From a virus: a stretch of DNA of 34,458 nucleotides. The notes beneath the pieces are model-generated. The model made no database searches. It was given only the letters and a program-made list of their open reading frames with translations, and had not been told where the DNA came from. Below are positions 1 through 34,458 of the stretch, piece by piece. Positions within the stretch are counted from its first letter, which is position 1; the number at the start of each line of letters is the position of its first letter. Both the position numbers and the translations under genes were made by a program. The DNA lies in the IMG/VR virus record IMGVR_UViG_3300030090_002688, positions 1 to 34,458 of that record. The stretch is one strand, 5' to 3'.

Positions 1-100
1 CGTATTTGAATTTAATGGTGATGTTCATTATCAAAATTTAATAGATGAAGATGATTATATTTATATATTTGTATTAGGACATAATTTTCATTCTACAGAT
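1..100. repeat. Terminal overlap, left copy (circular or terminally redundant genome end)
   Basis: Bases 3-100 are identical to 34361-34458, and base 1 equals 34359. Base 2 is G here and A at 34360. The same protein reading frame continues across the overlap. A short overlap of this kind is typical of an assembled circular molecule or a circularly permuted headful-packaged phage. A true 100-bp direct terminal repeat is possible but less likely, because it would sit inside a gene. Confidence 0.9.
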
Positions 101-892
101 GCTACTATAAAAATTAGTTTAGGATATGAAAATGAACAAGGAAGTACAAGTTTTGTAGATTGTAGTGTTATAGAAGAAATTGTTAATTATAATGGAAGTG
201 AGACTAAGCCTAATTATAATGGTTTTTCTATATTTAAAGTTCAATATTCCAATCTCACTTCAATAAATTCAGTAAAAATAATAATAAAAGCAATAGGAGA
301 TTCTAGTGGTAAAACCATTAAAGTAGGCAGTGTATCTTTATGCACTAAATGGACACCACCACATAATCCTAATTTAGATCTGAAAATGAGCAGAGTATTT
401 GATGGTGTAAAAAATCAAATTACACAGGGAGGATCTACAATATCAAATGCACAGCATACTAGAAATGGATCATTTTGGTCTGTTGGTTATCCTTGGGATT
501 TATTTCAAGATGATAATGAAGAATATGAAATAGGTGGTGTAAATTCTACATTAAAATTATCAAGAACACTAGGAAGAAGATTGTGGGAAATGAATTTTGA
601 TTATTTAGATCCTGAAAATATAATGCCTGAAGTTGAATCGTATACAATATTTGAAACTGAACATGATAGTGTATTTAATACAACACTACATAACAATACT
701 AAATCGTTTTTACGAATATTAAATCGTGTTCAGGGATCACATTTACCATTTATATTTTTACCTAATTATACAGATCTTAATTTTAATCCTGATCAATGGG
801 CTTTAGTTAGATTTAATCAAGATGAATTTGCTGTTTCTCAAGTAGCACCTTCATTATATTCTATGTCTTTACAGATAGAAGAATCGTGGTAG
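1..892 (+). CDS. Tail structural protein, C-terminal part (gene split by the contig ends)
   Basis: The frame is open from base 2 and ends with ...QIEESW at 890-892. Joined in frame through the terminal overlap to the ATG at 34189 it gives one protein of 353 aa, of which this piece encodes the last ~297. The ATG at 386 is internal and not the real start, because the frame is open upstream and no Shine-Dalgarno precedes it. The sequence is beta-rich (many Ile, Val, Asn, Gly) without a catalytic motif I recognise. Its place at the end of the tail operon, after the 1374-aa hub and a 202-aa protein, suggests a distal tail or receptor-region component. Base 2 (G) gives Val where the other copy (A) gives Ile, so the two ends differ by one residue. 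Confidence 0.8.
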   Translation, partial: VFEFNGDVHYQNLIDEDDYIYIFVLGHNFHSTDATIKISLGYENEQGSTSFVDCSVIEEIVNYNGSETKPNYNGFSIFKVQYSNLTSINSVKIIIKAIGDSSGKTIKVGSVSLCTKWTPPHNPNLDLKMSRVFDGVKNQITQGGSTISNAQHTRNGSFWSVGYPWDLFQDDNEEYEIGGVNSTLKLSRTLGRRLWEMNFDYLDPENIMPEVESYTIFETEHDSVFNTTLHNNTKSFLRILNRVQGSHLPFIFLPNYTDLNFNPDQWALVRFNQDEFAVSQVAPSLYSMSLQIEESW

Positions 893-1098
893 AGGAAGAC
901 TTGAAATATATGCTAATTCAGATAAGTAAAGATGCTGAATTTATAAAAGAAAAAGTAGAACGAATTGAAGAATTTACCTATCATTTAAATAAACGACTTA
1001 TATCTACCGAAAAAACACACTCCTATATAAAGGGTGGTTTTTATGTATTTGTAGCCTTATTTGGTATATTTATGGCCTTATCCACCATAAATTCATAG
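886..1098 (+). CDS. Small coiled-coil protein with C-terminal membrane segment (XhlA/holin-like)
   Basis: This is a 70-aa product from the GTG at 886. TTG 901 is an alternative start that sits 4 nt after AGAGGA, and ATG 910 is another. Residues ~1-45 are charged and heptad-like (ISKDAEFIKEKVERIEEF), followed by one hydrophobic helix (YVFVALFGIFMAL) and a short tail. This layout is that of XhlA-type holin accessory proteins and other small phage membrane proteins. The start overlaps the end of the tail gene by 7 nt, so it belongs to the late operon. A role in lysis is inferred from the layout only; the phage lysozyme lies far away at 19536. Confidence 0.65.
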   Translation: MVEEDLKYMLIQISKDAEFIKEKVERIEEFTYHLNKRLISTEKTHSYIKGGFYVFVALFGIFMALSTINS

Positions 1099-1145
1099 AA
1101 GCCACCCCCCACATCTAATTTTTTTTAAATAATTTAAAACTTTTG

Positions 1146-1175
1146 TTGATTGTATTGGTTTACAATATGTATATT
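1146..1175 (+). promoter_or_regulatory. Early promoter P1 with palindromic operator-like element
   Basis: A TTGATT -35 at 1146-1151, an 18-nt spacer and TATATT at 1170-1175 form a sigma70-like promoter ahead of the first early gene. The spacer contains TTTACA-ATA-TGTATA (1159-1173), the shared palindrome with one imperfect position. The upstream block AAAACTTTTGTTGA (1137-1150) is also shared with the promoters at 1971, 5401 and 8823. Confidence 0.8.
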
Positions 1176-1207
1176 AATAGTGTTACTTAAAAAGAAATGG
1201 AGAAATA

Positions 1208-1462
1208 ATGAAATACGAATTAATAAATAAACAAGATTTTCAATATACATACATGATCAATGGTACTCTTGTGACTATTCAAAAAAAATCTAAAAAATGG
1301 GAAGGTTTTGAATCAGAAAAAATTGAAATTTCTCCTGAATATCAAGACATTTTAGGTAAATTTATTTATACACCAATTTACAAATCTGAAACATCTATTA
1401 TTAAAAAAACAAAAAAAGAAATATTAGAATTTTATACTTGGTTATTAAACGAGGAGAAATAA
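1208..1462 (+). CDS. Hypothetical early protein, 84 aa
   Basis: This is the first gene after promoter P1. The ATG follows GGAGAAATA with normal spacing. The product is lysine/glutamate-rich and probably soluble, with no signal peptide or membrane helix. I do not recognise a family. Its TAA overlaps the next ATG by one base (TAATG), so the two are probably translationally coupled. Confidence 0.75.
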   Translation: MKYELINKQDFQYTYMINGTLVTIQKKSKKWEGFESEKIEISPEYQDILGKFIYTPIYKSETSIIKKTKKEILEFYTWLLNEEK

Positions 1463-1647
1463 TGAAATATTCAAAAACATTAAAAAATATTGCAGATAAG
1501 GATCCACGAATTAATGAATATTATTTTGATGAAGATGGACATTGGATATATTTAGAAGAAGGCTACGAAGTGAATGAGGTACAAACAATTCACGAATATA
1601 ATGTAGCAAAATGTATTAGAGATATAAAATTAATTTATAAAAAATAA
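1462..1647 (+). CDS. Hypothetical early protein, 61 aa
   Basis: The ATG at 1462 follows GAGGAGAAATA closely and overlaps the preceding stop (TAATG), so I prefer it over the in-frame start at 1438. The product contains DPRINEYYFDEDGHWIYLEEGY and a C-terminal HEYNVAKCIRDIKLI. It resembles short phage proteins in which an 'x-DPR-x-D/E-x-YY...WI-L-x-x-GY' segment precedes a 'T-x-H' stretch. I know no function for these. Confidence 0.78.
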   Translation: MKYSKTLKNIADKDPRINEYYFDEDGHWIYLEEGYEVNEVQTIHEYNVAKCIRDIKLIYKK

Positions 1648-1667
1648 AATTAACAAGGAGAAACAAA

Positions 1668-1952
1668 ATGCAAAACGAAAATAAAATAAATTACTTATTT
1701 AAATATATAACACTAGAATCAGTAGGGAGTGCAATAGATGATAAAGGTATTGTATATCCAATGCTTGAAAATGGCGATATAGATATAGATAATGGGATTA
1801 CTTGGATCCATACATCAGATGAATGGGATGATTCACTATCGGAAGAAGATTGTGGATTATTAAATGATTGGTTGGTAAAAATTAACTATTCAGCATATAA
1901 TTATAAACCACAATATGATGTTAATTATGATGCTGATGATTTTTTATATTAA
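1668..1952 (+). CDS. Hypothetical acidic early protein, 94 aa
   Basis: The ATG is preceded by AAGGAGAAACAAA. The product is very acidic (many Asp and Glu, e.g. GDIDIDNGITW, SLSEEDCG) and ends in DADDFLY. Small acidic phage proteins can be DNA mimics or host-enzyme inhibitors, but nothing here proves that. It is the last gene before the second early promoter, so it closes the first early transcription block. Confidence 0.75.
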   Translation: MQNENKINYLFKYITLESVGSAIDDKGIVYPMLENGDIDIDNGITWIHTSDEWDDSLSEEDCGLLNDWLVKINYSAYNYKPQYDVNYDADDFLY

Positions 1953-1970
1953 AACTTTTTAAAACTTTTG

Positions 1971-1999
1971 TTGACTAATTGGTTTACACTCTGTAAATT
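1971..1999 (+). promoter_or_regulatory. Early promoter P2 with perfect operator palindrome
   Basis: TTGACT at 1971-1976 and TAAATT at 1994-1999 are separated by 17 nt. The perfect palindrome TTTACA-CTC-TGTAAA (1983-1997) covers the end of the spacer and most of the -10, where a bound protein would block polymerase. The upstream AAAACTTTT block is duplicated (1951-1960 and 1961-1970). Confidence 0.82.
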
Positions 2000-2025
2000 A
2001 AGATATTAACTAAATGGAGAAACAA

Positions 2026-2283
2026 ATGCAAACTGAAAAAACAATAAAAAAAATTAAGATAGAAAAAAATATAGGTATAGATAAAAATAAAACACCTATA
2101 AAACATTTTGTTACAATAGAATTTATACAGATATTTGTAGATGGTAAACCATATACTTGTCATATATTAGAAAATGGTAAAGGTGGTGGAAATAGATATA
2201 TAGGTGATGCAGATAAACTATTATATAGATTTAAATGGGCAGTTAATAAATATACAAGAAGAAACTATAACGAGGTGGTATAA
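2026..2283 (+). CDS. Hypothetical early protein, 85 aa
   Basis: The first gene behind promoter P2. The ATG at 2014 lies inside the Shine-Dalgarno (ATGGAGAAACAA), so the start at 2026 is preferred. The product is basic with a lysine-rich N-terminus (KKIKIEKNIGIDKNK), then a beta-like stretch (IEFIQIFVDGKPYTCHILENG). No known family is recognised. Its TAA lies in the loop and 3' arm region of the hairpin at 2272-2291. Confidence 0.75.
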   Translation: MQTEKTIKKIKIEKNIGIDKNKTPIKHFVTIEFIQIFVDGKPYTCHILENGKGGGNRYIGDADKLLYRFKWAVNKYTRRNYNEVV

Positions 2284-2291
2284 TCCACCTC
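2272..2291 (+). promoter_or_regulatory. Stem-loop at a gene junction
   Basis: GAGGTGG (2272-2278) pairs perfectly with CCACCTC (2285-2291) around the 6-nt loop TATAAT, which contains the start of the upstream stop codon. The Shine-Dalgarno of the next gene follows 7 nt later. No U-tract follows, so a transcription terminator is unlikely. An RNA-processing, stability or translation-coupling element fits better. Confidence 0.6.
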
Positions 2292-2307
2292 ATAAATGGA
2301 GAAACAA

Positions 2308-2526
2308 ATGCAATACACAATGGAAAAATATAAACAAAATTTAAAGGTTGATAATTTTTACATCTATTCATATAACACACAGGTTGCTAAAATAGATCAT
2401 ATTAATAAAACAATCACTAAATTAAAATGGAATGTAGGTGGTAGATCATCATCACCAACCACATCAAAACATATCAATTATGTTGCTAGAGAATATAATT
2501 ATACAATTATAAATGGGGAGGGATAA
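2308..2526 (+). CDS. Hypothetical early protein, 72 aa
   Basis: The ATG at 2308 follows GGAGAAACAA; the ATG at 2296 overlaps that ribosome site and is rejected. The product is basic and tyrosine-rich, with the segment WNVGGRSSSPTTSKHINYVAREY. I do not recognise it. It lies between a stem-loop and the next small gene, whose ATG is 2 nt downstream of this gene's stop. Confidence 0.7.
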   Translation: MQYTMEKYKQNLKVDNFYIYSYNTQVAKIDHINKTITKLKWNVGGRSSSPTTSKHINYVAREYNYTIINGEG

Positions 2527-2528
2527 GA

Positions 2529-2738
2529 ATGTCAATTATAAAAATAACACACGAATTTCATAAGCCACAAGAGGATCCTAAAGTAGATAAGGCTTCTGTA
2601 ATACAGGCATTAGGTAATGGTGATGAAGCATTAGAAATATTAGTGGATTTAATTAATGATGATTATACTATTGAAGATCTAAAAAATGATTTCTATGCTT
2701 ATTTTGAACCTGATGATCGTGGTGATATTAACAGATAA
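2529..2738 (+). CDS. Hypothetical acidic early protein, 69 aa
   Basis: The ATG at 2529 follows GGGGAGGGATAAGA, which gives a good ribosome site inside the end of the previous gene. The C-terminal half (ALEILVDLINDDYTIEDLKNDFYAYFEPDD) is acidic and predicted helical. No family is recognised. It sits directly ahead of the HD-domain hydrolase, 13 nt from its ATG. Confidence 0.72.
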   Translation: MSIIKITHEFHKPQEDPKVDKASVIQALGNGDEALEILVDLINDDYTIEDLKNDFYAYFEPDDRGDINR

Positions 2739-2751
2739 AAAAGGAGAAACA

Positions 2752-3306
2752 ATGTATTATTTTTACAAAGATCAAAACAATATTCATTTAGATGGTGAAG
2801 CAGAATCACGATATTTTGATATTGAATTAGTATATCAGCATATTCATAGTAAAAAATTCCAAAATAAATATAAAAAAGATATAGCATTTGTTATGAATGC
2901 TTTAGATGGTTTAACAGATAAAGCAGGGGATCCTTTATATCTTCATGCTTTACGAATGGCGAGTACATTAGATTTTCTTGGATATGATGAAGAATATGTA
3001 TTGGTTGCATTATTCCATGATATTTTAGAAGATGGACAAAACTATGATTATAAATATTTAAAAAATAGATTAAATGATAATTATATAGCATTAGAGCAAT
3101 TAACTAGGGATAAAAATATGACTTATAAAAATTATATATTACATATTGAACACGATATTGCTTTAAAAGTAAAGGAAATGGATATTAATGATCATTTATA
3201 TCATTTAGAAAATATTACTAAAAGTTTAATAAAAAGATATAAAAATGCACAAAATATATTACAATCAACATCTAAACAATATGAAAAAAATATGAGGACA
3301 AAATGA
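2752..3306 (+). CDS. HD-domain phosphohydrolase, small alarmone ((p)ppGpp) hydrolase-like
   Basis: This 184-aa protein starts at the ATG after AAAAAAGGAGAAACA; a longer in-frame start at 2686 lies inside the previous gene and is rejected. It shows the RelA/SpoT-MESH1 type HD pattern: H65 in YLHALRMA, H89-D90-x-x-E93-D94 in LFHDILEDG, the segment LEQLTRDKNMTYKNYI, and D144 in KVKEMDINDHLYHLEN. HDxxED and the late 'K-x-x-D-x-x-D' helix are those expected for Mn-dependent removal of pyrophosphate from (p)ppGpp. No synthetase or TGS domain is present, and the length matches stand-alone hydrolases. In a phage this would dampen the host stringent response or recycle a modified nucleotide. The exact substrate cannot be told from sequence; other HD nucleotidases remain possible. 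Confidence 0.8.
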   Translation: MYYFYKDQNNIHLDGEAESRYFDIELVYQHIHSKKFQNKYKKDIAFVMNALDGLTDKAGDPLYLHALRMASTLDFLGYDEEYVLVALFHDILEDGQNYDYKYLKNRLNDNYIALEQLTRDKNMTYKNYILHIEHDIALKVKEMDINDHLYHLENITKSLIKRYKNAQNILQSTSKQYEKNMRTK

Positions 3307-3494
3307 ACAAGGATAAAAAAATACTAGAATTAGAAAATAAAGTTTTAAAATTAAAAAATGACATTTTAAAATATCGACAAGATATTGATTCATCTGTTGA
3401 TTTAATAAATACCTATAGGGAAATTTTAGATGCTATAGAACGAAATGGTTATATTTTAAAAAATTTAATAGGTATTCAAGTTAAACAACAATAA
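3303..3494 (+). CDS. Small coiled-coil protein, 63 aa
   Basis: The ATG overlaps the stop of the HD gene (ATGA), so it is translationally coupled to it. Residues 1-35 have regular leucine/isoleucine spacing (KILELENKVLKLKNDILKYR), a clear coiled coil. The rest is helical with a short hydrophobic end. It may be an oligomerisation partner of the HD protein, but only adjacency supports that. Confidence 0.72.
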   Translation: MNKDKKILELENKVLKLKNDILKYRQDIDSSVDLINTYREILDAIERNGYILKNLIGIQVKQQ

Positions 3495-3502
3495 ATTAAA
3501 GA

Positions 3503-3907
3503 ATGATTGTAGGATTTACTTGTAGTTGTTTTGATTTATTACATGCAGGGCATATTTTAATGCTTGAAGATGCAAGAAAACAATGTGATAAATTAATAGT
3601 TGGATTACAAACAGATCCTACATTAGATAGATCCGAAAAAAACAAACCTATTCAATCCTTTGAAGAACGATTAATTCAGTTACAAGCAGTTAAATATGTT
3701 GATGAAATATACAAATATGCTTACGAAAGTGAATTATTAACTTTATTAAAACAATTAAAACCTGATATAAGGATCCTAGGATCTGATTATAAAGGTAAAT
3801 CCTTTACAGGTGATAAAATGAATATAAAAATTTATTATCATCACAGAGATCACAATTATTCTACAACTAATTTAAGGAGAGCCATTGAAAGTATTAAAAG
3901 TAGATAA
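3503..3907 (+). CDS. Cytidylyltransferase-like nucleotidyltransferase (HxGH family)
   Basis: The 134-aa product has the whole small-cytidylyltransferase signature: GFTCSCFDLLHAGH with HAGH at residues 14-17, RSEKNKPIQSFEERLIQL in the middle, GSDY near 95, and a C-terminal STTNLRRAI replacing the usual ISST-x-(I/L)R motif. Relatives such as TagD glycerol-3-phosphate cytidylyltransferase and HldE-type enzymes join CTP or ATP to a sugar- or polyol-phosphate, and the length is that of TagD. In this genome it could make an activated donor for surface or DNA glycosylation, for example for the glycosyltransferase at 11953; that link is inference. The ribosome site is weak (TTAAAGA). Confidence 0.85.
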   Translation: MIVGFTCSCFDLLHAGHILMLEDARKQCDKLIVGLQTDPTLDRSEKNKPIQSFEERLIQLQAVKYVDEIYKYAYESELLTLLKQLKPDIRILGSDYKGKSFTGDKMNIKIYYHHRDHNYSTTNLRRAIESIKSR

Positions 3908-4088
3908 AAAAAATAATTTGGATTATACATTAACAGAATTTGTAAATAAAAATCAACCACCATTTCAGATAATATGTGGAGATGGTACTGAACCATCAGT
4001 GATGTATAGATTAAATATTATGCTAGAAACTACATTAAAAAATAGAATAATAGATAATTATGCTTGGGGAGTTATAGAAATTAGATAA
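3885..4088 (+). CDS. Hypothetical protein, 67 aa, TTG start
   Basis: Translation probably begins at TTG 3885, since AAGGAGA (3874-3880) lies 4 nt upstream and no good ATG follows nearby. It overlaps the cytidylyltransferase end by 23 nt in another frame. The product contains the stretch QPPFQIICGDGTEPSVMYRLNI and is probably soluble. No family is recognised. Confidence 0.62.
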   Translation: MKVLKVDKKNNLDYTLTEFVNKNQPPFQIICGDGTEPSVMYRLNIMLETTLKNRIIDNYAWGVIEIR

Positions 4089-4097
4089 AAGAAAAAA

Positions 4098-4144
4098 CCC
4101 TGCGAGGTGATTATCTTGGAGAAACAATGCAACTAGAAGCAGGG
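4098..4144 (+). promoter_or_regulatory. Stem-loop holding a ribosome site in its loop
   Basis: CCCTGC (4098-4103) and GCAGGG (4139-4144) are perfect complements. The 35-nt loop contains the standard GGAGAAACAATG initiation signal of the tiny frame at 4127. The right arm lies within that frame, so translation would open the stem. This geometry fits a translational switch or small regulatory RNA. Confidence 0.5.
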
Positions 4145-4168
4145 CTAATTCTAATAATTATATGTTAA
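4127..4168 (+). CDS. Possible 13-aa leader or membrane peptide
   Basis: ATG 4127 has the genome's consensus start signal (GGAGAAACA) and reads MQLEAGLILIIIC before TAA. It is short, hydrophobic after residue 6, and lies in an otherwise empty gap before the ERF gene. It could be a leader peptide or a membrane microprotein; equally, the region may be only an RNA element. Nothing else coding is visible in 4169-4255, which is A/T-rich. Confidence 0.35.
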   Translation: MQLEAGLILIIIC

Positions 4169-4255
4169 ATTATTATTTTTAATATAATATATTTTATAAT
4201 TAAAAAAAAAGTATTAAATTTAAAGGTTATATTTTATAAATAAAAAGGAGAAACA

Positions 4256-4924
4256 ATGGTAAAAACTAAACCAATAAAAGATAGATTTAATAAATCTATA
4301 GAACAATGCTTATCACATATACAAACCAATTTAAATGCACCTAAAAATTTGCATAATAAATTTGGTAATTACAAGTATAGATCTTACGAAAGCATTTTAC
4401 AATCAGTTAAACCACATTTGATTGAAACAGGTTGCATTTTAACTTGTTCAGATGAATTGGTTTTGGTAGGTGATAGGTATTATGTAAAAGCAACACTTAC
4501 TTTAATTAAAGGCGAAAATAAAATATCTACAACTGCATTTGCTAGAGAAGCAGAAGTTAAAAAAGGAATGGACGATTCTCAAATTACAGGTGCAGCTTCT
4601 AGTTATGCTCGTAAATATGCGGCAAATGGTTTATTTGCAATAGATGATACAAAAGATGCAGATCATTATGACAATAGTAAATATGAGGTTATAAAGCAAA
4701 AACCTGAACCTATAACTAAAGATCAAAAAGATAAATTCGCTAAATTATTAAAACACAAAGCATTTGAAGCTACACAATCTGAAACACAGAAATGGTGGCA
4801 AGAATCTTTTAATACTAATGATCCTTATTTATCAGCAGTTAATAAATTGAGTGCTATGCAAATTAGGATTGAACAATTTAATAAAGAAAACAAAGGAGAT
4901 AAAACCAATGCAAGTGCTAATTAA
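4256..4924 (+). CDS. erf: ERF-family single-strand annealing protein
   Basis: The 222-aa product matches ERF recombinases: KFGNYKYRSYESILQSVKPHL near residues 35-55, an internal beta region with RYYVKATLTLI, and the hallmark GMDDSQITGAASSYARKYA followed by NGLFAIDDTKDAD (about residues 104-136). ERF proteins bind single-stranded DNA and anneal complementary strands during phage recombination and genome circularisation. The C-terminal third is charged and variable, as is usual. The start follows AAAAAGGAGAAACA. It overlaps the SpoVG-like gene by 17 nt, and with RusA (10633) and the nuclease at 7501 gives the phage a recombination set. Confidence 0.92.
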   Translation: MVKTKPIKDRFNKSIEQCLSHIQTNLNAPKNLHNKFGNYKYRSYESILQSVKPHLIETGCILTCSDELVLVGDRYYVKATLTLIKGENKISTTAFAREAEVKKGMDDSQITGAASSYARKYAANGLFAIDDTKDADHYDNSKYEVIKQKPEPITKDQKDKFAKLLKHKAFEATQSETQKWWQESFNTNDPYLSAVNKLSAMQIRIEQFNKENKGDKTNASAN

Positions 4925-5228
4925 TAGAATGAATAAAGGCGATTATGGTAAAACTATTGCATTTTTTGATGTAGTTATATACAATGAAAATGTTGATTTA
5001 GATGGTGTAACCATTAAAGGCTTTAAATTAGTAGATGGTGGTAATGGAATGTTTGCTTCTGCACCATCAGAAAAAAAAGAAGTAGATGGTGAAACTAAAT
5101 ATTATCCAATGGTATGGTTAGGTAAAAATTTATTACAACAAATAAATGAATCTGCTATTGCTAAATATAATGAAGATCAGCCTGTAACACAGGATCTTGA
5201 TCAGATGATTAATTCATTACCTAGATAA
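4908..5228 (+). CDS. SpoVG-like protein, probable ssDNA-associated partner of ERF
   Basis: The ATG at 4908 follows AAAGGAGATAAAACC; a start at 4851 would lie deep inside erf. The 106-aa product begins MQVLINRMNKGDYGKTIAFFDVVIYN and contains the segment GFKLVDGGNGMFASAPSEKK. This matches the SpoVG pattern of a strand-rich domain with 'G-x-x-L-x-x-G-x-N-G-x-F-x-x-x-P-S-x-K'. SpoVG proteins bind nucleic acid, and in phages SpoVG-like genes often lie beside annealing proteins. The role as an ERF partner is inferred from overlap and family context. Confidence 0.75.
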   Translation: MQVLINRMNKGDYGKTIAFFDVVIYNENVDLDGVTIKGFKLVDGGNGMFASAPSEKKEVDGETKYYPMVWLGKNLLQQINESAIAKYNEDQPVTQDLDQMINSLPR

Positions 5229-5236
5229 TATCTAAA

Positions 5237-5352
5237 ATTAGGGGGTATGTCGGAGGATTGCATACAGAAAAGTACAACATATTTTAAATAATATAAGTGA
5301 CCTGTATCCATCTTACCCCCTAATACCAATCCTACTAGGATCCTCTCCGACA
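5237..5352 (+). ncRNA. Candidate structured RNA in the gap after the SpoVG-like gene
   Basis: This 226-nt gap has no convincing gene. ATTAGGGGGTA (5237-5247) is exactly complementary to TACCCCCTAAT (5314-5324). Directly 3' of the left arm, TGTCGGA (5248-5254) pairs with TCCGACA (5346-5352), which crosses the first stem and makes a pseudoknot or an alternative fold. Inside, ATACAG pairs with CTGTAT, and AGGATTG (5254-5260) can pair with CAATCCT (5327-5333) as a competitor. Such dense pairing in AT-rich DNA is not expected by chance. A 14-codon frame from ATG 5247 exists, but I doubt it is the purpose. Downstream lies an A-rich stretch and then promoter P3. Confidence 0.6.
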
Positions 5353-5400
5353 ATTTCTTCTCTATAAATAAAAAAAAATTAAAAAAAAATAAAACTTTTG

Positions 5401-5430
5401 TTGATAGTAATGGTTTACATTGTGTAAATT
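5401..5430 (+). promoter_or_regulatory. Early promoter P3 with perfect operator palindrome
   Basis: TTGATA (5401-5406), an 18-nt spacer and TAAATT (5425-5430) follow the shared AAAACTTTTG block. TTTACA-TTG-TGTAAA (5414-5428) is a perfect palindrome at the same place as in the other early promoters. A TATAAT at 5430-5435 is too far from the -35 for standard spacing. Confidence 0.8.
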
Positions 5431-5465
5431 ATAATATTAATTAGAAACACAATATGGAGAAACAA

Positions 5466-5693
5466 ATGAAATTTAAATTAATTAAAAAAGAAAATAACAA
5501 TGACAAAACAATTTGTTGGGATATATGGGAATTAGAATGGAATCCTTCTATAAAAATATTATCTTTCGGTAATGGTAAATATACATTAGAACATACACAA
5601 AAATCAGGTAAAGTTATTGATTGTGGTAGATTTGATTCTTTAACGAGAGCAAAAATGAAAGCTTTATCGTTAAATGAATATTTAGGTTATTAA
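5466..5693 (+). CDS. Hypothetical early protein, 75 aa
   Basis: First gene of promoter P3. ATG 5466 follows GGAGAAACAA; the ATG at 5454 is part of that signal. The product is basic with a tryptophan cluster (CWDIWELEWN) and a C-terminal helix (LTRAKMKALSLNEYL). The layout of a small beta sheet plus one helix is common for single-domain phage regulators, but no family is recognised. Confidence 0.72.
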   Translation: MKFKLIKKENNNDKTICWDIWELEWNPSIKILSFGNGKYTLEHTQKSGKVIDCGRFDSLTRAKMKALSLNEYLGY

Positions 5694-5716
5694 TTTTAAA
5701 AAAGGAGAAACAGAAA

Positions 5717-6112
5717 GTGCTAACAATTAAAATAACAGAAAAACAACTTAATTCATTAATGGACTATTTGATAGATATTGATTATCATCAAAATTTAATT
5801 CCATTTAAATCTTTAGCAAAAATAGGATTGGTGCCTACATACAATGGTGAAGATCTTGCTTGTTCATCATATGATGAAGTAGAACCATCATTACAAAATT
5901 TTTATTTGGTAAATGAAATGTATGAAAGTATGAAACAAGATCCTATAATGCAAATTAATATATTTGATGTAGAAAAATTTATACATATTAATGGTAGTAA
6001 TGCTTATGAAGCAGATTATTGGGAAGGTGTTGATGAATTAAGAAATCAAGCTAAACCTAATTGTAATTGTGGTAAATGCAATTATATAAGTGAATCTTAT
6101 TTATCTGCATAA
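5717..6112 (+). CDS. Hypothetical protein with Cys-rich C-terminus, GTG start
   Basis: The GTG at 5717 is 9 nt after AAAGGAG, and no ATG lies between them. The 131-aa product is acidic and ends with a cysteine cluster (NCNCGKCNY, pattern C-x-C-x2-C) that could bind zinc. The rest is mixed alpha/beta without a known motif. It is the last gene before promoter P4. Confidence 0.7.
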   Translation: MLTIKITEKQLNSLMDYLIDIDYHQNLIPFKSLAKIGLVPTYNGEDLACSSYDEVEPSLQNFYLVNEMYESMKQDPIMQINIFDVEKFIHINGSNAYEADYWEGVDELRNQAKPNCNCGKCNYISESYLSA

Positions 6113-6119
6113 ACTTATA

Positions 6120-6149
6120 TTGATTTTATAGGTTTATGATATGTATATT
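6120..6149 (+). promoter_or_regulatory. Early promoter P4 (diverged member of the family)
   Basis: TTGATT (6120-6125), an 18-nt spacer and TATATT (6144-6149) have the same geometry as the others. The central element is degraded here (TTTATG-ATA-TGTATA, 6133-6147), so binding of the shared regulator may be weaker. It drives the block holding the Cro-like regulator and the replication protein. Confidence 0.7.
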
Positions 6150-6180
6150 ATAATAACAACTAAATGGAGAAACAATTAAA

Positions 6181-6564
6181 ATGGAACAAAAAACATTTAT
6201 AACTGAATTAAATCACAGACAGGTAGATATATTTACTAAAGATGAATTAGATCCTATTTATTTTCAGGCTAAAATTCATTGGGGGATTCAATTACTAGAA
6301 AATGAACGATATATAGATATTAGGCCATTTGTAGATCGTGTAACTATTGAATGTGGTGATGAATTAAATTCACAAGAAAATATTATGATTCCTAATATGT
6401 TTGTAGATGTGGTAAATAGCGAAACAGGTATTATGGGTGCATTTAATATTAATTTTTTACGAGATGATGATCACCCCGATTATCAATCATTAATGACTAT
6501 TATACCTAAATTTATAGCAGTAGATATGGATAAAAAAGAAGTGGAGGTATTATTTAATGCATAA
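6181..6564 (+). CDS. Hypothetical early protein, 127 aa
   Basis: First gene of promoter P4. ATG 6181 is 11 nt from GGAG. An in-frame ATT at 6175 sits exactly where the start codon falls in the genome's usual GGAGAAACAATG signal, so initiation could occur there. The product is acidic and contains WGIQLLENERYIDIRPFVDRVTIE. No family is recognised. Its end overlaps the Cro-like gene by 8 nt. Confidence 0.72.
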   Translation: MEQKTFITELNHRQVDIFTKDELDPIYFQAKIHWGIQLLENERYIDIRPFVDRVTIECGDELNSQENIMIPNMFVDVVNSETGIMGAFNINFLRDDDHPDYQSLMTIIPKFIAVDMDKKEVEVLFNA

Positions 6565-6721
6565 AGCACTATTGGTTAGAAAATTAAAAAAACACGAACG
6601 ATCACAAAGATGGTTGGCTCGTAAATTACAAATATCACCTATGTCTGTATCTAAATGGTGTAGTGGTGCATTATCTATTCCTGATGCTAGATCTAAACAG
6701 ATCTTAAAATGGTTACCATAA
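6557..6721 (+). CDS. Cro/XRE-type helix-turn-helix regulator, 54 aa
   Basis: ATG 6557 is 9 nt after GGAGG (6543-6547). The 54-aa protein has a single compact helix-turn-helix: RSQRWLARKLQISPMSVSKW, then CSGALSIPDARSKQILKWL. The 'W-L-A-x-K-L-x-I-S-x-x-S-V-S-K-W-x-x-G' core is the XRE/Cro pattern, and the size is close to lambda Cro. It is the only clear sequence-specific DNA-binding protein in the early region. It is therefore the natural candidate to bind the TTTACA-N3-TGTAAA palindrome of the five early promoters, including its own; that pairing is inference. Its TAA overlaps the next ATG. Confidence 0.82.
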   Translation: MHKALLVRKLKKHERSQRWLARKLQISPMSVSKWCSGALSIPDARSKQILKWLP

Positions 6722-7485
6722 TGGCAGGGTGGATTTCATTACACAGGAAAATATTAGATAATCCCATATTAGCAGATAGTTCAAAATACAATAAAAAGTG
6801 TGCTTGGATTTGGTTATTATTAAAAGCCAACCACAAGGATAATAAATTTGTATTAGGTAATGATATAGTATTTGTTAAACGAGGATCCTTTATTACATCT
6901 CAAAAAAAGTTATGCAAAGAGTTTAAATGGGGCAATTCTAAAATTAGAAGTTTTTTAAATTTGTTGCAAAAAGATGGTATGATCAAAGTAAAAACTACAT
7001 CTCAATCAACACACATAACTATATGTAATTATGATACTTATCAAGATAATCAAATCACAGGCAAACCACAGGTAAATCAAGATCAAACTGATTCTAAACC
7101 ATTAATAAATACAAACAATAATGATAATAACAATAATAAAGTAAATAAAGTAAATAATATATTAGAAATATTATCAGATAAAATTTATTTAGATAAATAT
7201 GGTAAACCAATGTTACAAGAATTTATTGACTATTGGTGTGAAGAATCATTAAATGGTAAGAAAAAACGATATCAGAAGGAAAAAACATTTAGTATTGATA
7301 GAAGATTACAAACTTGGGCTAAACGAGATTATAGTGGGTATTATAAGAAACATAAGGAAGATCTAATTAATAAAGAACAAGAAGAATATTATCGTAGGGC
7401 AGAGCAAAAAGTATCTGAAGAAGATGCACTAAAAAGAAAACAAGAATTTAAGGATTTAACTTCAAAAATGTTTAAAAAAATATAA
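6721..7485 (+). CDS. Phage replication initiation protein, DnaD/replisome-organiser-like
   Basis: ATG 6721 overlaps the stop of the regulator (TAATG) and begins MAGWISLHRKILDNPIL, the typical start of phage replisome-organiser proteins. A winged-helix region follows (about residues 35-105: VKRGSFITSQKKLCKEF, SKIRSFLNLLQKDGMI, ITICNYDTYQ). Then come an Asn-rich linker near residues 115-145 and a C-terminal helical domain with FSIDRRLQTWAKRDYSG. Such proteins bind the phage origin and recruit host helicase loader and helicase, which fits a genome with no helicase or polymerase of its own. The Asn linker (1-nt repeats of AAT) may hold part of the origin, but I see no clear iterons. Confidence 0.82.
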   Translation: MAGWISLHRKILDNPILADSSKYNKKCAWIWLLLKANHKDNKFVLGNDIVFVKRGSFITSQKKLCKEFKWGNSKIRSFLNLLQKDGMIKVKTTSQSTHITICNYDTYQDNQITGKPQVNQDQTDSKPLINTNNNDNNNNKVNKVNNILEILSDKIYLDKYGKPMLQEFIDYWCEESLNGKKKRYQKEKTFSIDRRLQTWAKRDYSGYYKKHKEDLINKEQEEYYRRAEQKVSEEDALKRKQEFKDLTSKMFKKI

Positions 7486-7500
7486 TAAAATGGAGAAACA

Positions 7501-7965
7501 ATGCCACGAAAACGATATGAAAGTAAAGAAGATCTGCGATTAGAACGAAAGTTTGCAGATGAATTAGAAAAAAAATGGAACAAAACATTTTTTAAATTAC
7601 ACATTAAATATCAGTTAGATTTTGCAATTACCAAATCAGGAGATTATGAAGATATAACTGCTTGGTGCGAAATGAAACATAGAAATTTTGCAGATGTAGG
7701 TAAATTTTTTCCACCTAGAAAAATATGTTTATCACTAGATAAATGGAAAATGGCTATGGATTTTTGTTATTATACTAAAAAACCATTTGTGTTTATTATT
7801 AGATGTGATAAAGGTAAATCAGGAGATTATATGTATATACATAGATATGGTGATGATAAAGATTTTAATGTAAAAATAGGTGGTAGGATTGATAAAAAAC
7901 GAGATGCAGAAGATATTGAACCTATTATTGAAATTCCATTTGATCATTTTATAAAAATAGCATGA
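7501..7965 (+). CDS. PD-(D/E)XK-type nuclease
   Basis: The start follows AAAATGGAGAAACA. The 154-aa product carries an endonuclease-like core: LDFAI with D40, then WCEMKHR with E57-x-K59, preceded by a conserved-looking helix with Glu (LERKFADELEKKW) at 14-26. The spacing D-(16)-ExK fits the PD-(D/E)XK fold. A C-terminal strand-rich part follows (FVFIIRCDKGKSGDYMYIH). Position between replication and recombination genes suggests trimming or resolving of DNA, or host DNA breakdown. Which one cannot be told from sequence. It overlaps the next gene by 4 nt (ATGA). Confidence 0.7.
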   Translation: MPRKRYESKEDLRLERKFADELEKKWNKTFFKLHIKYQLDFAITKSGDYEDITAWCEMKHRNFADVGKFFPPRKICLSLDKWKMAMDFCYYTKKPFVFIIRCDKGKSGDYMYIHRYGDDKDFNVKIGGRIDKKRDAEDIEPIIEIPFDHFIKIA

Positions 7966-8420
7966 TACATACACAGATTGATAAATATCCTAAAATATTT
8001 TGGAAAGTTGCTGAATACATAGCAGAATCACGATTATTATTATTAGGAGAAATGCAAGAAGATTCTATGAATGATGTTATGAAAAAACTAATTGCTGAAG
8101 ATTTTGCAATAAAAAATCAGTTAGATGCTAAATTTTCTCCATTAGTTACGATTAATCCCGAAATAAAACCCGATGTATATATTTCTCGTAAAGGTAATTA
8201 TGGAATTAAATTAAATATAATATTAATATCTACTAAAGAAAAATACATGACTATTGACTATGATTTACAAAATGATAATGACAGAATAGTAAATTATTAT
8301 TGGTTTATTCAACTGATTAAAGGTTGTAAAGCAAAGCATATAATGATACCACATTATAAAATATTTTATTGGGAAGTAAGATTTGGAGAAACTGAATATT
8401 ATTGTAAGGAGATAGAATGA
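7962..8420 (+). CDS. Hypothetical protein, 152 aa
   Basis: The start codon overlaps the nuclease stop (ATGA), so the two are probably coupled. The N-terminal half is helical (FWKVAEYIAESRLLLLGEMQED), the C-terminal half strand-rich (YGIKLNIILISTKEKYMTIDYD). The region KPDVYISRKGNYGIKLNI loosely recalls a nuclease core strand pair but lacks an E-x-K. No family is recognised. Coupling suggests it works with the nuclease. Confidence 0.7.
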   Translation: MIHTQIDKYPKIFWKVAEYIAESRLLLLGEMQEDSMNDVMKKLIAEDFAIKNQLDAKFSPLVTINPEIKPDVYISRKGNYGIKLNIILISTKEKYMTIDYDLQNDNDRIVNYYWFIQLIKGCKAKHIMIPHYKIFYWEVRFGETEYYCKEIE

Positions 8421-8599
8421 AACCTAAACCAATTAATACATTAGATACAACATTACAAAGTAAAAAAATGAGTGTAGAAACTCCGATAGGATCCTTTGAA
8501 AGTGATTCAGGAAGCCATTACATTGATGTATTATCTATAATATTTGTAATAGGAATTTTATATATTGGAAAAAAAATAGTAGATAAGGTGATAAAATGA
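8417..8599 (+). CDS. Single-pass membrane protein, 60 aa
   Basis: The start overlaps the preceding stop (ATGA) and has AAGGAGATAG upstream. Residues 1-35 are polar and Ser/Thr-rich; residues 36-51 (VLSIIFVIGILYIG) form one membrane helix followed by a basic tail (KKIVDKVIK). It probably sits in the host inner membrane. The function is unknown. Confidence 0.68.
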   Translation: MKPKPINTLDTTLQSKKMSVETPIGSFESDSGSHYIDVLSIIFVIGILYIGKKIVDKVIK

Positions 8600-8796
8600 C
8601 AGCGAAAGAGTTAATTAAATTATTAAAACAAGAGGATCCTGATTCAGAAGTATTTGCATATCTCGGAGCAGAGGAAGGTTGGGGAATAGTACCATTAGGA
8701 TATGGTGATGTAGTAATGGGACATACTATAACTGATCAGAAATCTTTTGTATTAATTCCGGTAGAAATTCCTGACGAATACGAAAAATGGGAATAA
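8596..8796 (+). CDS. Small conserved-looking phage protein, 66 aa
   Basis: The start overlaps the preceding stop (ATGA). The product MTAKELIKLLKQEDPDSEVFAY... resembles a widespread class of short phage/bacterial proteins opening with 'T-x-x-E-L-I-x-x-L-x-x-x-D-P-D-x-x-V', followed by a beta-sheet segment (WGIVPLGYGDVVMG, KSFVLIPVE). Their function is unknown to me. It closes the P4 block. Confidence 0.75.
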   Translation: MTAKELIKLLKQEDPDSEVFAYLGAEEGWGIVPLGYGDVVMGHTITDQKSFVLIPVEIPDEYEKWE

Positions 8797-8822
8797 ATTA
8801 TTTTTTATAACGAAAACTTTTG

Positions 8823-8852
8823 TTGACTTATATGGTTTACATTATGTATATT
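8823..8852 (+). promoter_or_regulatory. Early promoter P5 with operator-like palindrome
   Basis: TTGACT (8823-8828), an 18-nt spacer and TATATT (8847-8852), preceded by the shared AAAACTTTTGTTGA. TTTACA-TTA-TGTATA (8836-8850) has one imperfect pair. It drives the last early block (8882-11281) with the cupin and RusA genes. Confidence 0.8.
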
Positions 8853-8881
8853 ATTATATGTTTAAAAATAAAGGAGAAACA

Positions 8882-9076
8882 ATGAACATAAATGATCTAC
8901 CAATAGATCTTCAAAAGCAATTAAAAAAAGAAAATGGGATTTCTAGTAGAAATCAAAATTTATCTAAAGATGATATTAGATCCTATGCGATTGCTTCATT
9001 AAACCAACTTAAAGGCATAAAAAAATCCGAAATGATTAGGGTTTTAAATCTTGCTAAAAAAATGTTGGAGGTATAA
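8882..9076 (+). CDS. Hypothetical helical protein, 64 aa
   Basis: ATG 8882 follows AAAGGAGAAACA; a start at 8858 would lie almost on the promoter and is rejected. The product is all-helical and basic (DLQKQLKKENG, KDDIRSYAIASLNQLKGIKKSEMIRVLNLAKKML). The C-terminal part could be a small DNA- or protein-binding helical bundle. No family is recognised. Confidence 0.72.
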   Translation: MNINDLPIDLQKQLKKENGISSRNQNLSKDDIRSYAIASLNQLKGIKKSEMIRVLNLAKKMLEV

Positions 9077-9364
9077 ATGAAGATTGTAGAAAAAAATAAT
9101 ACAGACATATATAATATGTTGATGAAATATAAAGATCAACATGTATGTGTTTATCAATCGGCAGAGGGAGCAAAAAGAAATGATTTTTGTTCCCAAATAT
9201 CTGTATCAGGTGATTTAGAAAAACATTCCGAAATAGATCAATGGAGGGTTTATCGTGATGATGATACCTATGTTTATTTCAGTTCTAAAGATGTTTTAAT
9301 GATTATAAATAATCCTGATAAAGGTAGGCCTAATATATCTATTAATGTGGTATATGTTTCATAA
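9077..9364 (+). CDS. Hypothetical protein, 95 aa
   Basis: The ATG directly follows the preceding TAA and has GGAGGTATAA upstream. The product is mixed alpha/beta, contains two cysteines (VCVYQSAEG, DFCSQISVSG) and several aromatic strands (WRVYRDDDTYVYFSS). I do not recognise it. Its stop is followed by the stem-loop at 9376. Confidence 0.7.
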   Translation: MKIVEKNNTDIYNMLMKYKDQHVCVYQSAEGAKRNDFCSQISVSGDLEKHSEIDQWRVYRDDDTYVYFSSKDVLMIINNPDKGRPNISINVVYVS

Positions 9365-9375
9365 TAGATTAAATA

Positions 9376-9407
9376 ATAATGGGGTGGTATCAAAACTGCC
9401 CCATTAT
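9376..9407 (+). promoter_or_regulatory. Stem-loop upstream of the SEC-C gene
   Basis: ATAATGGGG (9376-9384) pairs perfectly with CCCCATTAT (9399-9407) around the 14-nt loop TGGTATCAAAACTG. No U-tract follows; the ribosome site of the next gene (TTGGAGAAAAAA) starts 4 nt later. The loop resembles that of the hairpin behind the capsid gene (TGGTTTTTTTACTG, 18934-18947), which has the same loop length and the same position before a GGAGAAAAA signal. Confidence 0.65.
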
Positions 9408-9422
9408 AATTTGGAGAAAAAA

Positions 9423-9752
9423 ATGAACAGAGCAGATGCAATATTAGAAAATGGAAAATTATATATATCAACTTGGGTTGAAACATCACCAAATAAATTT
9501 GTTCGTGATCAACCTTTAAAAAATGATGGAAGTGTAGATTGGGATTTGGTTAATGCCTTGATGGACACCGAAGATGATACTGATGCAGAATTAGATGCAG
9601 ATGGTAATTACATATTAATCCCTACAAAATATTCAAGAGTAATTTATAATGAACAAAGATTACATAGGCAAAATAGCAAAGGATTAGGTAGGAATGATAA
9701 ATGCTATTGTGGTAGTAATAAAAAATTTAAGAAGTGTTGTTTAAATAAATAG
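9423..9752 (+). CDS. SEC-C zinc-motif protein, 109 aa
   Basis: ATG 9423 follows TTGGAGAAAAAA; the longer in-frame start at 9345 lies inside the previous gene and before the stem-loop. The C-terminus GRNDKCYCGSNKKFKKCC is a textbook SEC-C motif (C-x-C-x8-C-C), the zinc-binding module first known from SecA. The N-terminal ~85 residues are acidic (DTEDDTDAELDADG) and of unknown function. SEC-C modules generally mediate protein or ribosome contacts, so a host-interaction role is plausible but unproven. Confidence 0.82.
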   Translation: MNRADAILENGKLYISTWVETSPNKFVRDQPLKNDGSVDWDLVNALMDTEDDTDAELDADGNYILIPTKYSRVIYNEQRLHRQNSKGLGRNDKCYCGSNKKFKKCCLNK

Positions 9753-9761
9753 GAGAAACAA

Positions 9762-9881
9762 ATGAGTGAAGCAATGTTTGATTTAATGTACATAATAGAT
9801 TTTTTAATTAGGATCTTTATGATGATGTCAATTATATCAGGGATAATTTATTGGATAAGAGGGCCACAAGATGGAAACTAA
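9762..9881 (+). CDS. 39-aa membrane microprotein
   Basis: ATG 9762 follows AGGAGAAACAA, the genome's usual start signal. The product has one long hydrophobic stretch (LMYIIDFLIRIFMMMSIISGIIYWI) ending in a polar RGPQDGN. It is probably a single-pass inner-membrane peptide. Its end overlaps the next frame by 11 nt. The consensus ribosome site makes it a likely real gene despite the size. Confidence 0.65.
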   Translation: MSEAMFDLMYIIDFLIRIFMMMSIISGIIYWIRGPQDGN

Positions 9882-10008
9882 ATATAAATATATATTGTTA
9901 TTGGAAAATGGAGACTCGTATTTTTCAAATACTTTATGGGGATTATTTACAGAAATTATAAAACATAGATGTTGGCATTTATATAAAGAAAGGAGGTGGG
10001 TAGATTGA
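9871..10008 (+). CDS. Hypothetical microprotein, 45 aa
   Basis: ATG 9871 lies within the end of the membrane microprotein gene, with GAGGG 10 nt upstream. The product contains LLENGDSYFSNTLWGLFTEIIKHRCW and a basic tail. Its TGA (10006-10008) overlaps the TTG start of the cupin, which suggests coupled translation. No family is recognised. Confidence 0.55.
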   Translation: METKYKYILLLENGDSYFSNTLWGLFTEIIKHRCWHLYKERRWVD

Positions 10009-10334
10009 TTATTAAATTAAATAAAAACGATAGTAAAGTCGTCCATAGCAATGAAACTTATGATGTAATTGATAATGATACATTAAATAATTTAATCGTG
10101 TCTAAAACAATATTACATTCAAAACAAAAAACAAGTGGACATAATCATAAGGGACAAGAAGAAGTATATATATTTATAGGTGGATCAGGCTTTATGCAAT
10201 TAGATGATGAAAAATTTATTGTTAAAGCAGGGGATATTGTACTAATTGAAGATGGAGTATATCACAGAGTATTTAATGAATCCAATTTTGATCTTCAGTT
10301 TATATGTGTATTTAATGGTGGGAGAAATCATTAA
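10005..10334 (+). CDS. Single-domain cupin protein, TTG start
   Basis: The start is TTG 10005, because AGGAGGTG (9991-9998) is ideally placed before it and the codon overlaps the previous stop. The in-frame GTG at 9996 would lie inside that ribosome site. The 109-aa product shows both cupin motifs: GHNHKGQEEVYIFIGGSG (H46, H48, E52) and AGDIVLIEDGVYHRVFN (H87), the usual metal site. Small cupins include sugar-phosphate and nucleotide-sugar isomerases and epimerases, dioxygenases and simple binding proteins. With a cytidylyltransferase (3503) and a glycosyltransferase (11953) in the genome, sugar conversion is a reasonable guess. The substrate is not evident. Confidence 0.85.
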   Translation: MIIKLNKNDSKVVHSNETYDVIDNDTLNNLIVSKTILHSKQKTSGHNHKGQEEVYIFIGGSGFMQLDDEKFIVKAGDIVLIEDGVYHRVFNESNFDLQFICVFNGGRNH

Positions 10335-10543
10335 TGTTAATTAAATGGTTTACTAGATTTGCTTTAATATTATTATTTATGATAATAGGGATTATAGCTA
10401 TATTTATAATAGATAGTTTATTATATATATTTTTATTCTTAATAGCATTTATTTTATTAATAGCACTAATTTTTTTAATTAAGGATATAATAATATCAGT
10501 ATATAATTGGATATGCAATTTATTTAATATGCGATTAGATTAA
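10334..10543 (+). CDS. Two-helix membrane protein, 69 aa
   Basis: The ATG overlaps the cupin stop (TAATG). The protein is almost entirely hydrophobic, with two adjacent membrane segments (FALILLFMIIGIIAIFII and LYIFLFLIAFILLIALIFLI) and short charged ends. Size and layout are those of small holins, superinfection-exclusion proteins or other phage membrane proteins. Early-region location argues for host takeover or exclusion instead of lysis. Confidence 0.68.
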   Translation: MLIKWFTRFALILLFMIIGIIAIFIIDSLLYIFLFLIAFILLIALIFLIKDIIISVYNWICNLFNMRLD

Positions 10544-10549
10544 ATTAAT

Positions 10550-10636
10550 TTGTATTTTGAGTTAATTATATTATATATTATTGCCTACTTATTAGGATTT
10601 ATATTGGGATATTTAATGGGTAGGGAGAAACGATAA
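10550..10636 (+). CDS. Possible 28-aa membrane microprotein, TTG start
   Basis: The frame from TTG 10550 reads MYFELIILYIIAYLLGFI and on to a basic GREKR end, a clean single-pass membrane peptide that fills the gap between two genes. The stop overlaps the proposed RusA start. The weak point is the lack of a good ribosome site before the TTG. Confidence 0.42.
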   Translation: MYFELIILYIIAYLLGFILGYLMGREKR

Positions 10637-11088
10637 TTCAAATTGCATTGGAAATTAAAGGCAATCCAAAACCACAACAACGACATAGAAATTCAAGGTG
10701 GGGTATTTATGATCCCTCTAAAAAAGATAAACAAGATTTTTTAAAAAAAGCACACAAAGATTATAATCCTTATAGTCCTAATTCAGTAAAACATCTTCCA
10801 CGATTAGAAGCAATCAATTTAAATATAAAATTTTACATGAAACGACCTAAAAGTCATTATAGAACAGGTAAATATGCAGATCAAGTAAAGGAAAAATGGA
10901 TTACATTACCTCATACTAAAAAACCTGATATAGATAATTTAGTTAAATTTGTAATGGATAGTTTATCAGGAATTAATGGTTTTTTTCTTGATGACAATCA
11001 AATAGTAAGTGTATTTGCAGAAAAAATATATTCAGATAAGCCACGAACAGAAATAATGATTGTAGATATTGATGAAGAAAAAAATTGA
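10633..11088 (+). CDS. rusA: RusA-family Holliday junction resolvase, apparently non-AUG start
   Basis: The product contains KGNPKPQQRHR at its N-terminus and KPDIDNLVKFVMDSLSGINGFFLDDNQIV, the RusA signature whose aspartates bind magnesium. The ~150-aa length fits. RusA enzymes cut four-way junctions made during recombination and clear DNA before packaging. No ATG or GTG exists near the expected start. TTG 10648 has no ribosome site and would trim the first strand. The usual GGAGAAAC signal (10624-10631) is followed at normal spacing by ATA (10633) and, overlapping the upstream stop, ATT (10636). I give 10633, with 10636 nearly as good and 10648 the conservative choice. It pairs with ERF in recombination. 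Confidence 0.85.
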   Translation: MIQIALEIKGNPKPQQRHRNSRWGIYDPSKKDKQDFLKKAHKDYNPYSPNSVKHLPRLEAINLNIKFYMKRPKSHYRTGKYADQVKEKWITLPHTKKPDIDNLVKFVMDSLSGINGFFLDDNQIVSVFAEKIYSDKPRTEIMIVDIDEEKN

Positions 11089-11281
11089 AATTAATACAAA
11101 TGAATTTTATGATGTAGATATATTAGTTAATCATACTCAAATCAGGAATACAATTATACGAGCATTTTGGGAAGGATTAAAATATACTAAATTATCATAT
11201 AGGCAACGAATGAAAATAGTTTGTAAAAAATTTTTTATATCTTCAAATTTAGTAGAGCGAATAGTTACAAGAAATTGTTAA
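11072..11281 (+). CDS. Small basic protein with possible helix-turn-helix, 69 aa
   Basis: ATG 11072 lies within the end of rusA (TTG 11069 is directly upstream); no strong ribosome site is visible, so coupling is likely. The product is basic and its C-terminal half (SYRQRMKIVCKKFFISSNLVERIVTRNC) could form a helix-turn-helix. Being the last early gene, directly before the first late promoter, it is a candidate late activator, as in many phages. This is inferred from position and charge only. Confidence 0.58.
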   Translation: MKKKIEINTNEFYDVDILVNHTQIRNTIIRAFWEGLKYTKLSYRQRMKIVCKKFFISSNLVERIVTRNC

Positions 11282-11286
11282 CTACT

Positions 11287-11331
11287 TGAAAAATAAATAA
11301 GGTTACTTTAAATAAAACGATTATGTATAAT
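11287..11331 (+). promoter_or_regulatory. Late promoter L1 (19-base box plus -10)
   Basis: TGAAAAATAAATAAGGTTA (11287-11305) is followed after exactly 20 nt by TATAATAATCCCA (-10 at 11326-11331). The identical box and spacing recur at 17199. The place of a -35 (TTACTT, 11303-11308) is poor and overlaps the box end, which fits an activator-dependent promoter. It drives the ParB-TAGT-terminase-portal block. Confidence 0.78.
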
Positions 11332-11354
11332 AATCCCACTCAAAAGGAGAAAAA

Positions 11355-11975
11355 ATGATCAAGGATATAGTAGAAAAACCAATAAATGATTTAATCTTTG
11401 CAGATTATAATCCTAGACAATTATCGGAAGATGAATATAAGCATTTAAGGGAAAGCATAGAAAAATTTGGTTTAGTGGATCCTATTATCGTTAATAAAAA
11501 TAAAAAACGAGAAAATATTATTATAGGAGGACATCAACGAGTCAAAGTAGCGAGAACTATGAACATTAAAAAAGTTCCCTGTGTAGAATTAGATCTAACA
11601 TTAGAGCAAGAACGAGAGTTAAATATTAGATTAAATAAAAATACAGGTACTTGGGATTGGGATATATTGGCGAATATGTTTGATATTGATGAATTACTAG
11701 AGTGGGGTTTTAAAGATTTTGAATTAAAAATAGATTACAAAGAAACTTTAGATAAAATGGCTGAATGGGAAGGTATGCCTGAATTTGATAATGAAAATTT
11801 AGAAGCATTTAAACAAATTAGAGTTTCTTTTAAAGATGAAGATAGTATTAAAGCATTTGCCAAATTAGTAGGACAAAAAATAACAGAAAAAACAAAAAAT
11901 ATTTGGTATCCTAAAGAAGAAATTAATGTAGTTAAACATAAACAATATGTAGATGGTGAACAAATTGAATCCTAA
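11355..11975 (+). CDS. ParB-like nuclease-domain protein, DNA-modification associated
   Basis: The 206-aa product starts after AAAAGGAGAAAAA. Its N-terminal domain follows the ParB/Srx pattern: PINDLIFADYNPRQLSEDEYKHL, FGLVDPIIVN, and GGHQRVKVARTM at about residues 58-69 (ParB box 2). The C-terminal segment (EAFKQIRVSFKDEDSIKAFAKLVGQ, then TEKTKNIWYP) is typical of phage ParB-like proteins that sit beside DNA base-modification enzymes and terminases. It lacks a centromere-binding helix-turn-helix, so plasmid-type partition is unlikely. It overlaps the glycosyltransferase by 23 nt. A role in selecting or cutting DNA for modification or packaging is inferred from family context. Confidence 0.85.
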   Translation: MIKDIVEKPINDLIFADYNPRQLSEDEYKHLRESIEKFGLVDPIIVNKNKKRENIIIGGHQRVKVARTMNIKKVPCVELDLTLEQERELNIRLNKNTGTWDWDILANMFDIDELLEWGFKDFELKIDYKETLDKMAEWEGMPEFDNENLEAFKQIRVSFKDEDSIKAFAKLVGQKITEKTKNIWYPKEEINVVKHKQYVDGEQIES

Positions 11976-12840
11976 ATATCCATTATATATCGTATCAAAA
12001 AACAGAGCAGACAGCAGATTAACAGCAAAATCACTAGAAGCTATGAATGTCCCATATAATATTGTTATAGAGGAATTTAACTATGATGAATATGCGGCAG
12101 TTATTGATCCTAAAAAAATATTGATCTTGCCTGAAAGATATTTTGATGAATATGATGTTTGTGATGATTTAGGCAGAACCAAGAGTACAGGTCCCGGTGC
12201 AGCAAGAAACTTTGTGTGGGATCACTCAATAGAAATGGGATACGATAGACATTGGGTAATGGACGATAATATTGATCACTTTTACAGATTTAATAAAAAT
12301 GAAAAAATAAAAGCATTTAGTGGATCCATATTTAGAGCAATGGAAGATTTTTGTGACAGATATGAGAATGTGGCTATGGCGGGTCCGAATTATGCTATGT
12401 TTGTTCCTAGAAGAAAAAACCACCCACCATTTATAATGAATACAAGGATCTACTCTTGTAATTTAATTTTAAATAAAGCACCATATCGTTGGCGAGGTAG
12501 ATATAATGAAGATACTGATTTAAGTTTGCGAATGCTTAAAGATGGTTGGTGTACTATTGAATTTAATGCTTTTTTACAGAATAAAGTAAATACACAGGTA
12601 ATACAGGGAGGTAATACCAAAGAATTTTATGCAGAAGAAGGAACATTACCTAAATCTAAAATGCAATTAAAATTACACCCTGATGTATCCAAAGTAGTAA
12701 TGAAATATGGTAGGTGGCACCATCATGTAGATTATGGACCATTTAAAAGTAACAAATTAATTAAAAAGAAAAATTTACAAATACCTAAAAAAGTTAATAA
12801 TTATGGAATGGTATTTAGAGAAAATCAGGATTTATTATGA
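11953..12840 (+). CDS. TET-associated glycosyltransferase (TAGT)-like DNA glycosyltransferase
   Basis: The 295-aa product opens with YPLYIVSKNRADSRLTAKSL and has TGPGAARNFVWDHS, then VMDDNIDHFYRF (D104-D105, the metal/sugar-nucleotide site) and GRYNEDTDLSLRML (E186-D187, likely catalytic). This is the order of the TAGT family of GT-A enzymes, known from phages with oxidised or otherwise modified bases, where they add sugars to hydroxymethyl-pyrimidines in DNA. Neighbours are a ParB-like gene (23-nt overlap) and the terminase genes, as described for TAGT loci. No TET/JBP oxidase or methyltransferase is visible, so the acceptor base is unknown. TTG 11965 with GGTGA upstream is an alternative start. 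G+C is locally higher than in neighbours. Confidence 0.82.
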   Translation: MVNKLNPKYPLYIVSKNRADSRLTAKSLEAMNVPYNIVIEEFNYDEYAAVIDPKKILILPERYFDEYDVCDDLGRTKSTGPGAARNFVWDHSIEMGYDRHWVMDDNIDHFYRFNKNEKIKAFSGSIFRAMEDFCDRYENVAMAGPNYAMFVPRRKNHPPFIMNTRIYSCNLILNKAPYRWRGRYNEDTDLSLRMLKDGWCTIEFNAFLQNKVNTQVIQGGNTKEFYAEEGTLPKSKMQLKLHPDVSKVVMKYGRWHHHVDYGPFKSNKLIKKKNLQIPKKVNNYGMVFRENQDLL

Positions 12841-13160
12841 GTAAAAAAATGGGAAGGCCTAAAAAATTTAAAATAGATGAAGAACAGATAGAACAATTAG
12901 CATCATTTGGTTGTACTAATACTGAAATGGCTTCATTTTTTGGTTGTAGTAAATCATTACTAACCAAGACTTATTCAACAAATATTGCAAAAGGGAGGGA
13001 TAAGGGAAAAATTAGACTAAGGCAGTTACAATGGACTGCGGCAAAGAATGGTAATGTTAGTATGTTAATTTGGTTAGGAAAGCAAGTGCTAGGACAAACA
13101 GAAAAAACAGAAGTATCTTGGGAAAACCCTGTTGATGGAGTTGAATTTATAGATGTATAA
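12837..13160 (+). CDS. terS: Terminase small subunit
   Basis: The 107-aa protein begins with a basic GRPKKF patch, then a helix-turn-helix (EQIEQLASFGCTNTEMASFFGCSKSLLTK) and a helical C-terminal part (QLQWTAAKNGNVSMLIWLGKQVLG). This is the usual layout of phage small terminases that recognise pac or cos DNA. It overlaps the glycosyltransferase stop by 4 nt (ATGA) and the large subunit by 8 nt, which supports the call. Confidence 0.85.
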   Translation: MSKKMGRPKKFKIDEEQIEQLASFGCTNTEMASFFGCSKSLLTKTYSTNIAKGRDKGKIRLRQLQWTAAKNGNVSMLIWLGKQVLGQTEKTEVSWENPVDGVEFIDV

Positions 13161-14412
13161 GTTAAGATTTAACCAAGAAGATTATTTTCCACATCAATGG
13201 GAATTTTTAACATCTGAAAAAGCAATTAATGGCTTGGTAGCAGGATTTGGTGCAGGTAAAACTCATATATTTATACGAAAAACTTTATTAAATATGTTTA
13301 AACGAGTTAATAATCAGGGAGTATCCAATGGTTGGGTTATTTATCCTACATTTGATCTAGCAGAAGAATTATTTGTTCAACCATTTACAGAATTGCTAGA
13401 TTCTATGAATTGTCCGTATAAATATAATCAATCTAAACACAGGTTTTCTACTCCTGCGGGTAATATAAAAATATATCAATTACAGAAGCCACAAAGAATT
13501 ATTGGTGCAGAATTAACATATATAGGCTTTGATGAATTTGATGTTGAAAGTTTTAAAAATTGTGATATTGCATTTAAAAAAGCAGTAGGTCGTATGAGAG
13601 GATCCGAAGATTGTGAGATCTACATTGTTACTTCTCCTGAAGGATTCCATTATACCCATAAAATATTTGTAACAGATGCTAATGAAGATAGACATCTTGT
13701 TAGAGGAAAAACAACTGATAATACTTATCTACCTGAACAATATGTTAAATTATTAGAATCAAACTATGATGATAATTTATTAAAAGCATATCGTGATGGT
13801 GAGTTTGTTAATTTATCTGCATTATCTACTTATCATACATTTAATAGGGAAAAAAATGTCAAAAAAGTCAAATACAACCCCAAGTTACCGATTTACATTG
13901 GAATGGATTGGAATGTTGATCCTCTCTGTTCCGTGTTATGGCAAAAATATAACGAAAAGCCAAACATTCGGATATTCAAAACCTACAGCCTATCCCATGC
14001 AGGGGAAGGTGATCTACTCACACAAAGAATGTGCGAAACAATAAAACAAGAATATCCCAACAAGAATTATTATGCTTATCCTGATGCAACAGGTGCGGCA
14101 AGGCATTCATCTGCTCGTTATTCGGATATAGATTTAATTAAAAGGGCAGGATTACAGGTGAGAGTCAAACATATTAATCCTTTGGTAGTAAATAGAGTAA
14201 ATGCTATGAATAGAGCATTACAAGGCAATTTGATCATTGACCCATCTTGCACAGATTTAATTAATGATTTAGAACGAACAGTAAATAAACCAAATACAAG
14301 AGAAATTGACAAAAGCAATAAGGATCTTACTCATCTTACTGATGCACTTGGTTATTCAGTTGAATGGGAATATCCTGTTGTAAAACCTAAAATATGGAGT
14401 ATAGACAGATGA
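13153..14412 (+). CDS. terL: Terminase large subunit (packaging ATPase and nuclease)
   Basis: The 419-aa protein has Walker A GFGAGKT (residues 31-37), Walker B YIGFDEFD (about 122-130) and a coupling segment IVTSPEG. The RNaseH-like nuclease domain begins IYIGMDWNVDP (catalytic D about 252), with YPDATGAARHS and a final DLTHLTDALGY supplying further metal ligands. It powers DNA entry into the prohead and makes the packaging cut. Codon use changes sharply around 13860-14065 (CTC, TCC, CGG, TTC, AAC, TAC), unlike the rest of the gene. The stop overlaps the portal ATG (ATGA). Confidence 0.95.
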   Translation: MYKLRFNQEDYFPHQWEFLTSEKAINGLVAGFGAGKTHIFIRKTLLNMFKRVNNQGVSNGWVIYPTFDLAEELFVQPFTELLDSMNCPYKYNQSKHRFSTPAGNIKIYQLQKPQRIIGAELTYIGFDEFDVESFKNCDIAFKKAVGRMRGSEDCEIYIVTSPEGFHYTHKIFVTDANEDRHLVRGKTTDNTYLPEQYVKLLESNYDDNLLKAYRDGEFVNLSALSTYHTFNREKNVKKVKYNPKLPIYIGMDWNVDPLCSVLWQKYNEKPNIRIFKTYSLSHAGEGDLLTQRMCETIKQEYPNKNYYAYPDATGAARHSSARYSDIDLIKRAGLQVRVKHINPLVVNRVNAMNRALQGNLIIDPSCTDLINDLERTVNKPNTREIDKSNKDLTHLTDALGYSVEWEYPVVKPKIWSIDR

Positions 14413-15755
14413 TCCCTAAAGTATCCGAACTAATAATGAATCAATCCCAATGGAATGCACAACAAGAACAAAAAAACAGATGGCGAAAAAGACGAGAGCG
14501 AGCATTAGATTATTATGATGGGAGGACAGAAAAATATACAGGTAGATATTTTAATAGGAATATGGCGGCAAAAATACCTATTGCTAATGTAAATATTACG
14601 AAAAGGATTGTAGATAGAATTTCGCTAGTATATATGGTTGCACCTAAACGAGAATATACAAAACCTGAAATTACAGAATATTTTATTGATAAAGATTTTA
14701 AAATGCAAAGATTGGAACGATTTACTAATTTGCTTGATAGTGTATTGATTAAGCCTACATTTAGAAATGGTGCAATAGATTATGACATTATACACGATTT
14801 TGAGCCAAGATTTGGTGAGGATCCTATGAGACCTATTGCATATACATATCCATTAGCAATAAAATCAGAAGTATTAGATACTACTCCTGAATTATTTGCT
14901 TATTGGGATAAAGATCATACATTTATTTATGATAGAGATGGTAAAATTTATGATGATGAAAATAATCCTGAACATATAAATTTTTATGGTATATTACCAT
15001 TTGTAGAATGTTTTAGGGAGGGTAGGCCTGAATATGCTTATTTAGATACAGAACCTGCTAATGATATTATCAAAACAAATCTAGTATTAAATGTAGCAGA
15101 AACAAATAAAAGTGCTAACATACATTATCAATCCTTTGGTTATATATATGCAAATGGTGCACAAGTTGATAAAAAAGATTTGGACATAGGTCAAGATCAA
15201 ATATACTACCTTGGTGTAGATGGACAATTAAACATTGTCTCTCCTCCTAATTCTATACCTGCATTAACACAATCAATCAAAGAAAGTTACAAAATGTTAG
15301 CACAAAATTATCATTTGCCTACATCATTTGCAGAGGGAACGACAGCAGAAAGTGGTGTAGCATTACGATTGAGAAATCAGGAATTACAAGACAATAAAAA
15401 ATCAGATATTATTAAATGGAATGATGTTGAACGAAGACTATTTGATGTTGAACGACAAATATTAACTACTGAATTAATGATTGATGCAGGTTCATTAGAA
15501 AGCATTGATTATGGCGAATCAACTGATGTAATGTCTGTTCAGGAACAAAGAGATCAATGGGAATGGGAATTATCAAAAGGTATTATTGATGTTGCAGATA
15601 TATTAATGCAAAAAGATCCTGATCGTTTTCCTGATAGAGAAACAGCAGAAGATTATTTATTTGAACGAAATGGTGGATTGGTAGATGGAGAACTAGATGA
15701 AGATGATGAACAAGAAACATCACCATTATTAAAAGCATTAACGAGTCCTGTATAA
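14409..15755 (+). CDS. Portal protein (SPP1 gp6-like)
   Basis: The start at ATG 14409 overlaps the terL stop; an in-frame ATG at 14394 lies inside terL and is less likely. The 448-aa product resembles SPP1-type portals: an N-terminal helical region with RERALDYYDGRTEKY, the stretch IVDRISLVYMVAPKREY, a central FAEGTTAESGVALRLRNQELQD, and an acidic C-terminal tail. The portal is the dodecameric ring at one capsid vertex through which DNA passes. It follows terL and precedes the MuF-like head protein, the canonical order. Confidence 0.9.
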   Translation: MIPKVSELIMNQSQWNAQQEQKNRWRKRRERALDYYDGRTEKYTGRYFNRNMAAKIPIANVNITKRIVDRISLVYMVAPKREYTKPEITEYFIDKDFKMQRLERFTNLLDSVLIKPTFRNGAIDYDIIHDFEPRFGEDPMRPIAYTYPLAIKSEVLDTTPELFAYWDKDHTFIYDRDGKIYDDENNPEHINFYGILPFVECFREGRPEYAYLDTEPANDIIKTNLVLNVAETNKSANIHYQSFGYIYANGAQVDKKDLDIGQDQIYYLGVDGQLNIVSPPNSIPALTQSIKESYKMLAQNYHLPTSFAEGTTAESGVALRLRNQELQDNKKSDIIKWNDVERRLFDVERQILTTELMIDAGSLESIDYGESTDVMSVQEQRDQWEWELSKGIIDVADILMQKDPDRFPDRETAEDYLFERNGGLVDGELDEDDEQETSPLLKALTSPV

Positions 15756-16051
15756 TGGCTGAATATCAAGGTAAACAAGTAACTTTAAATAAACCAAGAC
15801 GAATTGTTAAGGGTAGACCATCATATGGTAGAAAAAAGTTTGAAGTATTTGTAAAAAACAAAAATGATAATGTTGTACGAGTAACTTTTGGTGATCCTAA
15901 TTTATCAATTAAACGAGATAGTAATACAAAAAGAAAATCGTTTAGAGCAAGACATAAATGTGATTCTAACCCACCAAAAGATAAAACAAAAGCAAGATAT
16001 TGGAGTTGTAGATTTTGGGAAAAGGGAAAAAAAGTAAGTGATCTATTGTAA
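15755..16051 (+). CDS. Small basic head-region protein with RARHxC...KARYWSC motif
   Basis: TAATG overlaps link it to the portal upstream and the MuF-like gene downstream. The 98-aa product is very basic and has VRVTFGDPNLSIKRD, then KSFRARHKCDSNPPKDKTKARYWSCRFW. I have met this His/Cys-bearing block in small proteins of many unrelated marine and myo-type phages and a few bacteria, mostly without known function. The H, C and C could hold a metal. Position between portal and MuF suggests a head component or assembly factor. Confidence 0.75.
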   Translation: MAEYQGKQVTLNKPRRIVKGRPSYGRKKFEVFVKNKNDNVVRVTFGDPNLSIKRDSNTKRKSFRARHKCDSNPPKDKTKARYWSCRFWEKGKKVSDLL

Positions 16052-16785
16052 TGGCTGATCAAAAATTCATAAAAAAACAAACACAGCAATTAGCAAAAAG
16101 ATTAGGTATTGCACAAGAAGAAATTATTGATGCAATATCTCAATTAACTAAAGGTAAATCTAAAAAGCAAATTGTTGCTATTATGAATGATTTGGACATA
16201 AATAAAATTATAGAACTTAAAACAGCAGGTATAATGGGTGCTTATTTGGTAGCACAACAAGATATATTATTAGCCAAAGAATTTTTTGCACCGATTACAG
16301 AAGATGAACTGAAATCCTTGTTGATTGCTTCTGAACAATTTGTAGGTGCAAGTTTAATTGGAATGGGTGGTGTAATTAAACAACAAGCACTTTCAGGAAT
16401 GATTAATAATAGAACCAATGCAGAAATACTAGAATTAATTGGTAAGCAGGGATATGCTTCACATAGTTTAGAACGAATATTAAATGACGGAATGAATAAT
16501 TATAGTAGATCTGTATCTGCTTTTATGGCTGATAGTGCTCCTGAAGATACTAAATATGTATATATAGGACCTGCTGATGAAAAAACTAGGCCATTTTGTT
16601 TAGAAGCTATGTCAGCAGGGAAATTAACTAAAAAAGAAATTGAAGAACGAGGTTGGAATATATCATGGGTAGAAGGTGGTGGAATTAATTGTAGGCATAA
16701 TTGGGAGAGGGCGGCAACAAAAGTTGAAACAGCATTTCACAATGAAGATAAAGCAAAGGACATATTAAATGAAACTACTAGATGA
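16051..16785 (+). CDS. MuF-like minor head protein
   Basis: The 244-aa product has a helical N-terminal part and ends with the MuF signature: YIGPADEKTRPFCLEAM, then GINCRHNWE near residues 210-220. MuF/SPP1 gp7-type proteins sit near the portal inside the capsid, aid assembly and may be ejected with DNA. The middle contains a hydrophobic glycine-rich stretch (LLIASEQFVGASLIGMGGVI). Overlap with the next gene is 17 nt. Confidence 0.88.
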   Translation: MADQKFIKKQTQQLAKRLGIAQEEIIDAISQLTKGKSKKQIVAIMNDLDINKIIELKTAGIMGAYLVAQQDILLAKEFFAPITEDELKSLLIASEQFVGASLIGMGGVIKQQALSGMINNRTNAEILELIGKQGYASHSLERILNDGMNNYSRSVSAFMADSAPEDTKYVYIGPADEKTRPFCLEAMSAGKLTKKEIEERGWNISWVEGGGINCRHNWERAATKVETAFHNEDKAKDILNETTR

Positions 16786-17197
16786 AAAGTTTTTTAGTGA
16801 TTTATCACCTAATGTGGTAAATATGTACAGAAAGCATATATTTGAAGATGCAAAAGATGCAGATGGTAAAAAGTTTAAAAAATATAGTAAAAAATATTCT
16901 AAAGCCAAAAAAAGTGGAAAATTAAAAAGGCAATCTACTGCATTTAAAAATAGTACTGCACCTGTATTAACAGGGGATTTATTTAGAGACTTCAAAGAAC
17001 GAAGGATCCTATCTAATGGTTTAGATTTTGGTACTGTTACAGAAGGTGGTAAGGTTAAAGGATTAGCAAAATTAGGCAGAAATTTATCAAGTCAAAAAAC
17101 AATTATTCCTAAAAAAATTGCAGAATTTATAGTTGATGAAGCTGATGAATATATTATGGATAAAATGAGCGACAATTTTAAAAATAAAACATTTTAA
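16769..17197 (+). CDS. Probable head-tail joining or virion morphogenesis protein, 142 aa
   Basis: The product is basic with lysine clusters (DGKKFKKYSKKYSKAKKSGK), then the segment TAPVLTGDLFRDFKE. The pattern '...F-x-x-S-x-x-P-x-L-x-T-G-x-L-x-x-D' is typical of virion-morphogenesis (HK97 gp10/Mu gpG-like) tail-completion proteins. It lies last in late operon 1, right before promoter L2. Confidence 0.68.
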   Translation: MKLLDEKFFSDLSPNVVNMYRKHIFEDAKDADGKKFKKYSKKYSKAKKSGKLKRQSTAFKNSTAPVLTGDLFRDFKERRILSNGLDFGTVTEGGKVKGLAKLGRNLSSQKTIIPKKIAEFIVDEADEYIMDKMSDNFKNKTF

Positions 17198-17198
17198 C

Positions 17199-17243
17199 TG
17201 AAAAATAAATAAGGTTAATATTGTGATTTAAAACACATATATT
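17199..17243 (+). promoter_or_regulatory. Late promoter L2 (19-base box plus -10)
   Basis: TGAAAAATAAATAAGGTTA (17199-17217), a 20-nt gap and TATATTAATCCCA (-10 at 17238-17243) repeat the layout of 11287-11331. The intervening 20 nt differ, so the box and spacing are conserved, not the whole segment. It begins 2 nt after the preceding stop and drives the scaffold/capsid block. Confidence 0.78.
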
Positions 17244-17279
17244 AATCCCATTAATAATAACTCACAAAAGAGGTACTAA

Positions 17280-17855
17280 ATGTCTGAAGAAAATAAACAA
17301 GCAGTTGAAGGTAACAACGAAACAAACCCTAGCACAGATGCTAGTAAAAATAATGAGAGTATTCCATATAGTAGATTTCAAGAAGTTAATTCTGCAAAAA
17401 AAGATGCAGAAGCAAAATATGTTGAATTGCAAAAAAAACTAGATGCTATTGATGCTGATAATAAAGCGAAAAGGGAAGAACGATTAAAAAAGAACGAAGA
17501 ATATACAACTTTACTTGCTGAAAAAGATGCTGAAATAGAAAAATTATCAGGTACTGCTAAACAATGGAATGATTATGAAGCAAATCGGAGAGATTCGTTA
17601 ATATCGCGATTGCCTGAAAATAGGCAAAAATTTGCTTTAAATATGAGTTTGTCTGATCTTGAAGAATTTGTAGAGTTGGAAGTTCCAAACAGAGGTACAG
17701 GAATGAATAGTGCTAGACAAGGCATGGTTCGTCAACAGGGTGCTACGAATCCTGATTATCATAAAATATCTGCTGAAGATAAAAAAAATAATTGGGGATC
17801 GGTTCTTTCGGACTTTAAACAAAGAAGTATAGACAAAGGTACTTACAAAAAATAA
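17280..17855 (+). CDS. Scaffold protein
   Basis: The 191-aa protein is highly charged and mostly helical, with a long coiled coil at about residues 35-85 (SAKKDAEAKYVELQKKLDAI, REERLKKNEEYTTLLAEKDAE) and a basic C-terminus (SDFKQRSIDKGTYKK) that would grip the capsid shell. Location directly before the major capsid gene and size are as expected for internal scaffolds, which guide prohead assembly and then leave. No protease domain is present. The start follows AAAGAGGTACTAA. Confidence 0.85.
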   Translation: MSEENKQAVEGNNETNPSTDASKNNESIPYSRFQEVNSAKKDAEAKYVELQKKLDAIDADNKAKREERLKKNEEYTTLLAEKDAEIEKLSGTAKQWNDYEANRRDSLISRLPENRQKFALNMSLSDLEEFVELEVPNRGTGMNSARQGMVRQQGATNPDYHKISAEDKKNNWGSVLSDFKQRSIDKGTYKK

Positions 17856-17909
17856 CATATCCTACCTGAAGGCATTTGCAGTTGAAGGAGGATACAACGG
17901 AGTAAAGCA

Positions 17910-18908
17910 ATGAATTTTGAAATGTATACTAATTATGCTCTGCATGGACCATTCGCAAATCAAAAAAGGGCGATTACAGGTTTTCATACAGCAGATGCAG
18001 GCAGTGGTGATGTAACAGGTGAAACTGATTTAGATCTAGCGATACCTGAATTATGGGCTTCTGCTATTATGGGCTATTTTGAAGCATCTTTAGTTTTAAG
18101 ACCTTTATGTGATGATTATTCGTCACTTGTTAAAGGTAAAGGTGATCTTATTAATATCCCTGAAATTCCTGAAGTTACAGGTTTGGCTGATAAAAGTGAA
18201 GGTGCGGCAGTTCTATATGGCGATGAAACACTTGTTGATACTAATTTGGCTGTTGATAAACATAAATATGTAGCTAAATTATTTGAAGATATGGGTGTTA
18301 TTCAAGCTAATGAGCCTTTATTTGCAAAATATGCACAAGCAATGGGTTATCAATTAGCAAAACAAATTGATACTGATATTTTAGTTGAGTTAGATGCTTT
18401 AGGTACTACTCAAACATTGGCTAATGATAATCAATTAACTTTAGCAGATGCTGAAACAGCAGTAGCAACTATGCTTGAAAATAATCTTGACCCTGCTGAT
18501 TGTGTTTGGGTAATTAATAATAAAATGTATGCTGATTTATTAGCACAAGGCATGATTGTTAATTCGTTTAATGCACCTGCAAATTATGCAACATCAGGAA
18601 CATTGGCTAATACAGTTGTTGGTGAAGGTATTAATTTTGGTGGAGCAACAGCAGGTGGTACAGTTCCACAATTCTTTGGAATGCCTGTAATAACTTCTTC
18701 ATTACTTGGTTCTGCGGCAGGAACAGGAAACGAAGTTGGCTATTGTATGAAAAAAGGTGCAGTAGCAATAGCGATACAGCAAGATATTAGAGTACAATCT
18801 GAATATTCAGTAGATTATTTAGGTACTAAAATGGTTGCTGATTGCATTTATGGTGTTAAAAGAATGACTACTAATAAAGTGATGGGAATTGAATTATTAA
18901 ATCCTTAA
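17910..18908 (+). CDS. Major capsid protein (HK97 fold expected)
   Basis: The 332-aa product starts at the ATG after ACGGAGTAAAGCA. It has the usual features of phage capsid proteins: LAIPELWASAIMGYFEASLVL (N-arm and spine start), LEDMG-type helix FEDMGVIQANEPLFAKYAQAM, and near the end IQQDIRVQSEYSVDYLGTKMVAD leading to YGVKRM. Position after the scaffold supports this. Its leader (17860-17895) contains TATCCT and AGGATA, which could pair and modulate the ribosome site. The glycine-rich ATAGGTVPQFFGMPVITSS segment matches the A-domain region of such shells. No N-terminal delta domain is evident, consistent with a separate scaffold. Confidence 0.92.
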   Translation: MNFEMYTNYALHGPFANQKRAITGFHTADAGSGDVTGETDLDLAIPELWASAIMGYFEASLVLRPLCDDYSSLVKGKGDLINIPEIPEVTGLADKSEGAAVLYGDETLVDTNLAVDKHKYVAKLFEDMGVIQANEPLFAKYAQAMGYQLAKQIDTDILVELDALGTTQTLANDNQLTLADAETAVATMLENNLDPADCVWVINNKMYADLLAQGMIVNSFNAPANYATSGTLANTVVGEGINFGGATAGGTVPQFFGMPVITSSLLGSAAGTGNEVGYCMKKGAVAIAIQQDIRVQSEYSVDYLGTKMVADCIYGVKRMTTNKVMGIELLNP

Positions 18909-18916
18909 TCTATGGT

Positions 18917-18955
18917 CAGTAAAAAATGGGTGGTGGTTTTTTTACTGCCACCCAT
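18917..18955 (+). promoter_or_regulatory. Two mutually exclusive hairpins behind the capsid gene
   Basis: CAGTAAAAAA (18917-18926) pairs perfectly with TTTTTTACTG (18938-18947). Alternatively ATGGGTGG (18926-18933) pairs with CCACCCAT (18948-18955) around TGGTTTTTTTACTG. Both cannot form together. Neither is followed by a U-tract, and the next ribosome site (TTAGGAGAAAAA) begins a few bases later. The element may set mRNA stability or read-through so that capsid mRNA exceeds downstream mRNA. Confidence 0.65.
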
Positions 18956-18976
18956 ATTAATTAGGAGAAAAATTTT

Positions 18977-19156
18977 ATGATAGTTTTACAAAAAGGAAAA
19001 AATAAAACTGCCCCATTAACTAGAGAAAAAGCACAAGAATTAATGAATGAGGGTGGTTATTCTGTTTATATAAATAAATCAGGATCTAAATTAGTAAATG
19101 AAACAGCAGTTGCTAAATCAAAAGCAACAAAAGCAAAAAAATCAAAGAAAAAATAA
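18977..19156 (+). CDS. Small virion-region protein with lysine-rich tail, 59 aa
   Basis: ATG 18977 follows TTAGGAGAAAAATTTT. The product begins MIVLQKGKNKTAPLTREKA, has a middle GGYSVYINKSGSKLVNE and ends in a run of Lys/Ala/Ser that is strongly basic. It lies directly behind the capsid gene. A DNA-contacting or capsid-lining role is plausible from charge, but no family is recognised. Confidence 0.68.
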   Translation: MIVLQKGKNKTAPLTREKAQELMNEGGYSVYINKSGSKLVNETAVAKSKATKAKKSKKK

Positions 19157-19215
19157 TTTAACTATAAACAAGTTTCGTTCGTAGTTAGTCATAAACTTTA
19201 GAAAGGAAGAAAATT

Positions 19216-19536
19216 ATGGCAAAATCAAATCTTCATAAATATTCAGTTCAAGAAGCATTAAATATAATGACAGCAGGTGGTGGCTATGATATAGTTACCA
19301 ATGCAACAGTCAATACTCATACTTATTGTGCAATAACAATATTAGTAGGAACAGAAGTCATAGAGGATAATACTGCTAGTGGCACTGTTACAGCAACATC
19401 AACAGATACAGATGTATGGGACTCGTTATCTTCTTTAGAAGTGCCTGTTGGTTGCACAATATATGGTAGTTGGAGTGAAGTTACTATTGGTGCAAATGAT
19501 ACTGCAATAGTTCATAGAGTAGTAAGTACTGACTAA
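19216..19536 (+). CDS. Probable head decoration or small virion protein, 106 aa
   Basis: The start follows AAAGGAAGAAAATT. The product is beta-rich and Thr/Ser-rich (VTNATVNTHTYCAITILVGTEVI, SGTVTATSTDTDVWDSLSSL, VPVGCTIYGSWSEVTIG). This composition and its place after the capsid gene suit a decoration or fibre-base protein. The stop overlaps the lysozyme ATG. No specific family is recognised. Confidence 0.7.
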   Translation: MAKSNLHKYSVQEALNIMTAGGGYDIVTNATVNTHTYCAITILVGTEVIEDNTASGTVTATSTDTDVWDSLSSLEVPVGCTIYGSWSEVTIGANDTAIVHRVVSTD

Positions 19537-19943
19537 TGAGTAAACTGCTTGAAAGGATAAAACATCACGAGGGATTCAGATCACGAGTATATAAGTGTAC
19601 TGAAGGATATGATACGATTGGCTATGGCTTCGCTATTAAAGATTTAGAAATGGACGAAGATATAGCAGAATTAATCCTGATGAAAAAACTTGATGATCTT
19701 ATGAACCGAATAATGAAAACATTTCATTGGTGGAGATCTGCTGAAGATAATGTAAAAGATGTTGTTATTGAAATGTGCTATCAGTTAGGTGTTAGAGGCT
19801 TTAGTAAGTTTAAAAAAACCATTGATCATTTAGAAAATAAACGATATGCAAAAGCATCAGTTGAAATGTTAGATAGTAAATGGGCTAGGCAAACACCAAA
19901 CAGGGCATTAGAATTAAGTAATATAATTAAGAATTTAGAGTAA
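19536..19943 (+). CDS. Endolysin, T4-type lysozyme (GH24) with E-C-T catalytic set
   Basis: The 135-aa muramidase shows HHEGFRSRVYKCTEGYDTIGYGF: catalytic E12, then C21 eight residues on, then T27 five residues further. T4 lysozyme has D20 where this protein has C21; the E-8-(D/C)-5-T pattern is known among phage endolysins and Cys variants are active. The rest (VIEMCYQLGVRGFSKFKKTID, a WARQTPNRA motif) matches the family. No signal peptide or membrane anchor is visible, so it needs a holin to reach the cell wall. It is grouped with three small membrane or coiled-coil genes. Confidence 0.93.
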   Translation: MSKLLERIKHHEGFRSRVYKCTEGYDTIGYGFAIKDLEMDEDIAELILMKKLDDLMNRIMKTFHWWRSAEDNVKDVVIEMCYQLGVRGFSKFKKTIDHLENKRYAKASVEMLDSKWARQTPNRALELSNIIKNLE

Positions 19944-19947
19944 ATGA

Positions 19948-20214
19948 ATGGATCCTATAGAAATATTAGAAAAATATGGCCTACCAATAGCAATATTAAT
20001 ACCTGTTGGCTATTTTTTATGGAAACAACAGCATTGGATTCAAAATGAACTCATAGAAGATTTAGAAGAACGATTTAAACGATTAGAGATGATCATTATT
20101 AAATTAATTGATCAACAGAAAAAAATGCAAATTGAACTTCGTGGAATTAAAAGTAAATATGAAGCATTAGTAGAAATTGTAAATAAACTTATAATCGGAG
20201 ATAAAAAGAAATGA
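19948..20214 (+). CDS. Holin-like protein: N-terminal membrane helix plus coiled coil
   Basis: The 88-aa product has one membrane helix near its N-terminus (YGLPIAILIPVGYFLW) and a long charged coiled coil after it (ELIEDLEERFKRLEMIIIKLI, then KKMQIELRGIKSKYEALVEI). It lies 4 nt after the lysozyme stop, so a holin or holin-partner role is likely by context. Its ribosome site is poor (TTAGAGTAAATGA), which suggests coupling to the lysozyme. Confidence 0.68.
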   Translation: MDPIEILEKYGLPIAILIPVGYFLWKQQHWIQNELIEDLEERFKRLEMIIIKLIDQQKKMQIELRGIKSKYEALVEIVNKLIIGDKKK

Positions 20215-20405
20215 AAAAACTAACTAATTTTTTAAAAAACTTTGCTATTGATTATGTGATCAAATATTTAACAGATAACAAAGATGAAGTAGTAGCGAAA
20301 CTAAATAAGGAAATAAATGTTCCCATCTTAAATGAAAAGCAAGAAAAGGAATTATTAGATGCTATTTATGATACTACATTAACAGTTGTTAAAGGTATTA
20401 AATAA
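20211..20405 (+). CDS. Hypothetical small protein in lysis block, 64 aa
   Basis: The ATG overlaps the previous stop (ATGA) and has CGGAGATAAAAAGAA upstream. The protein is helical and amphipathic (LTNFLKNFAIDYVIKYLTDN, then EKELLDAIYDTTLTVVKGI) without a clear membrane span. It may line the membrane or bind a partner. No family is recognised. The TAATG overlap ties it to the next gene. Confidence 0.65.
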   Translation: MKKLTNFLKNFAIDYVIKYLTDNKDEVVAKLNKEINVPILNEKQEKELLDAIYDTTLTVVKGIK

Positions 20406-20647
20406 TGTTGCCTGCATTAATGGCTAAAAAAGTATTACCATTTCTAATTAAATCTATTGCTAATTGGCTTTATGACTCATTTCCCGGTATTGAAAAAATA
20501 CCAATGATGGTTAAGTATATGGAAGAAGATAACGAAGCAGATAAGGCAATTAAAAAATTACAAATAGATAATGAAATATTGTTAAAAGGACAAGAACAAT
20601 TAGCAGATGAAATAGATGAATTAAAAAAGAAATTAAAAGATGCCTAA
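20405..20647 (+). CDS. Small amphipathic/coiled-coil protein, lysis candidate, 80 aa
   Basis: The N-terminal 25 residues (LPALMAKKVLPFLIKSIANWLY) form a hydrophobic, positively charged amphipathic helix. The C-terminus is a coiled coil (NEADKAIKKLQIDNEILLKG, ELADEIDELKKKLKDA). Together with the two preceding genes it forms a tight cassette after the lysozyme. A holin, pinholin-like or spanin-like function is possible but unproven. It ends inside the start of the fibre-like gene (8-nt overlap). Confidence 0.62.
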   Translation: MLPALMAKKVLPFLIKSIANWLYDSFPGIEKIPMMVKYMEEDNEADKAIKKLQIDNEILLKGQEQLADEIDELKKKLKDA

Positions 20648-21554
20648 ACCATTATTAATAACAGATGCAGTAGATGAAAATTTAAAACTTGTAAAAGATC
20701 AAGATGGTAAAGATACTTGTTTATCCCTTGCGAATGAAGGTAATGGAGCAAAAGTTACAGGTGATTTGAGAGTTACAGGTGATATAGATGTTAAAGGTGG
20801 TGTAAGTGTACCTATTGATAAAAAAATTAAAGCAGGTAACCATTCAATAGCAGATATAGGTACACTAACTGAATTTAAATATCATGACAATTCATATATG
20901 AAAATTGCAAGTTCTGATATTTATTCTCCAACAGAATTAACTCTTTCAGCAGGAAGGGTAACCACAAATGTTCCATATTTTATAAAAGAACAAGCAAGTG
21001 CAGATATAGACCAAGCAGGTTTTGGTCAAGTATGGGTAAGAAACAGTTCACCTAATGATCTGTATTTTACAGATGATACAGGGCAAGATGTAAGGATCAC
21101 TCGAAATGGGAATGTATTTACTCAATACCATTACGAAACAAAAATAATTGGTTGGAATAATAGTGGAACATCACAAGTGTATCTTCCAATAACAGGTTAC
21201 ATAGTTGATGTGTCAGGAACAGGTAGTAGAAATGAATTTGTTGGAATGGTTGCACCATATAGTGGTACAATAGAGAGGGCTATGTTTAGATGTGAGGAAG
21301 CACAAAATGGAACATTGGAATTTGATATTTATGAAGCATCTGATGGAACAGAAAATCCCGGCACTGTAACAGGGGTAAAAGATACTGTAATAGATATAGC
21401 AGATGATACTTCTGTAGAAATAGATTTTAGTAGTATGACAAGTGGAACGAATGCTTTTGTTAAGGGCAGAATATATGCTTTTAGGGTTGATACACCTTCT
21501 GCACCAAATGATGCAAATATGACATTAGTTTTTAAATGGGATATTACAAGTTAA
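20640..21554 (+). CDS. Fibre-like virion protein A, 304 aa
   Basis: The product has a short-repeat N-terminal stem (KVTGDLRVTGDIDVKGGVSV), a segment FGQVWVRNSSPNDLYFTDD typical of phage fibre proteins, and a C-terminal beta-sandwich-like region (TGYIVDVSGTGSRNEFVGMV, TLEFDIYEASDGTENP, YAFRVDTP). It shares the motif 'F/L-TQY-x-Y' and general plan with the next protein, so the two are probably paralogues. Placement among head/lysis genes ahead of the connectors suggests head fibres or a tail appendage. Its exact location on the virion is unknown. Confidence 0.75.
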   Translation: MPKPLLITDAVDENLKLVKDQDGKDTCLSLANEGNGAKVTGDLRVTGDIDVKGGVSVPIDKKIKAGNHSIADIGTLTEFKYHDNSYMKIASSDIYSPTELTLSAGRVTTNVPYFIKEQASADIDQAGFGQVWVRNSSPNDLYFTDDTGQDVRITRNGNVFTQYHYETKIIGWNNSGTSQVYLPITGYIVDVSGTGSRNEFVGMVAPYSGTIERAMFRCEEAQNGTLEFDIYEASDGTENPGTVTGVKDTVIDIADDTSVEIDFSSMTSGTNAFVKGRIYAFRVDTPSAPNDANMTLVFKWDITS

Positions 21555-21563
21555 AGGAATATT

Positions 21564-22364
21564 ATGGCAGGATTAAAATTTCAAGCAATAAAAAATGTAT
21601 ATAAGTCAATATTGAGAATTAATGATAATAATGGAGTAGGTTCAGTAATAAAAAATGTTACAGATGGGCTCGGAGCGAATACGGCAGTGCAATTATCTGA
21701 TGATTCTTTTAGGGTTGTACCACAAAATGATGATAATACAGCGGCATTTTTAGTAAGAAAAAAAGATTCAACTACAATATTATCAGCAGATACTACCAAT
21801 AGTGTAGTTAAAGCAGGTGTAGGACAATTTAATGTACTTACTCAATATGCTTATTTTGGACAGCATGTAGGTGAATCATCAGGGGCAGTAGCAGGAACAC
21901 ATTATCCATTAATATTTGGTATGGGTAGTGCAGCATTAGCTTTTGGTGATCAACCAAATCATTTCGGAACAGGTACAGACCCTGCAACATCATTTACAAC
22001 AGCAGATGCTGCTGACCAAAGAGCAAGTGATTTAGTAAGATATATGATGTATGTTCCTGATAATATTTCAGTAGATGCAGTATATTCAATAGAAGGTGCA
22101 GATGCAGCAACAGGAGATACAACAAGATTTCATTTAATGAGTTATACATTTAATAGTGGATCAACATCTTGCTTGACAGATGGAACATTAGTAGCACATT
22201 CAGATGACACTACAAATGCAGGTAGTGAACAAGTTTATAAAAGTTTATGGAATATAGATAATGCAAGTGTATCAGGTGGTAAAGTATTAATATGCACTTT
22301 TGAAAGCGATTCAATTAATTCTGACTTTACTTATCAGGCAATAATTAAATATCATTTAGTATAG
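21564..22364 (+). CDS. Fibre-like virion protein B, 266 aa
   Basis: The start follows AAAGGAATATT. The N-terminal part (NDNNGVGSVIKNVTDGLG, DDSFRVVPQNDDNTAAFLVR) looks like a fibre shaft. The C-terminal domain after VLTQYAYFGQHVGESS is Gly/Ser/Thr/Asp-rich and beta-type. It parallels protein A in layout. No chaperone or enzymatic motif is seen. Confidence 0.72.
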   Translation: MAGLKFQAIKNVYKSILRINDNNGVGSVIKNVTDGLGANTAVQLSDDSFRVVPQNDDNTAAFLVRKKDSTTILSADTTNSVVKAGVGQFNVLTQYAYFGQHVGESSGAVAGTHYPLIFGMGSAALAFGDQPNHFGTGTDPATSFTTADAADQRASDLVRYMMYVPDNISVDAVYSIEGADAATGDTTRFHLMSYTFNSGSTSCLTDGTLVAHSDDTTNAGSEQVYKSLWNIDNASVSGGKVLICTFESDSINSDFTYQAIIKYHLV

Positions 22365-22374
22365 GAGAAAAAAA

Positions 22375-23913
22375 ATGGCGAATGTAAAAACAACATTAAT
22401 GGTAGAAGGCCAACAAAAAAATAGTTTTACAAATACAAAGCAATATACTGAAGAAACAGTAACAAAATTTTATGTAGATGCAACAGATGGGTTTACAGAT
22501 TTATTAGCATTTAGTCCTGATGATGAATCACCAACTAAAACTTGTACTGCAACAGGAGCACCAAAAGCATTTTGTATTTATAATAGTGGATCAACAGGTG
22601 TAGAAATTCAATTACAGACAGCAGGGTGGGCGGCAGATAGTACACAAGCAACTGCAACAATGTTTTTATCTACAATGCTAGGTGCAGGCGAAATGTTTTT
22701 TTCAAATAATATGCGATTGATAGAAGGAGCAGATGGAAATTCTAATGCATTAGGCACATCAGTAGGTTTAAGAACTTTAACAGATAGAGTATCTGCTGCA
22801 TTAGATGCAACACACTCTAGGGGTGCGGCAATAAGTGGAATGATTACAGATACAGAAGATGCGGCAGATGCAACTACAATAGCAGTTGATGCAGGGGCTA
22901 ATAAACTTCGTGAGGGAGATTATTTATTTTTTGATACTTCTACTAGTGATGCTATGAGAGTTACAGGCATAGCTAGTGATACAAGCATTACAGTAGAGCG
23001 AGGAGTTCTAGGATATACTGCACAAGTTATTCCCAATGATACACAAGTATATGCTTATGCAGGTAGCCATTTACACGATAAAGGCACAGAAGATGATAGT
23101 GGCACTGTGATTAGAACAGATGCAAATGGTAGATTTAAAGGCCAATTATTAGGAACAAGTGGAGCATTTCCAAGAGGTACAGGTGCAACTAATGTAGCAG
23201 GGGGTGTTGTTCCGGGATCTGTATCAATTCAATTTCCATTACATGGAGGTTATCAAAATTTAGGTGTTAATGTTTCACTTGGATCTTCATCAGGATTATC
23301 AACAGGCACTGCTTATGAATTTAGGATTACAGATAGTAAAGTAACTACTTCAGATATTGTTTTTACAACTAGCACAGATGTTACTTGGGGTGGAATAATA
23401 AGTTTAATAAATAAAGCATTTAGAGATGCTAATTTAGATTATGAAGTTAAATTGGTTGATGGTGATGTTAGATTTTGTGCTTTAAAAGAACTTAAAGGTG
23501 ATAGCATTACATTAGCAGATCCATCAGATGGAACAGAGCCTTGGAATGTAGGAAATGTGCCTGATACTGCGGCTCATGAGTCACCTGTTATAACTAGGTA
23601 TCCACAAGAAAAAGTAACAGATGTTCAAAGTGGTAAACGAGTTAAAAATACTGAAAAAATGTTAGTAGATGATGGAAATGGTAATTTATTATCAGAAGAT
23701 GGAACAGGAAGTGGTACTATTGATTATGATACAGGGATTATAGATATAACAGGTCCATACAGATCAGAATTTAAAGTTTCATTTGCTTTTGAATCGGCTC
23801 ATGCAGGAATACCAACAAGAGCAAGTAATTTAGAAAATATGGTTTCAATTATAGCAGGTAGATCAATGAACTCGCTAAAAAATGGCGAAATAACAATAAT
23901 ATGCTACTCATAA
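22375..23913 (+). CDS. Large beta-rich virion protein, 512 aa
   Basis: The start follows TAGGAGAAAAAAA. The protein is Gly/Thr/Ser/Asp-rich and cysteine-poor, with successive beta segments (GDYLFFDTSTSDAMRVTGI; SDTSITVERGVLGYTAQVIP; GTAYEFRITDSKVTTSDIVF; SGTIDYDTGIIDITGPY). The last segment resembles a strand-turn found in baseplate and fibre proteins. No transmembrane or enzymatic motif is visible. It is probably a structural appendage or decoration, and its operon position between fibres and connector fits that. Confidence 0.75.
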   Translation: MANVKTTLMVEGQQKNSFTNTKQYTEETVTKFYVDATDGFTDLLAFSPDDESPTKTCTATGAPKAFCIYNSGSTGVEIQLQTAGWAADSTQATATMFLSTMLGAGEMFFSNNMRLIEGADGNSNALGTSVGLRTLTDRVSAALDATHSRGAAISGMITDTEDAADATTIAVDAGANKLREGDYLFFDTSTSDAMRVTGIASDTSITVERGVLGYTAQVIPNDTQVYAYAGSHLHDKGTEDDSGTVIRTDANGRFKGQLLGTSGAFPRGTGATNVAGGVVPGSVSIQFPLHGGYQNLGVNVSLGSSSGLSTGTAYEFRITDSKVTTSDIVFTTSTDVTWGGIISLINKAFRDANLDYEVKLVDGDVRFCALKELKGDSITLADPSDGTEPWNVGNVPDTAAHESPVITRYPQEKVTDVQSGKRVKNTEKMLVDDGNGNLLSEDGTGSGTIDYDTGIIDITGPYRSEFKVSFAFESAHAGIPTRASNLENMVSIIAGRSMNSLKNGEITIICYS

Positions 23914-23922
23914 GGAGAGAAT

Positions 23923-24027
23923 ATGCCTAAAGGTAAAGGATATGGTACTAAAACAAAAAAGCCTATTAAAAAGGCTAAAAAAGTTAAAGGTAAAAAAGGT
24001 TGGGGTGGTAGATACCCTAGAAAATAA
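23923..24027 (+). CDS. 34-aa very basic glycine/lysine peptide
   Basis: ATG 23923 follows AAGGAGAGAAT with good spacing. The product starts MPKGKGYGTKTKKPIKKAKK and ends GWGGRYPRK, about half Lys/Arg plus Gly, with no acidic residues. It fits exactly between two structural genes. Short basic peptides of this type occur near capsid genes of other phages and may neutralise DNA inside the head; that role is inference. Confidence 0.72.
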   Translation: MPKGKGYGTKTKKPIKKAKKVKGKKGWGGRYPRK

Positions 24028-24037
24028 GGAATAAAAT

Positions 24038-25027
24038 ATGGCAACTAATTTTAGCTATGCAACACAATCTGACTTAAAGAATTACTTTAATAACTTTGGA
24101 GATTATGATCAAAAAATACAAGTATTTCCATCAGGTTATGCTTTAAATATGGCGACATTTCAAGATAGTGGATATACTGATATGCTATTTGTAAATGGTG
24201 AAGAACAAACAAAAGTAACAGATACTCCAAATAGTAATGGGGAATGGAGATATACTGCGAGTACAAATTTATTACAATATTTTGATAGTACATTATCAAC
24301 TTCAACAGTGCATGAGCAAGTATTTGAAACAGGTGTAGATTTTTCAACATTTATTGATCAACAATTAGTTAATGCTTCACTTGAATTAAATAATTTATTA
24401 GATGCAAGATTTAATACACCGATACCTAAATCAACACAAGTCAAAGAAGGTGCGGCAAGTGGTTTAACTCCTGAATACGATCCTATCATTATTAAAGCAA
24501 CTTGTTATTTATGTGCAGTTAATTTAATTAGATCTAAAGATGTTATGTCTGAAGAAGCACAATTTTATATGGATATGCTAACAAATGAAGATAATTCAGG
24601 TATTATAGATAAATTAAATGCAGGGGAAATTAAATTATCTCACGAAATAGATAATAAAGATAGTAGTGGATCAATTAGGGAAATAACAAGAACAGGATCT
24701 ATGTATTTAGTAGAAACATCAGGAATTTTCAGAGGTGGTAATAATGGATATGATTTAGTTCGTATTACTTGTACAACAGCAGGTGCTTATGGGATAGCGA
24801 AAGTTAAAGTTGAATATTTTGGTGATAGAAAATTGTTTGGATCTGAAGCACCTGATCAGTACATAACAGGTTCACTTGATAGATTAGCAGGTTTAAGTGG
24901 ATTAGAAGTTAGATTTCAAGGAACAAGTATGTCTGTTGATGACCAATGGGAGATTGAATGCTATCACGATATGACATTACGAACCAATGATGGTACAAGA
25001 AATATCAGTTTACATAGGAATAGATAA
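24038..25027 (+). CDS. Head-tail connector (adaptor) with C-terminal extra domain, 329 aa
   Basis: The N-terminal part opens FSYATQSDLKNYF and contains helices FIDQQLVNASLELNNLLDARFNTPIPK and YDPIIIKATCYLCAVNLIRSKD, the plan of Mu gp36/HK97 gp6-like adaptors that attach below the portal. The insertion of residues ~30-100 and the C-terminal third (YGIAKVKVEYFGDRKLFG, WEIECYHDMTLR) are beta-rich and extend it to twice the usual length, so a fused decoration domain is likely. TAATG overlap links it to the next gene. Confidence 0.72.
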   Translation: MATNFSYATQSDLKNYFNNFGDYDQKIQVFPSGYALNMATFQDSGYTDMLFVNGEEQTKVTDTPNSNGEWRYTASTNLLQYFDSTLSTSTVHEQVFETGVDFSTFIDQQLVNASLELNNLLDARFNTPIPKSTQVKEGAASGLTPEYDPIIIKATCYLCAVNLIRSKDVMSEEAQFYMDMLTNEDNSGIIDKLNAGEIKLSHEIDNKDSSGSIREITRTGSMYLVETSGIFRGGNNGYDLVRITCTTAGAYGIAKVKVEYFGDRKLFGSEAPDQYITGSLDRLAGLSGLEVRFQGTSMSVDDQWEIECYHDMTLRTNDGTRNISLHRNR

Positions 25028-25461
25028 TGGCTATTACATACGATAATATAGCATATAATGAAATAGAATTAGGATTACGATCCATATTGGCTACTGAATT
25101 TACTAATGTATATATTGGTAATACATTTAAAATGTTAGGATCTGAATGTATAAAAATTAATTTATTATCTAGTACAAGTATAGAACAAGCAACCAATTAC
25201 GAGCAACGAGAATATATTTTAAACTTACGATATTACTTTAAAGCAGATACAAGTCAGGAATTAATTAATAAGGCTGTAAAAGGCAAAATTGATAGATTGA
25301 GAAAACATTTATTAGATAATCAAACGAATCAAAGTAATAAATGGGTGACTTTGATTGTTGATAATATAAATTATAATGTTCAAGATGAAGAAAATGAAGA
25401 TCAAGAAAATTTACATATTGCAGAATATGAAATAATAATAACCCATCATAATGTATTTTAA
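25027..25461 (+). CDS. Probable tail terminator/head-tail joining protein, 144 aa
   Basis: Alternating beta strands and helices (NEIELGLRSILATEF, then EYILNLRYYFKADTSQELINKA, then LHIAEYEIIITHHN) match the small alpha/beta fold of tail-terminator proteins (lambda gpU/SPP1 gp17-like). It lies between the connector and the tail tube gene, where such proteins are found. Sequence alone gives no specific family. Confidence 0.68.
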   Translation: MAITYDNIAYNEIELGLRSILATEFTNVYIGNTFKMLGSECIKINLLSSTSIEQATNYEQREYILNLRYYFKADTSQELINKAVKGKIDRLRKHLLDNQTNQSNKWVTLIVDNINYNVQDEENEDQENLHIAEYEIIITHHNVF

Positions 25462-25475
25462 AGGAGATACTGAAC

Positions 25476-25667
25476 ATGAAATATAAAGCAGGTAAGGACT
25501 TTGCTAAATTAGAAAATAAGCATTTTGGTCCCCATAAAACAAAGGCATTATTAGAAGGTGGGGTTATAGATATAACTGTACCTGAAAATATACCTAGTGA
25601 TGTATTAAAAACTTTGGAAGAAGTCAAAGATAAAGTTAAAAAAGAAGTGAAGAAAGGAGATAAATAA
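25476..25667 (+). CDS. Small charged protein before the tail tube gene, 63 aa
   Basis: The start follows AAAGGAGATACTGAAC. The product contains FAKLENKHFGPHKTKALLEGGVIDIT and a lysine-rich coiled tail (LEEVKDKVKKEVKKGDK). The N-terminal portion resembles short phage proteins found beside tail genes. Function unknown. TAATG overlap with the next gene. Confidence 0.68.
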   Translation: MKYKAGKDFAKLENKHFGPHKTKALLEGGVIDITVPENIPSDVLKTLEEVKDKVKKEVKKGDK

Positions 25668-26671
25668 TGTCACAGGCGACAAATTATGTTTCAACACAAA
25701 ATATAAAAGTATTGATTCACCCTGAATCCAATGTTGGTACTCATGTTGGTAATGCTATGGATTTATTACAATGCACTGCATATACTATTCCTGAAGCAAG
25801 TTGGGCGGCAGAATATTCAACTCAAAGAGTAGGCCAATTTACTACACAAGCAAATCAGGCACATCATAATCAAGGCACTAAAATGTGGACTTTTGATACT
25901 ACTTTGCGAGGAACACCTAAATCTATATTATATGCAACAGGTGCAGTATTTGAACAAGCAAGTTCTGCGGCAACATTGGCGGCAGGATATACTTTTCCAA
26001 CTGCAACATTTAAAGATGGAGCAAGTAGTGCAACAACATATTGTTTTACATTTGAAGGTGCAGGGGAAGATTCATCACTTGACAACATCAGGTTATCAGG
26101 TTGTGTAGGTACAGGTTTTACAATATCAGAAGATATAGGATCCGAAGGAGGTGAATTGGTAGTTACTATTAATTGGGCTACTGCTTATGCACCTGTATAT
26201 CATGCAGATGAAACAACAGGTGGTACTCCTGATACAGATACACCTAGAAATATTAGGGATTTGCACGAAACCAATACCAAAATAAATGATGGTAGTGATG
26301 AAAATGTAGTTATCCAATCTTGGGAATTGTCTTGTTCAAGAACGATAGAAAGGATACATTATCAGAACAATACAGATGCTGATTATAAACCTTTCGGCTA
26401 TGTAATGACAGGTGCATTTGAAGTAACAGGATCACTTACTTGCATTAAGAATCAAGATATTCACGATATTAAGGCAAAAATGTATGATGGTACTGTTGCA
26501 ATTACTATTCAAAATGATACAGCAGGTGATCTAACATTATCATTACCTACTTGTGTTTTAAATGAACCGACAATAGATAATGGTGGACCTGTATTAATGG
26601 AAACAATACCATTTACAGTGGTAGGGGCAAATGATGCTAGTGGTAATTTGATAAGTATAACTACATCATAA
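25667..26671 (+). CDS. Major tail (tube) protein, 334 aa
   Basis: The product is beta-rich (MWTFDTTLRGTPKSILY; YCFTFEGAGEDSSLDNIRLS; GYVMTGAFEVTGSLTCIKNQ) and lies two steps before the tape measure gene, with tail-chaperone genes between, the standard order in siphoviruses. The 'TTYCFTFEGAG...NI-x-L-S-G' stretch resembles tube proteins with an inserted Ig-like part. Its length is greater than lambda gpV (about 250 aa). Many copies stack as hexameric rings around the tape measure. Confidence 0.82.
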   Translation: MSQATNYVSTQNIKVLIHPESNVGTHVGNAMDLLQCTAYTIPEASWAAEYSTQRVGQFTTQANQAHHNQGTKMWTFDTTLRGTPKSILYATGAVFEQASSAATLAAGYTFPTATFKDGASSATTYCFTFEGAGEDSSLDNIRLSGCVGTGFTISEDIGSEGGELVVTINWATAYAPVYHADETTGGTPDTDTPRNIRDLHETNTKINDGSDENVVIQSWELSCSRTIERIHYQNNTDADYKPFGYVMTGAFEVTGSLTCIKNQDIHDIKAKMYDGTVAITIQNDTAGDLTLSLPTCVLNEPTIDNGGPVLMETIPFTVVGANDASGNLISITTS

Positions 26672-26704
26672 GCATAAAATAATAAACAGATAAGGATAAA
26701 TCGT

Positions 26705-26974
26705 ATGTCAGTAGTAAAAGTAAAACCTAGCGAAAATCAAGATTTTAAACCATTTGAGGTTGAAATAGTTGAAATTACTTGGAAAAAAAGATGTGAGTTA
26801 AATGATATGATGATACAATCAGGCCAAGAAGGTGTTGGTACATTTTCATTTTGGGGCAATATATGTTTAAAATACACAACTTTAAAAGAAAATGAGTTAA
26901 ATAAATATACAACTGATGAAATAGTAGCAATCGCACAATCAATATTTGAGTTTGCTAATAGAAAAAAAAAGTAG
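26705..26974 (+). CDS. Tail assembly chaperone, short form (gpG-like)
   Basis: The 89-aa product lies between the tail tube and tape measure genes and has the usual beta-plus-helix plan (FEVEIVEITWKKRCELNDMM, then TDEIVAIAQSIFEFANRKKK). It ends in AGA-AAA-AAA-AAG-TAG, which contains the A-AAA-AAG slippery heptamer. A fraction of ribosomes would shift -1 here and make the long form. These chaperones coat the tape measure during tail assembly and are not in the virion. Confidence 0.85.
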   Translation: MSVVKVKPSENQDFKPFEVEIVEITWKKRCELNDMMIQSGQEGVGTFSFWGNICLKYTTLKENELNKYTTDEIVAIAQSIFEFANRKKK

Positions 26975-26994
26975 ACGAGATCCTATTAAGGATC
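26965..26994 (+). promoter_or_regulatory. Programmed -1 frameshift signal
   Basis: The slippery heptamer A-AAA-AAG (26965-26971) is in phase for tandem slippage. After a 7-nt spacer a perfect hairpin follows: GATCCT (26979-26984), loop ATTA, AGGATC (26989-26994). The zero-frame stop TAG is at 26972. The -1 frame is open from the slip site to 27402 without any stop. Confidence 0.85.
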
Positions 26995-27402
26995 AATGTT
27001 TGGATTAGTTGTAATGGTTTAAATCGCACTGCTTACTCTGATGTAGATTTTCCTTATCAAGCTATGTCATTATCTAAAAATAAATATATTACATATAATA
27101 ATTTAGATGATGTATATAATGAGTTAGATGCATTATATGATATAGCAATAGAAAAAGGATTTGATTTGGGAGAAGCATTATATAGTCAAGCATTACATTT
27201 TGTTGATTTATGTTATTTAATAAATGAAGAAATACAAGATTTTATTAAAAAATATCAATTTTGTAAAATGTTTAATGCACTACCTTATAAATCTTACGAA
27301 GATACACCTAAAGAAATTGTTGATTTATTTATTATGATAAACAAAGAGATTGAAGCCAATCAAGCAAGTAAAATTAAAAAAAATAATAAAGGTAATAACT
27401 AA
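26971..27402 (+). CDS. Tail assembly chaperone extension (gpT-like), made by -1 frameshift
   Basis: Reading on in the -1 frame after the slip site adds about 143 residues to the 89-aa short form (VDEILLRINVWISCNGLNRT...), giving a 232-aa G-GT-type fusion. The ATG at 27064 is internal, with no ribosome site before it (TTATCAAGCT), so independent translation is unlikely. The extension is helical (EALYSQALHFVDLCYLINEE) with a lysine-rich end. The TAATG overlap with the tape measure gene is as in other siphoviruses. Confidence 0.85.
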   Translation, partial: VDEILLRINVWISCNGLNRTAYSDVDFPYQAMSLSKNKYITYNNLDDVYNELDALYDIAIEKGFDLGEALYSQALHFVDLCYLINEEIQDFIKKYQFCKMFNALPYKSYEDTPKEIVDLFIMINKEIEANQASKIKKNNKGNN

Positions 27403-29453
27403 TGGCTAAAGGTAATACTTGGTTTTTAAATATTCGTGCTAAAGGTGTTGAAAAAACAACCAACGATGTTAAAAAATTAAAAAATAATATGGGAGATTTA
27501 GGATCCACTGTTAGAAAATTGGCAGTTGGATTGGGAGCAGTTTATTTAGGAAAATCTTTATTAAGTGCGGCAAAAGGAGCAATAGATACTGCGGCACAAT
27601 TTGAAACCTTACAATTACGATTAGAAAATATGTATGGATCTGCTGAAAAAGGCAAAAAAGTATTTGATGATTTTGCTAAAATCGCGGCGACAACACCATT
27701 TGAATTAGCCAATGTAGTAGAAGCAGGTGCGGCACTTAAAGCATTTGGATCTAATGCAGAAGAAACATTAAAACCTGTTGCAGATTTAGCAGCATTTATG
27801 GGAACAGATGTAGTAGATGCGGCAAATGCAGTTGGTAGAGCCTTTGCAGGTGGAGCAGGTGCGGCAGATGTATTGAGAGACAGAGGTATTTTACAATTAA
27901 TAAAAGATTCACAAGGGATAGTAGATCTATCATCACTTACATTACCACAATTTAGAAAAGCCATGTTTGATACTCTTGCAGACCCAAGAATGGGGATTGT
28001 AGGTGCTACAAATAAATTATCAAAAACATTTTCAGGAATGGTATCTAATTTAAAAGATAATATAGAAATGATGAAGGCGGCGATAGGTGAAAAATTTATT
28101 GAAGATTTAAAACCTATTATTGCTAGTATAAACCAAGAATTAAGTGAGATGGGTAATATTGGTTGGGATTTTGTAGGTCAAGCATTTATTAATAATTGGA
28201 AGGAAATATTTAAACAATTAGCAGGTATATTTTTTGAATCAGGTTTGTTTTTAGGCAAAGCATTGGTGCAAGGTTTCGGTATAGGCATAGATGATATTAC
28301 TTTACAAATGTCCGAATTAAACAAAAAAGTATTTGAAAATGTACCATTGTGGAATAAAATTTTTGCAGATAATAATGAAAAGTTTATTGCTAAAGTAGAT
28401 TATGATAATCAAAAATTGGTTACTGATTATAAAAAGAAAATACAAGAAATTAAAGTTGATTTTAGTACATTATTTGATAATATAAAACAAGAAGCAAGAC
28501 AATTAGCACAAGATGCTGTTGTGAAACCAATACAAATACAAAATCCATTTTTTGGAGTTTCACCAACACTTGGACCTGAATCACCTTTTGATGCACCTGT
28601 ATTAGAAGAAAGTGGCCAAGAATACATAAGTGTTTTAGAGGCACAGCAACAAAAAATATCTAATTCATTAAATAGTCAAGTAGAAGAACTTATTGCCTAT
28701 GGAGTTTCACAATCAGAAGCAGAGGCTTGGAAAAATGAGCAATTATTATTAGAAATGCAAAAGTTTGAAGATTTAAAAGAACAAATGCGACTTGATTCAC
28801 TTGAAAAAAATATAGAAGCACAAGATGCAGATGCTTTAGAATTTGAACAATTTAAAATTGGACTAGAAAAAAAGACAAAGGCTTTAAGAGATGCAGGTGT
28901 TGCAGATGCTAAAATTGAAGAATGGAAATCAAAAGAAATAGCCAAGTGGCAAAAAAAGGATTTACAAAGTAGATTACAAATAGGATCACAATTAGTAGGT
29001 GCATTAGCAGGTTTGAATGATCAGATGAAAGGATCAGCAAAAGTAACTGCTAGAATGCAACAAATTCAAGCAGTAATTAATGCTTATGCAGCAGCAAATG
29101 CGGCAATAGCACCTCCACCTGTGGGACTTGGACCAACACCTTTGGGATTTGCAGCAGGTGCAACTGCTTTAATATCAGGATTAGCCAATGTTGTCGCCAT
29201 ATCACAAAGTATAGGTGACTTTGCTAAAGGTGGAGATTTTGTTACACAAGGCGAACAGATTATTAGGGTAGGAGATAATCCCGGTGGTAGAGAACGAGTG
29301 CAAATCACACCATTATCTTCGCCAAACATCAATGGGCCAAAGGGAAGTGATATCGTGGTAAACATAAGTGGAAATGTAATGAGTGAAAATTATACAGAAG
29401 ATGTAATAATTCCACATATACAAGATGCAATTAGGCGAGGGGAAACTTTATAA
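27402..29453 (+). CDS. Tape measure protein
   Basis: The 683-aa protein has an N-terminal helical segment (GVEKTTNDVKKLKNNMGDLG) and the family block FETLQLRLENMYGSAEKGKK. TPFELANVVEAGAALKAFG and ADVLRDRGI follow, then long helices/coiled coil and a hydrophobic GFAAGATALISGLANVVAI near the C-terminus before FVTQGEQIIRVGDNPGGRER. It fixes tail length; at about 0.15 nm per residue the tail would be near 100 nm (estimate). Its C-terminal hydrophobic region probably inserts into the host membrane during DNA entry. No lysozyme or peptidase domain is seen. Confidence 0.93.
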   Translation: MAKGNTWFLNIRAKGVEKTTNDVKKLKNNMGDLGSTVRKLAVGLGAVYLGKSLLSAAKGAIDTAAQFETLQLRLENMYGSAEKGKKVFDDFAKIAATTPFELANVVEAGAALKAFGSNAEETLKPVADLAAFMGTDVVDAANAVGRAFAGGAGAADVLRDRGILQLIKDSQGIVDLSSLTLPQFRKAMFDTLADPRMGIVGATNKLSKTFSGMVSNLKDNIEMMKAAIGEKFIEDLKPIIASINQELSEMGNIGWDFVGQAFINNWKEIFKQLAGIFFESGLFLGKALVQGFGIGIDDITLQMSELNKKVFENVPLWNKIFADNNEKFIAKVDYDNQKLVTDYKKKIQEIKVDFSTLFDNIKQEARQLAQDAVVKPIQIQNPFFGVSPTLGPESPFDAPVLEESGQEYISVLEAQQQKISNSLNSQVEELIAYGVSQSEAEAWKNEQLLLEMQKFEDLKEQMRLDSLEKNIEAQDADALEFEQFKIGLEKKTKALRDAGVADAKIEEWKSKEIAKWQKKDLQSRLQIGSQLVGALAGLNDQMKGSAKVTARMQQIQAVINAYAAANAAIAPPPVGLGPTPLGFAAGATALISGLANVVAISQSIGDFAKGGDFVTQGEQIIRVGDNPGGRERVQITPLSSPNINGPKGSDIVVNISGNVMSENYTEDVIIPHIQDAIRRGETL

Positions 29454-32400
29454 TGTTTGTATCTGATAATTATAAAAGTGATATTTTATCAAATAATACA
29501 AAAATTACACCTGTTATAGTAATTGAAAAACAAATAGGTCAAAACGATTGGGAGTATTATTCGTTTTCTACAAAAAGTATGGAAATTCTTATTGTAGAAA
29601 GTGGAGGGGAATTAAGGCCAATACACTGTGAGCCATATTTGTTATCTGTACCAAAAGTAAAAGATTCTATTGATGTATTTACTCATAAATATAAAACATC
29701 TAATATAAAACTAGAATTAAGTAATGCTGAATATAATGGAAAACGAATTGCTGATATATTTGAAAATACAAAAGTAGCAAATATTGATATATCTATATAT
29801 TATAAATCACCTACTACATCTAGAGTTCAACCATTTCATTTAAGAAATCAATATGGAAACAATTATAAAGATTGTTTAAAAATATATACAGGAAAAGTAC
29901 GAGATATAAATTTTACAACTAATAAAATAAATTTATCACTAGAGGATTTATCATCAGCAAAAATACATAAAAATTTGCCTAAAAGGAAAGTTGGTACAGA
30001 GTCACACCCTAAATATAGGGATAAATATATACCTATTGTATATGGAAATGTAATATCGCCTTTAATTCAACTTGACACACAAACCTTTGTAAGTGATACT
30101 GAACCAATATATGGATACAATCAAGACTCTTATCGTCTTGATGCATTAGAAGAACCACAATGGTTGTATTATAATTCAATATATATTTATTATAAAAAAG
30201 AATATATATCATTAGCTAGAAATGTATATTATAAATTTGTAACACAAGAAACTATAGATGGGCTTCCCAATCCAAATTATACAGATATAAATTTAGGTTA
30301 TTCGCAATATACAATTAATAATGACAATGAAATTATAATACCAATTCAAGGTTTAAGATCAATAAATAGAATACAATGTGTTTATGATGGAAGGCCAAGT
30401 GATATTAAATTGTTACGATATGATTATAAGGGAGGATCCGAAGGAAATGCAAATCAAAGTGGCTATGATTTAATAGGCAGAGAGGGTTTCCAAAAAATAA
30501 TTACTGATGGTCAAACACATAATGTTATAGACATGATGGAATGTAAGGCAGATATACGACCTGTATTTATTGATAATAGTACTGATCAATGGTTTGATTA
30601 TCCAATTCCTTGTTGGTTATTTCAATGGAATTATCATAACGAGAATACTGAATGGAGTATATTATTAGAAACAAAGTTAAATGATGCATTATTACCAACT
30701 CCGGGTGACACTTCAGAGTATCAAACAAATGTTGGAACAGATGGTTGGTATGTTAATTATAATGTAGAATCTGAACCTTTTGCTCCAAGTGTATGGCTTG
30801 GGGATAATAGGATTGGATTAAATGCTATAAATCCAAATCAAACATTTAGAACTGATAATAATCCATATAATTCTAATACAGCATTATTATACGAATTTGA
30901 GTTATCACAAGTAGTTCCACTTGCAGGTAATGCTATTTGGTGGGCGAGTATGCATACAACATCAAAATATCAAAATTTTATTAATAATATATGTATGGCT
31001 AGTGGAAATAGTTATTCAAGTCATCAAGGAGGGCAGGTTAATTGGAATAATGTATCATCAATATTATATTGTGATGATCAAATTGCTAAAGCTAATAGTG
31101 ATCCTAATAATTTTACATATAGGAATTGGAATGATAATGCAGATTTTAAATTACAATCCGAAATGCCTTATAGTCCTGATAATGCTTCTACTTGGCAACA
31201 CGATTGTGCTCCGGTATTAAGATTTTCACAAGGTAAACATGTATATGCAGATTTTGATTCATCTTCAGATGATAACATAGAACGACAACCATCTAATTAT
31301 TACAATATAGGTATATTTGGTTGTGTGCATTATGATAATTCAGCAACAAATCCAAGTACAAATACAGGTAATTCTACATTAACTTCAGATTATAGAATGC
31401 ATATGAATTTTGATATTAAAAATGTAGAAGTTAAATCTGTTGTTGATTATGATGAAGCAGATGAAAAAGAATTTTATGGAAATATATATGGTAGGACAGA
31501 TGATGAATTGATAAATTATCCACACGAAAATATGCAACCTGATTATTGGGGCGAATATTTATCAAATCCGATAGATATTATACGACACATAGCTAAAATT
31601 GAATTAGGCATAGAACATTTTGATGAAGATGAATTTAAAATTGCTTGGGAAGAACATAGAGGCCAACAATTTGCTTTTGCTGTAATTGATGAAATAAATT
31701 CTAAAAAATTACTAGAAAAAATATCAGAGTCTACATTTTCATATCCTAGAATTAAATCTGATGGTTCATTTGGTTTTACAACAATAAAAGAAACATACAA
31801 CCAAGATGATTATGAAAATGCAATTACTATAGATGAAAAATATATAATTAGAAATAGTTTTAAATTATCTAGTCCCAATAAAGTCATAAGCAAATTAACA
31901 ATGTCTTGGGGTAAAGATTATGCAATGAATAAATACACAAATCATTATGAACCATCACCATCACAATCATCTACTATTTATAATATTACACAGATGGACA
32001 ATGAATATGGAACACCATCTAAAAATTTTTCAGGCATAGAAAACCAAGAAGATAACCACAAACATTTTAAATCAGATTATTTTCAAGGAATAGGTTATTC
32101 CAATATACCGACAACATTTCGTAAACGAAAATTTGAAAATGAAAAAGTGCAACATTTAATATGTAAAATAGAACTACCATTACAATATTCATATTTAGAA
32201 ATAGGTGATTTAATAAAATTTCCAAAAGATAGATTAATAGATAATATAAAACCACATGGGATTGATTATACAAATCCTATTGCATTTGGTGGATCTGTTA
32301 GATATCCATTATTTTTAATTACAAGTATAAGTAGATCATTAAATGGATTAGCAATAGAGGGATTCCAATTACATTCATTAGCAACACCATATCACTCACC

Positions 32401-33577
32401 TATAGAAGTTGATCCATATAAAGATACCACAAATGATGCATTTTGGGGGCAAGATGGATTTTTTGAAAATAGCAATTATATTGATCCATTTAGATTGATT
32501 AATTGGGAAACACCTCCTGAAATTGAATTACCTGAACCACCACAATTAACAGGGCAAATGTTAATTGGTTATAATAGTCAATTTTCGCCAAATGATGATT
32601 TACAATTAGATAGTTCATATTCACGAAGATTTCATATACATAATAATCAAATGGGCGAAGATGGCTTTGGAGAGGGTGCATGGCAATATTGGTTTTGGTA
32701 CACAGAAACAGATCCATTAAGATATGATAATATAAATTATTATTTTTCAGATTGGGAAAATGAATTATATGGACCTGCTAGATTTGGATTAAATTCATAT
32801 ATGGATTTAGTGCCTGAAAAAAATAATGATAATTCAGGATATGGTTCCATATTGAATGGTTTAGGAGATGAACAAGTAGGTGGTTTTATTGCAATGACTC
32901 ACAAAGTTCATGTTGAATTGGAAATGGGATCCTATGGATATAATGATGCACCTTATGACCAAAAAATTGAATTACGAAATATAGCAGGAACCATATTTGA
33001 TGAAGAATCAGGCTTTTATGATCCAAGTGCTATTATTCCTGATACTTGGAACGAATGTATAATTGATTATGATATGCATTCAACTGAAATACGATTAGAT
33101 TGGGTAGGTTTTAGAGGCGATGGAACACTTATATTCAAAACTAATCCCATTATTATTGAAGAATTTCAAGGAGAAGATCCATTATTGGGAATGAATCCAA
33201 TACGAAAATCACAAAAATATCTTTTAATGACATGTAATGCTTATTCAACAGATTTAGGAGGTGAAGATGGATTATATTATAGTCACTCATTAACATTATA
33301 TCCAAGAGGTATACCAAATGAAATGTCAAATTTAACATTAGCTTACAATGGAGTATGGAATTTACAATTGTTTAAAGATTTATTTGCTGCCGGAAATGGA
33401 GATAGCAATTTAGATGGTAATTTAAATGTTTTAGATGTAGTTGGTACGGTTGCACATATATTGGGTAATGGGGAATTAAGTCAAGAAGGTCAACAAGTTG
33501 CAGATTTTAATGGAGATGGAAGTTTAAATGTGTTAGATGTTGTATTAACCGTAAGTCATATTTTAGGAAATGATTAA
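29453..33577 (+). CDS. Large tail-hub/tail-tip protein with C-terminal type I dockerin
   Basis: At 1374 aa this is the largest protein. The N-terminal ~250 residues (VDSIDVFTHKYKTSN-type strands, PKYRDKYIPIVYGNVISP) and the segment PIDIIRHIAKIELGIEHF with EKISESTFSYPRIKSDG, around residues 700-770, are those of siphovirus hub proteins that close the tube and hold the tip. The central region is Asn/Tyr/Trp-rich and variable, probably receptor-facing. The last ~60 residues form two Ca-binding dockerin repeats: DSNLDGNLNVLD (DNA 33401-33436) and DFNGDGSLNVLD (33503-33538), each followed by an IL(G) helix. Dockerins bind cohesins on cell-surface proteins. No signal peptide is seen, as expected. 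Confidence 0.85.
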   Translation: MFVSDNYKSDILSNNTKITPVIVIEKQIGQNDWEYYSFSTKSMEILIVESGGELRPIHCEPYLLSVPKVKDSIDVFTHKYKTSNIKLELSNAEYNGKRIADIFENTKVANIDISIYYKSPTTSRVQPFHLRNQYGNNYKDCLKIYTGKVRDINFTTNKINLSLEDLSSAKIHKNLPKRKVGTESHPKYRDKYIPIVYGNVISPLIQLDTQTFVSDTEPIYGYNQDSYRLDALEEPQWLYYNSIYIYYKKEYISLARNVYYKFVTQETIDGLPNPNYTDINLGYSQYTINNDNEIIIPIQGLRSINRIQCVYDGRPSDIKLLRYDYKGGSEGNANQSGYDLIGREGFQKIITDGQTHNVIDMMECKADIRPVFIDNSTDQWFDYPIPCWLFQWNYHNENTEWSILLETKLNDALLPTPGDTSEYQTNVGTDGWYVNYNVESEPFAPSVWLGDNRIGLNAINPNQTFRTDNNPYNSNTALLYEFELSQVVPLAGNAIWWASMHTTSKYQNFINNICMASGNSYSSHQGGQVNWNNVSSILYCDDQIAKANSDPNNFTYRNWNDNADFKLQSEMPYSPDNASTWQHDCAPVLRFSQGKHVYADFDSSSDDNIERQPSNYYNIGIFGCVHYDNSATNPSTNTGNSTLTSDYRMHMNFDIKNVEVKSVVDYDEADEKEFYGNIYGRTDDELINYPHENMQPDYWGEYLSNPIDIIRHIAKIELGIEHFDEDEFKIAWEEHRGQQFAFAVIDEINSKKLLEKISESTFSYPRIKSDGSFGFTTIKETYNQDDYENAITIDEKYIIRNSFKLSSPNKVISKLTMSWGKDYAMNKYTNHYEPSPSQSSTIYNITQMDNEYGTPSKNFSGIENQEDNHKHFKSDYFQGIGYSNIPTTFRKRKFENEKVQHLICKIELPLQYSYLEIGDLIKFPKDRLIDNIKPHGIDYTNPIAFGGSVRYPLFLITSISRSLNGLAIEGFQLHSLATPYHSPIEVDPYKDTTNDAFWGQDGFFENSNYIDPFRLINWETPPEIELPEPPQLTGQMLIGYNSQFSPNDDLQLDSSYSRRFHIHNNQMGEDGFGEGAWQYWFWYTETDPLRYDNINYYFSDWENELYGPARFGLNSYMDLVPEKNNDNSGYGSILNGLGDEQVGGFIAMTHKVHVELEMGSYGYNDAPYDQKIELRNIAGTIFDEESGFYDPSAIIPDTWNECIIDYDMHSTEIRLDWVGFRGDGTLIFKTNPIIIEEFQGEDPLLGMNPIRKSQKYLLMTCNAYSTDLGGEDGLYYSHSLTLYPRGIPNEMSNLTLAYNGVWNLQLFKDLFAAGNGDSNLDGNLNVLDVVGTVAHILGNGELSQEGQQVADFNGDGSLNVLDVVLTVSHILGND

Positions 33578-33580
33578 AAA

Positions 33581-34189
33581 ATGACAATAGTAGATTTAAA
33601 AAGATTTCAAGGAAATGGAATTAGAGCGATTGATGGAGAAGTTACATTTGATATGGGCGATAAAGTAATAGGCTTTGAAATTGATTATAAAGGCAAATGT
33701 GAATTAGAAAATTATGATATTCCAAATTGGTTATTTCAAGGCAATACTAAAAAAATCATTGGTGTTTCATTAGATGGAAAACCGATAGGTTTAAATCCAT
33801 TTTTAAAATATATAGGTAAATTTAGTATTCAAAATTGTATAATAGTTAATACAGATATGCAATCCTATCAAGTATCTTGCTATGAAAATATAACAGATCA
33901 TTTTGAAAATCAAATAGAAACATTTAGTAGTGATAACAGATATTTTAATGAATTAGATAATAATGATAATAATAAAGGCATACAAAAAATTACAAAAACA
34001 AAATTAAATTTGGTTACAAAAAATTTATCAACAAATCAAAATATAATAAAAAGTAGTTTAAAAATTGATCAAAAAGATTATATTGGCGATTTTCATATAG
34101 ATAATGGAAAAATTAAAACAGGCAAAGAACCTGATAGAAAAAGTATAATTATAAATAATATACCAAATACAAGGGGAGGAAGCTATTAA
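33581..34189 (+). CDS. Tail protein of unknown function, 202 aa
   Basis: The ATG lies 3 nt after the hub stop. The N-terminal ~110 residues are beta-rich (GNGIRAIDGEVTFDMGDKVIG; FSIQNCIIVNTDMQSYQVSC); the rest is polar, Asn/Lys-rich and probably extended (LDNNDNNKGIQKITKTK). It belongs to the tail-tip block by position. TAATG overlap links it to the last tail gene. No family is recognised. Confidence 0.72.
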   Translation: MTIVDLKRFQGNGIRAIDGEVTFDMGDKVIGFEIDYKGKCELENYDIPNWLFQGNTKKIIGVSLDGKPIGLNPFLKYIGKFSIQNCIIVNTDMQSYQVSCYENITDHFENQIETFSSDNRYFNELDNNDNNKGIQKITKTKLNLVTKNLSTNQNIIKSSLKIDQKDYIGDFHIDNGKIKTGKEPDRKSIIINNIPNTRGGSY

Positions 34190-34458
34190 TGTCTTACACA
34201 GAAGTTAAAAAACCTGCATTTTTTGTTTCGTATCTTGATTATTTACAAAATATAGGACAAATAGCATATCAAGACGATCCATTAAATGATATACATTTAT
34301 TAAATCCAAGTAAAACACATAGAGTTGATGGAATGAATACAGATAGCACTCAAGAAATCATATTTGAATTTAATGGTGATGTTCATTATCAAAATTTAAT
34401 AGATGAAGATGATTATATTTATATATTTGTATTAGGACATAATTTTCATTCTACAGAT
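34189..34458 (+). CDS. Tail structural protein, N-terminal part (continues at base 101)
   Basis: ATG 34189 overlaps the preceding stop and has GGGGAGGAAGCT just upstream. The first 90 residues (MSYTEVKKPAFFVSYLDYLQ..., then NPSKTHRVDGM) lead into a beta-rich region (IIFEFNGDVHYQNLI; YIYIFVLGHNFHS). The frame runs off the window end and continues exactly in phase at base 101, giving a 353-aa protein ending at 892. Probably a tail-tip or distal tail component. Confidence 0.8.
   Translation, partial: MSYTEVKKPAFFVSYLDYLQNIGQIAYQDDPLNDIHLLNPSKTHRVDGMNTDSTQEIIFEFNGDVHYQNLIDEDDYIYIFVLGHNFHSTD
34359..34458. repeat. Terminal overlap, right copy
   Basis: Matches bases 1-100 with a single mismatch (A at 34360, G at 2). 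Together the copies show that the ends join inside the tail gene; the unique length is then about 34,358 bases. Confidence 0.9.

Follow-up and report, generated by a model that had tools for sequence, protein, structure and literature searches.

A type I dockerin at the end of a siphophage tail-tip hub protein and a cohesin-like domain encoded by the adjacent gene

The window, that is, the whole 34,458-nt stretch of viral DNA that was analyzed (IMG/VR record IMGVR_UViG_3300030090_002688), is a true fragment of a phage genome, low in GC (26–33%), and encodes ERF, DnaD-like and ParB-like proteins as well as terminase, the major capsid protein and the tape measure protein. At its right end, the hub gene begins at the very end of the tape measure gene, as in a structural operon, and is followed by two further genes, d1 and d2. 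The features of this region are:

27402..29453, + strand: tape measure protein, 683 aa (PF20155 TMP_3, E 2.5e-11; PHROG tape measure families), with the hub immediately downstream
29453..33577, + strand: 1374-aa tail-tip hub (T5 pb3 / lambda J class) ending in a dockerin (BLASTP homologues; model of homologue L127)
29453..30127, + strand: hub conserved block 1, residues ~1–225 (BLASTP blocks against dockerin hubs)
31370..32422, + strand: hub conserved block 2, residues ~640–990 (alignment A1)
32423..33397, + strand: variable region leading from the hub core to the dockerin (lies outside the conserved blocks)
33398..33574, + strand: type I dockerin, residues 1316–1374 (PF00404 above cut-off; invariant or nearly invariant Ca-ligand columns; match to solved dockerins by profile)
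33401..33436, + strand: Ca-binding loop 1, DSNLDGNLNVLD, residues 1317–1328 (from the sequence)
33503..33538, + strand: Ca-binding loop 2, DFNGDGSLNVLD, residues 1351–1362 (from the sequence)
33581..34189, + strand: d1, 202 aa, the proposed docking partner (found after nearly every hub)
33611..33886, + strand: cohesin-like beta domain of d1 with nine predicted strands, residues 11–102 (pLDDT ~95; Foldseek; hhalign to host cohesins 90–94%)
34189..34458, + strand: d2, the next tail gene, start only (N-terminus like the d2 family MSYQNVGTPRFYV...)

In other loci the d2 family MSYQNVGTPRFYV... comes after d1, and in the window d2 is cut by the contig end.

The hub open reading frame, P0001, is intact. 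No Pfam family other than Dockerin_1, and hence no enzyme domain in Pfam, was detected in it, nor was any PHROG match; tblastn gave no match among annotated phage records, and a search of viral contigs by exact peptides found no direct relatives of the whole protein. The class of the protein was assigned from the structural model of a 955-aa homologue (L127, 28% identical to the window hub), the best PDB matches of which were hubs of the T5 type, T1 and lambda, including a DT57C baseplate chain with an E-value of 3.5e-17. The hubs T5 pb3, lambda J and T1 (8hqz_A, 7zhj_b, 8k35_A, 9l9p_S) share with P0001 the position after the tape measure gene and the predicted architecture; they are not known to carry a dockerin. 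Thus, the name of tail hub given in the original prediction was correct, and P0001 is, as judged from the modelled homologue and the gene order, a siphophage tail-tip hub of the T5 pb3 / lambda J class. In the L127 model, the stretch matching the variable region of the window hub has pLDDT values below ~46. A host gene on a misassembled contig was considered as a source of the dockerin hub and was rejected, because the hub core is that of a tail hub and its neighbors are genes for terminase, capsid and tape measure.

At the extreme C-terminus of the 1374-aa hub, two Ca-binding loops followed by helices had been predicted, and their positions proved exact. Both loops carry the Ca ligands D/N/D/N/D at positions 1, 3, 5, 9 and 12, a V-V-x-x-V-x-H-I-L-G helix comes after each of them, and the hub stops 12 residues past loop 2. 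The suggested profile search with PF00404 matched hub residues 1316–1365 above the cut-off (28.9 bits, E 1.3e-6, cut-off 22.9), while a nucleotide-level search for the dockerin gave 34.4 bits and two homologues scored 35.7 and 41.8 bits. A phage-dockerin profile made without the window scored 72.5 bits on the window hub; with a parallel profile that included the window, the maximum over 2000 shuffled copies of the hub was 7.4 bits. Across 30 phage dockerins the Ca-ligand positions were invariant or nearly so, and a profile of these 30 matched Clostridium thermocellum CelS, Xyn10B and other solved dockerins (E 6e-9 and weaker).

The fold was modelled in the homologue L127, and there the predicted loop-helix units were as in a solved dockerin: the last 59 residues superposed on the dockerin of a solved cohesin–dockerin complex (2ccl_B) with an rmsd of 1.0 Å, a TM-score of 0.88 and 37% identity. 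The helices span residues 909–920, 927–933 and 943–954 (loop-helix, linker helix, loop-helix) with pLDDT values of 81–94, and the module is preceded by a linker that was modelled with very low confidence. These results indicated that the C-terminus of P0001 is a genuine type I dockerin, which, by its ligand residues, probably binds Ca2+; type I dockerins need Ca2+ for folding. Chance or an assembly artefact as the source of the dockerin was rejected on the Pfam and profile scores and the recurrence in dozens of independent contigs.

To find how widespread the arrangement is, IMG/VR was scanned for the NVLD-type repeat, which yielded 76 contigs; an open reading frame homologous to the window hub was present in 59 of them, and the dockerin was C-terminal in nearly all. 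Because this search had selected for the dockerin, a second search of viral contigs was run by the hub core only (alignment A2), the contigs of which overlapped partially with those of the NVLD search. This search gave 66 hubs whose 3′ end was complete: 50 carried the dockerin, and for five of the remaining 16 it formed the C-terminal end of the product of the gene immediately following. L160 and L170 have one degenerate Ca loop left. The dockerin module moves as a unit, being either fused to the hub or borne on a gene of its own. The claim that the dockerin is not a standard tail domain held for phages generally, but not within this phage group, in which it is standard.

The gene next to the hub was equally constant. 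Of 109 dockerin hubs, 105 have d1 after them; no downstream open reading frame was listed for the four exceptions (L033, L071, L124 and L188), probably because the DNA ends there. Three hubs lack the dockerin and contain d1 within their own polypeptide, namely L184 and L191 (63 and 66 bits) and, with a weak score, L176 (11.6 bits); a hub–d1 fusion was found in none of the 109 dockerin loci (Fisher p 6e-4). These arrangements are most simply read as a need for hub and d1 to be connected, which most of the phages would meet through dockerin and cohesin and a few through a covalent link. A small gene with a single EF loop stands between hub and d1 in L151 and L153.

A cohesin profile from the dockerin-rich Neomarinimicrobiota clade described below matched four of 10,660 phage open reading frames, and all four were d1, directly after the hub. 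When 35 phage families were compared by hhalign with the host cohesins, d1 reached a probability of 93.7% and all others 0.7% or less; in a further run d1 gave 90.1%, and the reversed-sequence, dockerin and hub controls 0.1–0.3%. The AlphaFold model of the window d1 has nine strands at residues 11–102 with pLDDT ~95, and in a Foldseek search against 350,542 chains cohesins took ranks 1, 2, 4, 5 and 6, at E-values of 0.009–0.05 and TM-scores of 0.24–0.41 with half of the query being of low confidence. The likeness was detected only with the profile from the host clade: no d1 member of alignment A4 reached the PF00963 cut-off, the d1 profile found no cohesin in the PDB by sequence, and no classical cohesin was found in 50 phage records. 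Since d1 lies below the Pfam Cohesin threshold, its N-terminal domain is named cohesin-like, which it is by profile and predicted fold. With the cohesins proper (PF00963; 2xdh, 5nrm_A, 5nrk_A, 5n5p) it shares a predicted nine-strand beta domain, as well as the match to the Neomarinimicrobiota cohesin profile; in contrast to them, it has ~92 rather than ~140 residues, stays under the Pfam threshold and belongs to a phage gene beside a tail hub.

The likely host was then sought through the dockerin, which the original prediction had taken as a clue to Marinimicrobia. The phage dockerin profile matched 143 of 244 Neomarinimicrobiota genomes vs. a single genome among 194 from a Bacteroidota order, and many of the former hold at least 26 scored dockerin matches (54–192 first-look candidates). 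Similar to those of the phages, 41 of 54 sampled host dockerins stop no more than five residues from the end of the open reading frame or of the fetched stretch, and loop positions 10–11, the recognition positions, read VL or IL in host and phage dockerins alike. For 33 of 74 phage dockerins the best distant match was a host dockerin, and the window dockerin was closer to a host protein than to any phage protein. The proposed search of marine genomes located both the closest dockerin found and cohesin-bearing proteins in Neomarinimicrobiota: the former (L253/L292) belongs to a surface protein at whose end a type IX secretion sorting tail was recognized by eye, and which has as neighbors a TonB-type receptor and a protein whose end is cohesin-like. 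Pfam Cohesin was above the cut-off in 135 of the 244 genomes. In the dockerin-rich clade, some cohesins lie in secreted proteins of 1500–3070 aa, in which as many as 11 cohesin-like modules were counted with a clade-specific profile partly trained on those proteins, Pfam giving one per protein in the two scanned; one giant multi-cohesin protein ends in a type IX secretion sorting tail.

No provirus with a dockerin hub was found in the Neomarinimicrobiota genomes, and distant dockerin-less hubs were present in four of them outside the dockerin-rich clade (including L111, L112 and L115). Part of the window DNA gave only short weak matches to these genomes, the best in a contig that appears T4-like by eye. 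Judging from the dockerin sequences, the host is likely the dockerin-rich Neomarinimicrobiota (SAR406) clade.

Dockerin distances correlated with hub distances at r 0.32, vs. 0.68–0.86 for equal-sized pieces of the hub. This weak tracking, together with the host best matches of 33 among 74, suggests that the dockerin module has probably often been exchanged with the host or between phages. Frequent exchange would also fit a dockerin obliged to match host cohesins. Coevolution of dockerin and d1 was considered as support for their contact and was set aside as weak and not decisive, the partial correlation being 0.10 with 15 of 300 permutations as high.

Two functions had been offered for the hub dockerin, that is, holding another virion protein or docking on host cohesins. 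The former is the better supported, because d1 is cohesin-like and, in three relatives without a dockerin, forms part of the hub, and a joint inside the phage tail tip is therefore favored as moderately probable: we infer that the hub dockerin plugs into the cohesin-like domain of d1. Carried on a variable and probably flexible linker, the dockerin would fold with two Ca2+ ions and insert into the N-terminal domain of d1, which would thereby be attached where the hubs of T5 and lambda bear the central fibre or the receptor-binding end. The dockerin/cohesin joint was probably acquired, perhaps repeatedly, from the surface system of the host lineage. More broadly, we lean slightly towards a large SAR406 siphophage group having a tail tip with a complete dockerin/cohesin-type joint, with a reduced cohesin and of host derivation. 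Several observations speak against an internal joint. Ca2+ is scarce in the cytoplasm, the site of tail assembly, so the joint might perhaps form only after lysis; neighboring genes can fuse without prior contact, and only three cases are known; d1 falls below PF00963 with weak Foldseek E-values (0.009–0.05), and the dockerin follows the hub at r 0.32 only.

Docking on the host, in which the dockerin would be the receptor-binding end of the hub, mimic the C-terminal tag of host proteins and dock on surface cohesins in adsorption, appears possible but less likely. It draws on a host clade whose genomes each hold dozens of such C-terminal dockerins, on cohesin-bearing genomes with the giant multi-module secreted proteins, on the shared VL/IL recognition positions, on the closeness of the window dockerin and those 33 others to host dockerins, and on dockerin evolution uncoupled from the hub; Ca2+ would be supplied by sea water, and T4-like phages, in the available DNA of which no d1 was found, bear a dockerin on a secreted protease. 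However, it leaves unexplained both the cohesin-like next gene and the absence of the dockerin where d1 is fused to the hub, and the host in it is itself deduced from dockerin similarity. That dockerin and cohesin-like domain each engage host partners, with the hub–d1 pairing as a cap or switch, would agree with the presence of both halves in the phage and of both partners, cohesins and dockerin-tagged proteins, in the likely host, but it requires two specificities, and we regard it as improbable. Isolated Ca loops do exist as structural elements, and L160 and L170 retain such a single degenerate loop, as would suit an EF-hand-like end that is a mere Ca-stabilized cap or hub–hub contact binding no cohesin; this is very improbable, as both loops, the helices and the recognition positions are conserved like those of binding-competent dockerins, and the whole module travels together, whether attached to the hub or encoded separately. 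The internal joint with d1 is thus the preferred reading.

Dockerin/cohesin pairs are known from bacteria and archaea, in which they hold surface enzymes together. If the phage joint is true, it has no viral precedent that we found in the open-licence literature, and viruses would assemble or aim their tails with the same strong calcium-dependent joint; they may have borrowed a bacterial plug-and-socket for building or aiming tails. For the phages of SAR406, which are abundant and almost uncultivated marine bacteria, the finding offers a specific link to a host and a receptor model that can be tested. The open-licence literature held nothing comparable on dockerins in phage tails or Marinimicrobia; within it, hub and type I dockerin are each of known kinds, while their combination and the probable partner are new. 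The word dockerin does occur for two phages, as a BLAST note for VvAW1 gene 40, a gene near the putative attP (PMC3558961), and for vB_EcoS_HSE2 Gp02, a carbohydrate-binding-module fold match (PMC5967307), but neither is a hub-borne dockerin. ANME archaea have noncellulosomal scaffoldin-like proteins with up to five cohesins (PMC9012536), and this system likewise joins surface proteins by dockerin and cohesin outside cellulose degradation, although it is cellular and the present one viral.

With the type I dockerins of cellulosomes (PF00404; CelS 2mte, Xyn10B 1ohz/2ccl), the phage dockerin has in common the two DxNxDGxxNxxD loops, the fold and the extreme C-terminal position, whereas those are borne on enzymes and this one on a tail hub. 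A cellulosome consists of dockerin-tagged glycoside hydrolases on a scaffoldin, and the phage hub, having no enzyme domain, does not qualify. The recognition positions are typically S-T in C. thermocellum dockerins and V-L in those of the phages; in the profile alignment, CelS reads N-S-T-D.

The BFVD/UniProt entry A0A516M0J8 was 100% identical to the cohesin-like protein encoded directly after the hub, d1 (window 33581-34189), indicating that the window phage or a near-identical one has already been deposited. Another entry, A0A516LNX3 (1389 aa), aligned with d1 across 97 columns, so that it may represent one more case of d1 fused to the hub. In two phages, both with a weak hub dockerin, a second dockerin was found within d2, the tail gene following d1:

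L061:2143-3954, minus strand, d2 tail gene with second dockerin
L168:4305-5627, plus strand, d2 tail gene with second dockerin

Five distant hub homologues (L111-L115) were found in four Neomarinimicrobiota genomes, all outside the dockerin-rich clade. On full-length reading, L111, L112, and L115 carried no dockerin and stopped directly after the hub core.

Separately, giant secreted Neomarinimicrobiota proteins, L240 (3070 aa), L233 (2904 aa), L231, and L239, resemble scaffoldins in carrying multiple cohesin-like modules, up to 11 per protein, and their genomes encode dozens of dockerins. No report of such giant proteins was found among the open-licence papers searched.

A dockerin was also encoded by a trypsin-like secreted lipoprotein gene with an in-frame TGA, on five contigs apparently of T4-like marine phages:

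L016:3721-4662, plus strand, TGA-interrupted protease gene; also at L032, L056, L057, and L076

At all five loci, representing three distinct sequences, TGA fell exactly at the conserved Cys position (SWGYG-TGA-A..YPGVYS), and the frame continued past it into the dockerin. The product is a candidate selenocysteine or otherwise recoded protease. A check for local RNA structure turned up no strong fold; tRNA-Sec scored above threshold in many likely host genomes.

Two adjoining window genes are a sign of hypermodified phage DNA:

11355-11975, ParB-like gene
11953-12840, TET-associated glycosyltransferase (PF20691, E 9e-40)
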